From Alphaproteobacteria bacterium (GTDB lineage: Bacteria; Pseudomonadota; Alphaproteobacteria; SHNJ01): a stretch of DNA of 57,163 nt. Location of the stretch: positions 1 through 57,163 of the forward strand of contig SHNJ01000026.1 of assembly GCA_004295055.1 (NCBI GenBank), read 5' to 3'. Position numbers and translations under genes: made by a program. The stretch's first letter is position 1, and every line of letters begins with the position of its first letter. Below, one piece after another: positions 1 to 57,163 of the stretch. The notes under the pieces are model-generated. The model searched no databases, was not told the DNA's origin, and was given only the letters and a program-made list of their open reading frames with translations.

Positions 1-1839
1 CATATCGGGATTCAGCTTTAATTGTTCCACGTGGAACAATTTGGCATGAGCCAAAAATTCCTCAGCGACGATTTTCTCCGCCTCGGCCCATGCCGGTTTT
101 TTATCCAAACTCTCGTAACGTTCGGCGAATTTCCGCGCTTGTAACGGATAATAAGCCATAATTTCCGTCGCGGTGTCGATCGCCGTCAAACCGCCGCCGA
201 TCACAACCGCAGGCAAACGGATTTGCAAATTAGCCAGCGAATCTTTTTTACCGGCGCCGGTTAATTGCAGGGCCATCAGAAAATCGGACGCAGCGCGCAC
301 ACCCTTGGCGAGATTGCCAGGAATATCGAGCAAGGTCGGCTTGCCCGCGCCGAGACACAGCGCGATGTGTTCGAACCCGGCATCGAATGCCTGTTGCACG
401 CCGAGCGTGCCGCCGAACCTGACACCGCCAAATAAATCGAACATCGCGCGGCGCTGTAAAATCAATCGCACAATTTTTAAAAAGTTTTTATCCCAGCGCA
501 CCGTGATTCCATATTCCGCCACGCCGCCAAATCCTGCCATCACGCGGTCATCCAGCCGTTCACGCAAAGTTTCTATGTCGCGAATAGGCTCGAACGGAAT
601 ATTCAGCGGTTCTATTTTCAATCCGTCTATTAAACAAACATAATGCCCGTCATTCAACAAATGATGCGATAGATTTATTCCGGCAGGACCCGCGCCAACC
701 ACCAAAATTTTCCGGCTTGTTTCAGGCGCAGGCAAAGGACGCCGTACATTCAAAGGATTCCAGCGAGTCAGCAATGAGTAAATTTCAAAACCCCAGGGCA
801 ATGCAAGAACGTCTTTCAACACTCGCGTTTCGATTTGCGGAATATCGACCGGTTCCTGTTTTTGATAAATGCAAGATTTCATACAGTCGTTGCAAATCCG
901 GTGGCCTGTGAGCGCGCACAAAGGGTTGTCGATCGTCACAACACCCAGGCTGCCGATAATATTGCCATGCGATTTCAGCAAATTCATTTCTGAAATTTTT
1001 TCTTCGAGCGGACATCCTGCCAGCATCACGCCATGCGGCGATTTCTGAAATTCATTTTTATTTTTCTCGCGCAAGCCCGTCGAGCAGGAATCCTTGCCTT
1101 GTTTATGGCACCAGATACAATAATTGGCTTGATCCAGCGCATATTCCAAGTTGCCGCCGGCATCGGTCAATTTAAATCCATCGCGCTGACGCAATTCCGA
1201 ACGCGGCGATTTCAAAACCATGTACCCATCGCGCATTTCGGTTTCGACAGGAACCAAATTCTGCGGATCTATTTTCTTCGGCAGTTTAAACAAAGCATCT
1301 TTTTTATGATGCGTGCGGCCAGCATCGGCAAACAAAGCCCAGCCAGCATATTGTTCCGCCAAAATTAAATTATGTTCATTATTTTTCTCATCCGCCAGCC
1401 ATGCCAGAATTTCTTCAGCAAATAATAATGGCGAAAACGCAGCACCAAATATTTTTTCCAGCTGCGCGCGCAAAGCATTTCCATCCAACACCCCCGCCGT
1501 TTCCGTGTTATATTTTTTGGCGGCCCGGCGTTGCACGAATTGACGCTTGCATTCATATAGCGGCGATAATTGATTATGCTGCGCGCGAAGCGCGGCGATT
1601 TCGGCACCAACGCCGAATAAATCGCCAATAAAAGATTCCACCAGCGGCGCCAGCGCGATTATAAATTCCGATTCCGCCAACTTGGTTTCAAATCCATCGC
1701 GCCGCGCGGTCATCAATTGATTGAACAGTCCGACATCCGCGCCCTGCAGAAAAGTGCAAAACGCCGCATCCAGGCGGATCAATCCGTCCCGCGCATAAAG
1801 ATCGGCAAAGGTCAAATTATGGGCCAAATGCAATGACAT
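1..1839 (-). CDS. FAD/NAD(P)-dependent oxidoreductase, GltD-like, partial (runs off left edge)
   Basis: An open frame of 613 codons runs from ATG at 1839 to the window edge with no stop, so the C-terminus is missing. Residues 1-230 form a helical region I do not recognise. Residues 241-323 hold eight cysteines (241, 244, 252, 276, 308, 316, 319, 323), including CIWC and CNDCMKSC, as in the Fe-S part of glutamate synthase small chain and dihydropyrimidine dehydrogenase. A Rossmann FAD-binding motif, VVGAGPAG, begins near residue 380. A second dinucleotide motif, VVIGGGLTAIDTA, lies near residue 540. This order suggests electron transfer between NAD(P)H, FAD and Fe-S clusters. The substrate cannot be named. 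The 20-bp palindrome at 21-40 lies in frame in this gene and encodes LFHVEQ. Confident as a flavoprotein, unsure of its role. Confidence 0.8.
   Translation of the reverse strand, partial: MSLHLAHNLTFADLYARDGLIRLDAAFCTFLQGADVGLFNQLMTARRDGFETKLAESEFIIALAPLVESFIGDLFGVGAEIAALRAQHNQLSPLYECKRQFVQRRAAKKYNTETAGVLDGNALRAQLEKIFGAAFSPLLFAEEILAWLADEKNNEHNLILAEQYAGWALFADAGRTHHKKDALFKLPKKIDPQNLVPVETEMRDGYMVLKSPRSELRQRDGFKLTDAGGNLEYALDQANYCIWCHKQGKDSCSTGLREKNKNEFQKSPHGVMLAGCPLEEKISEMNLLKSHGNIIGSLGVVTIDNPLCALTGHRICNDCMKSCIYQKQEPVDIPQIETRVLKDVLALPWGFEIYSLLTRWNPLNVRRPLPAPETSRKILVVGAGPAGINLSHHLLNDGHYVCLIDGLKIEPLNIPFEPIRDIETLRERLDDRVMAGFGGVAEYGITVRWDKNFLKIVRLILQRRAMFDLFGGVRFGGTLGVQQAFDAGFEHIALCLGAGKPTLLDIPGNLAKGVRAASDFLMALQLTGAGKKDSLANLQIRLPAVVIGGGLTAIDTATEIMAYYPLQARKFAERYESLDKKPAWAEAEKIVAEEFLAHAKLFHVEQLKLNPDM
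21..40. promoter_or_regulatory. parS-like ParB binding site
   Basis: ATTGTTCCACGTGGAACAAT is a perfect 20-bp palindrome. Its 16-bp core, TGTTCCACGTGGAACA (23-38), has the known bacterial parS form TGTTNCACGTGNAACA, where ParB loads to segregate the chromosome. It lies inside the oxidoreductase gene, as parS sites often lie in coding sequence. No parA or parB is in the window. By family knowledge such sites cluster near the replication origin, so the left edge may be close to it. I saw no other CACGTG-centred palindrome of this type in the window. Confidence 0.7.
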
Positions 1840-1881
1840 ACCCTTTATCTATAGGCTTTGTGGAAGAATGACAACCAAAAC

Positions 1882-2002
1882 TTCCCTCCCCCCTGTGGGG
1901 AGGGTAAGGGTGGGGGTATTGAGATATAAGCCTACCCCCATCCAAGAAAATCTAAGCGCCTGCGGCACTAAGATTTTCTATCCTTCCCCACAAGGGGGAA
2001 GG
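1882..2002. repeat. Intergenic inverted repeat, C/G-run type (copy 1)
   Basis: The outer arms are runs of CTTCCCTCCCCCC / GGGGGAAGG type, and inside are a GGGTGGGGGTA arm and its TACCCCCATCC partner. At the centre, AGAAAATCTAAG and CTAAGATTTTCT flank a GC-rich loop. It is related in layout to the elements at 27329-27450 and 27873-28032. It fills most of the gap between the oxidoreductase start and ctaA and would form a long hairpin if transcribed. Short ORFs across it are translations of the repeat, not genes. Confidence 0.65.
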
Positions 2003-2046
2003 AATAATTTCTTTGACGATCAAACAAAATTATATATGTTATCGAT

Positions 2047-3072
2047 ATGATCAATTCCGCAAAACCTGTTTCCGCTTGGCTTTTCCTGTGCTGTGCCATG
2101 ATTTTTATTATGGTCGCGATCGGCGGCGTTACGCGCCTGACCGAATCGGGGTTATCCATTACGCAATGGAAACCGGTCACCGGTATCATCCCGCCCCTGA
2201 ACGATGCCGAATGGCAAGCGGAGTTTTCGCTATACCAGCAAATCCCGGAATATCAGCTGGTACACAAAGGCATGACGCTGGATGAATATAAAAATATTTA
2301 TTTCTGGGAATATTTGCATCGCCTGTGGGGCCGATTGATTGGCGTCGTATTCGCTCTACCGCTAATTTATTTCTGGATGCGCGGAAAGTTGCAGCGTGAC
2401 TGGAAAGTGCCGTTGGTGATTTTATTCCTGCTCGGCCTGAATCAAGGATTCCTGGGTTGGTACATGGTGCAATCGGGATTGTCGGTCAATACCGATGTCA
2501 GCCAATACCGCTTGACCGCGCATTTAACGCTGGCCGCAACCATTTACGCTTATATGTTATGGATCGCGTTACATATTCGCAATTTTTATAAATCCGCGCC
2601 TTTGACTCCATCGCCTAAATATCTGCGTGGCGCGGCGATTATTCTGTTCGCGTTATTCTGGCTGACTTTCGTGATGGGCGGATTCATGGCCGGAACCAAT
2701 GCCGGATTATTATATACCACCTTCCCACAATTCAATGGCGAATGGGCGCCGGGCGGAATGTGGGAAATGCAGCCCTGGTATATGAATTTATTTGAAAATA
2801 CGACCACGATTCATGCGGTACACCGATTCCTGGCAAGCGCCTTAGTGATCGGCGCGCTGAGTTTAATGATGTATGGTTTTGCATCCAAGACATCCAAAAA
2901 AATCAAAGTGCCGTTGATTCATGTCGGTGTAATGAGCTTGATTCAAATGGCGCTGGGCATTTCCACCATCGCGCGCGGCGTGCCCGTTGCGCTTGGCGCA
3001 GCGCATCAAGCCGGCGCGATTTTATTGCTGACATTTTTTGTGTGGTTGTTGTTTAACTTGCGTAAAGTCTAA
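2047..3072 (+). CDS. ctaA: Heme A synthase (CtaA/COX15 family)
   Basis: The enzyme oxidises the C8 methyl group of heme O to give heme A for cytochrome c oxidase, in the inner membrane. The 341-residue length is right for the COX15 (type 2) form used by alphaproteobacteria and mitochondria. It opens with a membrane helix and the motif GGVTRLTESGLSI (residues 26-38). Conserved histidines lie at HRLWGRLIG (His91), TAHLTLA (His159), HAVHR (His256/259) and HQAG near residue 321, the expected heme ligand positions in the duplicated four-helix units. About eight membrane helices can be seen. The ATG at 2047 has no clear ribosome binding site. The gene meets hpd tail to tail with a 4-bp overlap of stop codons. 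Confidence 0.93.
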   Translation: MINSAKPVSAWLFLCCAMIFIMVAIGGVTRLTESGLSITQWKPVTGIIPPLNDAEWQAEFSLYQQIPEYQLVHKGMTLDEYKNIYFWEYLHRLWGRLIGVVFALPLIYFWMRGKLQRDWKVPLVILFLLGLNQGFLGWYMVQSGLSVNTDVSQYRLTAHLTLAATIYAYMLWIALHIRNFYKSAPLTPSPKYLRGAAIILFALFWLTFVMGGFMAGTNAGLLYTTFPQFNGEWAPGGMWEMQPWYMNLFENTTTIHAVHRFLASALVIGALSLMMYGFASKTSKKIKVPLIHVGVMSLIQMALGISTIARGVPVALGAAHQAGAILLLTFFVWLLFNLRKV

Positions 3073-4097
3073 GCTGCTTTTAACACGCCGCGGGCGACTT
3101 GATCGCGTTCCAGCGCTTCGAACAATGCGGTGAAATTGCCTTCGCCAAACCCGTCGCTGCCCTTGCGCTGAATCACTTCGAAAAACAGCGGACCGAATAC
3201 CGGCGGCGTTACGATTTGCAACAAGAATTCTTTATTTTCAGAAACGCCATCCAGCAAGATATAATTTTCCTTCATCCGTTTGATATTCTCGCCCGACCCC
3301 GGCAAGCGTTCCTGCAAGGCCTCGTAATACGCATCGGGGACCGGAATAAACGGTACGCCCTTGGCGCGCATGGATTCGACCGTGTCGTAAATATCATTCG
3401 GGTTCAGGGCGATGTGTTGAATCCCCTCGCCCTTGTAAGTTTCGATAAATTCGGCGATTTGCGATTGATCGTCGACCGATTCATTGATGGTCAGGCGCAT
3501 CGTATCGCAAGAACTTAGCAACGCCCGGCTGCGAAGCGCCGTCTGCTTGCCCTTGATATGGAAATACCGGATTTCGCGGAATCCAAATACATCTTTGTAA
3601 AATTGCGCCCATCCATCCAGCGCGCCGCGTTTAACGTTATACGCCAGATGGTCGATTTGTTTCAGGCCAATATCCAAATCGTTGCGCGAAATTTCTATGG
3701 TAAAATCGGCAAATAATTGCGGCGCGGTTTTTGCATCCAGCACATAAATCAAACTGCCGCCAATGCCTTCGATCGCGTCGATTGGCGCGGATAAATATTC
3801 CGGTTTGCGCGACGATAATTTGTAACCGCCGGATTGCGCGCGGGACAAACAACCCGCGACATCGGTCACATAAAATCCGGCTGCCGCGGCGGCGGGACCA
3901 TGCGCGGCGGAAAATTCGGCGGCAAAGGAAGTTGGAATTTGATTCAAAACAAAATAAATGCCGCCCTGATGAAACAACCGTACCGGCAAGGTTTTGTGCC
4001 GCCCAATTTCGGCAAATCCCATATGCGCAAACAACCCCACCAATTCATCGGGTTTGGGAGTAGCAAATTCGACAAAGGCAAAACCGGCGGTAGTCAT
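3069..4097 (-). CDS. hpd: 4-hydroxyphenylpyruvate dioxygenase
   Basis: Converts 4-hydroxyphenylpyruvate to homogentisate in tyrosine breakdown; a non-heme Fe(II) enzyme made of two VOC domains. The 342-residue length is typical of the bacterial form. The catalytic C-terminal domain shows the iron ligands His150 (QIDHLAYNV), His228 (GIQHIALN) and Glu307 (FFEVIQRKG). The C-terminal GFGEGNFTALFEALE is characteristic of the family. The N-terminal VOC half (residues 5-130) is more divergent, as usual. No homogentisate pathway gene lies beside it. The stop codon overlaps that of ctaA on the other strand. Confidence 0.95.
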   Translation of the reverse strand: MTTAGFAFVEFATPKPDELVGLFAHMGFAEIGRHKTLPVRLFHQGGIYFVLNQIPTSFAAEFSAAHGPAAAAAGFYVTDVAGCLSRAQSGGYKLSSRKPEYLSAPIDAIEGIGGSLIYVLDAKTAPQLFADFTIEISRNDLDIGLKQIDHLAYNVKRGALDGWAQFYKDVFGFREIRYFHIKGKQTALRSRALLSSCDTMRLTINESVDDQSQIAEFIETYKGEGIQHIALNPNDIYDTVESMRAKGVPFIPVPDAYYEALQERLPGSGENIKRMKENYILLDGVSENKEFLLQIVTPPVFGPLFFEVIQRKGSDGFGEGNFTALFEALERDQVARGVLKAA

Positions 4098-4185
4098 TAA
4101 ATTTCAGATCCTGAATGGCGTTTAATTGATTGATTATGCATGAATATAGTCCACCCCAATCCGCTTGCCCAGGGTAATTTAACTA

Positions 4186-4219
4186 CGCTTGACAATATAA
4201 AGTTTGTATTTATAACGGA
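4186..4219 (+). promoter_or_regulatory. Promoter, copy 1 of a duplicated 34-bp element
   Basis: TTGACA at 4189-4194 and TATAAC at 4211-4216 are separated by 16 bp, a near-consensus housekeeping promoter. The whole 34-bp segment 4186-4219 is repeated base for base at 5235-5268. A related TAATTGATTGATTATG-like stretch lies upstream of both copies (about 4122 and 5171). It stands just upstream of the acyl-carrier-like gene at 4240. Confidence 0.75.
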
Positions 4220-4239
4220 TATAAAGATAGGAAGATTTT

Positions 4240-5115
4240 TTGAGTTGTCATATCATACAAACTACAGTTGATGATGCAGATCTCGCAAAATTCATGCTCG
4301 CTTTAGAAAAAGTTGGAGCCACTCTTTCTCACCCACTGCAATTAGATACATCCACCTCAAATTTAGGAATAGATTATAAAATTTGCGGTGAAGGAGGCGG
4401 TTGGTATGCTAGCGATATTGCCGACCTAGTAACCGAATTAACCTCGCTTTATAATACGGACCCGCCTGAGGGATTTGATATAGTCCCATTATTCTCCTCA
4501 ACAGTTACTGTTCGTGACCTACTGAAAAAAGTCAAGGAATGGGCTAGCCAACCAACCAATCACGATCTTGCCCTATTTGCTCATGTATTGAGCACTCATA
4601 GAACGCGCACATCAGCACCAAAATTATTCGAAGATACCTTGCTTACCTCAATGAATTTAGGAGAATTAGACTATAGTTCGTTGATTGCAGCCTTAGAAGA
4701 AGCTTATGGGGTAATTCTTCCGCGTTTTAACACCGACGAATTATTAAATCGTATATATACTGTCGGCGATTTAATCCAATTTGTTAAAGCATCTAAACCG
4801 GACCCCAATTCTCCGGTAACGCAGGCTGGCAATCAGACATTTACCCGCGATCAGGTTTTAGATCTGGTATGCGAACAAATGGCGGCCACATTTGATCGGG
4901 ACAGGCAAACTCTTTCCGCAGAAACTCCGCTCGCACTTGCCGGTGTTACGCATGAACGCAAAGATACGGAAAAAGCAGTGGAAGCACTCGAAAGAAAATT
5001 TGGGATTCCAAATCGAGTCAATCCAAGATCTGTTTCCAGAAACAACTGCATGGATGATCTGGCAAAAGCGGTATTACACGTGCTGATGGACCAACATCGT
5101 ATTCGTGCACAGTAG
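4240..5115 (+). CDS. Protein of degenerate acyl-carrier-like domains
   Basis: I do not recognise a named family for the 291-residue whole, but it reads as carrier-protein-like folds in series. Domain B (about 107-185) has LIAALEEAYGVILP and TVGDLIQFV, matching helices II-III and IV of acyl carrier proteins. At the DSL position, where the serine carries phosphopantetheine, it has Gly-Glu-Leu (141-143). Domain C (about 201-285) has AVEALERKFGIP and Arg240 at the serine position. Domain A (1-103) is weaker: DIADLVTELTSLY with VTVRDLLKKV. The start is TTG at 4240, preceded by AGGAAG at 4229-4234. The gene is AT-rich compared with its neighbours. Its promoter is identical to that of the true ACP gene downstream, suggesting a duplicated locus. 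Function unknown. Confidence 0.7.
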   Translation: MSCHIIQTTVDDADLAKFMLALEKVGATLSHPLQLDTSTSNLGIDYKICGEGGGWYASDIADLVTELTSLYNTDPPEGFDIVPLFSSTVTVRDLLKKVKEWASQPTNHDLALFAHVLSTHRTRTSAPKLFEDTLLTSMNLGELDYSSLIAALEEAYGVILPRFNTDELLNRIYTVGDLIQFVKASKPDPNSPVTQAGNQTFTRDQVLDLVCEQMAATFDRDRQTLSAETPLALAGVTHERKDTEKAVEALERKFGIPNRVNPRSVSRNNCMDDLAKAVLHVLMDQHRIRAQ

Positions 5116-5131
5116 ATATAAAATTTAAAGC

Positions 5132-5150
5132 GGGGGGTTTCCCCCACCTT
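5132..5150 (+). terminator. Possible weak terminator
   Basis: GGGGG GTTT CCCCC forms a short GC hairpin 16 bases after the stop of the gene ending at 5115, followed by ACCTTTTA. The T-run is short, so termination may be partial. It separates the first acyl-carrier-like gene from the second copy of the promoter. Confidence 0.45.
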
Positions 5151-5234
5151 TTACCCCAATTTATCGACTCTAATTAATTGATTATGTTGAAAACACAACT
5201 CACTAGTAGCCACACTCTTTGACCCATTCTTCAT

Positions 5235-5268
5235 CGCTTGACAATATAAAGTTTGTATTTATAACGGA
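5235..5268 (+). promoter_or_regulatory. Promoter, copy 2 of the duplicated 34-bp element
   Basis: TTGACA at 5238-5243 and TATAAC at 5260-5265 with a 16-bp spacer, identical over 34 bp to 4186-4219. It drives the ACP gene at 5290, and the identity implies that both acyl-carrier-like units are expressed in the same way. Confidence 0.75.
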
Positions 5269-5289
5269 GAAAATTTACAGGAGATTTAA

Positions 5290-5658
5290 ATGCCAACAAC
5301 CTCAGCAGCCATTGATCCAGCCACATTAGATCGTACCGAAATCACAAGCCATGTAAAAGACATTGTCGCCGCGAAATCGAGGGTAGATCGCGCCAAATTG
5401 GACGACATGGATTTAACCACCACACATTTTGTCGGTGACCTTAACGCCGATAGTTTGGACTTTGTTGAATTGATTATGGCGGTTGAAGATAGATTTGGAA
5501 TCAAAATTCCAGACGAGGATGCGGAAAGACTCACCACTGTCGACTTATTAATCGGTTATGTAGCGGGAGAAAGATTACCAGATGTTCCAGCGGCAACTAC
5601 GTGCGGATTGAACAAACAACATCTACAATCGCCTTATGGAATTTGCGTGAAAGCTTAG
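5290..5658 (+). CDS. Acyl carrier protein (extra copy)
   Basis: A genuine acyl carrier protein domain: residues 47-90 contain [19 protein letters not shown] and [16 protein letters not shown]. Ser55 of the DSL motif is the expected 4'-phosphopantetheine site. The 122 residues exceed the usual 78 or so: there is an N-terminal extension of about 20 residues and a C-terminal tail after about residue 97 (GERLPDVP onward) that does not look ACP-like. AGGAG lies just upstream of ATG 5290. No fab genes are beside it, so it is probably not the housekeeping acpP. The tail overlaps the next gene by 58 bp in another frame. The tail may be an artefact of an old frameshift that split a longer protein. The acyl or other cargo cannot be inferred. 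Confidence 0.85.
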
Positions 5659-6203
5659 GTTGTCAATTTGGCATTTCTCCCAATGATGTCCAACCAAACA
5701 CCACTTTGGGTTCGTTAGGATTAAACGACCCATTGGCAGTCGCCGGAATTCAAAGTGCGATGGAGCATACGCTAGGCTGTAGTTTTGCAAAGGGTGGCGA
5801 TTTAAGTGTCTTGAGCAAACCTAGCTCAACTATATCGGAAGCACTCGCAGCGATTGATGCCTGCCCGAAACAACCTGTAAGCGCTAAATCTTCTAAACCA
5901 AAAAAACCCAGCGCACCAAATGCTGCTGTTGATTTAAATACTGTTTTAGATTTTGTAGCCGATGTTTGCTTAAGCAGCGCGGGCGTACAACTTGAACAGC
6001 AAAGAAAAACTAATTTAACTGCAAGTTTTCCACAAGTGCCGCACGGTTTTCATTCTTATGTCATCGTAAGATTTTGTAAGCAATTTGGGCTTGCCTCCAA
6101 TCCAACGATAGAAAGCGGCGCTTCGCGTTGCGTAACCCCTATGGGCCTATTTAATCTTGCTTGCAATCTTTTGGCCTCTGAACGACGATTGAACGCAAGA
6201 TAA
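5601..6203 (+). CDS. Degenerate two-domain acyl-carrier-like protein
   Basis: 200 residues beginning with GTG at 5601, without a clear ribosome binding site, inside the end of the ACP gene. Residues 8-85 read as a carrier fold, with [26 protein letters not shown] in two parts around Asp43-Pro44-Leu45, so proline replaces the phosphopantetheine serine. After a Lys/Pro/Ser-rich linker (about 92-110), residues 113-195 look like another such fold ([12 protein letters not shown]), again with no serine at the site. Joined to the upstream ACP the total would be about 300 residues in three domains, close to the 291-residue gene at 4240. It is probably translated by coupling to the ACP. Function unknown. 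A strong terminator follows. Confidence 0.65.
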
Positions 6204-6219
6204 GCTTATAAAAACATCG

Positions 6220-6248
6220 AAGCGGGGTTTTTCCCCGCTTCTTTTTTT
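6220..6248 (+). terminator. Rho-independent terminator
   Basis: AAGCGGGG TTTTT CCCCGCTT is an 8-bp perfect stem followed by CTTTTTTT. It closes the acyl-carrier-like block. Confidence 0.9.
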
Positions 6249-6281
6249 ACCCTGCCTGCAACTAACCTGTTCAACTGAATT

Positions 6282-6587
6282 TTAATGGTGATCGGTGCTG
6301 CGCAAAAATGGCACGATGTTGGTTGGAATTGCGGTGCCCGACCGTTCGGCCCAATGCACAATATTATGCAACAATGGCACGGCGCCGGATGGATCTTCTT
6401 CGACTTGAATAATATGTTTTGCCAATGCGGCCAGCGCGGCGACATCGGTCGAATCTTGCGGTTGTAATTTACAAATGGATTTTAAAACTTGGTCGGCTTC
6501 GAATCCCAGCGGATCGTTTTCAATCGGCGAATTGCACAACGATTGATACAAAGCCTGATATTCTGCGATTAATTTGGTCAACTTCAT
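6282..6587 (-). CDS. Small conserved-looking hypothetical protein
   Basis: 101 residues, mostly helical, beginning MKLTKLIAEYQALYQSL, with no membrane segment or signal peptide. GGAGGA stands 6 bases before the ATG at 6587, a good ribosome binding site, which favours this frame over the overlapping minus frame 6206-6445. A block of alternating acidic and hydrophobic residues fills the middle. I do not recognise the family. It converges on the terminator of the ACP block. The 284 bases upstream to the next gene show nothing I can name. Confidence 0.6.
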   Translation of the reverse strand: MKLTKLIAEYQALYQSLCNSPIENDPLGFEADQVLKSICKLQPQDSTDVAALAALAKHIIQVEEDPSGAVPLLHNIVHWAERSGTAIPTNIVPFLRSTDHH

Positions 6588-6871
6588 GCTTGTCCTCCAG
6601 CGTACCTACTTGGTTGCTATTTCTATTCCCGTTTTATGAGCATATAAGACAGATCCTAACGGCTGGTTAATGCAGCGCAATAAAACGCGGAAAATGGGCT
6701 CAAAAACGAAATATATCTTCAAGGGATACGGTGGATTAACAATCACTTCTCACCTGCTATTTAGAACAACTTCTTGTATTGTAACTGAATAATTTTTCTT
6801 TTGCTGGCGGATTTGCTATTCTTTTTCGGCCAGTTGGTGGATGTTATTTCAAATTATGCTACATAAATTTC

Positions 6872-7309
6872 ATGACAAAATTAAAAACTAAAAAAACCAA
6901 TACTTTGCCGGCGAACGATTTAACACCGATTCGCAAAAAAGTATTGCATATTATTCGCGGATACAACCGCCCCATCGGCGCGTATGCGTTGCTGGACGAA
7001 TATAAAAAAGATCACCCCAACGCGGCGCCGCCGACCATATACCGCGCGCTGGAATATTTAATGGATCAGCATTTGATTCATAAAATTGAAAAATTGAATG
7101 CTTATGTCGCCTGTGGCCACGACCACAATCACGGCAACCATACCGAGGCGGTGCAAATTCTGGTTTGCACCAAATGCGGCAAAACGCGCGAAACCGATGC
7201 TACAGAGCTGAACAAAAGCACCGCCAAACTTGCTAAAAAGCTTGGCTTTGTGGTGGAACAAAGTATCCTGGAAGTCATCGGGCATTGTAAAAACTGCCAA
7301 TCATCTTAG
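6872..7309 (+). CDS. Fur-family metalloregulator, Zur-like
   Basis: 145 residues with the Fur winged helix (about 18-75: TPIRKKVLHIIRGYNRPI ... PPTIYRALEYLMD) followed by the metal-binding dimer domain. The DNA-recognition segment PTIYRALEYL is well conserved. The structural zinc site is visible as CTKCG (near 110) and CKNC at the C-terminus. The segment ACGHDHNHGNHTEAVQILVC is rich in histidine, which resembles Zur more than Fur or PerR. Expected role: zinc-dependent repression of uptake genes. No zinc transporter is in the window. It lies 23 bp upstream of nadK on the same strand and may be cotranscribed with it. Specificity for zinc is inferred. Confidence 0.82.
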   Translation: MTKLKTKKTNTLPANDLTPIRKKVLHIIRGYNRPIGAYALLDEYKKDHPNAAPPTIYRALEYLMDQHLIHKIEKLNAYVACGHDHNHGNHTEAVQILVCTKCGKTRETDATELNKSTAKLAKKLGFVVEQSILEVIGHCKNCQSS

Positions 7310-7332
7310 TATTTTTCATTTAGTCTTTTTTC

Positions 7333-8091
7333 ATGAAAATTCATTTTGCCGCCGCCGATTATGCCTTTGCCCAAGAAGCCTTAAAACAGCTCAGCAAAGA
7401 CCATAAAAGCTATCCGCTGGCCGATGCGGACGTGATCGTGGCCCTGGGCGGCGACGGATTTTTACTGGAAACTTTGCACAAATCGCTGAAACATCATTTG
7501 CCGGTTTACGGCATGAATCGCGGCAGCATCGGATTTTTATTGAATCAATATCATCCCGAAAATTTATCGGCGCGGTTGAAAAACGCCGAAACCGTAACGC
7601 TGCATCCGCTACGCATGGCGGCCATCGATATCGCCGGCGAGCAATTCGAAGCATTGGCGTTTAACGAAGTGTCCTTGTTCCGGCAAACCCGCCAGGCGGC
7701 AAAATTGCGCATCGCGGTCGATGCCATCCCCCGTATGGAAGAATTGATATGCGATGGCGTGCTGGTATCGACGCCGGCCGGCAGCACCGCTTATAATCTT
7801 TCGGCGCATGGCCCTATTATTCCGCTGGGTTCCGATATTCTGGCCCTGACCCCAATCAGCGCATTTCGCCCCCGCCGTTGGAAAGGCGCGCTTTTGCCTT
7901 GCACCGCAAAGGTAACGATTGACGTCATTGACCCTAAAAAACGCCCCGTCAGCGTGGTGGCGGACGACAAGGAATTTCGCGATATTCAAACCGTGGAAAT
8001 CGCGGAAAACCGCGGTTTAACGCTGAAATTGCTGTTCGATCCGGAAAATCATTTAAAAGAACGGATCCTGCGGGAACAGTTCTTGCCATAA
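7333..8091 (+). CDS. nadK: NAD kinase
   Basis: Phosphorylates NAD to NADP with ATP or polyphosphate, in the cytosol. The 252 residues show the diagnostic GGDG motif ([13 protein letters not shown], residues 35-47), the [10 protein letters not shown] segment, the substrate-binding NEVSLFR, and the second family motif [21 protein letters not shown] in two parts around residues 141-161. Length and sequence match the short alphaproteobacterial form. It follows the Zur-like gene closely. Confidence 0.95.
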
Positions 8092-8258
8092 AATATCCAC
8101 AACTGTGCCGGAAAATCCTTAAAACTGCGGAAATCCGTTAAAAAACTAGTTGTCCGTTGCAGTTAACGGCCAAGTTAGGTAATACTGAGAACCGTGTTTT
8201 TTCTTGAAATCCCAATGTCGGGATATCGTTTACCCAGCACCCACTAAGGAGCGGTTTT

Positions 8259-9878
8259 ATGCGTTATCGTTCTCTGTCCGTCGCAGCGGCATTTTTATCG
8301 GCCATGATTTTGGCAAACTCAACTTTGGCTTCGCCGCCGCCATCACCGCCAAGTCCAGTCGCGGTCGATCCAGCCCCATTAAATTTACCGCCTGCCCCCG
8401 GCGCGCAAAATCCAGGCACCCCGTCAAGCAGCCCATCTTCGGCATCGAACGATCCGTTCAATCCATTAAACAGCATGCCTCCGGCCGCTTCGCCGCCACC
8501 GCCATCGAATAATTCCGGTACGTTTGATCCATTTGCGACGGTGGCTCCTGCTGCGACCGATACCACGACAACGACCACCACAATACCAACCGCGACCACG
8601 ACAACAACCAATACGGTACCGTTGGCGATTCCAAATACTCCGCTGACCATTCCGCCGCCACAAGTTGCTCCAACCGGCAATGTCAATATTCCAACCGGTG
8701 GCGCCGCGTCGCCATTTGGATCGGCCTCTGGCGGCGTTCCGCCGGCACCGGATATGCTTGCCCCGGAAATGGCTCCACCGCCGGTTCAAGTCGCAGCGCC
8801 GGCAGCGAAACCAAAACCGAAATTTAAACCATCCCTGGCTTCGGGCAAAAAAGCTTTCGATAAAAATCAATTCGATTTAGCCAGCAAACACCTGCTGCCG
8901 CTCGCCCGCAAAGGCAATGTCGAAGCGCAATATCTGATGGGCGTGGTTTACTCCCATGCCAAAGGCAAAATGCGCGATTATCAAAAAGCTGCGCACTGGT
9001 ATGACAAAGCCGCCGAAAAAGGATCGAAAGAAGCCCAATTCAATTTAGGCTTTATGCTGTATCAAGGCGCCGGCGACTCCGGCGATAAAACCTCGGTCGC
9101 GCAAGATTACACGCAAGCCGCGAAGTACCTGAAAATGGCCGCCGACCAAGGCGTGCCGATGGCCCAGCATTTGATGGGCTTGTTACATTTGCGTGGTCAG
9201 GGCGTTGCCATGAATATGTACGAAGCATTGCGGTGGTCGTCGCTGGCCGCCGATAATGGCATTCACGAATCCATGTACAATGCCGCCATGCTCAGCGTTC
9301 GCCGCCCTGGCGCAACCATGCAGGATTACATCAATGCCTATAAATGGTTTACCATCCTAACCGCGCAAGGATATCCTGGCGCCGCGGAAAACCGCATGAT
9401 GATCACCAAATATATGCCATACAACGCAATCCAATATGCGGATGCGCTGGCCCGCAACTGGCGTGCGCCGGATTCGGCATCGAACACCACCGGCATGGAT
9501 GTTCCTGCAACCATAAATACATTGCCATCGGCAACATCGGCACCGGTATATACTCTGTCCGTTCCGCCGTCGGCGACCCCGTGGACCAACCCGGACACGT
9601 ATCAACGTGTGGACACCTATCGTCCGGCATGGGCGCCGCAACCAATGGCAACCATGCCATTGCCGGCCCCAGGCAACACCGGTTACGTGCCGCCAAATTA
9701 TGGCTGGAGCATGGGCATGGAAAAAGTTCCAGCGCCTACGCCAAACGGCCAACCGCAAATGGCGCAACCGATGAACGATCCAAACGCATGGCCATGGCCG
9801 CAACAAGCGCCAACGCCAGCGCCCGTCAATCCGTATCCGCAAATCAACCAGCGGGAACGGTATATGATGATGAATTAA
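8259..9878 (+). CDS. Secreted Sel1-repeat protein with proline-rich flanks
   Basis: 539 residues. The N-terminus MRYRSLSVAAAFLSAMILANSTLASP is a typical signal peptide. Residues 25-200 are a low-complexity Pro/Ala/Thr region with runs such as TTTTTTIPTATTTTTNT. About four Sel1-type TPR repeats follow at about 200-375 (EAQYLMGVVYSHAKGKM, AQFNLGFMLYQGAG, AQHLMGLLHLRGQGV, then a degenerate unit). The C-terminal 150 residues are again Pro/Asn-rich. AAGGAG precedes the ATG by 7 bases. Sel1 proteins usually act as protein-binding scaffolds in envelope or stress functions; a periplasmic or surface scaffold is inferred. It ends at a bidirectional terminator. Confidence 0.85.
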   Translation: MRYRSLSVAAAFLSAMILANSTLASPPPSPPSPVAVDPAPLNLPPAPGAQNPGTPSSSPSSASNDPFNPLNSMPPAASPPPPSNNSGTFDPFATVAPAATDTTTTTTTIPTATTTTTNTVPLAIPNTPLTIPPPQVAPTGNVNIPTGGAASPFGSASGGVPPAPDMLAPEMAPPPVQVAAPAAKPKPKFKPSLASGKKAFDKNQFDLASKHLLPLARKGNVEAQYLMGVVYSHAKGKMRDYQKAAHWYDKAAEKGSKEAQFNLGFMLYQGAGDSGDKTSVAQDYTQAAKYLKMAADQGVPMAQHLMGLLHLRGQGVAMNMYEALRWSSLAADNGIHESMYNAAMLSVRRPGATMQDYINAYKWFTILTAQGYPGAAENRMMITKYMPYNAIQYADALARNWRAPDSASNTTGMDVPATINTLPSATSAPVYTLSVPPSATPWTNPDTYQRVDTYRPAWAPQPMATMPLPAPGNTGYVPPNYGWSMGMEKVPAPTPNGQPQMAQPMNDPNAWPWPQQAPTPAPVNPYPQINQRERYMMMN

Positions 9879-9896
9879 TCGTCCGGCATATTAAAC

Positions 9897-9926
9897 AAAA
9901 AGGCGGCTGTTACAGCCGCCTTTTTT
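9897..9926. terminator. Bidirectional terminator
   Basis: AAAAGGCGGCTG TTA CAGCCGCCTTTTTT: a stem of 8 GC-rich pairs with A-run before and T-run after. It can serve both the Sel1 gene (plus) and the small secreted protein gene (minus). Confidence 0.9.
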
Positions 9927-9948
9927 ATTCATTAAATATCGCTGAAAA

Positions 9949-10326
9949 TTAAAACTCGCCGGCTTCCATGGAACGCAGCAATTCGATCGTCGCGCGCTGG
10001 AAATAGGCATTGGGATTTTGCTGACAATAACGGGTCATCCAGCCCATGATATCTTCGGATCTTTTGCCGCGTGCGACGTTGCCTGTGCTGGACACCAAAG
10101 TGTTATAGGCGGAAATGAATCCGTTGACCCATACTTGGTAATTCTTGCTGACCGTTTCCTGGCCGCGCGCCGCGAAATCCAGATATTCCGAACATTTGGA
10201 ATTGCCATGACCGTAAATCGCGATCATATCCTTGCCCACAGGCTGGACAGCGCCTGCGGTCTGCGCAAATGAAATTGTGAATGGCGATAAGGTTAGCAAT
10301 GCGGCAAGAACCAAAGTACGTTTCAT
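9949..10326 (-). CDS. Small secreted protein, two conserved-type cysteines
   Basis: 125 residues from the ATG at 10326, chosen because GGAG lies 6 bases upstream and because the signal peptide (MKRTLVLAALLTLSPFTISFAQ) begins there. An in-frame start 45 bases earlier would put 15 unlikely residues before it. The mature part has Cys residues in SKCSEYLDF and TRYCQQNP, consistent with one disulfide. The pattern of a first Cys, a YxxWVNGFISAYN helix and a YCxxNP C-terminal helix recalls small periplasmic HdeA- or Rap1a-like families, but I cannot assign it. Its gene converges with the Sel1 gene. Confidence 0.7.
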   Translation of the reverse strand: MKRTLVLAALLTLSPFTISFAQTAGAVQPVGKDMIAIYGHGNSKCSEYLDFAARGQETVSKNYQVWVNGFISAYNTLVSSTGNVARGKRSEDIMGWMTRYCQQNPNAYFQRATIELLRSMEAGEF

Positions 10327-10517
10327 AAAAATCTCCGGACTGGAAAGATAAATAGGATGAGAGGCTGGCACTATAGCTAAAATTCCATAATCAGGCTAGA
10401 GGCTAATAAAACTTACCCTCTATTAAAGGCTTTTAATAAAAGCCCATATTTATTCTTGATTGCCCGTATAAAGATCGCTAAAAAGTTTGTTCTACCGAAT
10501 AAATGAATCCCTAAAGG

Positions 10518-10606
10518 GCCCACGTGGCGGAATTGGTAGACGCCCGGGACTTAAAATCCCGTGCTGCGCAAGCGGCGTGCCAGTTCGAGTCTGGCCGTGG
10601 GCACCA
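10518..10606 (+). tRNA. tRNA-Leu (anticodon TAA)
   Basis: Acceptor GCCCACG pairs with CGTGGGC (10596-10602). The anticodon loop CTTAAAA gives TAA between stems CGGGA and TCCCG. A long variable arm (TGCTGCGCAAGCGGCGT) marks a class II leucine tRNA. The T arm is GCCAG TTCGAGT CTGGC. CCA is encoded at 10604-10606. Confidence 0.95.
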
Positions 10607-10638
10607 TATATTTTCCTAAAAATTTTTGGGTTGTGCCA

Positions 10639-10712
10639 GGCCAGACGAGAAATGCGCCTAGGTTGGTTAGGCGGTGGCGCAACTATATTGAGTGTCTGGC
10701 CGTGGGCACCAT
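10639..10712 (+). repeat. Structured element ending in a copy of the tRNA-Leu 3' end
   Basis: The 19 bases at 10694-10712 (GTCTGGCCGTGGGCACCAT) repeat 10589-10607 of the tRNA-Leu gene exactly: T-stem, acceptor and CCA. Upstream, GGCCAGAC (10639-10646) can pair with GTCTGGCC (10694-10701), and inside it GCGCC/GGCGC and CCTA/TAGG form a further stem. It may be a remnant of an integration or duplication event at the tRNA, or a small structured RNA with a tRNA-like end. No integrase is nearby. Confidence 0.6.
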
Positions 10713-10747
10713 CCTACGCTATAAAAAATAAAATATAATGTGTAGGA

Positions 10748-10783
10748 TGTCCTTCGAAGCTCGGAACGAGCGTAGGAGGACTG
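10748..10783. repeat. 36-bp hairpin repeat, copy 1
   Basis: Matches 54387-54422 at 31 of 36 positions. GTCCTTC pairs with GGAGGAC at the ends and CTCG with CGAG around a GAA loop. Differences between the copies fall in the loop or keep the stem paired, as expected of a structured REP-like element. Confidence 0.65.
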
Positions 10784-10835
10784 ATGCAACAAAAACTTCG
10801 GATGGCGAAGCCAATTTATCTTCCCCAAAAATTTA

Positions 10836-11588
10836 TTACCAATCCTGAATTTGGAATGCGGAATCGCCATGTTTTTGGGCCATAGAAGTTATGGCAGAAG
10901 ACGCCTGATCCAGCAATTTTTGGTCCGTGGTACGCAATACCAGTTTTAACTGATACGCCCCATTGCGAAAGGCTGGATAAGATCCAATATCAACTTCAGC
11001 ATATTGGTTTTGAATTGCGGTCAGGTCGTCTGCTATGTTTCCTTCCATCAACCGGCAAGTAATGCTGCGCGTTAAAATGGGTGGACCGCCGACCAATTGC
11101 GGAATCAATCCCTTGAACATTTGCTGCATAATATTGGGCACGCCAGCCATCACAAATACATTGCCGATCCGGAATCCCGGCGCGCTGCTGACCGGGTTTT
11201 CAATAATGCTGGCGCCGCGCGGCATACGGGCCATCCGGCGGCGTGCCTCGTTCAATTCGATACCCTGGGTACGGTAATAATTTTGCAGACGCTGTATTCC
11301 GTCCGCGTTTTCTTCGCATGGAACGCCAAATGCCGCTGCAACGCTGTCGGCGGTAATATCGTCATGGGTTGGGCCAATACCGCCAGTGGTAAATACATAT
11401 TGATATTCGGCGCGGCATTCATTGACCGCTTTGACAATGGCCAATTCCACGTCCGGCACGACACGCACCTCGCGCAAGGCAATACCCAACCGGCTGCATT
11501 CCCCAGCTAAAAAAGGGATATTTTCCTCGCGCGTATGCCCGGCAAGGATTTCGTTACCTATAATTATAATGGCGGCGGTAGGAGACAT
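10836..11588 (-). CDS. CinA-type molybdopterin-binding (MoCF) domain protein
   Basis: 250 residues with the MoaB/Mog fold of the CinA N-terminus: IIIIGNEILAGHT at the start, then FTTGGIGPTHDDITADSVAAAFG (about residues 66-88, the loop that binds nucleotide or molybdopterin), and PGFRIGNVFVMAGVPNIMQQM (about 141-161). Full-length CinA adds a C-terminal nicotinamide-nucleotide amidohydrolase domain, which is absent here. This short form is common in alphaproteobacteria and may act as an ADP-ribose pyrophosphatase-like housekeeping enzyme; that role is a family-level inference. The gene is divergent from map. Confidence 0.85.
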   Translation of the reverse strand: MSPTAAIIIIGNEILAGHTREENIPFLAGECSRLGIALREVRVVPDVELAIVKAVNECRAEYQYVFTTGGIGPTHDDITADSVAAAFGVPCEENADGIQRLQNYYRTQGIELNEARRRMARMPRGASIIENPVSSAPGFRIGNVFVMAGVPNIMQQMFKGLIPQLVGGPPILTRSITCRLMEGNIADDLTAIQNQYAEVDIGSYPAFRNGAYQLKLVLRTTDQKLLDQASSAITSMAQKHGDSAFQIQDW

Positions 11589-11673
11589 GGAAAACTATAT
11601 ATATCACAAGCGTTATTTGAACATAGCATAAACCGCCCTATTTTGATATAAACTAAGGACAGCAAGGATAATC

Positions 11674-12471
11674 ATGTACACCCGCGAAAACAGCGAAAAG
11701 ATCACATTACACAAGCCCGAAGATTTTGCCGGCATGCGCAAGGCTGGCCGTTTGGCCGCCGAAGTGCTGGATTTTATCACACCGCACGTTATCGAAGGCG
11801 TGACCACCGATAAATTGGATCAATTATGCGAAAAATTCATTCGCGATCATGGCGCTATCCCTGCCCCGCTGGGATATAAAGGTTATCCAAAATCCATTTG
11901 CACATCGATCAACCATGTTGTCTGCCACGGCATTCCATCCGACCGTGTGTTGATGGACGGCGATATTCTGAATGTCGACGTTACGGTTATTCTGGACGGC
12001 TGGTATGGCGATACGTCGCGCATGTACGCCATCGGCGATATTCCGGTGCGTGCGAAAAAATTGATGGATGTGACTTATGAATCGATGATGCGCGGCATTG
12101 CCGCGGTTAAACCGGGCGCGAAATTGGGCGATATCGGATTTGCGATTCAATCTTATGTCGAAGAAAACCGGTTTTCCGTGGTGCGCGATTTTTGCGGTCA
12201 CGGCTTGGGCCGCGTATTCCACGCCCCGCCCAGCGTTTTGCATTTCGGCGAACGCGGCGAAGGCGATGAATTGAAACCGGGCATGTTTTTTACCATTGAA
12301 CCTATGGTGAACGCCGGTAAATACGACACCAAAATTCTGGCGGATGGGTGGACCGCGGTAACGCGCGATAAATCATTGTCGGCGCAGTTCGAACATACGC
12401 TGGCCGTAACCGATACCGGCTATGAAATTTTCACCCTGTCACCCGCCGGACTGGACAAGCCTTACGCTTAA
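11674..12471 (+). CDS. map: Methionine aminopeptidase, type I
   Basis: Removes the initiator methionine from new proteins. 265 residues with the pita-bread fold motifs: NHVVCHGIPSD near residue 80, the metal ligands in DGDILNVDVTVILDGWYGDTSRM (read in parts, residues 92-115), FCGHGLGRVFHAPPSV near 170-185, the TIEPMV ligand segment near 210 and QFEHTLAVTDTG near 240. It matches the type I bacterial length. AAGGA stands about 17 bases before the ATG, so the ribosome binding site is not ideal. radC follows after 2 bases, so the two are probably cotranscribed. Confidence 0.95.
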   Translation: MYTRENSEKITLHKPEDFAGMRKAGRLAAEVLDFITPHVIEGVTTDKLDQLCEKFIRDHGAIPAPLGYKGYPKSICTSINHVVCHGIPSDRVLMDGDILNVDVTVILDGWYGDTSRMYAIGDIPVRAKKLMDVTYESMMRGIAAVKPGAKLGDIGFAIQSYVEENRFSVVRDFCGHGLGRVFHAPPSVLHFGERGEGDELKPGMFFTIEPMVNAGKYDTKILADGWTAVTRDKSLSAQFEHTLAVTDTGYEIFTLSPAGLDKPYA

Positions 12472-12473
12472 TC

Positions 12474-13169
12474 ATGACTGCCGCGCCGAAGAAAAAAGAT
12501 CTTCCCCATTATACTGGCCACCGGCAAAGGCTCCGCGAAAGATTTTTGAAAAACCCCGACAGTTTGCCGGATTATGAATTGCTGGAAATGTTGCTATTCG
12601 CATCGAACCCGCGTGGCGATACCAAACCATTGGCCAAAGAATTGATCAAACAATTCGATAATCTCGCCGGCGTATTGAATGCCAGCGTTGTGGAATTAGA
12701 AAAAATAAAAGGCATGGGCGAATCCGCCATCGGCGCAATCAAAACCGCCCAAGTATGCGGCATTCGCATGTTGCAACAACAGGTAATCAATAAACCCGTT
12801 ATCAGTTCTTGGAAGGAACTGCTGGATTATTGTTACGCGAAAATGGCGCATCGCAAGACCGAAGAAGTACGTATTTTATTTTTAGATTCTAAAAACCAAC
12901 TGATCGCCGACGAACAATCGCAGGAAGGCACAATCGATCACGCTCCGGTTTACGCGCGCGAAATTGTTAAACGCGCGCTGGAACTCCACGCCAGCGCCAT
13001 CATCATGGTACACAACCACCCGGCCGGCGATCCCGAGCCATCGCGCGAGGATGTTAGCATCACCAAAACCGTGCAAAAGGCGCTGGCCAGCGTGGATATC
13101 GAATTGCACGACCATTTAATTATCGGCCGCGAAGGACATAAGAGTCTTAAATCGAGCGGGATTATATAA
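12474..13169 (+). CDS. radC: RadC family JAB-domain protein
   Basis: 231 residues. The N-terminal half holds a helix-hairpin-helix-like region (LAGVLNASVVELEKIKGMG, about residues 61-79). The C-terminal half is the JAB/MPN metalloprotease-like domain with HNHPAGDPEPSRED (about residues 179-192), the zinc-binding signature of RadC. Historical links to DNA repair are not firmly established; the activity is unknown. Translation is probably coupled to map. Confidence 0.92.
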   Translation: MTAAPKKKDLPHYTGHRQRLRERFLKNPDSLPDYELLEMLLFASNPRGDTKPLAKELIKQFDNLAGVLNASVVELEKIKGMGESAIGAIKTAQVCGIRMLQQQVINKPVISSWKELLDYCYAKMAHRKTEEVRILFLDSKNQLIADEQSQEGTIDHAPVYAREIVKRALELHASAIIMVHNHPAGDPEPSREDVSITKTVQKALASVDIELHDHLIIGREGHKSLKSSGII

Positions 13170-13283
13170 ATAAATCAACGCTCTATTGTTTATTCTTCAT
13201 GACATGGGAAAACTTCTAAAGCGCATTGACGGCGATAATTTTATGTCTTATAAGTTTCCTTCAAAGAAATACTGGCGGGTGCG

Positions 13284-14393
13284 ATGAGCGCAGCGGAAAC
13301 ATTAAAAATACTAACAGCAAATATGGAGCAAGGATTAGGGGTTTTTCCAAGCACATTTAGCGCCAAAGGCTTCCCGGTCGGGGCTTGCAACACAGCAGGC
13401 TTTAGAAATGTTCAAGAAGATAGCGCCTTCGCCGGAGAGCCCAAAACGCATATTCCAGATGTTAAGGCCGCCCACCAATTCTTGCGGGGACAAGCAAAAT
13501 ACATTCAGGAAATAACCGCAAGATGCCGCGGCATCTCGACATTGGCCATGGCGCTGTTTTTGCCGGATGGAAATTTGGTTACCGCCCATGTTGGCGACAC
13601 GCAAATATATAGTTATGGCCTTCCGAAAAGCACTGCTTTTCCATCCGTTAGCAGCATCATGCTACCCAATGGACAACGCGTTATTGAATCAATTTCCACG
13701 ATTCCAACCTACGCACTGCAAACCCCCAACTATAGTGTCACCTTTTTAAGCGCTGAGGCCGGATTGCCACCCTTCCATCCATTGTTGGAACCGCATCGGA
13801 TCGGCAATTTAGCTGAAATAGAGGCTTTGCGCTCTCGCGGACTGACCATAAACTACAAAGGCCGCGTCCCTGTTATCGAAGTTCGTACCCCGGCAGTGCA
13901 TTGCAATATTCAAATCACCGGTTGCGTAGGCAATGGTCAAGTTAGCGAAGAATTGGGCCATGATTTCGGATATCATGTTTTCTCGCCAACCGATTTAAGC
14001 GCTATGAATAGCCAGCTTATTTTAATGGCTACGGATGGGTTTGAACCAGCGACCTATAATCATTTGATTCCAACACAAATCATGGACCATATAGGGGAAG
14101 AAGACGGGATGGCGATGATTGCCGCCTATTGCGCGCGCGAAGCGATACGGCGGGGATCGAAAGATAACGTAACGGTAATGGCCACCAATCCGGCAAAACC
14201 GCCAAAAGCGCCTGTATGGATGGTAATGATGGATTGTTCATCATCGTCTGACGTCGCCATAGTCACCAATGACCATTTAAAACGCATGGTCACAAGACCT
14301 TATATTTTAGAAGCCACACGTCCTAAAACTTCCACGATTGGCCCAGGCCATCCGGCGCATCCAATGCGGCACCCGCGCACGCGGCGCCGATAA
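13284..14393 (+). CDS. PP2C-like (PPM family) serine/threonine phosphatase
   Basis: 369 residues. The PPM metal-binding motifs appear in order: RNVQEDSAF (Asp46), GISTLAMALFLPDGNL, AHVGDTQIYSYG (Asp105), LILMATDGFEPAT (Asp251) and GSKDNVTVMA (Asp294-Asn295). Expected activity: Mn/Mg-dependent dephosphorylation of phosphoserine or phosphothreonine. A segment of about 100 residues between the third and fourth motif (120-235) is longer than usual. The C-terminal 60 residues are Pro/His/Arg-rich. There is no signal peptide and no partner Ser/Thr kinase in the window. It stands between radC and purB, probably as its own unit. Confidence 0.8.
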   Translation: MSAAETLKILTANMEQGLGVFPSTFSAKGFPVGACNTAGFRNVQEDSAFAGEPKTHIPDVKAAHQFLRGQAKYIQEITARCRGISTLAMALFLPDGNLVTAHVGDTQIYSYGLPKSTAFPSVSSIMLPNGQRVIESISTIPTYALQTPNYSVTFLSAEAGLPPFHPLLEPHRIGNLAEIEALRSRGLTINYKGRVPVIEVRTPAVHCNIQITGCVGNGQVSEELGHDFGYHVFSPTDLSAMNSQLILMATDGFEPATYNHLIPTQIMDHIGEEDGMAMIAAYCAREAIRRGSKDNVTVMATNPAKPPKAPVWMVMMDCSSSSDVAIVTNDHLKRMVTRPYILEATRPKTSTIGPGHPAHPMRHPRTRRR

Positions 14394-14481
14394 CGCTTTA
14401 TTGTTAACCCTTTATTTTTACACAAAAATCGTCTACAAGAAATAACTGCAACCAAGCCCCATTCGTTAAATAAGAGGCGAT

Positions 14482-15777
14482 ATGATCCCGCGTTATTCAA
14501 GGGCCGAAATGGCCAATATTTTTTCGGACGACAATAAATATAAAATCTGGCTGGAAATAGAACTTCTCGCCGCCGAAGCGATGGTGCCGCTGGGCATCGT
14601 GCCGGACAGTGCTGTGAAAAATTGCCGCGCGAAGGCGAAATTCGATATTCCCCGCATCGCCGAAATCGAAGCCGAAACCAAACATGACGTGATTGCGTTT
14701 TTAACCAACGTCGCCGAATATGTCGGCGAAGACGCAAGGTTTTTACATCAAGGCATGACATCGAGCGATGTTTTGGACACCACCCTCGCGGTGCAATTGA
14801 AACAAGCGGCCGAATTACTGATCGCGGATTTAAATGCGCTGCTGGCGGCGATTAAAAAACGCGCGATGGAATATAAAAACACGCCCACCATTGGCCGCAG
14901 TCACGGCATTCACGCCGAACCGACCACTTTTGGCGTTAAACTCGCTGGCCATTATGCCGCGTTCGAACGTTGCGTGAAACGTTTACAAGCGGCGAAGGAC
15001 GATATCGCCACTTGCGCCATTTCCGGCGCGGTGGGCACGTTCGCCAATGTCGATCCATCGGTCGAAGAATACGTCGCCAAAAAACTGGGATTAAAATCCG
15101 AACCCGTATCGACGCAAATCATTCCACGCGACCGGCACGCCATGTTTTTTGCAACGCTGGGCGTTATTGCAAGCTGCATTGAAAATCTCGCCACCGAAAT
15201 CCGCCATTTGCAACGCACCGAAGTGCGCGAAGCCGAAGAATTTTTCAGCGCCGGACAAAAAGGATCGTCCGCCATGCCGCATAAACGCAATCCGGTATTG
15301 ACGGAAAACCTGACTGGTCTTGCGCGTATCGTGCGCGGCTCTGTTACCCCAGCTTTGGAAAACGTAGCGTTGTGGCATGAACGGGATATTTCCCATTCCG
15401 CGGTTGAACGCACGATTTTGCCGGATGCTTGCGTGGCGCTGGATTTTGCCCTCGCCCGGTTAACCGGCGTTGTTGAAAAATTGCTGGTTTACCCGGAACG
15501 CATGCAGCAAAATCTGGATGCGCTGGGCGGTTTGGTATTCTCGCAACGCGTATTGCTGGCCTTGACGCAAAAAGGCGTCAGCCGCGAAGACGCGTATAAA
15601 CTGGTTCAACGCAATGCGATGCAAGTTTGGGAACGCGGCGCCGATTTTCAATCGCTGTTAAAAGCCGATAAAGACATCACCGCCAAATTGCCGGCGAATG
15701 ACATCGAATCCTTATTTGACATGAAATATCACACCAAGCACGTGGACACGATTTTCAAACGGGTTTTTGGCGCATAA
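14482..15777 (+). CDS. purB: Adenylosuccinate lyase
   Basis: Catalyses two fumarate-releasing steps of purine synthesis: SAICAR to AICAR and adenylosuccinate to AMP. 431 residues, typical of the bacterial form. Visible motifs include MTSSDVLDTTLAVQL (about 93-107), IGRSHGIHAEPTTFG with the catalytic-type histidine (about 138-152) and the fumarase/ASL signature GSSAMPHKRNP (about 261-271). GAGGCG precedes the ATG. Its stop codon overlaps the start of the antiporter gene (TAATG). In many alphaproteobacteria purB lies near purC; here about 3.9 kb separate them. Confidence 0.96.
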   Translation: MIPRYSRAEMANIFSDDNKYKIWLEIELLAAEAMVPLGIVPDSAVKNCRAKAKFDIPRIAEIEAETKHDVIAFLTNVAEYVGEDARFLHQGMTSSDVLDTTLAVQLKQAAELLIADLNALLAAIKKRAMEYKNTPTIGRSHGIHAEPTTFGVKLAGHYAAFERCVKRLQAAKDDIATCAISGAVGTFANVDPSVEEYVAKKLGLKSEPVSTQIIPRDRHAMFFATLGVIASCIENLATEIRHLQRTEVREAEEFFSAGQKGSSAMPHKRNPVLTENLTGLARIVRGSVTPALENVALWHERDISHSAVERTILPDACVALDFALARLTGVVEKLLVYPERMQQNLDALGGLVFSQRVLLALTQKGVSREDAYKLVQRNAMQVWERGADFQSLLKADKDITAKLPANDIESLFDMKYHTKHVDTIFKRVFGA

Positions 15778-17363
15778 TGGGCCACATGTTGCACAGCACC
15801 GAAATCGTACTAACGCTGTTGTTTATTATGGCTTTGATCAGTCTTTTTTCCAAGCTGGTCAGCATTCCATCGCCGATCATGATGACCCTGGCCGGTTTGG
15901 GGTTGTCGATGATTCCGGCAATGCCGGAAATTAAACTGAACCCGGATCAAGTATTTTTATTATTTCTGCCGCCGCTATTGTACACCAGCGGGGCCAGCAC
16001 GTCCTGGCGCGATTTCCGTTTGCATATGCGGGCCATTGTCACGCTGGCAACCGGCCTTGTAATCGCGACTTCCATCGCAATCGCCGCAACCGCGATGTAT
16101 ACGATCCCCGGCATGACCTGGCCGCTGGCCTTATTGCTTGGCGCCATCATATCTCCGCCCGATGCGGTTGCCGTTACCGCCATCGCCAAACGCCTCAATC
16201 TGCCGAAACGTATCGTGGTTATATTGGAAGGCGAAAGCCTGATGAACGACGCCACCAGCTTGGTGTTATTCAAACTGGCCCTTAGCATTATTTTATCCGG
16301 CGTATTTAGCTGGAACACTTCGGTGACCGAATTCGTACAGATGGCGGGCGGCGGCATTGCCGCAGGCATTTTAATAGGATTTCTGGCCGTCAAATTGCGC
16401 ATGCCGATCGACGATCCTTCAGTCGAAGTTGTCTTATCGCTTTTGACGCCATACGCCGCCTACTTGGCCGCCGAGTTTATGCATTGTTCCGGAATTTTAT
16501 CGGTAGTGGCTTGCGGCCTGTATGTTGGCTGGCATTTGCCCAGCATTACATCGTCACAAAGCCGGCTGGTATCGTACACCATATGGGAAGTCATCAGTTT
16601 TATTTTAAACAATGTCATTTTCCTGTTAATCGGCCTGCAGTTGATGCACATCGTTGAATCGATACAAATGTACCGCACAGAAGATTTAGTTTTATATACC
16701 GCGATTACCTCGCTGACCATGATCGCGGTGCGCGTAGTGTGGGTGTACTTCGGCGCCTACACGCCGCATTTATTGTCAAAGCGCGTGCGGGAACAAGAAA
16801 CCAAGCCGCCGGCAAACTGGGTGCTATTCGTTGGCTGGGCCGGGATGCGCGGCGTGGTATCACTGGCCGCCGCGATGGCCATTCCCGTAACGCTGAATGA
16901 TGGCACGCCGTTTCCATATCGCGATTTGATTTTATTCATCACCTTTGTTGCAATCATTATTACCATTGTTATCCAAGGACTAAGCCTGGGGTACATCGCC
17001 AAATTGCTGAAAATCCCAAAAGATGAAAGCGAAACCATGGAAGAACGCGCCGCCCGTCACCACATCACGGCAACCGCGCTTCAATATTTGAAAATTTTCG
17101 AAGGATCGGACTATCATCACCCAACCGCGATCGAAGCCTTGCAAACCGATTATTCATTGCGCCTAAATGCATTGGATAACCGGGACAGTTCGCCATATCT
17201 TAGTTGCATCCAGTCGCACCAGGATCTGCGCCGCGATTTGATCAATCTGCAACGGCAGGAATTGTTGAATCTGCGCCGCAACAAGAAAATAGGCGACGAA
17301 GTCATGCGCAAATTGATCCGCGAACTGGATTTCGAAGAAATGCATCAAAGAAGCCCGGTATAA
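15777..17363 (+). CDS. Na+/H+ antiporter, CPA1 family
   Basis: 528 residues with about 12 membrane helices followed by a soluble tail of about 115 residues. The ion-binding segment IISPPDAVAVTAIAKRL (about 126-142) and LEGESLMNDATSLVLFK (about 149-165) are the conserved CPA1 motifs, and GWAGMRGVVSLAAAMAIP (about 350-367) is the conserved later helix. It exchanges Na+ or K+ for H+ across the inner membrane. It starts within the purB stop codon, so translation is coupled. The NRDE gene follows after 2 bases. Confidence 0.93.
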   Translation: MGHMLHSTEIVLTLLFIMALISLFSKLVSIPSPIMMTLAGLGLSMIPAMPEIKLNPDQVFLLFLPPLLYTSGASTSWRDFRLHMRAIVTLATGLVIATSIAIAATAMYTIPGMTWPLALLLGAIISPPDAVAVTAIAKRLNLPKRIVVILEGESLMNDATSLVLFKLALSIILSGVFSWNTSVTEFVQMAGGGIAAGILIGFLAVKLRMPIDDPSVEVVLSLLTPYAAYLAAEFMHCSGILSVVACGLYVGWHLPSITSSQSRLVSYTIWEVISFILNNVIFLLIGLQLMHIVESIQMYRTEDLVLYTAITSLTMIAVRVVWVYFGAYTPHLLSKRVREQETKPPANWVLFVGWAGMRGVVSLAAAMAIPVTLNDGTPFPYRDLILFITFVAIIITIVIQGLSLGYIAKLLKIPKDESETMEERAARHHITATALQYLKIFEGSDYHHPTAIEALQTDYSLRLNALDNRDSSPYLSCIQSHQDLRRDLINLQRQELLNLRRNKKIGDEVMRKLIRELDFEEMHQRSPV

Positions 17364-17365
17364 TA

Positions 17366-18115
17366 ATGTGTACTTTTGTCATTTTGCGCCGATCCAGCAA
17401 TCCGTGGCCGGTCATTATTGCCGCCAATCGCGATGAACGCCTGACACGAAAATTCGAATCCCCTGCCCGGCATTGGAAAGATTTTCCCGATGTGGTCGGT
17501 GGATGGGATGAAACGCGTGGCGGCACCTGGTTTGCCATCAACGATGCCGGCGTGATGGCCGCCATTATGAACCGCCCTAACTCGCTCGGCCCGCACGATG
17601 ATAAACGCAGCCGCGGCGAATTGATTTTAGAAGCTTTGACCCATGCCGATGCCAGCGCCGCGGCAGAGTCCCTCGCCTATATCAAACCAACTTCCTATGC
17701 GCCATTCAACATGGTGATTGTCGATAATACTTTTGCGTGTTGGTTGAAACACGACGGGTCCGGGAAAATCGAAGTCTCGGAAATTCCCGAAGGCTATTCG
17801 ATGATCACATCCAACGACCGCAACGATTACAATGTGCCGCGCGTGCGCACTTATTTGCCGCGCTTTCAATCGGCCAAGGCCCCCGACCCGGATCAGGATC
17901 AATGGCGCGATTGGGAATCGTTATTGGGCCAGCGGCTTTATTCCGCCAAAGACGGCCCGCAAGGCGCGATGTGCATCGTGGATGAAGAAAATAATTATGG
18001 TACGGTGTGTTCGCAATTGCTGGCCATCCCGCATGTGGAATCGCGCCGCAAACCGATATTTAGATTCGCCAATGGCCGTCCGGGCGAAGCGCCATTTTCG
18101 CCGGTGGAGTTGTGA
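17366..18115 (+). CDS. NRDE/TANGO2-family protein
   Basis: 249 residues. I place the start at ATG 17366, 2 bases after the antiporter stop, because family members begin MC(T/I) and rely on Cys2 as a possible N-terminal nucleophile. Family motifs are visible: AANRDERLTRKFESPARHW (about 20-38), GGWDETRGGTWFAIN (about 46-60), NRPNSLGPHDDKRSRGEL (about 68-85) and TSNDRNDYNVPRVRTYL (about 148-164). NRDE proteins have an Ntn-hydrolase-like fold; eukaryotic TANGO2 is linked to lipid or heme handling. The biochemical role here is unknown. Confidence 0.9.
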   Translation: MCTFVILRRSSNPWPVIIAANRDERLTRKFESPARHWKDFPDVVGGWDETRGGTWFAINDAGVMAAIMNRPNSLGPHDDKRSRGELILEALTHADASAAAESLAYIKPTSYAPFNMVIVDNTFACWLKHDGSGKIEVSEIPEGYSMITSNDRNDYNVPRVRTYLPRFQSAKAPDPDQDQWRDWESLLGQRLYSAKDGPQGAMCIVDEENNYGTVCSQLLAIPHVESRRKPIFRFANGRPGEAPFSPVEL

Positions 18116-18742
18116 TTAGTTGCTGCGCGAGTGAAGTCTTTCGCGCACGGCATCCATTATAAACTTTCTGTGTTTTTGACCACGTTCCAAAGCTTTCCGG
18201 TCATATAATGCTCCTTCTGCTTCGTGGAGAATGACGGCAGGGGTTTTTTCCCGCGCGTATGATTTTTCAAGCGACGAATTCACCCATGAAACCGCCAAAA
18301 GCGTAACTTGTCGATTCGAAGGTTTAGCCCTCAACGATATTTTCCGAAAGTTTTGCACAATAGTGCGCCGATGTTTTCTTTCTGCTTTTTGGACTCTGTT
18401 CTCGGAAAGGGATATTAACTCTGTCACTACTTTTTCTTTTGCTGCACGCTCATCTCTTTTAAAGGCAGGAGAAATAAAATTATTGGCCGTGTGTATACCT
18501 ATGTCTACAAGAACTAAGAATCCAACAAAAAGTGGGTTCATAAAATAAGCCATCCCCGCTACTACTAATGGACTTACTATCGCCGCGCCGATTTTCCTCC
18601 AACGCGGGAATCGATGCATCGATTCTGGAATACCATATATAACGCTTCTCCGCCGTGCTGCATGGATATAATTATCCAATGCCGCTTCCAACGGCCGTTC
18701 TTCGGCGACCGGCAATTGCGCGGTTGGAGCTAGGGTAATCAT
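18116..18742 (-). CDS. Unknown membrane protein
   Basis: 208 residues. Residues 49-90 form two closely spaced hydrophobic segments (IGAAIVSPLVVAGMAYFM and FVGFLVLVDIGIHTANNF), probably a helical hairpin. The rest is basic and helical, ending in a long charged tail. No motif is recognised. The gene is AT-rich compared with the flanking NRDE and purC. It lies 3 bases downstream of another unknown membrane protein gene, so they form a pair. The stop codon abuts the NRDE stop. Confidence 0.65.
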   Translation of the reverse strand: MITLAPTAQLPVAEERPLEAALDNYIHAARRRSVIYGIPESMHRFPRWRKIGAAIVSPLVVAGMAYFMNPLFVGFLVLVDIGIHTANNFISPAFKRDERAAKEKVVTELISLSENRVQKAERKHRRTIVQNFRKISLRAKPSNRQVTLLAVSWVNSSLEKSYAREKTPAVILHEAEGALYDRKALERGQKHRKFIMDAVRERLHSRSN

Positions 18743-18745
18743 TAT

Positions 18746-19471
18746 TTACCCTCTGGTATGAGCGTTCTGCAATTGCCACAAAATCGCTGGCGCAATGGCG
18801 CTGGATTTAGGTGCGGGTTTACTTTCCTCGACGGAAGGTTTTTGCAACGACGGATCTAAGGGAGCTTGCGGAACGACTGCGGGTGTTGGGGTCGGCACCG
18901 GCATTTGAGATTTATGATAATAATTATAAGCGGCGCTTCCCCAAAAAGCTAACAAGGCAATGCCGAATCTTATCCCGGTCATTTTTTGATAACTGTTGAT
19001 TTCTTTGCGTAAAGGCGAATCTTTCCCAACCTCTTTTATCCACTGATTAGGATCCACTGAAATTGCATTATCGCCTCTAAAATAAGCGTGTACATGCGCT
19101 CTAATTTTATTGAATCCTAATTCGGCGATTAATTTTCGCCCTGCTATTAATGTTGAAACACCGGCATATAAGGCCACTAATTGAAGGGAGCCCGTTTGTA
19201 TAATAAAATATGATATTAGTCCAACTGCGGCAAAGGTTTGCATCACCTGCGCACTCATAATTTTTTTAGTAACTTTTGCCGCCTCGGCAGTTGCGAAATT
19301 TTGCTGTATTGTTAAATCTCCAAGCTCAGTCGGAGCATAACCCTTATCCAGCAGCGGAAATTGTCGCCCCAATCGGTTTGCAATGGTGGCTAATAAAACA
19401 TAGGATCGTTTGGCTGCCTCAACGCGATCTACCCAAGTTCCGGCTCTGGTTGGAAAATCATTCCCGGTCAT
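18746..19471 (-). CDS. Unknown membrane protein
   Basis: 241 residues. Hydrophobic segments lie at about 75-115 (QTFAAVGLISYFIIQ and LQLVALYAGVSTLIAG) and at about 168-182 (IRFGIALLAFWGSAAY). Between them is a charged stretch with GDNAISVDPNQWIKEVGKDS. The C-terminal 50 residues are Pro/Ser/Lys-rich and likely disordered. No family recognised. AT-rich, and in an operon with the gene at 18116. Together they separate NRDE from purC, and their common features suggest one lineage-specific membrane function. Confidence 0.65.
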   Translation of the reverse strand: MTGNDFPTRAGTWVDRVEAAKRSYVLLATIANRLGRQFPLLDKGYAPTELGDLTIQQNFATAEAAKVTKKIMSAQVMQTFAAVGLISYFIIQTGSLQLVALYAGVSTLIAGRKLIAELGFNKIRAHVHAYFRGDNAISVDPNQWIKEVGKDSPLRKEINSYQKMTGIRFGIALLAFWGSAAYNYYHKSQMPVPTPTPAVVPQAPLDPSLQKPSVEESKPAPKSSAIAPAILWQLQNAHTRG

Positions 19472-19587
19472 CTTTAAACCCTCTAAAGTTTCCCTGAAAG
19501 ATACTCAACCATTATCCCCGGGTCAACCACGATTTGGCTTTGTTGTGGGGAAAGTGATTGGGGGCACTATTGCTTGATACTTAACCA

Positions 19588-19617
19588 TTGAATAATCAGT
19601 GAAATTGCTGCTATAAA
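19588..19617 (+). promoter_or_regulatory. Possible purC promoter
   Basis: TTGAAT at 19588-19593 and TATAAA at 19612-19617 with an 18-bp spacer, 59 bases upstream of the purC start. The match is moderate. I see no PurR-type operator or purine riboswitch in the 200-base leader. Confidence 0.4.
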
Positions 19618-19675
19618 ATGGCCTCAAATTCGTTATAAAACCCATACTTGCCAGTTTTGTGCAAAGGATATTTCC

Positions 19676-20470
19676 ATGGCCAAACAACGCCGCCGAATTT
19701 ACGAAGGTAAAGCCAAAATTTTATACGAAGGTCCGGAACCTGGAACCATCGTTCAGTATTTCAAAGACGACGCCACTGCCTTTAACAATCAGAAAAAAGG
19801 CACGATTGAGGGCAAAGGCGTTCTGAACAACCGCATTTCAGAATTTATTATGACCAAAATTGGCGAATTGGGCATTCCCACCCATTTCATCAAACGCCTG
19901 AATATGCGCGAACAATTGATTTATTCGCTGGAAATTATTCCAATCGAAGTCGTGGTCCGCAACGTGGTTGCCGGAAATCTGGCCAAACGACTTGGCGTTG
20001 ACGAAGCGCAAACCCTGCCCCGCCCGATTGTCGAATATTATTACAAAAAAGACGAATTGGGCGATCCAATGGTCACGCTGGATCATATCGTCGCTTTCGG
20101 TTGGGCGGATGCGGATGAAATTGATGGCCTGACGGGCCTTACCCTGCGCATCAACGATTTCCTGACCGGCATGTTCATGGGCGTTGGTTTGCGTCTGGTG
20201 GACTTCAAATTGGAATATGGCCGCCTATATGACGAAGACGGCAACGGCATTTTGATGTTGGCCGATGAAATCAGCCCGGATAATTGCCGCCTGTGGGACA
20301 TCAAAACCAACGAGAAAATGGACAAAGACCGTTTCCGCCGCGATTTGGGCGGTGTTACCGAAGCGTACCAAGAAGTCGCCCGCCGTTTGGGCCTGATGAA
20401 CGAAGGTTTAGCCGAAGTGGTATCTACGAAAAGCAACGTAGAGGCGATTGGACCGAAGAAGAAAGGGTAA
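19676..20470 (+). CDS. purC: SAICAR synthetase
   Basis: Joins CAIR and aspartate with ATP to form SAICAR. 264 residues, with the N-terminal [19 protein letters not shown], the [16 protein letters not shown] loop, [20 protein letters not shown] (about 93-112) and the second family motif VDFKLEYGR followed by [14 protein letters not shown] (about 181-216). AAGGA lies 8 bases before the ATG. It is the first gene of the purC-purS-purQ-purL operon. Confidence 0.96.
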
Positions 20471-20480
20471 GAGGTATCAG

Positions 20481-20720
20481 ATGAAAATCAGAGTGTATGT
20501 CTCATTAAAAAACGGTGTTCTCGATCCCGTTGGCGTCACCGTCAAAGGCGCGCTGAACCGCATGGGTTTCAATGATGTCAGCGATGTTCGCACCGGCAAG
20601 TTCATTGAGCTTGATGTCAATCAAACCGACAAAGCCAAGGCCGAAGCCGAGGTAAAAACCATGTGCGAGAAATTGCTCGCGAATACGGTTATCGAAGATT
20701 ACAAAATCGTCGCAGCATAA
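20481..20720 (+). CDS. purS: FGAM synthetase subunit PurS
   Basis: 79 residues from ATG 20481, chosen because family members begin M(K)xxVYV and because GAGG lies 6 bases upstream. The sequence MKIRVYVSLKNGVLDPVG, then DVRTGKFIELDV and CEKLLANTVIEDYKI matches the small PurS subunit. It bridges PurQ and PurL in the three-part FGAM synthetase. It lies 10 bases after purC and 9 bases before purQ. Confidence 0.95.
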   Translation: MKIRVYVSLKNGVLDPVGVTVKGALNRMGFNDVSDVRTGKFIELDVNQTDKAKAEAEVKTMCEKLLANTVIEDYKIVAA

Positions 20721-20729
20721 GGATAAAAA

Positions 20730-21410
20730 ATGAAAGCAGGCGTTGTCGTATTCCCCGGATCCAATTGCGAGCGTGAATGCGCCGTGCATTTGGAAAAATC
20801 ATCCGGCGTAAAACCGGTGATGTTATGGCACAAGGATACTTCCATCCCGAATCTGGATGTGATCGTTCTGCCAGGCGGATTTGCATTCGGCGATTATTTA
20901 CGCACCGGTGCAATGGCCGCGCATTCGCCGATCATGGGTCCTGTTCGTGACGCCGCCAAAAAAGGCGTGCGCGTGATTGGCATTTGCAACGGATTCCAAA
21001 TTCTGGTCGAAGCCGGATTATTGCCTGGCGTATTGCGCCGGAATAAGGGCCTGAAATATGTCTGCAAAGAAGTTTTCCTGCGCGTGGAATCGAACGATTC
21101 GCCGTTTACCCGAAAATATAAAGCTGGCCAGACCGTATGTTTTCCAGTCGGCCATGGCGAAGGCAATTATTACGCCCCCGAAGACACATTGAAACGTATC
21201 GAAGATAAAGGCCTTGTCGCGTTCCGCTATGTCACCGAAATGGGCGAAGTTAATGATAACGCCAACCCGAATGGCGCGATGAACAACATCGCCGGAATTT
21301 ATAACGAAACCAAAAACGTGCTGGGGTTGATGCCTCATCCTGATCGCGCCGCCGACCCATTGATCGGCCGCAACGACGGACGGGCGATGTTTGATAGTTT
21401 ATGTGTATAA
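20730..21410 (+). CDS. purQ: FGAM synthetase glutaminase subunit
   Basis: Class I glutamine amidotransferase that supplies ammonia to PurL. 226 residues. Motifs: VVFPGSNCERECAVHL near the start, LPGGFAFGDYLRTGAMAA (about 50-67), the nucleophile elbow GICNGFQILVEAGLLPG with Cys near 87, and GLMPHPDRAADP near the C-terminus with the catalytic His. All catalytic residues appear present. It forms a complex with PurS and PurL. Confidence 0.96.
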   Translation: MKAGVVVFPGSNCERECAVHLEKSSGVKPVMLWHKDTSIPNLDVIVLPGGFAFGDYLRTGAMAAHSPIMGPVRDAAKKGVRVIGICNGFQILVEAGLLPGVLRRNKGLKYVCKEVFLRVESNDSPFTRKYKAGQTVCFPVGHGEGNYYAPEDTLKRIEDKGLVAFRYVTEMGEVNDNANPNGAMNNIAGIYNETKNVLGLMPHPDRAADPLIGRNDGRAMFDSLCV

Positions 21411-21475
21411 GGGATTGGGTATTGGGAAAATTAAATTAACACTAAACCCAACCCCCAAAACCCTAACCCCAGGAA
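21411..21475. repeat. G/C-triplet inverted repeat between purQ and purL
   Basis: GGGATTGGGTATTGGG (21411-21426) faces CCCAACCCCCAAAACCC... (about 21447-21472). The arms can pair imperfectly around an AT-rich loop. The same kind of element lies at 25486-25576 and 33199-33276. It could form a hairpin or a G-quadruplex in the mRNA between two subunit genes of one enzyme. Confidence 0.55.
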
Positions 21476-21485
21476 GAGAAACGAG

Positions 21486-23771
21486 ATGTTGAAGATAAAA
21501 ATAGACAGCCCAGCGGAGAAGAATGTGGCTACCATTGAAAAAGTCGATCCGAAAACAGGCGATAAAGTCAAAATGCAGAAAGTGTTCGTCACGCCTCAAC
21601 TGGCCGAAGAACATGGCATTAATAAAGACGAATACAGCCTGCTCCTAAAAAATCTTGGCCGTAAACCGAATTTGGTGGAACTGGGCATGTTCGCCGCAAT
21701 GTGGTCGGAACATTGCAGTTATAAATCCACCCGTGTCTGGTTGAAAACCCTGCCAACCACCGGCAAATGTGTCATTTGCGGCCCTGGCGAAAACGCTGGC
21801 GTTATCGATATTGGCGATGGCCAAGCCGCCGTATTTAAAATTGAATCGCATAACCACCCATCCTTCATTGAACCGTATCAAGGCGCTGCGACTGGCGTTG
21901 GCGGTATTTTGCGCGACGTATTCACTATGGGCGCGCGCCCCATCGCCAATCTGAACGCGCTGCGTTTCGGCGACCCGGATCATCCGAAAACAAGATCCTT
22001 AGTCGAAGGCGTTGTGGCCGGTATCGGCGGTTACGGCAATTGCGTTGGCATTCCAACCGTTGGCGGCGAAGTCAATTTCCACCCGAACTACAACGGCAAT
22101 ATCCTGGTCAACGCGATGACGGTTGGCATAGCGGACGCGAAAAAGATTTTCTATGCCAAGGCCGCGGGCGTTGGCAATCCGGTCGTTTACGTTGGTGCGA
22201 AAACCGGCCGCGACGGAATTCACGGCGCGACTATGTCATCGGCCGAATTTAACGAGGATTCGGAATCCAAACGGCCAACCGTTCAAGTTGGCGATCCATT
22301 TTTGGAAAAATTACTGCTGGAAGCATGCCTGGAATTGATGGCCACCGATACGGTGGTTGCAATTCAGGATATGGGCGCTGCCGGGCTGACTTCGTCATCC
22401 GTTGAAATGGCTGCCCGTGGCGATATGGGTATTGAAATTGAATTGGACAATGTTCCGGCGCGCGAACCGGGCATGACCGCATACGAATTAATGCTGTCAG
22501 AGTCGCAAGAACGGATGCTGATCATCCTGAAACCGGGCAGCGAAGAAGGCGCACGGAAAATCTTTGAAAAATGGGATTTGGATTTCGCGGTGATCGGCAA
22601 GTTAACCGATTCCAAGAAGATCATCTTGAAACATCATGGCCAGATCGCGGCGGAAATCCCAACCAAGGCGATTGCCGATTCCGCCCCAATGTATGAACGC
22701 GATTGGATTGTATCGACTCGCCGGCCGGAAATCCGTATTCAGGATTTGCCGCAAACCGATCCGGTCGATGCCTTGCGTTTAATGCTGACCTGCCCCGATA
22801 TGGCCAGCAAACGTTGGATTTACGAACAATATGATTCGATGGTGATGGCCGACACGGTTCTGGCCCCTGGCACCGGCGACGCTGGCGTTGTCCGCATTCA
22901 CGGCACGGGCAAGGCGCTGGCGATGACCACCGATTGCACCCCGCGTTATTGCCTGGCGCATCCATTTATTGGCGGCGCGCAAGCAGTCGCGGAATCATAT
23001 CGCAATTTATGCGCGGTTGGCGCGACCCCCCTCGCCTGGACCAATAATTTAAATTTCGGCAATCCTGAAAAACGCGAAATCATGGGCCAAATCGTCGGCT
23101 GTATCGGCGGCATGCGCAACGCTGGCGAAGCGCTGGATTACCCGGTCGTGTCGGGCAATTGCTCACTGTACAATGAAACCGATGGCCAGGCGATTCTGCC
23201 TACCCCCGTCATTGGCGGCGTTGGTTTACTAAAAGACGCATCCAAAGCAATGTCCCTGCATTTTAAAAACCCTGGCGATTCCATTATTGTCATTGGCAAA
23301 ACGACCGGCTGGGTCGGAAGTTCGCTGTATTTACGCGAAGTTCATGGCCGGGAAGAAGGCGCACCGCCGCCAATCGATCTGCCGGCCGAACGCAAGCATG
23401 GCGAATTCGTGCGTCACTTGATCGACAGTGGCCTAATCAATGCCTGCCACGACGTGTCGGATGGCGGAATTGCCTGCGCGCTGGTGGAAATGGGCTTTAA
23501 GGCTAAACCAGATCCTATGGGCTGCACTATCCAACCGCCAAGCGATATTCCATTGAATGGATGGTTGTTCGGCGAAGATCAAGGCCGCTATATCGTCACT
23601 ACCAACGCGCCGGACAAAGTGATTTACGCCGCCGCATCGGCTGGCGTAATTGCGCAGCGTATCGGCGAAACCAGCGGCGATACGTTGATTGTTGGCGGAA
23701 AAACCATCGGCAATATCGCCGAATTGCGCAAAGCCAACGAAGCCTGGCTACCACAATATATGAAAGGTTAG
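21486..23771 (+). CDS. purL: FGAM synthetase large subunit
   Basis: 761 residues, the small-PurL type that works with separate PurS and PurQ. It shows [16 protein letters not shown] (about 59-74), the substrate loop [23 protein letters not shown] in two parts (about 118-140), [22 protein letters not shown]-like [11 protein letters not shown] (about 338-348) and the C-terminal half repeat with [16 protein letters not shown] (about 656-671). It makes FGAM from FGAR and the ammonia channelled from PurQ. The deaminase gene follows after 2 bases. Confidence 0.96.
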
Positions 23772-23773
23772 TC

Positions 23774-24232
23774 ATGACTCTAGATCATAGTTATTTTATG
23801 AACCGCGCCTATGCTCAGGCGTTGAAATCTTATAACGAAGGCGGATGCCCCATCGGCGCGTTATTGGTGCGTAATGACGGCACAGTTCTTGGCGAAGGCC
23901 ACAATATGCGGGTGCAAGGTGGCAATCCGATTTTGCACGGCGAAACCTCGGCCTTGCAAAACGCCGGGCGGCAAAAATCGTACATTAATACAGTCATGTA
24001 TACTACTCTTTCTCCATGTATGATGTGCACTGGCACGATTATTCAATTCAAGATTCCGCTGGTGGTAGTTGGTGAAAATAAAAATTTCGGCGGCAATGAA
24101 GAATTTTTACAAAGCCGCGGCGTACAAGTTGTAATTTTAAACCACAAGGGTTGTACCGATTTGATGGAAAAATTTATCAAAGAACGCCCGGATTTATGGT
24201 TCGAAGACATCGCCGAAAATAAGGCCGCTTAA
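23774..24232 (+). CDS. Cytosine deaminase, yeast FCY1 type
   Basis: 152 residues from ATG 23774, 2 bases after purL. A zinc-dependent deaminase: HGETSAL gives the zinc ligand His55 and catalytic Glu57, and SPCMMC gives Cys82 and Cys85. Beyond these general motifs it follows yeast cytosine deaminase closely as I remember it: EGGCPIGALLV, GEGHNMR, TTLSPCMMCTGTII, VVGENKNFGG and the C-terminal ERPDLWFEDI. It would convert cytosine to uracil. This differs from the amidohydrolase CodA of E. coli and from the TadA and CMP deaminase types. The gene sits between purL and bolA, where other alphaproteobacteria have no gene, so it looks inserted into a conserved operon. Substrate is inferred from resemblance only. 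Confidence 0.85.
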   Translation: MTLDHSYFMNRAYAQALKSYNEGGCPIGALLVRNDGTVLGEGHNMRVQGGNPILHGETSALQNAGRQKSYINTVMYTTLSPCMMCTGTIIQFKIPLVVVGENKNFGGNEEFLQSRGVQVVILNHKGCTDLMEKFIKERPDLWFEDIAENKAA

Positions 24233-24465
24233 TGCCTCTGCCATCGGACCAATTGGAAAAAATCTTGGGTGAAAAATTCCCTGATTCGCAAATTCAAATC
24301 GACGATTTAGCCGGCGATAACGATCATTACCGCGTGCATATCGCCGCCCCGGCTTTTAATGGCAAAAGCCGCGTTGACATGCATAAAATGGTATTCGCCG
24401 CCATTCGCGGCACCCCGGCCGAAGGGATTCATGCCTTGTCTTTGGTAACCAAGGCTACTACATAA
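24232..24465 (+). CDS. bolA: BolA-family protein
   Basis: 77 residues. The ATG overlaps the preceding stop (TAATG), so translation is coupled. The BolA fold shows HYRVHIAAPAFNGKSRVDMHKMVF (about 26-49, read in two parts) and GIHALSLVT with the conserved C-terminal His. BolA proteins form [2Fe-2S]-bridged pairs with CGFS glutaredoxins, and the partner gene is the next one. It lies in the usual alphaproteobacterial order purL-bolA-grxD, apart from the deaminase. Confidence 0.92.
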   Translation: MPLPSDQLEKILGEKFPDSQIQIDDLAGDNDHYRVHIAAPAFNGKSRVDMHKMVFAAIRGTPAEGIHALSLVTKATT

Positions 24466-24478
24466 TTTACAGGAGAAT

Positions 24479-24856
24479 ATGATGACCGATATTAAAACTG
24501 CGATCAAAGATCTAATCACCACGAACGACGTTGTCGTTTACATGCGCGGCACGCCCAACGCGCCACGTTGCGGATTTTCCGCGACCGTTGTTGAAATCAT
24601 GAAACGCGTCGGCGCGCCGTACACCGCCGTCAATGCCGATGAAAATCACGATCATTGGGAAGCATTGGCCGAAATCAATGACTGGCCGACTATGCCGCAA
24701 ATTTTCGTCAAAGGCGAATTTATCGGCGGTTGCGATATTTTACGCGAAATGTATCAGTCGGGCGAATTGGAACAATTGCTGCACGATAAAGGCGTCACCC
24801 ACACGCATGGCGGACACGATCACGGCCATGGCGGCGGTTGCTGCGGCGGGCATTAA
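24479..24856 (+). CDS. grxD: Monothiol glutaredoxin (Grx4 type) with His/Cys-rich tail
   Basis: 125 residues (start ATG 24479 or the adjacent ATG 24482). The active site is APRCGFSATVVEIM (Cys31), the CGFS signature of Fe-S-binding monothiol glutaredoxins, with WPTMPQIFVKGEFIGGCDI for the glutathione site. It acts in Fe-S cluster delivery with BolA. Residues 104-125 are unusual: HTHGGHDHGHGGG then CCGGH, seven histidines and two cysteines that would bind metal. CGFS glutaredoxins normally end around residue 105-110. The gene meets a phosphatase gene tail to tail with a 4-bp stop overlap. Confidence 0.93.
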   Translation: MMTDIKTAIKDLITTNDVVVYMRGTPNAPRCGFSATVVEIMKRVGAPYTAVNADENHDHWEALAEINDWPTMPQIFVKGEFIGGCDILREMYQSGELEQLLHDKGVTHTHGGHDHGHGGGCCGGH

Positions 24857-25479
24857 TCTATTTTCTTACTAAATTCTTTTTCTTCGCGCAGCAAATCCCC
24901 GCTGACGGCGCACAGGCTTAGTTTATGAATGCGCCACGGATACATCGCGTGTTCCGGCACCGGTTCGAAATGATGCGGAACGGCATTATCCAATTCAAAA
25001 TAATTTGCCGGTGCATATAGGGATTTAATCGCCTGCCACACGCCGCCATGCGCCACCACCAACGGTGCCGGTTGGACCAAGGCGCTTTGCATCGCCGATT
25101 TCACCCGTAAATAAAAATCGTCAAACGTTTCGCCGTTCGGCGGATCGCCGCCATCTTCCCATAATTTGGCAACCACTTCCCATGGCATGCCTTCCCAATC
25201 GCCGACAAAATGTTCACGCAAATCGGCAATCGCCATCATCGGCAGATCCAGAACGTCGTTTATAATTTCCGCCGTCTCCGCCGCACGCAGCAAAGGGCTG
25301 TAACAAATATATTGCGGCTTGATATCCAGCCTGGCCAAAACCTGCGCCGCATCCCGCGCCTGTTGCCGTCCCATTTCGGTCAACGGCGTATCGATTCCGC
25401 AACCAGCCATTATGCGGGCGGCGTTCGATTCCGATTGGCCGTGGCGGATGTAATAGAAGGAATTAAGGGGTAAAGGCAT
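24853..25479 (-). CDS. Histidine phosphatase / phosphoglycerate mutase-like protein
   Basis: 208 residues. The catalytic RHG motif is at FYYIRHGQSESNAA (His13), followed by TPLTEMGRQQARDAA, a YSPLLRAAETA segment with the second Arg, and the C-terminal VVAHGG with the second catalytic His (about 151). These are the four core residues of the branch. The specific substrate (sugar phosphate, nucleotide or alpha-ribazole phosphate) cannot be told. There is no cofactor-dependent PGM lid, so glycolytic mutase is unlikely. rpsD lies upstream on the same strand, separated by an inverted repeat. Confidence 0.85.
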   Translation of the reverse strand: MPLPLNSFYYIRHGQSESNAARIMAGCGIDTPLTEMGRQQARDAAQVLARLDIKPQYICYSPLLRAAETAEIINDVLDLPMMAIADLREHFVGDWEGMPWEVVAKLWEDGGDPPNGETFDDFYLRVKSAMQSALVQPAPLVVAHGGVWQAIKSLYAPANYFELDNAVPHHFEPVPEHAMYPWRIHKLSLCAVSGDLLREEKEFSKKID

Positions 25480-25485
25480 AAAGAA

Positions 25486-25576
25486 AGGGTATAGCGTATG
25501 GGGTAGTAGGGTAATAGGGAAAACTTAGGCAGAAAATACCACCCTATTACCCTATACGCTACTACCCTATTACCCT
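25486..25576. repeat. GGGTA/TACCC inverted repeat
   Basis: The left arm (25486-25519) is built of AGGGTATAGCGTATGGGG and TAGTAGGGTAATAGGG. The right arm (25541-25575) contains CCCTATTACCC twice with TATACGCTACTA between. The arms pair around a loop of about 20 bases. It lies between rpsD and the phosphatase gene, both on the minus strand, and may act as a terminator or processing site. Similar in style to 21411-21475 and 33199-33276. Confidence 0.6.
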
Positions 25577-25580
25577 TAAC

Positions 25581-26198
25581 TTATCTGGAATACAACTCGA
25601 CAACCAAGTTCGGTTTCATTTGAACCGGATATGGAACGTCGGATAATTGCGGACTGCGGATGAATTTGCCTTTGAATGTCGATACATCCAATTGCAGATA
25701 TTCCGGAACTTCGCGGAAAGTTTGCGCTTGGCCGGTCAAAACGCTCTGGCTTTGCGCGCCTTCGGCGCCAGCGGTTAAAGAAATCTCATCGTTGTCACGA
25801 ACGATATAGGATGGAATGTTGCAACGTTTGCCGTTAACCATAATGTGACCGTGACCGACGAATTGACGCGCGGCGAAAATGGTCGGCGCCAATTTCAAAC
25901 GGTAAATCACGGTGTCCAAACGGCGTTCCAGCAAGTTGATCAGGTTTTGACCTGTGTCACCCTTGCGGCGGCGCGCTTCGGCATAAAAACGGCGGAACTG
26001 CCGTTCTTGCATGTTGTAGTAACCTTTTAATTTTTGTTTGGCTTGCAACTGATTGCCATAATCCGACATTTTGCCGCGGCGGGCGCCATGTTGACCTGGG
26101 CGGCTGTTGCGGCCGCGTTCTAGTGGGCTTTTACCGCCCCACAAAGATTCGCCCATACGGCGCGAGATCTTATGCTTCGACTGAGCAATTTTTGTCAT
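25581..26198 (-). CDS. rpsD: 30S ribosomal protein S4
   Basis: 205 residues, a 16S rRNA-binding assembly protein. The N-terminal helical domain includes [20 protein letters not shown] (about 17-36), and the S4 RNA-binding domain begins near residue 92 with [33 protein letters not shown], read in parts. It ends [11 protein letters not shown] as usual. It stands alone rather than in the alpha operon, as in other alphaproteobacteria. Its leader (26199-26300) contains GGGGTTTCGGCCCC, which may be part of a regulatory RNA structure. Confidence 0.97.
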
Positions 26199-26320
26199 AA
26201 CTACCTCATATGTCCCTCAGGAATCGCGGGCGACAAAACCCGGCCTGCTGATGTTTAAACGTGGGGCCGAAACCCCGGAAAGCGCGTAATATACGCATTT
26301 CAACAGATTTGTAAAGGGGC

Positions 26321-26348
26321 TTGACTTTGTATCCTTTTTGGTTAATAT
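26321..26348 (+). promoter_or_regulatory. Promoter for the small membrane protein pair
   Basis: TTGACT at 26321-26326 and TAATAT at 26343-26348 with a 16-bp spacer, 24 bases upstream of the ATG at 26372. A good match to a housekeeping promoter. Confidence 0.65.
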
Positions 26349-26371
26349 TCGCAAAAAAACGAGGGTAGAAA

Positions 26372-26644
26372 ATGACTCAGTTCCAACAACCTACTTCCAC
26401 GCTTGCAGAGTGGCGTACAGAAGATACTGTAATGGCCCTAGCAACCAGCGGGGCGATAGGTGTTTTTGTAGTGCCTATATGCGTTACATTAGGTCCTGTT
26501 GTAAGCCAAATTTTCGAGATCAATAACAATGCACCTACATGGGTTGCAGGTGCCGCCAGTGCTGTTATTTCCGCCGGTATGGGATTTTTCGTGACAAGCT
26601 TAGTCAACATTTCTGTACCCCAAGGCCACAGCAGAAGCAGATAA
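26372..26644 (+). CDS. Small unknown membrane protein
   Basis: 90 residues with two hydrophobic segments (about 21-47, ending in VTLGPVVSQIF, and about 55-82, AGAASAVISAGMGFFVTSLV). A GAGGG sequence lies 7 bases upstream. The C-terminus is short and basic (HSRSR). No family recognised. The next gene starts 2 bases later with a similar size and layout, so the pair may form a complex. The base composition is richer in A+T than rpsD and trmJ on either side. It has its own promoter. Confidence 0.6.
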   Translation: MTQFQQPTSTLAEWRTEDTVMALATSGAIGVFVVPICVTLGPVVSQIFEINNNAPTWVAGAASAVISAGMGFFVTSLVNISVPQGHSRSR

Positions 26645-26645
26645 G

Positions 26646-26909
26646 ATGACAAGAATAAATTCCAATTATGATCAAGGAATGAGCTGGGACGATGTGGGGA
26701 TATGCCTAGCGATTGGCGTGGGTAGCGGTGTCATTGTGTCGGCTGGCGCAACTTGCTTGCGTGCTATAAACTATGTGGTAAATTCTTACTCTTTCGATGA
26801 CTTTTCGGTTTTAAGCAGAAACACTATTATACCAGGCGTTATTTATGGTGGAATAATAGCCTTGGGTCTTAGTGGCTTGATGCTATTTAATAAAAGCCGA
26901 CACCATTAA
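26646..26909 (+). CDS. Small unknown membrane protein
   Basis: 87 residues with two hydrophobic segments (VGICLAIGVGSGVIVSAGA at about 17-35 and IIPGVIYGGIIALGLSGLML at about 62-81). An AGATG context at 26643-26648 places the start right after the previous stop, so translation is probably coupled. No family recognised. Its stop codon overlaps that of trmJ on the other strand by 4 bases. Confidence 0.6.
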   Translation: MTRINSNYDQGMSWDDVGICLAIGVGSGVIVSAGATCLRAINYVVNSYSFDDFSVLSRNTIIPGVIYGGIIALGLSGLMLFNKSRHH

Positions 26910-27862
26910 TCTTTCTTTTTCAATAGCGTCGTCACCACGCCATGCAGGGTTTTGATTTCCTGCGTCGATAATCCCATGCGCGTGAACATGGCGCGCAAAT
27001 TATCAACCATGGTGGGGCGTTTTTCCGGCGGATGCAAAAATCCGCCATCATCCATCAATCCAATCAACCGGTTTAAAAATTCATCCAATTCCGCACGCGG
27101 CGCAGCGGGATCTGCCCGTGTGCCCTGCCCACGCAAACTGACCACCGATGGATCTTGTTGCGCCATTTGCAGGAATAGTTGATATCCGACCAGCAATACG
27201 GCCTGCGATAAATTCAGCGAATTGAAATCGCGCTGCAATGGAATGGTTAGGATTTTATTGGCCTTAGCGATATCCTCGTTTTCCAATCCCGCGCGTTCCG
27301 GGCCAAATAAAATGCCGATTTTTATGCTACCCTCCCCTTGAGGGAGGGTCAAAGCCGCATCGCGGCTTTGGGGTGGGGTTATTTGGCGAGACTGACCGCT
27401 TAACCCTCCCCGCTCGCCTACGGCTCGCTGCCCCTCCCCAAGGGAGAGGAATTGATTCGCTAAAGTTGAAACGATTTCCTCCGCCGCTTCTTGCAAATCA
27501 ACCACCGGCAGATTCACAAAATGATTGCGCGGCGATGTGGCATAGATGATTTGCAAATCGGCGGTCGCGGATTCAATCGAATCGAACGATTTTGTTTCGC
27601 GCAACACCTGATCCGCGCCGGATGATGCGTTAAAAGCGTTTTGATGCGGCCATTCGCATTTCGGCGCAACGATCCGCAATTGCGACAATCCGCAATTCAA
27701 CATCGCCCGCGCGGTCATGCCGATATTTTCCGGCAATTGCGGACGGACCAAAATGATAACGGGCTGTAATGCCGGATCAGGCGTTGCGACCGGCTTGTCG
27801 GCTTTACGGGATTTCGATTGCATTCCGCCAGTATTGGGCGGGGTATAAGGACGTGGGTTCAT
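26906..27862 (-). CDS. trmJ: tRNA (cytidine/uridine-2'-O-)-methyltransferase TrmJ with in-frame repeat insertion
   Basis: A SPOUT-class methyltransferase that modifies the ribose of residue 32 in tRNAs. I place the start at ATG 27862 (318 residues), because the in-frame extension to 27982 is only a translation of the upstream repeat. Family motifs: VIILVRPQLPENIGMTARAM (about 35-54), QIIYATSPRNHF (about 104-115) and the SAM-binding knot ILFGPERAGL (184-193) with RDFNSLNLSQAVLLVGYQ further on. Residues 138-179, 42 codons, are encoded by an intergenic-type palindromic repeat (27326-27451) that lies in a variable stretch before the knot and keeps the frame. The first 30 residues are a low-complexity extension. 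Probably still functional, since all core motifs remain. Confidence 0.88.
   Translation of the reverse strand: MNPRPYTPPNTGGMQSKSRKADKPVATPDPALQPVIILVRPQLPENIGMTARAMLNCGLSQLRIVAPKCEWPHQNAFNASSGADQVLRETKSFDSIESATADLQIIYATSPRNHFVNLPVVDLQEAAEEIVSTLANQFLSLGEGQRAVGERGGLSGQSRQITPPQSRDAALTLPQGEGSIKIGILFGPERAGLENEDIAKANKILTIPLQRDFNSLNLSQAVLLVGYQLFLQMAQQDPSVVSLRGQGTRADPAAPRAELDEFLNRLIGLMDDGGFLHPPEKRPTMVDNLRAMFTRMGLSTQEIKTLHGVVTTLLKKKD
27329..27450. repeat. Palindromic repeat (copy 2) inside trmJ
   Basis: Begins TACCCTCCCCTTGAGGG followed by AGGGTCAAA, then a GCCGCATCGCGGC palindrome, TTTGGGGTGGGG, and an inverted second half ending CCCTCCCCAAGGGAGAGG. The first half matches 27873-27934 outside the central palindrome. 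It adds 42 codons to trmJ. The signature peptide is LTLPQGEG. Confidence 0.8.
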
Positions 27863-27872
27863 AATAATTCTT

Positions 27873-28032
27873 TTACCCTCCCCTTGAGGGAGGGTCAAAC
27901 ACTGAAGCGTAGCGAAAGTGTTTGGGGTGGGGATTGCGGTATTTTGTAACAAGAACTTAATATGTAAAGAGCCAGTCCCCACCCCAAAATCAGCGTTGCT
28001 GATTTTGACCCTCCCTCAAGGGGAGGGTAATT
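27873..28032. repeat. Palindromic repeat (copy 3) between cysS and trmJ
   Basis: Two mirror-image halves: TTACCCTCCCCTTGAGGG with AGGGTCAAA, a CACTGAAGCGTAGCGAAAGTG palindrome-like spacer in two parts and TTTGGGGTGGGG, then about 45 bases, then CCCCACCCCAAA, ATCAGCGTTGCTGAT and TTTGACCCTCCCTCAAGG to GGGAGGGTAA. The outer arms are perfect inverted copies; the inner palindromes differ, which is typical of REP-like or BIME-like units placed head to head. Confidence 0.8.
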
Positions 28033-28068
28033 CATTATTACTTTCTCCGCCACTCGGTAAAATACACA

Positions 28069-29598
28069 TCAATCATACTTGTTTAACTTCCAAGTTGTTT
28101 CATTTCCAGGAAGGTCTTTTAATTCAATGCGGCATACTAATAAAAATCTTTTGATATAATCTGCGTATGAATAGTTCTTGGCTAGCTTTGCATTTTTCCG
28201 TTCATCAACAAGCTGTTTTATTACTTCTTCTGTTAACCATCTACTCTCCGCTAATTTATATAAAATAGTATAAACACGTTGATGATCATTACTCAATTCT
28301 GCATATTTCTTCTCAGCAATTAGTTTTCCTATATTCTCTAATTCGAAATTAGATAGTTCTCTGTTAATAGTTTCATCAGATAACTTATTTAATAACCCGA
28401 CTAAATTAGCGCTTGCTTTTAATTCAGCTGCTAATTTCAATCGCTTTTGTGGGTCTGACTCTTTATTTACCTTAGAAGCCATAGTATGCAGTATCATAAT
28501 TGCCGCTGGAGTATTTAGATCATCTAGTAACGCCTCCATAAACTCTTGCGAGGGAGCGACTGGAGAAGACTCAATATTTAGTTCTCCTACAGAAACATAT
28601 AGCCTATCCAATGAATTCATTGCTTGCGTAAGTAACTGATCGGTCCAATCTAAAGGTTGGTTATAACGCGCCATCAATAATGCTAAACGAATTGCCTCAC
28701 CGGGCGCTTTGGCCAAAACATCCTGCACCGTGAAAAAATTGCCCAAACTTTTACTCATCTTTTCGCCATTTACGGTCAGATAACCGTTATGCATCCAATA
28801 ACGCGCGAATGGATGCGCGTCGCACGAACATTCGCTTTGCGCGATTTCATTTTCGTGGTGCGGGAAACGTAAATCCAGCCCGCCGCCATGAATATCGATT
28901 TGATTGCCAAGCACCGCGCGGCTCATCGCCGAACATTCAATATGCCATCCTGGACGGCCACGGCCCCATGGGCTTTCCCATCCCGGCAAATCGGCGGATG
29001 ACGGTTTCCACAATACAAAATCGGTTGGGTCTTTTTTAAATGGCGCCACATCGACACGCGCGCCCGCGACCAATTCCTCGCGGGTGTTGCGGGATAATTT
29101 TCCGTAATCTTTCATCGATGGCGCGTTGAACAATACATGCCCTTCGGCTGCATAGGCATGCCCGCGATCGATCAAGGTTTGAATCATCGCAATCATATCG
29201 GCGATATGGTTGGTCGCGTGCGGCGTGTGATCGGGCGGCAAACATCCTAATGCGCCCATATCATCATTATAGTGTTTTTCAAATTTTTGAGTAATTTGCC
29301 GGATGGCGGCATTGATATCGCCCCCCTGCTGCGCCACGATTTCCTGACCCTTGGCATTAATCTTATCGTCCACGTCCGTAATGTTACGAGCGTATACAAC
29401 TTCACCCCAACGATTTTCCTTCGCCAAATGTTTCAACAAACGGTATAGAACATCGAACACGACCACTGGACGCGCATTGCCAATATGCGCGAAATCATAC
29501 ACGGTCGGACCGCACACATACATGGTCACGCGTTTTGCATCGCGTGGGATGAATTCTTCTTTTTCGCGGGTCAGTGTATTATATAAGGCTAAGGACAT
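28069..29598 (-). CDS. cysS: Cysteinyl-tRNA synthetase
   Basis: 509 residues. Class I synthetase with CGPTVYDFAHIGNARPVV (about 29-46, containing the HIGH motif as HIGN and the zinc ligand Cys29), WHIECSAM (about 229-236), GGGLDLRFPHHENEIAQSE, and the KMSKSLGNF motif (about 288-296). The C-terminal anticodon region ends LKDLPGNETTWKL, as in other CysRS. The 3' part, encoding about residues 305-509 (28069-28690), is clearly more AT-rich and uses A/T-ending codons, unlike the 5' part. That suggests a mosaic gene or relaxed drift in the anticodon-binding region. Confidence 0.96.
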   Translation of the reverse strand: MSLALYNTLTREKEEFIPRDAKRVTMYVCGPTVYDFAHIGNARPVVVFDVLYRLLKHLAKENRWGEVVYARNITDVDDKINAKGQEIVAQQGGDINAAIRQITQKFEKHYNDDMGALGCLPPDHTPHATNHIADMIAMIQTLIDRGHAYAAEGHVLFNAPSMKDYGKLSRNTREELVAGARVDVAPFKKDPTDFVLWKPSSADLPGWESPWGRGRPGWHIECSAMSRAVLGNQIDIHGGGLDLRFPHHENEIAQSECSCDAHPFARYWMHNGYLTVNGEKMSKSLGNFFTVQDVLAKAPGEAIRLALLMARYNQPLDWTDQLLTQAMNSLDRLYVSVGELNIESSPVAPSQEFMEALLDDLNTPAAIMILHTMASKVNKESDPQKRLKLAAELKASANLVGLLNKLSDETINRELSNFELENIGKLIAEKKYAELSNDHQRVYTILYKLAESRWLTEEVIKQLVDERKNAKLAKNYSYADYIKRFLLVCRIELKDLPGNETTWKLNKYD

Positions 29599-29642
29599 GC
29601 CTTATCTGTAAATCAGGCGCTGTTTATATGCCACTATTATTT

Positions 29643-30125
29643 TCATATGTCCCGATATCGTCCCGCCGCAACGGCAATTGCCAAATCCCGCCTACTTACA
29701 GCCCTTGCCCGTTCACTATCCGATCTTGCGGGATCTAGCGCGATTTCAGAATTAAGGTCGATAGCAAATTCTATATTCCCGCTGCGGGCTTGATGCCGCA
29801 AATCAACGAATTGATTGGCGCTGTCGGCTTCTGATTGCCACATATCGCTGCATCCCCGAGAAACCAGCGTCCCTACCATAGTTGCCGCCGCAGTTCCCAA
29901 AAGAGAGTAAATGGTAAGTTGCTCCCCAAGCAGGTTTGGGTTCATGGTTCTTCCTATACCGATGCAGCCCATTAATAACATGCCCCCATAAAGACTTATG
30001 GTTGCCAAACCATCAAAGAAATTTATGTTTTCGGCGCAAAGTTCCGGAGAATGATCGAGCCTTTCGGGATTTGGGCCCGGATTCGCTACGCCAGACAATA
30101 ATTTGCCTATTTTGTTTTGCCACAT
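29643..30125 (-). CDS. Unknown membrane protein
   Basis: 160 residues if translation begins at the ATG at 30125 (MWQNKIGKLLSG); an in-frame ATG at 30179 would add 18 residues and I cannot exclude it. Two hydrophobic segments lie at about 38-58 (FFDGLATISLYGGMLLMGCIGIG in part) and 68-90 (LTIYSLLGTAAATMVGTLVS). A hydrophilic C-terminal domain follows with many Asp, Glu and Arg. No family recognised. It lies alone between cysS and gltX on the same strand. Confidence 0.55.
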   Translation of the reverse strand: MWQNKIGKLLSGVANPGPNPERLDHSPELCAENINFFDGLATISLYGGMLLMGCIGIGRTMNPNLLGEQLTIYSLLGTAAATMVGTLVSRGCSDMWQSEADSANQFVDLRHQARSGNIEFAIDLNSEIALDPARSDSERARAVSRRDLAIAVAAGRYRDI

Positions 30126-30205
30126 TGGAATACCCTGTACTGTAACCGTAAAGGATATACATTTAGGACCTAAAGTCAATCATTAATTGGGCCTGAATTT
30201 AATGT

Positions 30206-31552
30206 TCAAGCCGCCTGGCCTTGCAGTCGTTTTTCCGCTTTCGCACGGCCGATGAATGGCAGAATATTGGCGAGTTCCGGCCCATGTTCGCGGCCCGTCA
30301 GCGCCAAGCGCAATGGCATGAATAATTCCTTGCCCTTGCGGCCGGTCGCGCCCTTGACCGAATCGACCAATTTGGACCAGGTTTCCGTGCTCCATGGTTC
30401 GGGCGGCAATAATTTCGCGGCCTCGGCGGCAAAACCGGCATCCTTGATCACAGGCTGAATCGGTTGGTGGCAGACATTGTACCAATCGGCAATTTCGCGC
30501 AGATTGTTGATATTGCCGCGCACCGCATTCCAAAACGCCTCACCTACTTCGGGTAAATTATTCGCGCGCAGTTTTTCAACCGCCATGCTGTATGGCATGT
30601 GGTGCAGCAATTTCATATTGATAGTCAATAAATCCGCTTTGTCCAATTTCGGTTGCGCGCGGCCAAAGATGGATAATTCATATCCTTGCGCCAATTCCTG
30701 CAACGTCAATTTCGGTTCGACCGGTTCCGATGTGCCCAATTTCGCCATCATCGAGTTGATCGCCATAGGCTCGATGCCTTCATCTCGCAGCGTGCCGAGC
30801 GATAGCGATCCGGTGCGTTTGGAAAATCCTTCGCCCGATGCGTCGGTAATCAGCGAAAAATGCGCGAATTGCGGCGGGGTGAATCCCAGCGCGGCAAAAA
30901 TCTGAATTTGCACCGCGGTGTTGGCGACGTGATCTTCGCCGCGCACGATATGCGAAATGGCAAAATCGCCGTCATCGACGACGGATGCCAGCATATAAAC
31001 TGGGCCTTTATCGGCGCGGTATAAAATCGGATCGGTCAGATTTTCGCCATGGAAATGATTCATGCCGCGAATAATATCGTCCCACGCGATTTCATTATGA
31101 TTCAACAAAAACCGCCAGTGCGGTTTGCGCCCTTCGGATTCGAATTTTTGTTTTTCTTCCTCGGTCAATTTCAACGCGCCGCGATCGTAAATCGGCGGCT
31201 TGCCGCGCGACAATTGGATTTTGCGCTTCATATCCAATTCCTCGGCGGTTTCATAACATGGATATAAACGTCCGGCTTTTTTCAAAATTTCAAACACTTC
31301 GGCATAACGGCCCATGCGTTCGGATTGTTTGGCGGTCAAATCCCAATTCAGTCCCAGCCATTTCAGGTCGGCGTAAATGCCGTCTTCGAATTCGCGTGTC
31401 GAACGTTCCAAATCGGTATCGTCGATGCGCAGCATGAATTCGCCGCCCTTGGATTTGGCGAACAAATAATTGACCACCGCCGCACGGGCATTACCCAGAT
31501 GCAAACGGCCGGTTGGAGACGGGGCGAAACGAAGTCGTACTTTATTGCTCAT
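30206..31552 (-). CDS. gltX: Glutamyl-tRNA synthetase
   Basis: 448 residues. Class I synthetase beginning VRLRFAPSPTGRLHLGNARAA (residues 4-24; HLGN is the HIGH motif) with the second ATP-binding motif as FSKRTGSLS (about 243-251) and HFSLITDASGEGF just before it. The C-terminal anticodon-binding region is compact. Many alphaproteobacteria have two gltX paralogs, one of which charges tRNA-Gln for later amidation; I cannot tell which this is. nadE ends 16 bases upstream, so they are likely cotranscribed. Confidence 0.95.
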   Translation of the reverse strand: MSNKVRLRFAPSPTGRLHLGNARAAVVNYLFAKSKGGEFMLRIDDTDLERSTREFEDGIYADLKWLGLNWDLTAKQSERMGRYAEVFEILKKAGRLYPCYETAEELDMKRKIQLSRGKPPIYDRGALKLTEEEKQKFESEGRKPHWRFLLNHNEIAWDDIIRGMNHFHGENLTDPILYRADKGPVYMLASVVDDGDFAISHIVRGEDHVANTAVQIQIFAALGFTPPQFAHFSLITDASGEGFSKRTGSLSLGTLRDEGIEPMAINSMMAKLGTSEPVEPKLTLQELAQGYELSIFGRAQPKLDKADLLTINMKLLHHMPYSMAVEKLRANNLPEVGEAFWNAVRGNINNLREIADWYNVCHQPIQPVIKDAGFAAEAAKLLPPEPWSTETWSKLVDSVKGATGRKGKELFMPLRLALTGREHGPELANILPFIGRAKAEKRLQGQAA

Positions 31553-31568
31553 AATTTCAATTCTTTAC

Positions 31569-33194
31569 TTAAGCTCTTTTCCAGCTTTGCGTTATGGGCA
31601 TGCGGCGATCCTTGCCAAAGGCTTTGATCGACAATTTCGGCCCGGGCGCCGCTTGCCGGCGCTTATATTCAGATTTATCAAGCATTTGCGCAATTTGCAA
31701 GACGGTTGCGGAATCATACCCATGGGCCACAATCTCCGCAATACCCTGATTTTGCTCGATTAATTTATAAAGGATCTTATCCAGCAGATCATACGGCGGC
31801 AAAGTATCTTGGTCTTTTTGTCCTGGACGCAGTTCCGCCGTCGGCGCTTTGGTCAAAACCCGTTCCGGCATAACCGGCCATTTGGCATAGCCATATTTTT
31901 CGGCATCCGCGCTGTTGCGCCACTTAGCAACCGCATAAATCTGAGTTTTATACAAATCCTTGATCGGATTGAACGCGCCGCACATATCGCCATAAAGCGT
32001 CGCATAGCCCGTTGCGATTTCCGATTTATTGCCCGTTGTCAGCAACAACGCATCGGTATGATTGGACATGGCCATCAGAATCACGCCGCGCAAGCGCGGT
32101 TGAATATTTTCCAAGGTCAAACCCGATGGATTAATTATGCCTTCTAGGGATTGTTGCACACTTTGCATCGGATTGGTTATTTCGACGCGATGCATATCGA
32201 TGCCTAAAAAATCGGCGATATTGCCAGCATCCTGAAAACTTTCCAGCGATGAGTGCGGCGACGGCAAAAACAGCGTGCGTACGTTTTCGGGCCCGATGGC
32301 ATCGGCGGCAATCGCCGCAACCAGCGCCGAATCGATGCCGCCGGACAATCCCAGCACCGCTTTTTTAAAGCCATTTTTATGGACGTAATCGCGCGTGGCC
32401 AAACACATTGCCTGATATAATTCGGCTTCGTCATCGGTATCGATATTGGCGGCGGGCAGATCGGTGGTAATCGCGCCGGTTTTCGGATCAAAATCGAAAT
32501 GGCCCAGATGCTCGACAAATTTTGGCGCCTGGCCGATAATTTTCCCGTCCTTGGCAATAATAAACGAGGCGCCATCGTAAATCACATCGTCCTGGCCGCC
32601 AACCATATTCAAATACACCATCGGGATGCCGGATTCCGAAACACGTTCCCGCGCCTGCCCCTTGCGGCTGACATCTTTTTCAATATCGTATGGCGATGCG
32701 TTCGGCGCGAGCAGAATCTTTGCGCCAGCCTTGGTCAATACGCTGCAAGTGCGGTCGTACCATAAATCGCGGCATATCAGCATGCCCAGCGGCACGCCCT
32801 GGAACATAATCGGTTTTGGCAATGGTCCCCCGGCGTAAATGCGCGGTTCGTCAAACACGCCAAAATTAGGCAATTCATATTTGTATTGAACTTCCTGAAC
32901 TTTGCCATCCGCAATCAACACCATCGCATTGAATACCTGATCGCCATCGCGCCATGGGGAGCCGACAATCGCGCCGCCGCGCGTAATTTTGCCGGCCAGT
33001 TCCTGCGTGGCTTTTTGTGCGGCATCGACAAAACTTTTATTCAAAATCAAATCTTCGGGCGAATAGCCCGATACCGATAATTCCGGCGTCAGCAATAAAT
33101 CCGCGTTAGCGCGTGTATAATAATCCAAAATTTTGGCGCAATTGCCGGAAAAATCTCCGACAGGCAAGTTTATTTGTGCTAGAGCTACTTTCAT
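31569..33194 (-). CDS. nadE: Glutamine-dependent NAD+ synthetase
   Basis: 541 residues from ATG 33194, where the nitrilase domain begins (MKVALAQINLPVGDF). An upstream in-frame start would only add translated repeat. The N-terminal glutaminase domain has the Glu-Lys-Cys triad in LTPELSVSGYSPEDL, KYELPNFGVFDE and GMLICRDLWYD. The C-terminal synthetase domain has the ATP-pyrophosphatase loop LGLSGGIDSALVAAIAADA (about 275-293) and LLTTGNKSEIATGYATLYGD. It converts nicotinate adenine dinucleotide to NAD+. It is followed by gltX and preceded by a G-rich repeat. Confidence 0.96.
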   Translation of the reverse strand: MKVALAQINLPVGDFSGNCAKILDYYTRANADLLLTPELSVSGYSPEDLILNKSFVDAAQKATQELAGKITRGGAIVGSPWRDGDQVFNAMVLIADGKVQEVQYKYELPNFGVFDEPRIYAGGPLPKPIMFQGVPLGMLICRDLWYDRTCSVLTKAGAKILLAPNASPYDIEKDVSRKGQARERVSESGIPMVYLNMVGGQDDVIYDGASFIIAKDGKIIGQAPKFVEHLGHFDFDPKTGAITTDLPAANIDTDDEAELYQAMCLATRDYVHKNGFKKAVLGLSGGIDSALVAAIAADAIGPENVRTLFLPSPHSSLESFQDAGNIADFLGIDMHRVEITNPMQSVQQSLEGIINPSGLTLENIQPRLRGVILMAMSNHTDALLLTTGNKSEIATGYATLYGDMCGAFNPIKDLYKTQIYAVAKWRNSADAEKYGYAKWPVMPERVLTKAPTAELRPGQKDQDTLPPYDLLDKILYKLIEQNQGIAEIVAHGYDSATVLQIAQMLDKSEYKRRQAAPGPKLSIKAFGKDRRMPITQSWKRA

Positions 33195-33198
33195 ATTG

Positions 33199-33276
33199 CA
33201 GGGGTTTGGGTTTAGGGGTTTGGGATTTGGGATTAAAATTATTTCCCACAACCCAAAACCCAGTCCCCAAAACCCA
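33199..33276. repeat. G-triplet / C-triplet inverted repeat
   Basis: GGGGTTTGGGTTTAGGGG then TTTGGGATTTGGGATT faces CCCACAACCCAAAACCC and AGTCCCCAAAACCC. The plus strand holds five or more GGG runs at short spacing, a possible G-quadruplex. It sits between the dehydrogenase and nadE, both on the minus strand, so their mRNA would carry a hairpin. Same style as 21411-21475. Confidence 0.6.
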
Positions 33277-34719
33277 TTATAATCCTCCCATCAACACATA
33301 TTTGACCGAAATATAATCTTCGATCCCGTAAAACGATCCTTCGCGGCCGAAACCAGATTCTTTCACGCCGCCAAACGGCGCGACTTCGGTCGACACAATA
33401 CCTTCGTTAATACCAATCACGCCATAATCCAAATTTTGCGCCATGCGGAATGCCCGCCCCAGATCGCGCGTATAACAATAAGACGCCAGCCCATAAGCCG
33501 TATCGTTGGCGATTTGCACCGCTTGTTGTTCGGAATCGAACGAATACAGCGCCGCCACGGGGCCAAAAATTTCTTCCTGGCTAAGGCGCATTTTTACCGT
33601 TGCGCCCGTAATCAAAGTCGGTTCGTAAAAAGTTTGCCCCAACGAATGCGGTTTTCCACCCATACGAATCTTGCCGCCTTGCGCCTTGGCGTCCTCGACA
33701 AGGCCGGTGACTTTTTCCAAGGCCGGTTTGTCGATCAATGGCCCCAATTGCGCGCCTTCATCCATGCCATTGGCGACTTTCATTTTTTTCATTTCGGTTT
33801 CCAGCAAACCGGCGAACTGGTCATATACTTTCGCTTCGACCAAAATCCGGTTGGCACAAACGCACGTCTGGCCATTATTGCGAAATTTCGATGCCATCGC
33901 GCCCTGCACCGCCGACGGCAAATCGGCATCGGCAAAAACGATGAACGGCGAATTGCCGCCCAATTCCAAGGATAATTTTTTTACCGTGCCGGCGGACTGG
34001 CGCATTAAAATTTTGCCGACTTCGGTCGATCCGGTAAAACTGATTTTTTTAACATCGACGTTCGATGTCAATTCGCCGCCAATCGCCTCGGGATCGCTGC
34101 CAGTAACAATATTGAACACGCCTTTGGGGAATCCGGCTTGAATAGCAAGCTCCGCCAATGCCAACGCCGATAATGGCGTTTGCTCCGCCGGTTTCAACAC
34201 AATCGTGCACCCAGCCGCCAGCGCAGGCGCGCATTTGCGGGTGATCATTGCCGATGGGAAATTCCATGGGGTGATCGCGCCAACAACGCCGATGGCTTGT
34301 TTAAACACCAAAATACGCTGATTGCCTTTATTGGCGGGAATCACATCGCCATAAACGCGTTTTGCTTCCTCGGCATACCATTCCACAAACGTGGCGGCAT
34401 AGGTAATTTCGCCTTTGGCTTCGGCCAGCGGTTTGCCTTGTTCCAACGTCATAATGCGCGCCAGGGCATCGACATTGGCCAAGATCAAATCGTTCCAGGC
34501 GCGCAAAATCTTGGCGCGTTCCTTGGCCGGGCGATCCCGCCAAGCGGCCAATGCGGATTTGGCGGCGGCGATGGCCTGCGCGGTTTCTTTTTGTCCTAGA
34601 TCGGCGACATTGGCCACAATTTCGCCGGTCGCAGGGTTATGCACCGGAAAGGTTTTCGAGCCAACAACCCATTGCCCATCGATCATCGCATGGGTTTTCA
34701 ACAAATGTTTATGCGGCAT
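33277..34719 (-). CDS. NAD(P)-dependent succinate-semialdehyde dehydrogenase (aldehyde dehydrogenase family)
   Basis: 480 residues. Oxidises an aldehyde to an acid; the GabD-like type is suggested by length and by ITPWNFPSAMITRKCAPALAAG in parts, TSNVDVKKISFTGSTEVG, the catalytic Glu in LELGGNSPFIVFADADL (about 255-271) and the catalytic Cys in NNGQTCVCANRI (about 285-296). C-terminal EVAPFGGVKESGFGREGS is typical of GabD and related enzymes. Succinate semialdehyde is the likely but unproven substrate; glutarate semialdehyde is possible. No gabT is nearby. Glucokinase ends 3 bases upstream. Confidence 0.9.
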   Translation of the reverse strand: MPHKHLLKTHAMIDGQWVVGSKTFPVHNPATGEIVANVADLGQKETAQAIAAAKSALAAWRDRPAKERAKILRAWNDLILANVDALARIMTLEQGKPLAEAKGEITYAATFVEWYAEEAKRVYGDVIPANKGNQRILVFKQAIGVVGAITPWNFPSAMITRKCAPALAAGCTIVLKPAEQTPLSALALAELAIQAGFPKGVFNIVTGSDPEAIGGELTSNVDVKKISFTGSTEVGKILMRQSAGTVKKLSLELGGNSPFIVFADADLPSAVQGAMASKFRNNGQTCVCANRILVEAKVYDQFAGLLETEMKKMKVANGMDEGAQLGPLIDKPALEKVTGLVEDAKAQGGKIRMGGKPHSLGQTFYEPTLITGATVKMRLSQEEIFGPVAALYSFDSEQQAVQIANDTAYGLASYCYTRDLGRAFRMAQNLDYGVIGINEGIVSTEVAPFGGVKESGFGREGSFYGIEDYISVKYVLMGGL

Positions 34720-34722
34720 GTT

Positions 34723-35685
34723 TTAAATTCCGAAATGTTGTTTAGCGTACGCGGACAAGCCTAAGAATGCGAGATTGTCCTGCGTTATAACATAGGTCGG
34801 AATCGCGGCCAAGTAATCCCTGCGCCGCCCTTTATTTTCAAACCGTTCCCGGAAGCTGGATTGTTGCACATAATCCATAATTTGCGGCACAATACCGCCA
34901 GCGATATAAATACCACCGTGCGCGCCCAGCAGCAGGGCCAAATTACCCGCCACAGTGCCCAGCATGCCACAAAAAATATCCAGCGCCTGTTTGCATAGAT
35001 TGTCACTGCCGGAAATGGCGCGCTTGCTAATTTCCTCGGCGCTAATTTCGGTATAAGGCTTTTTATGGATCGCGCAAAGCGCCTGATGCACATTGATCAA
35101 TCCCTTGCCCGACGCGATGCGTTCCGCAGATACATGCGTATATTTCTCGCGTTTCAATTCTTGGATCACTTGCCATTCCAAATCGTTCATCGCCGGCGCG
35201 GTGACATGTCCGCCCTCGCCGCTGTTCGCGATCCAATTGCCATGACCATCGGGCAGCAAATATCCAACGCCCAATCCAGTGCCAGGTCCAATAACGCCGA
35301 TTGGCTGATTGGATTGCGCCTTGCCGCCGCCGATTTGAATCAGTTTCGATTGATCGACATGCGGCACCGATAACGCCACCGCCTTGAAATCGTTCATCAC
35401 GTCCAAGCGCGACAATTTCATATCGGATTGCAATTTGGATTTGGAAAAGGACCAGGGCGAGTTCGGGAAAATAATTTCATCGCTGACCACGGCGGTGCCG
35501 ACCGAAAAAACCGCGCGATCGATCTTCGCGCCTTTTTTATGTATTTCATTGGCATAAGCCATCGCCGCATCGGTTAAATTCGGATAATCCGCCGTTTTCA
35601 GAATTTGCAGATCGGAAACCGCATGACCATCCGTCAACGCAAATCGCGCGTTTGTGCCGCCAATATCGGAGAGAAGAAAATTCAT
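34723..35685 (-). CDS. glk: Glucokinase
   Basis: 320 residues from ATG 35685, where MNFLLSDIGGTNARFAL begins the phosphate-1 motif; the preceding in-frame codons are not like the family. Proteobacterial Glk motifs: DIGGTNARFAL, NDFKAVALSVPH (about 97-108), GVIGPGTGLGVGYLL (about 130-144), GEGGHVTAPAM with the catalytic region (about 153-163) and GGIYIAGGIVPQI. It phosphorylates glucose with ATP. It is the first gene of a minus-strand operon with the aldehyde dehydrogenase, nadE and gltX. Confidence 0.93.
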   Translation of the reverse strand: MNFLLSDIGGTNARFALTDGHAVSDLQILKTADYPNLTDAAMAYANEIHKKGAKIDRAVFSVGTAVVSDEIIFPNSPWSFSKSKLQSDMKLSRLDVMNDFKAVALSVPHVDQSKLIQIGGGKAQSNQPIGVIGPGTGLGVGYLLPDGHGNWIANSGEGGHVTAPAMNDLEWQVIQELKREKYTHVSAERIASGKGLINVHQALCAIHKKPYTEISAEEISKRAISGSDNLCKQALDIFCGMLGTVAGNLALLLGAHGGIYIAGGIVPQIMDYVQQSSFRERFENKGRRRDYLAAIPTYVITQDNLAFLGLSAYAKQHFGI

Positions 35686-35769
35686 GATTATTCCAGCGAA
35701 AATAAAACCATTGCCGAATGGCGCGGTATTATAACACAAGCCTTAAGAATGCCTAGAAATTTTAGCGGT

Positions 35770-36444
35770 TCAGCGTCTGCGTCCAAGTCTTTTTGCTAGG
35801 GCCCTTAATGTCTGTCTTGGGATATGCGGCCTTCTGCCTGGCGGCAGTTCGACTTTTAATTTACTCGCTAGGGCGGCCGCTTTTCTCGGATGTTTTTCTG
35901 GCGTGTGATATTCCCTTATATAAAGCAATGTTTGGGCAACGACTGAGCGGCGGATGCCAAGCGCCACACACAGATCAATACATTCATCCCAATTTTCATA
36001 TTGGTGCGATTTAGGGTTTGGATCGAATTGTTTAGATTGCACCAACGCTTTGCGCACCGTTTCATCGCCATAACGCAGCCCGTACACTAAAAGATCCGTT
36101 TTATGCGTTTTAGATTTCGCCCCATGATCGGAATAAATTGTAAACTCTACTTCGCCATTGGGGTTGGCGCCATTTTGCAGAAGGACTTTGATAATTTTTG
36201 CCCTGGCTTCTGGATCAGCGCGATCATGCCGTACATCAAGCGCCATCATCAACGCGGTTTCAGTACCGTCAATCGGGTTATTGAGCAGTTCCTTACGCAA
36301 TTTTTGTTGACTGGCCTCAGCAATGACTGCCTCGACATCTTCTACTTTATCGCTCAGAATCGCGGTAACCAACTTACCCCGCAAAGATCGAATCGGTGTT
36401 AATTGCGTGCGCACAGCACGGCGTGAAGCGGTAGTGGCGGCCAT
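35770..36444 (-). CDS. Ankyrin-repeat-like protein
   Basis: 224 residues. Residues 25-105 read as about two ankyrin-like units: LVTAILSDKVEDVEAVIAEA, then GTETALMMALDVRHD, then AKIIKVLLQNGANPNGE, the last a good match to the ankyrin end-loop. A further degenerate unit lies near LVYGLRYGDETVRKALVQ (about 120-140). The C-terminal 40 residues are strongly basic (PPGRRPHIPRQTLRALAKRL). No signal peptide or membrane helix. Ankyrin proteins bind other proteins, and some in host-associated bacteria are secreted effectors; neither is shown here. Confidence 0.65.
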   Translation of the reverse strand: MAATTASRRAVRTQLTPIRSLRGKLVTAILSDKVEDVEAVIAEASQQKLRKELLNNPIDGTETALMMALDVRHDRADPEARAKIIKVLLQNGANPNGEVEFTIYSDHGAKSKTHKTDLLVYGLRYGDETVRKALVQSKQFDPNPKSHQYENWDECIDLCVALGIRRSVVAQTLLYIREYHTPEKHPRKAAALASKLKVELPPGRRPHIPRQTLRALAKRLGRRR

Positions 36445-36530
36445 GTTTTCCTCATTAGATTGCTTTTAAAAATACAAGTTTAGGAATAGCGGTTTCCTTG
36501 ATTCAGAACAATCAAAAACAACCTTTAATT

Positions 36531-36555
36531 CACGGAGGCGAGACCAGTCTCCGTG
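36531..36555 (-). terminator. Hairpin downstream of the ROK kinase gene
   Basis: CACGGAG and CTCCGTG form a 7-bp stem around an 11-base loop. Read on the minus strand it follows the ROK gene stop by about 15 bases. There is no clean T-run after it, so a terminator function is uncertain. Confidence 0.4.
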
Positions 36556-36569
36556 CGGTGCAATGTAAA

Positions 36570-37499
36570 TTAAGCTGGGATTTTCAAAGGCTTGGATTCT
36601 TCATCATTCCATAACCAAGCTGCCCCACGAATGCCGGATGAGTCTCCATGCCGAGGTGGCACTAACTTTGTATGAACAAAATCAGAGAAAACATATTCTT
36701 CCCAAAGTTGAGGAATATTTTTATACAAACGATTCAGATTACCCATCCCACCGCCAAGAATAACAACATCCGGATCGAGAATATTAATCACATTTGCCAA
36801 ACCGCGCGCCAATCTTGATTCGTACCTCTGGATACAGGCTTCTGCGTCGGCATCGCCATTGCCTGCAAGCGCCCAAATATCATGTGTGGATGCCGCGCGG
36901 CCAGCTACTCTTTCAAAATCTGATTTCATCCCGGGCCCAGAAACCCAGGTTTCCATACAACCGTGCAATCCGCAATAACAACTTGGACCCGGACGTTCTT
37001 CATCTTTGGGCCAAGGCAAGGCATTGTGGCCCCATTCTCCGGCAATGCCATTTCTTCCTGAAAGAGGCTTTTTATTCACGGCAATTCCAGCACCGGTGCC
37101 TGTCCCGATAATAACGGCAAATACCACTTCTGCATCTTGTCCTGCACCATCGGTTGCTTCGGAAACCGCAAAGCAATTTGCATCATTCACACAACGTACA
37201 GGCCGGTTACCTAAGGCCTGACTAATATCTTTATCTAGCGGTTTGCCATTCAGCCAAGTCGAATTGGCATTTTTTACCAAACCCGTATCCAAAGAAATTG
37301 TACCAGGAATAGCAACACCAATAGTTCCTTTTTTACCAAGGGTAGACTCAGCTTGTTCCACCATCTGTTTCATATTGGCGATGCTGGCTTGATATTCTTT
37401 CGGAGAAGGAACGCGATGACGATATAATTCTTTGCCGTTATTGCTATCTAAGCAAATAATTTCCGTTTTTGTGCCGCCAAGATCTATTCCAATTCGCAT
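36570..37499 (-). CDS. ROK-family sugar kinase (fructokinase/glucokinase-like)
   Basis: 309 residues. ROK motifs: MRIGIDLGGTKTEIICLD (phosphate 1), RCVNDANCFAVSEA (about 101-114), IGTGTGAGIAVN (about 130-141), the GEWGHN catalytic-zinc region and the ROK signature CYCGLHGCMETWVSGPG (about 174-190) with three cysteines for zinc. ATP-dependent phosphorylation of a hexose. The E. coli Mak-like pattern suggests fructose or mannose. It follows the HAD phosphatase-like gene by 2 bases, so the pair likely acts on one sugar. More AT-rich than glk. A second hexokinase-type enzyme in the same 3-kb region as glk. Confidence 0.9.
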   Translation of the reverse strand: MRIGIDLGGTKTEIICLDSNNGKELYRHRVPSPKEYQASIANMKQMVEQAESTLGKKGTIGVAIPGTISLDTGLVKNANSTWLNGKPLDKDISQALGNRPVRCVNDANCFAVSEATDGAGQDAEVVFAVIIGTGTGAGIAVNKKPLSGRNGIAGEWGHNALPWPKDEERPGPSCYCGLHGCMETWVSGPGMKSDFERVAGRAASTHDIWALAGNGDADAEACIQRYESRLARGLANVINILDPDVVILGGGMGNLNRLYKNIPQLWEEYVFSDFVHTKLVPPRHGDSSGIRGAAWLWNDEESKPLKIPA

Positions 37500-37501
37500 A
37501 A

Positions 37502-38590
37502 TTATTTGCTCCGCGTATTGACGCCTACCAAATCATGAAACCTTGTAGAAGGCTTACTGGGATGCTGTCTACCTTCCACAAATCTTGCCCTTAATCTTCG
37601 CAAAACATCACGCGCCTGTTCGGGGGCTTCTACCACGAGAGTTTCTCCAGGCAATGGCGTTTTACCCACCCGCATATTTACCACATTTTCACGCCCTAAT
37701 TCCATAATTGCCTGTTCAAACATCGCGCCATCTGGTCTTGAATCGCCCAACAGCACAGCTTTTAAGCCGTATGCTTGTTGTGGATCCATATCCATCTTAA
37801 TTTGCCTTAAGGCAAATGCGGTCCCAATGGCTTTGTTGTGATATGGAGCAGCCATCATTACATCAAGCCATTTTGCACCCTTCAACAATGCAACACTAGA
37901 AGCTGTACCATTTAAAGTTGTGTTTAAATGTGCTTGCATTCGGCGTTCTGCCTCATCTACAAAGCCAGCGCAATTGGCAGCCACTATAGTTTGTTTAACC
38001 ACCACTCTTTGCACTTGATATGTGGGACAATTAAGCGTGGACTCTACCGCGTCTTGCAATCCTATAATTGCCCGCAATACGGTAGATAATCTCTGAGCTA
38101 AACCGATCAAGGAATCGTTATATTCATATTTTAGAGTGAATGCTTCTAATTTTCCCACCCGAAAGTCTGCCATAGGAATAGTATCGAATACTTTTTCTGT
38201 TGCTCCTGGATCAACAATAATAAAAGAGTCATCTAAATTGATACTATTAGCTGGACGAAGCACTACGCCAAATTCAGCTATAATATTTGGACGAAACCAG
38301 TCATCTTGCGGACGAGAACCATTAACAAGATGCTCAAAAGTGTCGGCATCGCGACCCGTATTTACAATAAGGTCGATTTCAGGAGTGTCGTTTAACTCTA
38401 TAAGCAAACTCCTTGTATCTGGCGAAGCAGGAGTGTCCAACACGTCCAAGCGCGCAGAATTAGGTCTTACAAAACTGTCTTTGTTTTGAACTTCTGGGCG
38501 TTTTTCTAAACTGTCATCATAATCCGGCATCACCACCAAACGGGTTGCGCCGTCAACAGTATCTAAAGCTTCTTCGACCGCAGATCTCAT
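37502..38590 (-). CDS. HAD-superfamily phosphatase-like protein (trehalose-phosphatase-like)
   Basis: 362 residues. HAD motif I reads MPDYDDSLEK (Asp23, Asp25 of DxDxS). Motif II is near LIVNTGRDADTFEHL. IIAEFGVVLRP corresponds to the AEHG segment of OtsB-type enzymes. PYHNKAIGTAFAL carries the motif III lysine, and LLGDSRPDGAMFEQA is motif IV. This layout is that of trehalose-6-phosphate or mannosyl-phosphoglycerate phosphatases, but the whole is longer and divergent, with about 90 unassigned residues (150-240). It would release phosphate from a sugar phosphate. Paired with the ROK kinase by a 2-base gap. Function inferred from motifs only. Confidence 0.7.
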   Translation of the reverse strand: MRSAVEEALDTVDGATRLVVMPDYDDSLEKRPEVQNKDSFVRPNSARLDVLDTPASPDTRSLLIELNDTPEIDLIVNTGRDADTFEHLVNGSRPQDDWFRPNIIAEFGVVLRPANSINLDDSFIIVDPGATEKVFDTIPMADFRVGKLEAFTLKYEYNDSLIGLAQRLSTVLRAIIGLQDAVESTLNCPTYQVQRVVVKQTIVAANCAGFVDEAERRMQAHLNTTLNGTASSVALLKGAKWLDVMMAAPYHNKAIGTAFALRQIKMDMDPQQAYGLKAVLLGDSRPDGAMFEQAIMELGRENVVNMRVGKTPLPGETLVVEAPEQARDVLRRLRARFVEGRQHPSKPSTRFHDLVGVNTRSK

Positions 38591-38840
38591 CTTCGCCCTC
38601 GTTTTTATATTAGATATAACGCATTATTTAATCATCACTTTTTACCATTTCAGCTGTGTACAAACCAATCTTTTTTGGAACAAATGGGATAAGTTATGGT
38701 GCATTGCACAATATAGTGCCTGATAGTGCCTTAAATAAAACGCATAATACCGTTTTGTAAAAGCCACTATAGCAAACTAAATGCATAATCCTTATGACAT
38801 GGCAGTTTTCCGCCAAAGCTCAGTTAGTCATAATTAACTA

Positions 38841-39830
38841 ATGCTCCTCACCTACACCCGCACCGGCAATACGTTTCAATCGACCCCGCTGCAAATTCCG
38901 GCCTCGATACCGGAAAATGCGCTTTGGATCGATATGCTGCAACCGACCGCCGATGAAGACCGGTTTTTAGAAAGCAAGCTGAATATTGAAATTCCAACGC
39001 GCGAGGATATGCGCGATATCGAACCCAGCAGCCGTCTTTATACCGAAGGCGGCAATTGTTTTATGACGGCTTCCATGCTGGTTGGATCGGATACCCCCAA
39101 TCCCACAATCTCGCCGGTAACCTTTATTTTGACGCCTACTATTCTCGCCACGGTGCGGTATGGCGAACCATCGGCCTTTAACCGTTTTTCCGGCCGTCTG
39201 CTGCGCCAGCCCAATAACCTCGACAAGGCGGAAGATTTATTTTTTCATTTGATGGATGTGGTCGTGGATCGTTTGGCCGAAGTGCTGGAAACGAACGGCC
39301 ATAATCTCGATACGCTTAGCAACGACGTATTTGCCAACCGCCCGGACAATAACGGCGATTCCATGATGAATCCCAACACCAACGATATGCAACAAGTCTT
39401 GAAACGTTTGGGCGTGATCGGAAATTTGGTGTCCATGGCTCGTGAAAGTTTGGTTTCGATCGCGCGTCTGCTCAGCTTTGTTGGGCCGGCCGCGGAATTA
39501 TGGCTGAAGGGCGAAAGCCAATCGCATATCAAAACCCTGATTCGCGATGTGCGATTTTTGACCGAACATGCCGATGCGATTAACAATAAAATCAATTTCC
39601 TGCTGGATGCCACACTGGGCTTGATCGATTTACAGCAAACCAACACCATGAAAGTATTATCGGTCGCTTCGGTCGTGTTATTGCCGCCAACTTTGATCGC
39701 CAGCGTTTTTGGAATGAATTTTACCCATATTCCAGGACTTCAAAGCCCATCCGGCTTCACGATTGCCATGATTTTGATCGTTTTGGCTGGTATACTGCCT
39801 TATCTGTTGTTTTACCGTAAAAAACTCTGA
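38841..39830 (+). CDS. corA: CorA-family Mg2+/Co2+ transporter
   Basis: 329 residues, an N-terminal soluble domain followed by two C-terminal membrane helices. The signature FGMNFTHIPGL (about 290-300) is the GMN motif of the selectivity loop between the helices. The helices are VLSVASVVLLPPTLIASV and FTIAMILIVLAGILPYLLF. It admits Mg2+ through a pentameric channel in the inner membrane. The 250-base gap before it (38591-38840) shows no gene or motif I can name. Confidence 0.93.
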   Translation: MLLTYTRTGNTFQSTPLQIPASIPENALWIDMLQPTADEDRFLESKLNIEIPTREDMRDIEPSSRLYTEGGNCFMTASMLVGSDTPNPTISPVTFILTPTILATVRYGEPSAFNRFSGRLLRQPNNLDKAEDLFFHLMDVVVDRLAEVLETNGHNLDTLSNDVFANRPDNNGDSMMNPNTNDMQQVLKRLGVIGNLVSMARESLVSIARLLSFVGPAAELWLKGESQSHIKTLIRDVRFLTEHADAINNKINFLLDATLGLIDLQQTNTMKVLSVASVVLLPPTLIASVFGMNFTHIPGLQSPSGFTIAMILIVLAGILPYLLFYRKKL

Positions 39831-39896
39831 TTCGTTATTGGCATCCGAATTGCAGCTCTGTAAGCGGATGCGATTGTTCCCAAGGGGTCCTTTATA

Positions 39897-41558
39897 ATGC
39901 CGGCTGCGAATCCCAAATCTGCCAAGCCTGCCGATCAGGCAGAAAAAGATAAGTCTAATCAACAGGATGTATTTCATTCTGAAAGTGCCAATACAGCGCC
40001 AAACAATGTATCCGTGGCTAGCGATACCGCATCCGATACCGATACGTATACTGCAAAAACTGCCGATCAAAAGCCAGGCGAAGCCGTCAATATTGCCGAA
40101 GCCCCCGCCGGCGATTCAGGCAACGCGGCAACCGATTCCAGCCCCAATATTTCATCCAACAGCAACGTTAAAAATACCGGCGCCGGATTTGACCGGTTAC
40201 ATGATTCCGACGCCAATTTTACGTCCAGTCTGCATCCGCTGTCCGGCGCCGATAGCGGCGACAATAATTTAGATTCCAATGATTACCGCGGCCAATTTTT
40301 AAATGACGATGCTGTTCGCCGCGATACTTTATTTTTCGAAGCGCGCGATTCCGGATCCGGCAATCCAGATAATGGTAATGGTGGTAACAATCCGCCACCA
40401 CCACCTCCACCGCCTCCGCCGCCTCCGCCACCACCTCCTCCTCCTCCGCCTCCTCCTCCGCCTCCAAAACCGTTATTATTGGACGATCACGATAACATCG
40501 TCGATTTCCGCGCGGTGGATATGAACCAATATCATCCTTTGACATACAATCACGCTGGCGCCGGTGACGATCACATTATCTTGCCAAGCGATACCACGAA
40601 TGCGGCCAATGTCGGGTTAACCGACCTTCCATTTCATGGCGACAGTGGCAACGATACGATTATTGGCGGCGATATGGACGATATTATTTTTGGCGATGCC
40701 GGAAATGACGTTCTGACCGGCAACAATGGCAACGATCAACTATTTGGCGGCGACGGTAATGATACGCTTTATGGCGGACTTGGCGCGCACGACATTTTAA
40801 TGGGCGGCGATGGCAATGACATTATAACCGATAGCGACGGAATTGATCTGGCTCATGGCGGGGCTGGCAACGATATTATCGACATAAATCTGCACTTTAC
40901 CTATCCGATTCTGCCGCCGGACGCGCCGCCGGTACTATTGGCTCCACCGCAATCTATTGACCAAATTTATGGCGGTGACGGCGACGATACAATCACGGTG
41001 ACAATGGATCACCCGCTTTATACGCTAAGCCTTTATGCCGATGACATGGCCCCCGGATCGGGCGATGGTAACGACAAAGTATTTTTACATGGCGAGTACG
41101 CGCATAGCGAAATTCATCTTGGCGGCGGCAACGATCAATTTACCGCCGGAATGGGCGAAGATATCGTTTCAACCGGCGACGGCAAGGACACTGTGATCTG
41201 GCATAATATGGCCGATGTTGGCGACACCATCACCGATTTTGAAAGCGGATTGGACAAGCTCGATATTGCAGATCTATTGATTGGTTACAATGCCACCCAT
41301 GTTCTAGACCATGCCATCAACGCCGTTCATATTGACGCCAGCGCGGTCACCATCCTATCCGCCATACCGGTAAATTTCGTCAATATCGGCAATTCATTGT
41401 CCAGCTTTGTAAAATTCGATCCAACCTCCGCCACCAACACCGACGTGTATATTGACCCTAACGGTGCCAAAGGCGGCGCCCAATGGACCCTGCTCGCCCA
41501 TGTACAACATTTGCCGGGCGTGACGGTAAAATATGCCGATATAATCGCCACCCACTAG
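39897..41558 (+). CDS. RTX-type calcium-binding secreted protein
   Basis: 553 residues. AAGGGG lies 9 bases before ATG 39897. The first 160 residues are acidic, Asn/Ala/Ser-rich and without a signal peptide. A run of 25 prolines follows (about 166-190). Residues about 247-330 contain glycine-rich GGxGxDxx nonapeptides (for example GDAGNDVLTGNNGNDQLFGG), the calcium-binding roll, with another cluster near 360 and 405. The C-terminal 100 residues, TITDFESGLDKLDIADLLIGYN then a beta-rich end, match type I secretion targets. Secretion by an ABC-type exporter is expected, but none is in the window. Paralogous to the next gene. Confidence 0.88.
   Translation: MPAANPKSAKPADQAEKDKSNQQDVFHSESANTAPNNVSVASDTASDTDTYTAKTADQKPGEAVNIAEAPAGDSGNAATDSSPNISSNSNVKNTGAGFDRLHDSDANFTSSLHPLSGADSGDNNLDSNDYRGQFLNDDAVRRDTLFFEARDSGSGNPDNGNGGNNPPPPPPPPPPPPPPPPPPPPPPPPPKPLLLDDHDNIVDFRAVDMNQYHPLTYNHAGAGDDHIILPSDTTNAANVGLTDLPFHGDSGNDTIIGGDMDDIIFGDAGNDVLTGNNGNDQLFGGDGNDTLYGGLGAHDILMGGDGNDIITDSDGIDLAHGGAGNDIIDINLHFTYPILPPDAPPVLLAPPQSIDQIYGGDGDDTITVTMDHPLYTLSLYADDMAPGSGDGNDKVFLHGEYAHSEIHLGGGNDQFTAGMGEDIVSTGDGKDTVIWHNMADVGDTITDFESGLDKLDIADLLIGYNATHVLDHAINAVHIDASAVTILSAIPVNFVNIGNSLSSFVKFDPTSATNTDVYIDPNGAKGGAQWTLLAHVQHLPGVTVKYADIIATH
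40392..40466 (+). repeat. Polyproline-coding tract (25 consecutive Pro codons)
   Basis: An uninterrupted CCN tract coding 25 prolines in the RTX gene. It uses mixed CCG, CCA and CCT codons, which limits slippage. It would form a rigid polyproline helix separating the N-terminal part from the RTX domain, and translation would need EF-P. Confidence 0.9.
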
Positions 41559-41676
41559 TCTTTGCCTACCTCCTCCCCCTGCTAACCCCTTGTATTTCCT
41601 ACAAGGATACAATGGCATGTTTCCTGCATGGGTAAATACATAAGACGGCATAAGTCGTCGAGGCGGGAGTAAAAAG

Positions 41677-43500
41677 ATGACAGAAGCGGTAAAACACAAC
41701 AGTAAAACTACCGAAAAAAACGACCAAAAAGTCGTTGAACAAAAAGACAATACACACGTTGGCACAGAAGTAACCGCAGAAGTCACCACCACCGCTTCGG
41801 ATAATGAAGCGGCAACCGGCCAAGACACCTCTTCGCAAGAAGCGGTTAACCTTGCCGAGTTGCCGGACTCCGCCGTTGCGGCAAACTCCACCGTTTCTAA
41901 CAATGACGCGCAAGCTTCGGTCGACACCGCGATCAATGCGGGGGCTGCGTTTTCCAGATTCATCGATACCAACATCGCCGATGCTTATAATATGGGCGGC
42001 GCAAATGCGAATTACATTATTCGCCAAGATAATTTCGAAAAAATCACCCAAGACTCCGGCGATTTTTTCTCGATCTTACGCAATCATAAATTCTTCGTTG
42101 CTTATAATGCCTTGTCAATCGGCGGCGATGAACCATCCACCCCAAGCGAGCCAAGCAATCCATCGGAACCATCAAATGGCGGCCACAGCGGCGGCGACAT
42201 TCCAACGGACAACACCTCGGCTCCATCGACCGGCGGCAATTCCAGCAATGGCAGCAATAACGACAATGTCTCCTCTCCAATCGCACAAGATCCTGCCGTA
42301 AATCCAGAACCACCAGTTCAAGGCCCGATTGCCAGCGAACCAGCGCAACCTGTCGAAGAACCAGAACCAACTCCAGAACCACAACCTGAGCCAACCCCTA
42401 TTCCAGAACCGACTCCAGAGCCAGTTCCGGTGCCAGAACCCACTCCGACGCCAGAACCAACTCCAGAACCACAACCTGAACCAACCCCTATTCCAGAACC
42501 GACTCCAGAGCCAGTTCCGGTGCCAGAACCCACTCCGGTGCCAGAACCCACTCCGACGCCGGAACCCACTCCGACGCCAGAACCAACTCCGACGCCGGAA
42601 CCAACTCCGACGCCGGAACCAACTCCAGAACCGCAGCCTGAACCGACTCCAGAGCCACAACCTGAACCAACTCCGGAACCACAGCCTGAACCAACTCCGG
42701 AACCACAGCCTGAACCACATTACGATGTAAAAATCGTCACCGACGATATGCATATTGATTGGGAAGGCAGCAACAAGGCCGAATGGTTTACAGCAACCAA
42801 TGGTGTCGACAGAGCCCGTGCCGACGATGGCGACGATATCCTGGATATCACCTTCAACGAAAAATGGGACAATGACAGCAGCAGCAAAAACGCCCCATTT
42901 AGCAACAATAAAATTCTTGGCGGTTATGGCGATGATCAAATCGACATCACCATGAATCACAGCCAATTTAAATTATATATGAAAGCCGATGATAACAGCA
43001 CCAACGGCAAATTAGACGGCGACGATATTGTCCGTTTGCACGGCACCTATGCCGAAAGCAACGTTACATTAGGCGGCGGCGGCGACCACTTTATCGGCGG
43101 CATGGGTGCAGACACCGTAACCGGCAACGATGGCAACGATATTATCCAAGGCGGCCTGGGTGCCGACAAATTAACCGGTGGCGATGGCGCAGACACTTTC
43201 GTCTGGGGCAAAGCCGATATCGAAAAAGGCGAATTGGACACCATCGCAGATTTCAACATCAAAGATGGCGACAAATTAAATCTGACCGATTTGTTAGAAG
43301 GATATAACGATAAATTAAACCTGAACGATTTCGTCCGGTTCGTCGACGGCAAAGGCAACAGCTCGATCCTAGAAGTGAATGTCGAAGGCAACGGCGCCAA
43401 AGGCGAATGGCACCAAGTGGCCACCTTCACCAAATTATCCGCCGCCGATGCCGGCATGAACTTAAGCAAAATTATCGCAAACCCACACGAGGCTTATTAA
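41677..43500 (+). CDS. RTX-type secreted protein with Pro-Glu repeat linker
   Basis: 607 residues. GGGAG lies 8 bases before ATG 41677. The N-terminal region shares with its upstream neighbour the motif EAVN(I/L)AE and the GA(G/A)FxR(L/F) segment, so they are paralogs. Residues 150-228 are Ser/Asn/Gly-rich, and about 229-348 are a [13 protein letters not shown]-type repeat. RTX nonapeptides appear near 412 and at about 466-515 ([20 protein letters not shown]). The C-terminal [24 protein letters not shown] and the following strand-rich end are of type I secretion type. Likely a surface or extracellular calcium-binding adhesin-like protein; the role is inferred. Confidence 0.87.
42361..42720 (+). 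repeat. Tandem repeats coding Pro-Glu-Pro-Thr linker
   Basis: A 90-bp unit (42361-42450) is followed by a near-identical copy (42451-42540; I count three differences). Then come 18-bp units coding PEPTPT and units coding PEPTPEPQ to 42720. All unit lengths are multiples of three, so copy number change alters linker length without shifting the frame. This is coding sequence, not a CRISPR array. Confidence 0.9.
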
Positions 43501-43559
43501 TACTCGGGCGGCTCGCACAGACTTTACCCGTTGCTCCCAAACCCTCCCCCCACCCCCGC

Positions 43560-43588
43560 AAACCCCCGGCCTTAAAACCGGGGGTTTA
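43560..43588 (+). terminator. Rho-independent terminator
   Basis: AACCCCCGG CCTTAAAA CCGGGGGTT: a 9-bp perfect stem followed by TATC, 60 bases after the second RTX gene. The T-run is short, but the stem is strong. Confidence 0.7.
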
Positions 43589-43719
43589 TCACAACTCTGG
43601 GGTGTGCTCGCGGCAAAGCGGATAAACCTTCAATACTCTTTAATAATAAAAGAATAATTTGCGGAATTTAAAACATGCGGTCGCATTCTATTTGATTTAT
43701 TTGTGGATATATACAATCA

Positions 43720-46700
43720 ATGGTTGCATACAAGATTATCCGGAATTATTGTGTTTGTATGCAACAGAAATCCACAGACAACTTTTTTATTAAGCACGCC
43801 ACTACAATAGCAATCGCATCGGTCACGGTCTTAATGATCTTAGCCGCATCAGCCTATTACCAGCAGGGGGTCGCGAACACCGCCAGCAAAGGATGGGTCA
43901 ATCACACTTATAATGTGCGGGGCCATATTCGGCGGCTGGTGTCACAGTTTAAAGAAGTGCGATTTAGCGAGCTGGGCTTTTTGCTTACCGGAAATGAAGA
44001 TTACCTGAAACCATATCAAAAAGCCGTAGCCACCACGCAAAGCACCGAACCATTAAAAAATACCCTGGAAAGCGATAGCTCGGTAGCGGAACGGCTGGCC
44101 TTAATTAAAAAACTCACCATCGACAATTCATTGCAGCAACGCAATATCCAGGAATTGGAAGAGGTAGTGAACGAATACTTCCAATATATTGCAAAAGCCG
44201 TAGAGATGCGTAAAAACGAAAATGAAGCGGGCATTCAGGAAATGCTTAGGGATAAAACCAGTGAATCGCTAACATCTCACATCGATATATTGTTACGAGT
44301 TATGGAAGCCGAAGAAAGCCGCTTGCTGGATAGCCGCATTGAAATTGACGAGATAAATACGCATCAATCCAATATCTTTACACTAACCGGAATTGCCGTT
44401 TTTTATTTTTTGATCGTGCTGGGTATCTGGATATATCAGCGCAGCCGCGCGCGCGCGCAAGTTCAGGCATTGCGTTACACCCAGGAATTGGAACGCAGCG
44501 AAGAAGAACTAAAGATGCAACAGGAAGAACTGAAGGCATCGAATGAAGAAATAGAAGCTTCCAACGAAGAGATGGAGGAAAAAACAAAAGCATTAGAGGA
44601 ACAAAATATCCGCATACGCTTGCAATCGGAAGAACTGACCAAAACCCAAAAACTGATCCAGGAAAAGGCCAACGAACTTGAACGCGCCAGCCGGTATAAA
44701 TCGGAATTCCTTGCCAATATGTCGCATGAATTGCGTACTCCGCTGAATAGCCTTTTAATATTGGCCAGAATGCTTGCCGCCAACGAAGAAGGCAACCTGA
44801 CCGAAGAGCAGATGGAAGAAGCCAGGGTCATTTATAATGGCGGTTTAGAACTGCTGAATTTAATCAACGACATTTTGGATCTTTCCAAGGTAGAAGCCGG
44901 AAAGTTGACCATTACCGCCGAAAACGTACCGATTGACGGCATCGTAAAAAGACTTCAACAGCAATTCCTGCCGGTAGCCAAGGAAAAAGGAGTCGAGTTC
45001 CCCGTTAAAACCGCGCCTGATCTTCCTGAACAGATCTTCAGCGATGGACAACGTCTGGAACAAATATTGAAAAATCTATTGTCGAACGCCTTTAAATTCA
45101 CCGAAACAGGTTCCGTTACACTGGAAATCCGGCGCCCGGATGAAACGATCGAATTGCAACGCCAAGCCCTGCACCCGGACAATTCGATTGCGTTTTCGGT
45201 AATTGATACCGGAATAGGCATCGAAGCGTCCAAATTCAAAGATATTTTCGAAGCTTTTCAACAAGAAGACGGATCTATTGACCGCCATTATGGCGGCACC
45301 GGCCTGGGGCTGACAATCGCCCGTAAATTTGCGCACATGCTTGGCGGTGAAATTCACGTGAAAAGCGAAAAAGGCACTGGCAGTTCTTTCACCCTGCTTC
45401 TGCCCTTGGCCCTTGTTCAATCCGAAGATACTGAATCTGCCCCTACTTCTTCGGAAGACGCAGAAGAAACCAGCCGCATTGAATTAAAAACAAGAAATAG
45501 AACCGCTGTTGAACAGTTCATCGAAGACGATCGTAAAATTATCGGCGAGAAAGACAAAGTTTTATTGATCATTGAAGACGACCCCACTTTTGCCGCCACA
45601 TTGATGAAAATGGCCCGCAAGCGCGGATATAAATGCATATGCGCCGGCGACGGAAAAACCGGCCTGCTGTTCGCTATAGAATGGAATATTACCGCCATAA
45701 TTCTGGATTTAAAACTGCCGGATATCGATGGCCTGCAAGTTCTGGATCAATTAAAACACAACCTAAGATCGCGGCACATCCCAGTGCATATTATCAGCGG
45801 CCGGGATGCGGAGGGCAATGTCGTGCCCCTTCGCAAGGGTGCTATCGGATATTTATCCAAGCCGGCGGACCAAGAAGCGATCGAGGGCGTATTCGGCAAA
45901 ATCCAGGAATTGTTGGAAACGCAAGTCAAACAAGTCCTGGTTATAGAAGACGACAAGAAAAACCAAGTCGTTATTCAAAGTCTTTTGAAAAAGAAAGATA
46001 TCATGCTGACATTTGCCGGCACCGGCAGCGCCGGTCTGGAAAACATTAAAAACTCCCATTACGACTGCTTGATCCTTGATCTCCGCCTGCCCGACATGAC
46101 TGGGTTTGAATGGCTGAAGAACGCGGAAAAAACGGTTGGCGAAAGAAATTTGCCGCCGATCATTATTTATACCGCCCAAGAATTGACGGAAGAGGAAAAC
46201 CGCAATCTGCGCCATTATGCGGAAAGCATTATTATCAAAGGCGCGAAATCGCCCGAACGTCTGCTGGACGAGGTAACTCTATTCTTGCATACGGTGGAAT
46301 CGGCATTGCCAAACGAGCAAAAAGAAATCATCCGCATGCAGCACGACCCGGACAAAGTATTGAAAGGCAGAACACTGCTATTGGTCGATGACGATTTACG
46401 CAATACATTCGCCCTGTCCAAATTGCTTAAAAAACATGGCATGAATATTATCATTGCCGACAATGGCCAGATGGCGCTTGAAAAATTGCAACAAAATCAA
46501 TCTATAGAACTGGTCATCATGGATATTATGATGCCGGTCATGGACGGATACCAGGCCATGCGGGAAATACGCGTCCGCAAGGAAACCAAAGACCTTCCTA
46601 TCATCGCTTTGACGGCACGGGCCATGCAGAACGAACAGGAAAAATGCATCGCCGCCGGCGCCAACGATTATCTGACAAAACCTGTCGATATCGAAAGGCT

Positions 46701-46749
46701 GCTGACATTATTGCGGGTGTGGCTATTTAAACAGGAAGAGGCAGCCTAA
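43720..46749 (+). CDS. CHASE3 hybrid sensor histidine kinase with three receiver domains
   Basis: 1009 residues. Order: membrane helix (about 24-46); CHASE3-like extracytoplasmic sensor (about 50-210, including SELGFLLTGNEDYLKPYQKA); second helix (about 218-238); coiled coil rich in Glu (about 250-325); HisKA with phosphoacceptor His336 in SHELRTPLNSLL; HATPase with N-box LLSNAFKF and DTGIGIE, GGTGLGL; then three receivers with phosphoacceptor Asp663, Asp787 and Asp935. The second receiver is the most divergent. The start at 43720 has no clear ribosome binding site; ATG 43759 is an alternative. It is the first gene of a five-gene signalling operon, overlapping cheR by the ATG. Confidence 0.93.
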   Translation: MVAYKIIRNYCVCMQQKSTDNFFIKHATTIAIASVTVLMILAASAYYQQGVANTASKGWVNHTYNVRGHIRRLVSQFKEVRFSELGFLLTGNEDYLKPYQKAVATTQSTEPLKNTLESDSSVAERLALIKKLTIDNSLQQRNIQELEEVVNEYFQYIAKAVEMRKNENEAGIQEMLRDKTSESLTSHIDILLRVMEAEESRLLDSRIEIDEINTHQSNIFTLTGIAVFYFLIVLGIWIYQRSRARAQVQALRYTQELERSEEELKMQQEELKASNEEIEASNEEMEEKTKALEEQNIRIRLQSEELTKTQKLIQEKANELERASRYKSEFLANMSHELRTPLNSLLILARMLAANEEGNLTEEQMEEARVIYNGGLELLNLINDILDLSKVEAGKLTITAENVPIDGIVKRLQQQFLPVAKEKGVEFPVKTAPDLPEQIFSDGQRLEQILKNLLSNAFKFTETGSVTLEIRRPDETIELQRQALHPDNSIAFSVIDTGIGIEASKFKDIFEAFQQEDGSIDRHYGGTGLGLTIARKFAHMLGGEIHVKSEKGTGSSFTLLLPLALVQSEDTESAPTSSEDAEETSRIELKTRNRTAVEQFIEDDRKIIGEKDKVLLIIEDDPTFAATLMKMARKRGYKCICAGDGKTGLLFAIEWNITAIILDLKLPDIDGLQVLDQLKHNLRSRHIPVHIISGRDAEGNVVPLRKGAIGYLSKPADQEAIEGVFGKIQELLETQVKQVLVIEDDKKNQVVIQSLLKKKDIMLTFAGTGSAGLENIKNSHYDCLILDLRLPDMTGFEWLKNAEKTVGERNLPPIIIYTAQELTEEENRNLRHYAESIIIKGAKSPERLLDEVTLFLHTVESALPNEQKEIIRMQHDPDKVLKGRTLLLVDDDLRNTFALSKLLKKHGMNIIIADNGQMALEKLQQNQSIELVIMDIMMPVMDGYQAMREIRVRKETKDLPIIALTARAMQNEQEKCIAAGANDYLTKPVDIERLLTLLRVWLFKQEEAA

Positions 46750-47657
46750 TGAACACCCTGGCGATTACTGTCGACACGGACGATTATAAATCCGCGGATA
46801 ATTCATCAAAACTAGACAAAGACACGGAAAAAATTGAAATAGAATTGTTGCTATCCGGTATTCACAAACGCTATGGCTATGATTTCTCCCACTACTCCCA
46901 GGCATCGCTGCGCCGCAGGCTGATTCGCGCGCGCGACTACGCCGGCCGTTCCAGATTCAGCGAATTATTGGACGATTTGCTGCATAATGAAAAAAGTTTC
47001 GACGAATTTTTAAAGCATATGTCGATTACGGTCACGGAAATGTTCCGTGATCCCGGATTTTATCTTTCTGTGCGTGAAAAAATCGTCCCGGTTCTTAAAA
47101 CATTTCCGTTTATCAAAATCTGGCACGCGGGTTGCGCCACGGGCGAAGAAGTGTATTCCATGGCCATCTTGCTGGAAGAAGAAGGATTCTTAGACCGCAC
47201 CATATTATACGCCACGGATTTCAATAAATACGCGCTGGAAACGGCGCAAGAAGGCGTTTATCCGCGCAAGAACATCGAAGACTATGCCGAAAATTACCGG
47301 GATGCCGGCGGCAAGCGTTGTTTTTCCGATTATTACAGCGAAGGATACGACCTTGTTAAAATCAAGAACCGCTTGAAAGAACGAATCACCTTTTCTTACC
47401 ACAATCTGGTGACCGATGGCGTTTTCGGCGAAATGAACATCATATGCTGCCGAAACGTCATGATTTACTTTGACAAATTTCTTCAGAATCAAGTTCTGTG
47501 GAAATTTTCCGATGCCTTGCGCCATGGCGGTTTTTTATGCCTGGGCAGCCGCGAAACGCTGAACTTCAGCGAGATCAAGCCTTTGTTTGAGACGGTCGAC
47601 ACAAAACAGCGAATATACAAAAAAACCGGAACAGCCTATGCAACCCAGCCCTTATGA
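46749..47657 (+). CDS. cheR: CheR-type protein glutamate methyltransferase
   Basis: 302 residues. The N-terminal helical domain has YSQASLRRRLIRARDYAG (about 49-66) and the SAM-binding domain has IWHAGCATGEEVYSMAILL (about 123-141), ILYATDFNKYALE and the NIICCRNVMIYFD motif (about 230-242). It would methylate glutamate side chains, normally of chemoreceptors. No receptor is in the window, so the CHASE3 kinase or another protein may be the target. Its ATG overlaps the previous stop (TAATG). Confidence 0.92.
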   Translation: MNTLAITVDTDDYKSADNSSKLDKDTEKIEIELLLSGIHKRYGYDFSHYSQASLRRRLIRARDYAGRSRFSELLDDLLHNEKSFDEFLKHMSITVTEMFRDPGFYLSVREKIVPVLKTFPFIKIWHAGCATGEEVYSMAILLEEEGFLDRTILYATDFNKYALETAQEGVYPRKNIEDYAENYRDAGGKRCFSDYYSEGYDLVKIKNRLKERITFSYHNLVTDGVFGEMNIICCRNVMIYFDKFLQNQVLWKFSDALRHGGFLCLGSRETLNFSEIKPLFETVDTKQRIYKKTGTAYATQPL

Positions 47658-48249
47658 AAGCATTGTCATAGGCACTTCCGCCGGCGGCATCAATGCGTTG
47701 AAAACCATCCTTCCCGCGTTGCCGGAATGGTTTGCGATTCCTATCGCGATCGTTCAACATATTGACATAAGATCCGACGATTTTCTGGCCGAGTATTTAA
47801 ACGATATCTGCGAAATAAACGTCAAACAGGCCGAAGACAAAGAACCGATGCTGGCGGGCCACGCTTATCTTGCGCCGCCAGGATACCATTTGCTGATCGA
47901 GGAAGACCGCACATTTTCTCTTTCCGTCGATGGTAAAGTGAATTTCTCGTGCCCTTCCATCGACGTGCTGTTTGACAGCGCGGCCAACGCGTATTCCGAC
48001 CGGTTGATTGGCGTTGTCTTAACCGGCGCGAACGGCGACGGCAGCATGGGGTTGAAAAACATCAAATTGTCCGGCGGCCTTGCCATCGTTCAGGACCCTG
48101 CGACCGCGGAAGCCGAGGCAATGCCCCTGGCCGCTATTTCCGCGACGCCGGTCGATTATGTTGCGGATATAGATGATATAGCGGCGTTATTGATACGCCT
48201 CGCCTCTTGTCAATACGGAGAAGCTTATGGCTCAAGCATTATCAAATAA
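47638..48249 (+). CDS. cheB: CheB-type protein-glutamate methylesterase, catalytic domain only
   Basis: 203 residues from ATG 47638, which overlaps the end of cheR by 20 bases. It contains only the esterase domain: IGTSAGGINALK with the catalytic Ser (about 12-23), IVQHIDIRSDDF with His (about 39-50) and LTGANGDGSMGLKNI with Asp (about 129-143). The N-terminal receiver domain of chemotaxis CheB is missing, so control must come from elsewhere in this operon. The expected role is removal of methyl groups added by the CheR. Confidence 0.9.
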   Translation: MQPSPYESIVIGTSAGGINALKTILPALPEWFAIPIAIVQHIDIRSDDFLAEYLNDICEINVKQAEDKEPMLAGHAYLAPPGYHLLIEEDRTFSLSVDGKVNFSCPSIDVLFDSAANAYSDRLIGVVLTGANGDGSMGLKNIKLSGGLAIVQDPATAEAEAMPLAAISATPVDYVADIDDIAALLIRLASCQYGEAYGSSIIK

Positions 48250-49408
48250 ACCTATTCTGCAACACAGCGCCACCGGCCAGGCGGACGGCCTTTTAGCGGA
48301 TCTACGGCCTAAAATTCTGGTTGTCGACGACCGGAAAGAAAACCTGCTGGCAACCGAAAAAGTTTTACGCAATCTGGATGTGACGATATTCAAGGCGATA
48401 TCCGGCAACGAAGCGCTGTCCCTGATGTTGCGGCATCAATTCGCGGTAATATTGCTGGATGTGCAAATGCCGGAAATGGACGGTTTTGAAACCGCCAAAT
48501 TGATGCAAGAGCAGGAACAGATGCGCGGCACCCCTATTATTTTTGTAACCGCGATCAACAAGGATGAAAAATACGCATCCCAGGCGGCGGAAATCGGCGC
48601 GGTGGATTATATTTTCAAGCCCATCAACCCCGACATCCTTCGCAGCAAGGTAAAAGTATATATCGACATATACGTGCAACGGGAACAAATTCTGAAACTG
48701 AACAGCGAACTGAGGCAATCCAACGAGGAGTTGGAACGGTTTGCCTATATCTGTTCTCACGATATGCAGGAACCGGTACGGATGATGGAATCTTACGCGG
48801 AAATGATGGAACAAACCTGCCTGGCCAATCTGGACGACCGCGGAAAAAAATATCTCGGCTTTATTCTAAGCAATGCGCGCCACCTGCGTAAAATGATCCG
48901 CGACATTCTGACTTTCTCCCGTATCGGCCGCGAGGAAATTAAATTCGAAAAAGTGGATTGCAACCAGGTTATGAAAGAAGTATTGGGCGAATTCGAATCC
49001 ATCATTGAAAGCAAGAAAGCCGATATACGCCTTGGTTCTTTGCCAGCCCTGCAAACCAGCCAGACTTTGGTGCGGGTATTGTTTCAAAACCTGATCGGCA
49101 ACGCCCTGAAATTCCAGGCGCGGGATCATACCCCTGAAATCCGCATAGAAGCGCAGCTCGCTACCGATACTTGGGAATTCCGCATATCCGACAACGGCAT
49201 CGGGATCGACCCGAATTTCAACAGCCGGGTTTTTACGATTTTCCAGCGCATTCACCGCAAAGAGGATTTCCCGGGAACCGGGATCGGATTAAGCACCTGC
49301 AAGAAATTTATCGAATTATGCGGCGGCACGATCCGGTTCCAGTCCAGTCCGGGGCAAGGAACCACATTTTTCTTTACTCTCCCTACCGAAGAGGTGTCTC
49401 ATGGATGA
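48227..49408 (+). CDS. Receiver-histidine kinase hybrid
   Basis: 393 residues. CGGAG lies 7 bases before ATG 48227, which overlaps cheB by 23 bases. The receiver domain comes first (ILVVDDRKENLLATEKVL, then VILLDVQMPEMDGFETAKL with the phosphoacceptor Asp near 83, and FKPINPDI). A short coiled coil leads to a HisKA domain with CSHDMQEPVRMM (His near 182) and an HATPase ending GIGLSTCKKFIELCGG. No membrane helix, so it is cytosolic and acts after a phosphate reaches its receiver. It is suited to pass the signal from the hybrid kinase to the next gene. Confidence 0.92.
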   Translation: MAQALSNKPILQHSATGQADGLLADLRPKILVVDDRKENLLATEKVLRNLDVTIFKAISGNEALSLMLRHQFAVILLDVQMPEMDGFETAKLMQEQEQMRGTPIIFVTAINKDEKYASQAAEIGAVDYIFKPINPDILRSKVKVYIDIYVQREQILKLNSELRQSNEELERFAYICSHDMQEPVRMMESYAEMMEQTCLANLDDRGKKYLGFILSNARHLRKMIRDILTFSRIGREEIKFEKVDCNQVMKEVLGEFESIIESKKADIRLGSLPALQTSQTLVRVLFQNLIGNALKFQARDHTPEIRIEAQLATDTWEFRISDNGIGIDPNFNSRVFTIFQRIHRKEDFPGTGIGLSTCKKFIELCGGTIRFQSSPGQGTTFFFTLPTEEVSHG

Positions 49409-49832
49409 CAAAGCATTGATCGATATATTATTGGTGGAAGACAATGAAGGCGATGTCGAGTTGACCAAATTGGCGTTCGAAGCCGCCGAGGTTCCGGTAC
49501 GCATCGCCGTCGTCAACAACGGCGCCGAAGCATTGGAATACTTAAAACAGCAGGCCACCAAGGGCCAAGGGATGCCCCGCCTGATTCTGTTGGACATCAA
49601 CATGCCGCGAATGGATGGGATGGAGTTTCTGAAAATCGCCAAAGAGGATGAAATGTTAAAAGTCATCCCCGTGATCATGCTGACCAGTTCCCGCGCGGAA
49701 AAAGATATCCGGGAATCTTACCGCCGTCATGCAAACAGTTATCTTTTAAAACCCGACAGCATCGAAAACCGGACCAGCATGGCCAAACAAGTGCATGATT
49801 TTTGGATCACCCTGGCGCAGGCGGCGGCCTAG
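49401..49832 (+). CDS. Single-domain response regulator (Rcp1-like)
   Basis: 143 residues, receiver domain only. ILLVEDNEGDVELTKLAFEAA (read in parts) at the start, LILLDINMPRMDGMEFLKI with the phosphoacceptor Asp near 62, MLTSSRAEKDI, and the conserved Lys in YLLKPDSIENR. This matches the regulators that pair with phytochrome-like or CHASE3 kinases. No output domain: it likely acts by protein contact. The start overlaps the kinase gene by 8 bases. It is the last gene of the operon. Confidence 0.92.
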   Translation: MDDKALIDILLVEDNEGDVELTKLAFEAAEVPVRIAVVNNGAEALEYLKQQATKGQGMPRLILLDINMPRMDGMEFLKIAKEDEMLKVIPVIMLTSSRAEKDIRESYRRHANSYLLKPDSIENRTSMAKQVHDFWITLAQAAA

Positions 49833-49970
49833 ACCGGCCCCCAACCGTTCCATTGGCGTCATAAAACGCATTTTTTACCGATTTAACATGGATTTACCGG
49901 TTGTTCCGTACCATCGGGTTTTCCCTTGATTTTCCCGGCGCGGCAGGCTAAAAATCCCCCTTCGCCTTTA

Positions 49971-50046
49971 GTCCCCATCGTCTAGAGGCCTAGGACACCT
50001 CCCTTTCACGGAGGTAACCGGGGTTCGAATCCCCGTGGGGACGCCA
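49971..50046 (+). tRNA. tRNA-Glu (anticodon TTC)
   Basis: Acceptor GTCCCCA pairs with TGGGGAC (50036-50042). The anticodon loop CTTTCAC gives TTC. The T arm is CCGGG GTTCGAAT CCCCG-like. CCA is encoded at 50044-50046. 76 bases. Confidence 0.95.
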
Positions 50047-50057
50047 ATTAGCAAAAC

Positions 50058-50079
50058 AGCCCCTTTCAGGGGCTTTTTT
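50058..50079 (+). terminator. Rho-independent terminator of tRNA-Glu
   Basis: AGCCCC TTTCA GGGGCT followed by TTTTT, 12 bases after the CCA end. Confidence 0.9.
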
Positions 50080-50084
50080 GTTAA

Positions 50085-50104
50085 GTCCCCACGGGAATTC
50101 AAAC
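50085..50104 (-). repeat. Inverted partial copy of the tRNA-Glu 3' end
   Basis: The 20 bases GTCCCCACGGGAATTCAAAC match the reverse complement of the tRNA-Glu 3' end (about 50023-50042) at 18 of 20 positions. It lies just beyond the terminator. It could pair with the tRNA 3' end in a read-through transcript, or be the trace of an integration or duplication event. A direct copy of a tRNA 3' end also lies beside tRNA-Leu. Confidence 0.55.
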
Positions 50105-50199
50105 TGGCATTACCGATTCCATACCACGACACAAAAATTGCCACCTTGTCCGGACACTGCGAATCACATGCCCCTCACGGGACCTTCATTGCTTGATAC

Positions 50200-51438
50200 C
50201 TACTCCTCCCGGTAATTGAGGTCGCAACCGAAACTTTCGTGGATGACGTATATGGCAATAAATCCAAGAATAAATGTCACTGCGCCCACCAACGTCACCG
50301 CTGGAATTAAGCCCATATCCACGCGCAAATAATTGACCGATGTGCTGATCGCGATAAAGGTTGCACGCATGAAATTGGGGATCGATGTCGCCGCCGTCGC
50401 GCGCAAATTCGTTCCAAAAATTTCAGCGGCAATCGCAACCACTACCGCGAAAAACCCTGCGGCAAATCCCATCGCAAATAACATAACGGAATAAAACAAA
50501 TGAGTTTGAGAATGCGGCGCGAGAAAAAAATAACCGCACAGCAAAAATGCGGCACCCATAAAAACGCCGATCACTTTGCGCCGGCTTCTGAACCATTGAC
50601 AGGCGCAACCGGCAATAAAATCGCCAGCCGCCAATCCTAAAGCCGAATATAGTATCGCATCACCCGCCGGGTATTGTGTTTCCGCGCCCAGCGCCTTGCT
50701 GATTTCCGGGACAAAGGGCGCCAAAAACCAAACAACAAAATACACCGGCGCCCCTAGCATCATACACAATACAACACGCTTGATACGGCTGGTGCTGGAA
50801 AACATCAATTTCAAACTGCCACGCGTATCATCCTGAATTTGATTCAAGAAAATAAACGATTCCCGCACACGCATCCGCAGCAACAGCAACAAGAATCCCA
50901 TAATGCTGCCAATGGCGTAAAAGGCGCGCCAATCCACGTATTTAGCGACAATAGCCGCCGCCACTGCACCCGATATGCCAAATCCCGCCACGAGCGCCGT
51001 GCCATATCCGCGTTTTTCCTTGGCCATGACTTCGGATACCAATGTCATCGCCAGCCCAAGTTCGCCCGCCAATCCCAATCCCGCAACAAAGCGGCAAAGT
51101 TTGTACATGGTCACATCATGCACCATGGCATTGGCCAGTGTCGCGCCGGAATAAACGATAATGCTAAGGAACAGCAATCGCGTGCGGCCGATTTTATCGC
51201 CCAAAACGCCGAACAACAGACCGCCGATCAAAAGCCCGATCAATTGCGTGTTAACGATACTGATGCCGACGGAAAATAAATCCGCCTCCGCCACGCCGAT
51301 ATCGCGCAAGCTGGTCATGCGCACGACATTGAATCCCAACAAGTCATAAATATCGACAAAATACCCCAATGCAGCGACGATGACTGGCAGGCTGAAAACA
51401 CCGTAATTGGGATTGGCTGGCGCGGTGGATGCGGTCAT
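50200..51438 (-). CDS. MFS transporter, metabolite:proton symporter type
   Basis: 412 residues with about 12 membrane helices. It shows the MFS loop motif LLFGVLGDKIGRTRLLFLS (about 76-94) and a C-terminal half with a long loop (about 195-215, MRVRESFIFLNQIQDD). VRESFIFL is characteristic of the metabolite:H+ and sugar porter group. The substrate cannot be predicted. It begins 9 bases after the recJ stop and is likely the last gene of a glpX-recJ-MFS transcript. Confidence 0.85.
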   Translation of the reverse strand: MTASTAPANPNYGVFSLPVIVAALGYFVDIYDLLGFNVVRMTSLRDIGVAEADLFSVGISIVNTQLIGLLIGGLLFGVLGDKIGRTRLLFLSIIVYSGATLANAMVHDVTMYKLCRFVAGLGLAGELGLAMTLVSEVMAKEKRGYGTALVAGFGISGAVAAAIVAKYVDWRAFYAIGSIMGFLLLLLRMRVRESFIFLNQIQDDTRGSLKLMFSSTSRIKRVVLCMMLGAPVYFVVWFLAPFVPEISKALGAETQYPAGDAILYSALGLAAGDFIAGCACQWFRSRRKVIGVFMGAAFLLCGYFFLAPHSQTHLFYSVMLFAMGFAAGFFAVVVAIAAEIFGTNLRATAATSIPNFMRATFIAISTSVNYLRVDMGLIPAVTLVGAVTFILGFIAIYVIHESFGCDLNYREE

Positions 51439-51447
51439 TATAAACTC

Positions 51448-53202
51448 CTATCCTATGGCAGCGGCGTCTTCGATTTGAAACTGCGCCGTCGTTCGCCCGT
51501 TAAAATTATTTTCCCGCAAGGTCCCGGCGACATGAATCTGCGCACCCTTGCTTTGCAATAAAAATTTGCCCAGTTTATTTTCCATCACGCGGAACGCGAC
51601 CGCTTTGATTTCACTGCCATCCAAACCGCGCAGCGTCAGGCGCAGATGTTTTTCCTTCATAATATCGGCAAATGCAACCTGCACATTGTGCACTGCAAAG
51701 CGCGGTTGCGGATTGCCCTGGCCGAACGGTTCCAACTTTTTCAATTCCTGCACCAAACCCATGTTCAACGCGCCCGGCTGCGCCACCGCGTCGATCGCAA
51801 GACGCGGCGTCATATTGGTGTTGGCGGTGTCCTTGATAAAACGCTCCGCGATATATTGCCGGAATTGATCCAATTTTTCAGGCACGATTTTAAATCCGGC
51901 CGCCATGGCGTGTCCCCCGCCCTTGTCCAGAATACCCAATTGCTGCGCGGATAAAACCGCGCTGCCCAAATCGAATCCGTGAACCGACCGCGCCGACCCC
52001 GTTCCCTTGCCATCGTTCAGGGCAATGACAAAACTGGGCTTGTGATAACGGTCTTTCAGGCGGCTGGCGACAATACCGATGACGCCAGGGTGCCAGTTTT
52101 CATTCGCGGCAACGATTACCGGCGCATCTTTGGATGTAGCTTCGATCTGATCGATGGCTTGCGCCAGAATAGTTTGTTCCAATTCCTGCCGCTCGGTATT
52201 CAATTTATCCAATTGCCGGGCGATATCCTGCGCGCGCCACTCTTCGGATTCGGCCAGCAACTGCACGCCCAAACTGGCGTCTTGCAAACGTCCCGCCGCA
52301 TTTAAACGCGGCCCCAGCAAAAATCCCAAATGATACGCGTCCGGTTTTCCGTCCAATCGCGCCACATCGGCCAGCGCGCGCAAACCGACATTGTTGCGCT
52401 GTGCCAGAATTTCCAAACCGCGCCGGACAAAAGTACGGTTCACGCCCACCAAAGGCACAATATCCGCAACCGTTCCCAGCGCGACAAAATCCAAATAGTT
52501 TTTTAAATCTGGCTCTCCCCTATCCGCGCCAAAGTGCCCACGTTCACGCAATATCCGATTGACCGCCATGATCAGAAAAAATGTAACGCCGCAAGCCGCC
52601 AAATATTTATGATCGAACGCGCAGTCCAGACGATTGGGATTCACAATCGCGGCAGCGGGTGGCAGATCCGTTCCCGGCAAGTGATGATCGATAATTAGAA
52701 TTGGGATTTTATCCGCATATTCGCCGATCAAATCAGTGGCGGTGATGCCGCAATCCAAAGTGACAATCAATTCCGCGCCATTGGCCAATAATTTATCGAA
52801 TCCCAGCGCGCTGGGCCCATATCCTTCGGTAAAACGGCATGGAATATGAAATACGGTCTTACCGCCAGTTTCGTGAATATAGCGGCGCAACAACCCGGTC
52901 GATGTCGCTCCATCGACATCGTAATCGCCCAATATGCCAATGGTTTTTTTTGCAACAATCGCATCCGCCAGTATCATGGCGGCTTTTTCCATATCGATCA
53001 ATCCGTATGGATCAGGCAATTGCCGCAAGGTTGGATTCAGGAAATCGTCGATATGGTCCAGCGTCACTCCGCGCGCGGCCAAAATCCGCGCGACCGTATC
53101 CGGCATATTATACCTTTGTGCAATCGCCAATGCCGCGCGATCATCGGCGGAAATCAATTCCCACCGGCGTCCGGTGATGGAATGTTCGACTGCGGTATTC
53201 AA
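51448..53202 (-). CDS. recJ: Single-stranded-DNA-specific exonuclease RecJ
   Basis: 584 residues, normal for RecJ. DHH-family motifs: LGDYDVDGATSTGLL (about 94-108), a DCGIT segment, IDHHLPG (about 170-176, the DHH motif), and the C-terminal DHHA1 region with ALNDGKGTGSARSVHGFDL (about 400-418) and the KGGGHAMAAGFK motif (about 432-443). It degrades single-stranded DNA 5' to 3' in recombination repair and mismatch repair. glpX ends 18 bases upstream. Confidence 0.95.
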   Translation of the reverse strand: MNTAVEHSITGRRWELISADDRAALAIAQRYNMPDTVARILAARGVTLDHIDDFLNPTLRQLPDPYGLIDMEKAAMILADAIVAKKTIGILGDYDVDGATSTGLLRRYIHETGGKTVFHIPCRFTEGYGPSALGFDKLLANGAELIVTLDCGITATDLIGEYADKIPILIIDHHLPGTDLPPAAAIVNPNRLDCAFDHKYLAACGVTFFLIMAVNRILRERGHFGADRGEPDLKNYLDFVALGTVADIVPLVGVNRTFVRRGLEILAQRNNVGLRALADVARLDGKPDAYHLGFLLGPRLNAAGRLQDASLGVQLLAESEEWRAQDIARQLDKLNTERQELEQTILAQAIDQIEATSKDAPVIVAANENWHPGVIGIVASRLKDRYHKPSFVIALNDGKGTGSARSVHGFDLGSAVLSAQQLGILDKGGGHAMAAGFKIVPEKLDQFRQYIAERFIKDTANTNMTPRLAIDAVAQPGALNMGLVQELKKLEPFGQGNPQPRFAVHNVQVAFADIMKEKHLRLTLRGLDGSEIKAVAFRVMENKLGKFLLQSKGAQIHVAGTLRENNFNGRTTAQFQIEDAAAIG

Positions 53203-53220
53203 ATAATCCTGCCTTACGCG

Positions 53221-54246
53221 CTAATCCATGCCGCGCATATCGTTTTTCTGTTTTAAATTATGGTGGGCTTCGACATACCGAACCGTGCCCGATTTGCTGC
53301 GCATAACCATCGAATAGGTAAATACGCGGCCGCCTTGGTGCCGCACGCCGCGCAGCATCGGCCCATCGGTTACGCCGGTGGCGGCGAACATCACATCGCC
53401 ATTCGCCATATCGTTCAATTTATAAATACGGCGCGAATCGGCAATGCCGCAATTGGCCGCGCGTTTTTCCTCGATTTCGTTGCGAATCACCAACCGGCCT
53501 TGCATTTGTCCGCCAATGCAACGCAATGCGGCCGCGGCCAAAACGCCTTCCGGCGCGCCGCCCGTGCCTATATATATGTCAATGCCGCTTTGCGGTTGCG
53601 TGGTTGCGATCACGCCGCTGACATCGCCATCGGAAATCAAACTGATGCGCGCGCCTGCCTGGCGAACCGAAGCGATTAAATCCGCATGGCGCGGACGGTC
53701 TAAAATGCAAACGACTAAGTCTTCGATCAGCACGTTTTTCGCGCGCGCCAGATTATGCAGATTTTCGGAAACCGGCGCGGCCAGTTGCACAATACCTTCG
53801 GCATAACCTGGCCCGATGGCTATTTTTTCCATATACACATCCGGCGCATGCAGAAATCCGCCGGAATTGGCCATCGCGATAACCGATAGCGCGTTGGTTC
53901 CACCCTTGGCGGTGATAGTGGTGCCTTCTAATGGATCAAGCGCAATATCAACCTTTGGTCCATGCCCAAGTCCGACTTTTTCGCCAATGAACAACATCGG
54001 CGCTTCGTCGCGTTCCCCTTCGCCAATCACCACCTTGCCATCGATGTTCAGCCCGTTCAGCGCCCAGCGCATGGCGTCGACCGCGACACGATCCGCCGCT
54101 TTTTCATCCCCCTTGCCCATTTGGGTTGATGCGGCAATCGCCGCTTCTTCGGTCACCCGCACGACTTCGAGCGCTAAATCGCGATCCATTGCTTGATCGG
54201 TGGCGCGGCGTTGCGGACTGAGTTTTTTATTCAGGTTAAAGATCAT
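53221..54246 (-). CDS. glpX: Fructose-1,6-bisphosphatase class II
   Basis: 341 residues. GlpX motifs: GKGDEKAADRVAVDAMR (about 44-60), GKVVIGEGERDEAPMLFIGE (about 70-89), the metal- and phosphate-binding DIALDPLEGTTITAKGG (about 100-116) and GTGGAPEGVLAAAALRCIGG (about 227-246). It dephosphorylates fructose-1,6-bisphosphate in gluconeogenesis. It is the first gene of the minus-strand group with recJ. Its upstream gap holds two repeats. Confidence 0.95.
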   Translation of the reverse strand: MIFNLNKKLSPQRRATDQAMDRDLALEVVRVTEEAAIAASTQMGKGDEKAADRVAVDAMRWALNGLNIDGKVVIGEGERDEAPMLFIGEKVGLGHGPKVDIALDPLEGTTITAKGGTNALSVIAMANSGGFLHAPDVYMEKIAIGPGYAEGIVQLAAPVSENLHNLARAKNVLIEDLVVCILDRPRHADLIASVRQAGARISLISDGDVSGVIATTQPQSGIDIYIGTGGAPEGVLAAAALRCIGGQMQGRLVIRNEIEEKRAANCGIADSRRIYKLNDMANGDVMFAATGVTDGPMLRGVRHQGGRVFTYSMVMRSKSGTVRYVEAHHNLKQKNDMRGMD

Positions 54247-54329
54247 GCGTCATCGCTCCTTGGGAACGGAAAATGATGGCCTAGTATGCCACGAAGCCGC
54301 CACCAAGCAAACCAATTGTTTTCCACCCT

Positions 54330-54375
54330 TCGCCACTACGCGGCTTCGGGTGGCAAAGCCACGCGAAGCAAATAT
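54330..54375. repeat. Hairpin repeat with CCACCC / GGGTGG arms
   Basis: CCACCCTTCGCCACTACGCG then GCTTCGGGTGG can fold into a hairpin by CCACCC/GGGTGG and CGAAG-type pairing, followed by GCAAAGCCACGCGAAG. It lies in the divergent gap between glpX and dapD. No second copy was seen in this window, but the form is typical of dispersed intergenic elements. Confidence 0.45.
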
Positions 54376-54386
54376 AAAGCGAGGGG

Positions 54387-54422
54387 TGTCCTCCGAAGCT
54401 CGTTCCGAGCGTAGGGGGACTG
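54387..54422. repeat. 36-bp hairpin repeat, copy 2
   Basis: Matches 10748-10783 at 31 of 36 positions. GTCCTCC pairs with GGGGGAC at the ends and CTCG with CGAG around a TTC loop. It lies in the glpX-dapD intergenic region, 115 bases before dapD. Confidence 0.65.
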
Positions 54423-54536
54423 GCGCAATTGTGGATCATATCTCGGTCAACCCCTTACTGCTAAACCACCTTGCTTTCTAAGGGGCTTTCCTTATAAATA
54501 CGGGGCTATAGGCAATTTTCATAAAAGGGAAAGATC

Positions 54537-55904
54537 ATGGCTAAATCCAAAAAACCGAAATCGAAGGCAAAACCAAAAGCCGCCGTCAAAGCGCGCCCGA
54601 AAAAAGCAAATTCTAAGGCCATGAAAAAACCGGCGAAAAACAAATTCGCATCCTTTATTTTGAAAACGCCGGATCAATTCAAAAGTTTCGTTACCAGCAC
54701 CGAAGCGAAAAGCGGTTATCGCAAACCGATCGGATTCGGCATTTGCCACGTCGTGCGCGGCATGGCGCGCCCGGAAAAAGTTCTGACCTGCTATTTCCCG
54801 GTTGTGAACTGGAATGAAAATTTCGGCACCGCCGCGGTATTGTTGGATGCCGCCGGATTAACCGGCAAAGAAATTTCCGGCAAAAGCGAAGTCGTTGTTC
54901 CATTAACCCGTGACATCATCGAAACCGCTTATGCCCGTTTCACGCCCTTTATCGAATCGGCCCAAGGCGATCAGCACCGCAACGTGCAGGTAATCAAAAT
55001 GTTGCGTCCAATTTATGACGATATGGACGATCCTGAAAATTCCTATCAAATCGTGTTTTTATTCGAAGACGCCGAACCGCAATCCCTTCCTGCGATTTAT
55101 TTGAAATTGCTGGCCATGTCGTCAACCAAAGCCAAGCCGCGCAGCCTGAATCTGACCGGCATTTTCGGCAAATTGGAAAATCTGGCTTGGGTGGATGATC
55201 AGCCATACGAATTGGATTATCTGCGCGAACATGAAATCGGCTTGAAATTGACCGGTCAATTCCCGGCGATCGATTCGGTCGATAAATTTCCGCGTTATTT
55301 AATGCATGTAATTCCGGCCGATAACACCCGCGTTCTGGATACCAGCCGCGTGCGACTTGGCGCGCATTTGGCCGGCGGAACCACCATTATGCCGGGCGCA
55401 TCCTATATCAATTTCAATGCCGGCACCCTTGGCCCGGCGATGGTCGAAGGCCGCATCAGCAGTTCCGCCATTGTCGGCGCGGGATCGGATGTCGGCGGTG
55501 GCGCCAGTATCATGGGCGTTTTGTCGGGCGGCAATTCGACACCAATTACCATTGGCGAAAAATGCTTGTTGGGCGCGAATTCGGTCACTGGCCTGCCGTT
55601 GGGCGATGGCTGCATTATCGATGCCGGCATTGCCATTCTGGCTGGAACCAAGATCGCAATTTCTGGCAAGGAACTGGCGAAATTGGCCGAAGTCAATCCA
55701 GGCAAAAACCTGAAATCGCTGGCGGCCAGCCATGACGGCGCGACCGACAGCTATATCTTCAAGGCAAGCTCGCTGGCCGGATGCAACGGACTGCATTTCC
55801 GCCAGGAAAGCACATCGGGCAGAATGATTGCCACCCGCAGCTCGCGCACCATCGAGTTAAATAAAGATTTGCACGGCAATGCGCCAAAGAAGACGGCAGC
55901 GTAA
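54537..55904 (+). CDS. dapD: Tetrahydrodipicolinate N-succinyltransferase, actinobacterial type, with Lys-rich extension
   Basis: 455 residues. It succinylates tetrahydrodipicolinate in lysine and peptidoglycan precursor synthesis. The C-terminal left-handed beta-helix (about 265-370) has VRLGAHLAGGTTIMPGAS, INFNAGTLGPAMVEGRIS, GSDVGGGASIMGVLSGG and EKCLLGANSVTGLPLGDGC. As I remember, these match the Mycobacterium-type DapD much better than the shorter proteobacterial enzyme. The first 40 residues are a Lys/Ala/Pro-rich low-complexity tail (KKPKSKAKPKAAVKARP), probably disordered and positively charged. AGGGA lies 7 bases before the ATG. It ends at a bidirectional terminator. Confidence 0.9.
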   Translation: MAKSKKPKSKAKPKAAVKARPKKANSKAMKKPAKNKFASFILKTPDQFKSFVTSTEAKSGYRKPIGFGICHVVRGMARPEKVLTCYFPVVNWNENFGTAAVLLDAAGLTGKEISGKSEVVVPLTRDIIETAYARFTPFIESAQGDQHRNVQVIKMLRPIYDDMDDPENSYQIVFLFEDAEPQSLPAIYLKLLAMSSTKAKPRSLNLTGIFGKLENLAWVDDQPYELDYLREHEIGLKLTGQFPAIDSVDKFPRYLMHVIPADNTRVLDTSRVRLGAHLAGGTTIMPGASYINFNAGTLGPAMVEGRISSSAIVGAGSDVGGGASIMGVLSGGNSTPITIGEKCLLGANSVTGLPLGDGCIIDAGIAILAGTKIAISGKELAKLAEVNPGKNLKSLAASHDGATDSYIFKASSLAGCNGLHFRQESTSGRMIATRSSRTIELNKDLHGNAPKKTAA

Positions 55905-55927
55905 GTTGCAAATAAGATGAAATGAAA

Positions 55928-55951
55928 GATCCCCCGATTGGGGGATTTTTT
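55928..55951. terminator. Bidirectional terminator
   Basis: GATCCCCC GATT GGGGGATTTTTT: a perfect 7-bp stem and T-run after dapD. On the other strand it lies at the stop codon of the flagellin-like gene and can end it as well. Confidence 0.88.
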
Positions 55952-56699
55952 ATGCCAGTAAATTCAGGATCGACGACCTATTCACATTCTGTTCGATTCG
56001 CGGATTATACCGCGCCACTAATTGCGCCGCCGGATCGATTTGCGTTCTGGCAAAATCGCTGCGCAACTGATCGATCGTGTCGGCCTGGCTGGAAAAACCT
56101 TGCTGATAATCGTAATACGTGTCCCGCGCGGTGCTGATTTGTTCTAATTGGGCTGCCTGATAACCGCCTTCTTGCAGATCAATAGCCTGCTGCGCCAATT
56201 GAACATGCGCGATCACTTTGCCCGCAGCATCCACACTGCTCAACTCGTCGTTTGAATTTATCAAGTTTAAATTCTCTAACCTGGCCCCGGCAGGATTGGA
56301 TGCCCCAGCAACCGTGGGATTGCTGCCAATGTTATGGTCTATTAATTGTTGACGCAAATATTGAAATTCCGCGTCATAAAGCGCGCGCTGATTGTCCGAC
56401 AAATTGTCGCCTTCATCCACCACCGTCTGCGCAATGGTGGCTACCCGGTCTAAAATATTTCTGGCGGTCGCATAGGAATCAAGGCTTGGCTTTGGCAAGG
56501 TTTCATAAGTTTTCTCCACCAGGCCGTTTTGCACAACCTGCAACCGGTCGGACTGCCGGTTGCCGGCGTAAATTTCCTGTTCAATGGCGGATTCTTTGGC
56601 CGCAGCCCTGCTGTAGGCGCGCGCGACATCGGCGGCATTCTTACTGCCAAAATAACGATTGCCGATTGCCGTTAGGCCGTCGGTATTTCTGATTATCAT
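55950..56699 (-). CDS. Flagellin-like protein
   Basis: 249 residues from the ATG at 56699; a TTG at 56738 would add 13 residues, and neither start has ideal spacing to its purine-rich site. I recognise flagellin D1-type coiled-coil features: ARNILDRVATIAQTVVDEGDNLSDNQRALYDAEFQYLRQQL (about 78-118, read in parts), which follows the pattern of flagellin, and the C-terminal RSSILNLLA, which resembles the flagellin end SVLSLL. The N-terminal part (IIRNTDGLTAIGNRYFGSKN) does not match the usual flagellin start. No other flagellar gene is in the window. It could be a divergent flagellin, a hook-associated protein or another helical filament protein. Confidence 0.55.
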   Translation of the reverse strand: MIIRNTDGLTAIGNRYFGSKNAADVARAYSRAAAKESAIEQEIYAGNRQSDRLQVVQNGLVEKTYETLPKPSLDSYATARNILDRVATIAQTVVDEGDNLSDNQRALYDAEFQYLRQQLIDHNIGSNPTVAGASNPAGARLENLNLINSNDELSSVDAAGKVIAHVQLAQQAIDLQEGGYQAAQLEQISTARDTYYDYQQGFSSQADTIDQLRSDFARTQIDPAAQLVARYNPRIEQNVNRSSILNLLA

Positions 56700-56965
56700 C
56701 TTCCTATTGCATTCGGCGTATCTACCTGTGCCGCGCAACTCCCCCTCTGGAAGACCTTCCTGGAAATCCTATATCCCCAGTATAAAGGCGATTCGTTAAC
56801 AGAATCTTAATTGTGTTCTTTAAAGGATATTTTCTGGGTATTTTTTGCAAATTTCAATAAGATATACATACAAAAATGGGCAAACACTTGCTTTATGACG
56901 GGAATTGGTTTACACCTCCCTTCCCTGACCAGGGAATAGAAGAAACTAAATACGTTCTAAGGTAT

Positions 56966-57042
56966 CGCGGGGTGGAGCAGCCTGGTAGCTCGTTAGGCTC
57001 ATAACCTAAAGGTCGTTGGTTCAAATCCAGCCCCCGCAACCA
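56966..57042 (+). tRNA. Initiator tRNA-fMet (anticodon CAT)
   Basis: 77 bases. The first base C faces A at position 72 (unpaired, the initiator mark). Acceptor CGCGGGG / CCCCGCA, anticodon loop CTCATAA, T arm GTTGG TTCAAAT CCAGC, and CCA encoded at 57040-57042. The anticodon stem is TTAGG/CCTAA, so position 29:41 is A-T, where most bacterial initiators have G-C. Confidence 0.96.
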
Positions 57043-57059
57043 ATCTCAGGACCCATCTC

Positions 57060-57163
57060 ATGACCTACCCCATTCTCATTTCCATCGGCCTGCTGGCTGG
57101 AATTTGTTCCGGTTTGTTTGGCATTGGCGGCGGCGTTATTATGGTGCCGCTGATGATGCTGAT
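57060..57163 (+). CDS. TauE/SafE-family membrane protein, partial (runs off right edge)
   Basis: Only the first 34 codons are present: MTYPILISIGLLAGICSG then LFGIGGGVIMVPLMMLM. The pattern GxxSGLFGIGGGxxxVP is the N-terminal signature of the TauE/SafE sulfite or anion exporter family. The first membrane helix is complete. CAGG lies 10 bases upstream. The substrate is unknown. Confidence 0.8.
   Translation, partial: MTYPILISIGLLAGICSGLFGIGGGVIMVPLMML

Follow-up and report, generated by a model that had tools for sequence, protein, structure and literature searches.

BoxC/PIT palindromes were recognized decades ago in E. coli and in many other bacteria, and we know of no account of how they spread. 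Under the names boxC, PIT, or TM_ECO, these intrastrand triplex motifs were described in more than 260 genomes, and their sites were found to vary within E. coli (Holder et al. 2015, PMC4666352). No transposase or integrase was associated with the motifs, nor was any mobility gene found near them (PMC4666352). The E. coli protein YcjD was related to Vsr within the PD-(D/E)XK superfamily in 2005 (PMC1189080). In Caulobacter, the DUF559 protein VsrA was reported to cause DNA damage in a methylation mutant, and a role in mismatch repair was proposed (PMC12907096).

A repeat in the trmJ gene of an alphaproteobacterium, located in a DNA stretch of 57,163 nucleotides (the window), appears by its sequence to be of the boxC/PIT triplex-palindrome type. 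Both share a C-rich strand, a hairpin loop, a G-rich strand, a second loop, and a G-rich third strand, in the same order, and both are dispersed, mostly intergenic, and sometimes arranged as inverted doublets; in E. coli the boxC/PIT sites are insertion/deletion polymorphic. The main family described here differs in having a variable hairpin that fills the second loop, GGGGTGGGG as the third strand, and one copy within a gene. Moreover, DUF559 genes lie between the motifs here, whereas PMC4666352 reported no mobility gene nearby. The published motif plan, CCCTCNCCC N3-6 GGGNGAGGG N3 GGGNGAGGG, is closely matched by many DUF559 arms and by one locus of this genome (L080, with a TTA-type loop).

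The in-frame insert in trmJ

The trmJ gene (26,906-27,862, minus strand) encodes a tRNA (cytidine/uridine-2'-O)-methyltransferase (SPOUT) of 318 residues including the insert, as identified by profiles and a solved structure. The insert splits both profile matches (TIGR00050, E 2.4e-40; SpoU_methylase, E 1.2e-22) into two stretches, and the alignment with the solved TrmJ structure (PDB 5gra, E 9e-52) is broken at 130/168. The inserted palindromic element (27,328-27,451, minus strand) was identified by its arm copies, its absence in relatives, and its folding. It runs from a TA at 27,328 to ...GAGAGG at 27,449, with a core of 120 bp (122 bp with the TA) and an end at about 27,451, and the reading frame of trmJ is unbroken across it.

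In an alignment of 27 alphaproteobacterial sequences, the window TrmJ has 56 residues in a region for which exactly 14 are found in 22 of the 26 relatives and 11-20 in the others, a surplus of 42. When it is aligned with the closest relative, a member of its family whose TrmJ is 65% identical (G001), the alignment skips from residue 136 to 175 while the target coordinates are contiguous, so that about 38 residues are absent there. No matching segment was thus present in TrmJ of the 26 aligned relatives or of G001, and the insertion is therefore sharp, as the original prediction had expected such an alignment to reveal, and lineage-specific. The predicted size of 126 bases holds as an upper value and not as a fixed size, given that the insert measures 38-42 residues depending on the relative compared.

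Within the protein, the insert follows a helix (residues ~123-135) and precedes the strand that enters the SAM knot. Its place ahead of the SAM-binding knot segment (ILFGPERAGL) agrees with the position that had been proposed. The usual topology of alpha/beta folds would put it on the face of TrmJ opposite the SAM pocket. An AlphaFold model of TrmJ made from the single sequence, without an alignment, had a pLDDT of 35 and was unusable. Viral contigs were searched for TrmJ relatives and none were found.

The two halves of the trmJ copy are different. The left one (27,328-27,378, plus strand) is a standard half-element with the end hairpin TACCCTCCC-cttga-GGGAGGGT, the variable hairpin AAAGCCGCatcGCGGCTTT, and the third strand GGGGTGGGG. 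The right one (27,400-27,449, minus strand) is divergent and consists of CCTCTCCC-tt-GGGGAGGGG, the variable hairpin GCAGCGAGC..GCGAGC, and the third strand GGGGAGGG; its sequence is unique in the genome and its architecture is that of a standard arm. With one standard and one divergent half, the insert does not simply duplicate the intergenic element upstream.

That element separates trmJ from cysS (28,069-29,598, minus strand; TIGR00435, E 8e-142). Upstream of trmJ, the frame stays open from 27,862 to 27,982 and passes through part of the intergenic palindrome, which is why automatic annotation may start trmJ too early (at a GTG at 27,982). Two further observations concern the neighborhood: an unrelated second inverted repeat (GGGTATAGCGTATGGGGTAGTAGGGTAATAGGG and its near-complement) lies at 25,480-25,580 between a phosphoglycerate-mutase-like gene and rpsD, and two adjacent small open reading frames with hydrophobic stretches, to which no function was assigned, occupy 26,372-26,909 between rpsD and trmJ.

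The repeat family and its architecture

The arm sequence CCCTCCCCTTGAGGGAGGG occurs exactly three times in the window, at 27,330-27,348, 27,876-27,894, and 28,009-28,027 (reverse), where none were expected from 100 shuffles. The latter two, in inverted orientation, confirm the earlier claim that the trmJ repeat is also found between cysS and trmJ. They belong to a complete element copy (27,873-28,030) whose 27-nt arms are 100% complementary and enclose 104 nt. Across the 1.95-Mb genome, 44 copies of CCCTCCCCTTGAGGGAGGG with at most two mismatches were counted (23 on the plus and 21 on the minus strand), and the reversed control pattern gave 0. Most arm copies form inverted pairs about 148 bp apart, and the genome has about 20 occurrences of the element; about 23 copies were examined, a number that may miss degenerate ones. 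With these genome copies and the intact frame, the proposal that a dispersed palindrome was inserted in frame in trmJ stands.

Read from the outside inward, each half-element consists of T(A/G)-CCCTCCC-cttga-GGGAGGG-(T/C), a variable hairpin, and then GGGGTGGGG, a third strand that is complementary to CCCCACCCC of the opposite half. The inner hairpins vary between copies (for example, AAAGTTGCG..AGCAACTTT, AAAATTTC..GAAATTTT, and AAAAATGC..GCATTTTT) and are mostly self-complementary, with 263 paired positions compared to 165 on average and 200 at most in 1000 swaps of the 3' halves. At the foot of the hairpin, an A/T pair covaries with G/C. When folded as a single DNA strand, the intergenic copy reached a z of -12 and the trmJ copy a z of -4.6, values that cover hairpin folding only. 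An outer T...A is the only constant at the element ends, and no close empty site was found in this lineage. A search of Rfam matched no RNA family at the elements. In four loci (L023, L025, L072, and L022), the second loop holds variable hairpins of about 53 nt instead of the usual ~17-19 nt, apparently a nested second repeat. Single-hairpin relics are present at two loci (L071 and L074).

Association with DUF559 genes and polymorphic sites

In two element copies, a DUF559 gene is located exactly at the position of the ~50-nt spacer (L069, 1326-1811; L077, 1531-2005); the first gene is intact and the second has an in-frame stop. C/G palindromes bracket each of the four DUF559 genes in the genome. 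At the other two loci, the arms are 38 nt long and 100% complementary (L080) or the palindromes are weaker (L078). The nuclease matches the DUF559 profile (PF04480) with E 4e-35, and D42, E53, and D55 are invariant in a 24-sequence alignment (conserved D and ExDG). A structural model with a pLDDT of 82 has 3hrl, the homing endonuclease I-Bth0305I, and Vsr as its closest folds.

The association extends to other genomes. Taking an alignment score of at least 18 as the threshold for inverted palindromic arms, 42 of 63 alphaproteobacterial DUF559 genes (the four of this genome and 59 further ones) carry such arms, most of which lie only tens of bases from the domain, compared to a maximum score of 13 for control flanks taken around TrmJ genes of that group. 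A pan-bacterial set was drawn from named genomes of Proteobacteria, Desulfobacterota, Chloroflexi, Nitrospirota, Planctomycetes, Gastranaerophilales, and others. Here, 51 of 69 loci reached the threshold (about 49 of 68 once an N-run and one non-palindromic match are left out), and far flanks scored 13 at most. When flanks were swapped between loci, 5 of 187 combinations still scored at least 18 in the alphaproteobacterial set and more did so in the pan-bacterial set, because the arms are alike across genomes. Their commonest design is CCCTCTCCC-loop-GGGAGAGGG followed by T(T/A)GGGTGAGGGG. Clear flanking arms are missing at about a third of the DUF559 genes. On viral contigs, arms were found at most close DUF559 homologs and at none of the remote nucleases (24-32% identity). 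The arms on five viral or prophage contigs (L275, L285, L288, L291, and L293) have another base pattern (e.g., GGCTCCGCCCCCTacgGGGGGCGGA with GGTGGGGGCAAG), which suggests parallel sub-families.

Palindromes and nuclease also co-occur at the level of whole genomes. Among 142 alphaproteobacterial genomes, at least four palindromes were counted in 25 of 37 with a full-length DUF559 compared to 1 of 105 without (Fisher p about 1e-17, not corrected for kinship, though nearly every genome represents a different family), and at least eight in 20 of 37 compared to 0 of 105. The reversed pattern gave no difference between genomes with and without DUF559. A full-text literature search of papers outside subscription access returned none that joins DUF559 with palindromes.

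Element sites differ between genomes. The two genes that flank a DUF559 gene and its palindromes in Sinorhizobium M103 are immediate neighbors in Shinella PSBB067, with 84% and 78% identity in the flanks. The hrpB-mrcB interval of E. coli holds a palindromic doublet in K-12, none in strains E70 and 439, and one collapsed hairpin in UTME-10; across the sequences compared at this site (L346, L347, and L348 versus L344), the boxC/PIT doublet is absent, full, or collapsed. Motif number 9 in Table 1 of PMC4666352, matched by sequence and position, is located 167 bp from ycjD, the DUF559 gene of E. coli K-12. Here, the triplex motif is found on one side of ycjD only and the K-12 palindromes far outnumber DUF559, which counts against a nuclease-borne element. 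The ycjD locus was also considered as a clean empty-site case and rejected, as strains without ycjD carry the operon eefRABCD at that position (PMC12817139).

Origin of the insert and comparison with known systems

The insert in trmJ is probably a short, non-autonomous copy of a selfish palindromic element whose full form has inverted ends enclosing a DUF559 gene. In that full form, two inverted end units, each composed of a C/G-rich hairpin followed by a purine third strand, would surround the Vsr-like PD-(D/E)XK nuclease, while short copies would have kept the ends and the ~50-nt spacer and be missing the gene. The nuclease may recognize the folded ends, or targets that resemble them, and cutting at the ends or at target sites might cause host repair to copy the element. 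The element could spread in the manner of a transposon or home into palindromes already present. Short copies would move in trans, and one of them would have landed in trmJ, where its length and frame by chance left the gene open. The data establish the in-frame insertion, the repeat family, the two gene-carrying copies, and the pan-bacterial association; the mobilization by DUF559 is our inference, and no transposition event was observed. The DUF559 genes that have no clear arms, the high scores after swapping of flanks, and the mismatch-repair role proposed for VsrA also speak against this reading. It appears evenly balanced whether the boxC/PIT palindromes across bacteria, including E. coli, are likewise the ends and remnants of an unrecognized class of selfish elements that spread through DUF559 (YcjD/Vsr-like) nucleases and parallel the REPIN system without RAYT, with the trmJ insert as one of their rare in-gene products. 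Such a tight pan-bacterial link between palindromes and a small nuclease family gives a testable role to both the repeats and DUF559 and suggests how long-unexplained repeats spread. The trmJ case is that of a palindromic element turned into part of a protein.

DUF559 could, on the other hand, be cargo or home into pre-existing palindromes instead of mobilizing them. The main alternative, possible though less probable, is that DUF559 is a homing-type nuclease gene that invaded palindromic doublets spread by other means and had no part in the trmJ insertion. This would fit the two gene-carrying copies in which the gene fills exactly the spacer of a normal doublet, the closest characterized DUF559 relative being the homing endonuclease I-Bth0305I, and the gene-bearing copies being fewer than the short ones. 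It sits less well with the restriction of palindrome-rich genomes (at least eight) to those having DUF559, and no other mobility gene is known for the repeats (PMC4666352). The REP/RAYT reading was rejected since this genome gave no match to the Y1 (HUH) transposase profile PF01797, which was matched in control genomes. A decaying trmJ pseudogene, with a frame left open through the palindrome by chance, is unlikely: although the insert makes up 13% of the protein, conserved motifs stand on either side of it and the frame runs open as far as its normal end. The 37 contigs of a single genome without a sister sequence could raise the suspicion of an assembly or binning artifact, which is scarcely credible for a genome that is 99% complete and 0.65% contaminated; the trmJ copy is unlike all others owing to its unique right half and is therefore not a misassembled repeat.

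The original prediction had drawn a parallel to the Rickettsia palindromic elements (RPEs), which holds for a palindrome in frame in a gene and is not supported for a spread into proteins. That, as in Rickettsia, selection keeps the repeat translatable and it spreads through proteins is very improbable. A stop-free in-frame insertion in a housekeeping gene and a short palindrome of similar size speak for it, but trmJ is the only in-frame insertion within a conserved domain gene among ~23 element copies. In the 19 copies of ordinary size, only 12% of the frames are stop-free, and many copies have stops in all frames. Given this fraction and the need for a length that is a multiple of three, random insertion into genes would leave an open frame in a few percent of cases, so one in-frame case is close to chance expectation and special selection for translation is not needed. 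Membership in the RPEs was ruled out by this survey, and the comparison with Rickettsia is an analogy. As in RPEs, a palindromic repeat is translated in frame within a housekeeping protein; unlike them, it is a single case with no preferred or common open frame and another sequence architecture, and it appears to belong to a bacteria-wide type tied to DUF559.

Miniature inverted-repeat transposable elements (MITEs) are likewise short, have inverted ends and no coding capacity, and have larger relatives that hold a gene between such ends. Here, however, the ends are themselves hairpins, the gene between them codes for a nuclease that has no transposase domain, and no target duplication could be fixed. 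The Vsr-like homing endonuclease I-Bth0305I (3r3p) shares the nuclease fold of the DUF559 model (Foldseek TM 0.7) but is encoded in a phage intron, and we know of no triplex palindromes flanking it. REPs and REPINs with their RAYT (REPtron, BIME) resemble the present elements in their inverted palindrome pairs, in their dispersed non-autonomous copies, and in a lone nuclease gene flanked by matching palindromes, a feature met here with DUF559 in place of RAYT. They differ in that the nuclease here is Vsr-like of the PD-(D/E)XK type instead of a Y1 HUH transposase and that no GTAG tag was seen in the elements. If the proposed reading is true, DUF559 and its palindromes would form a second nuclease-palindrome partnership beside REP/RAYT.
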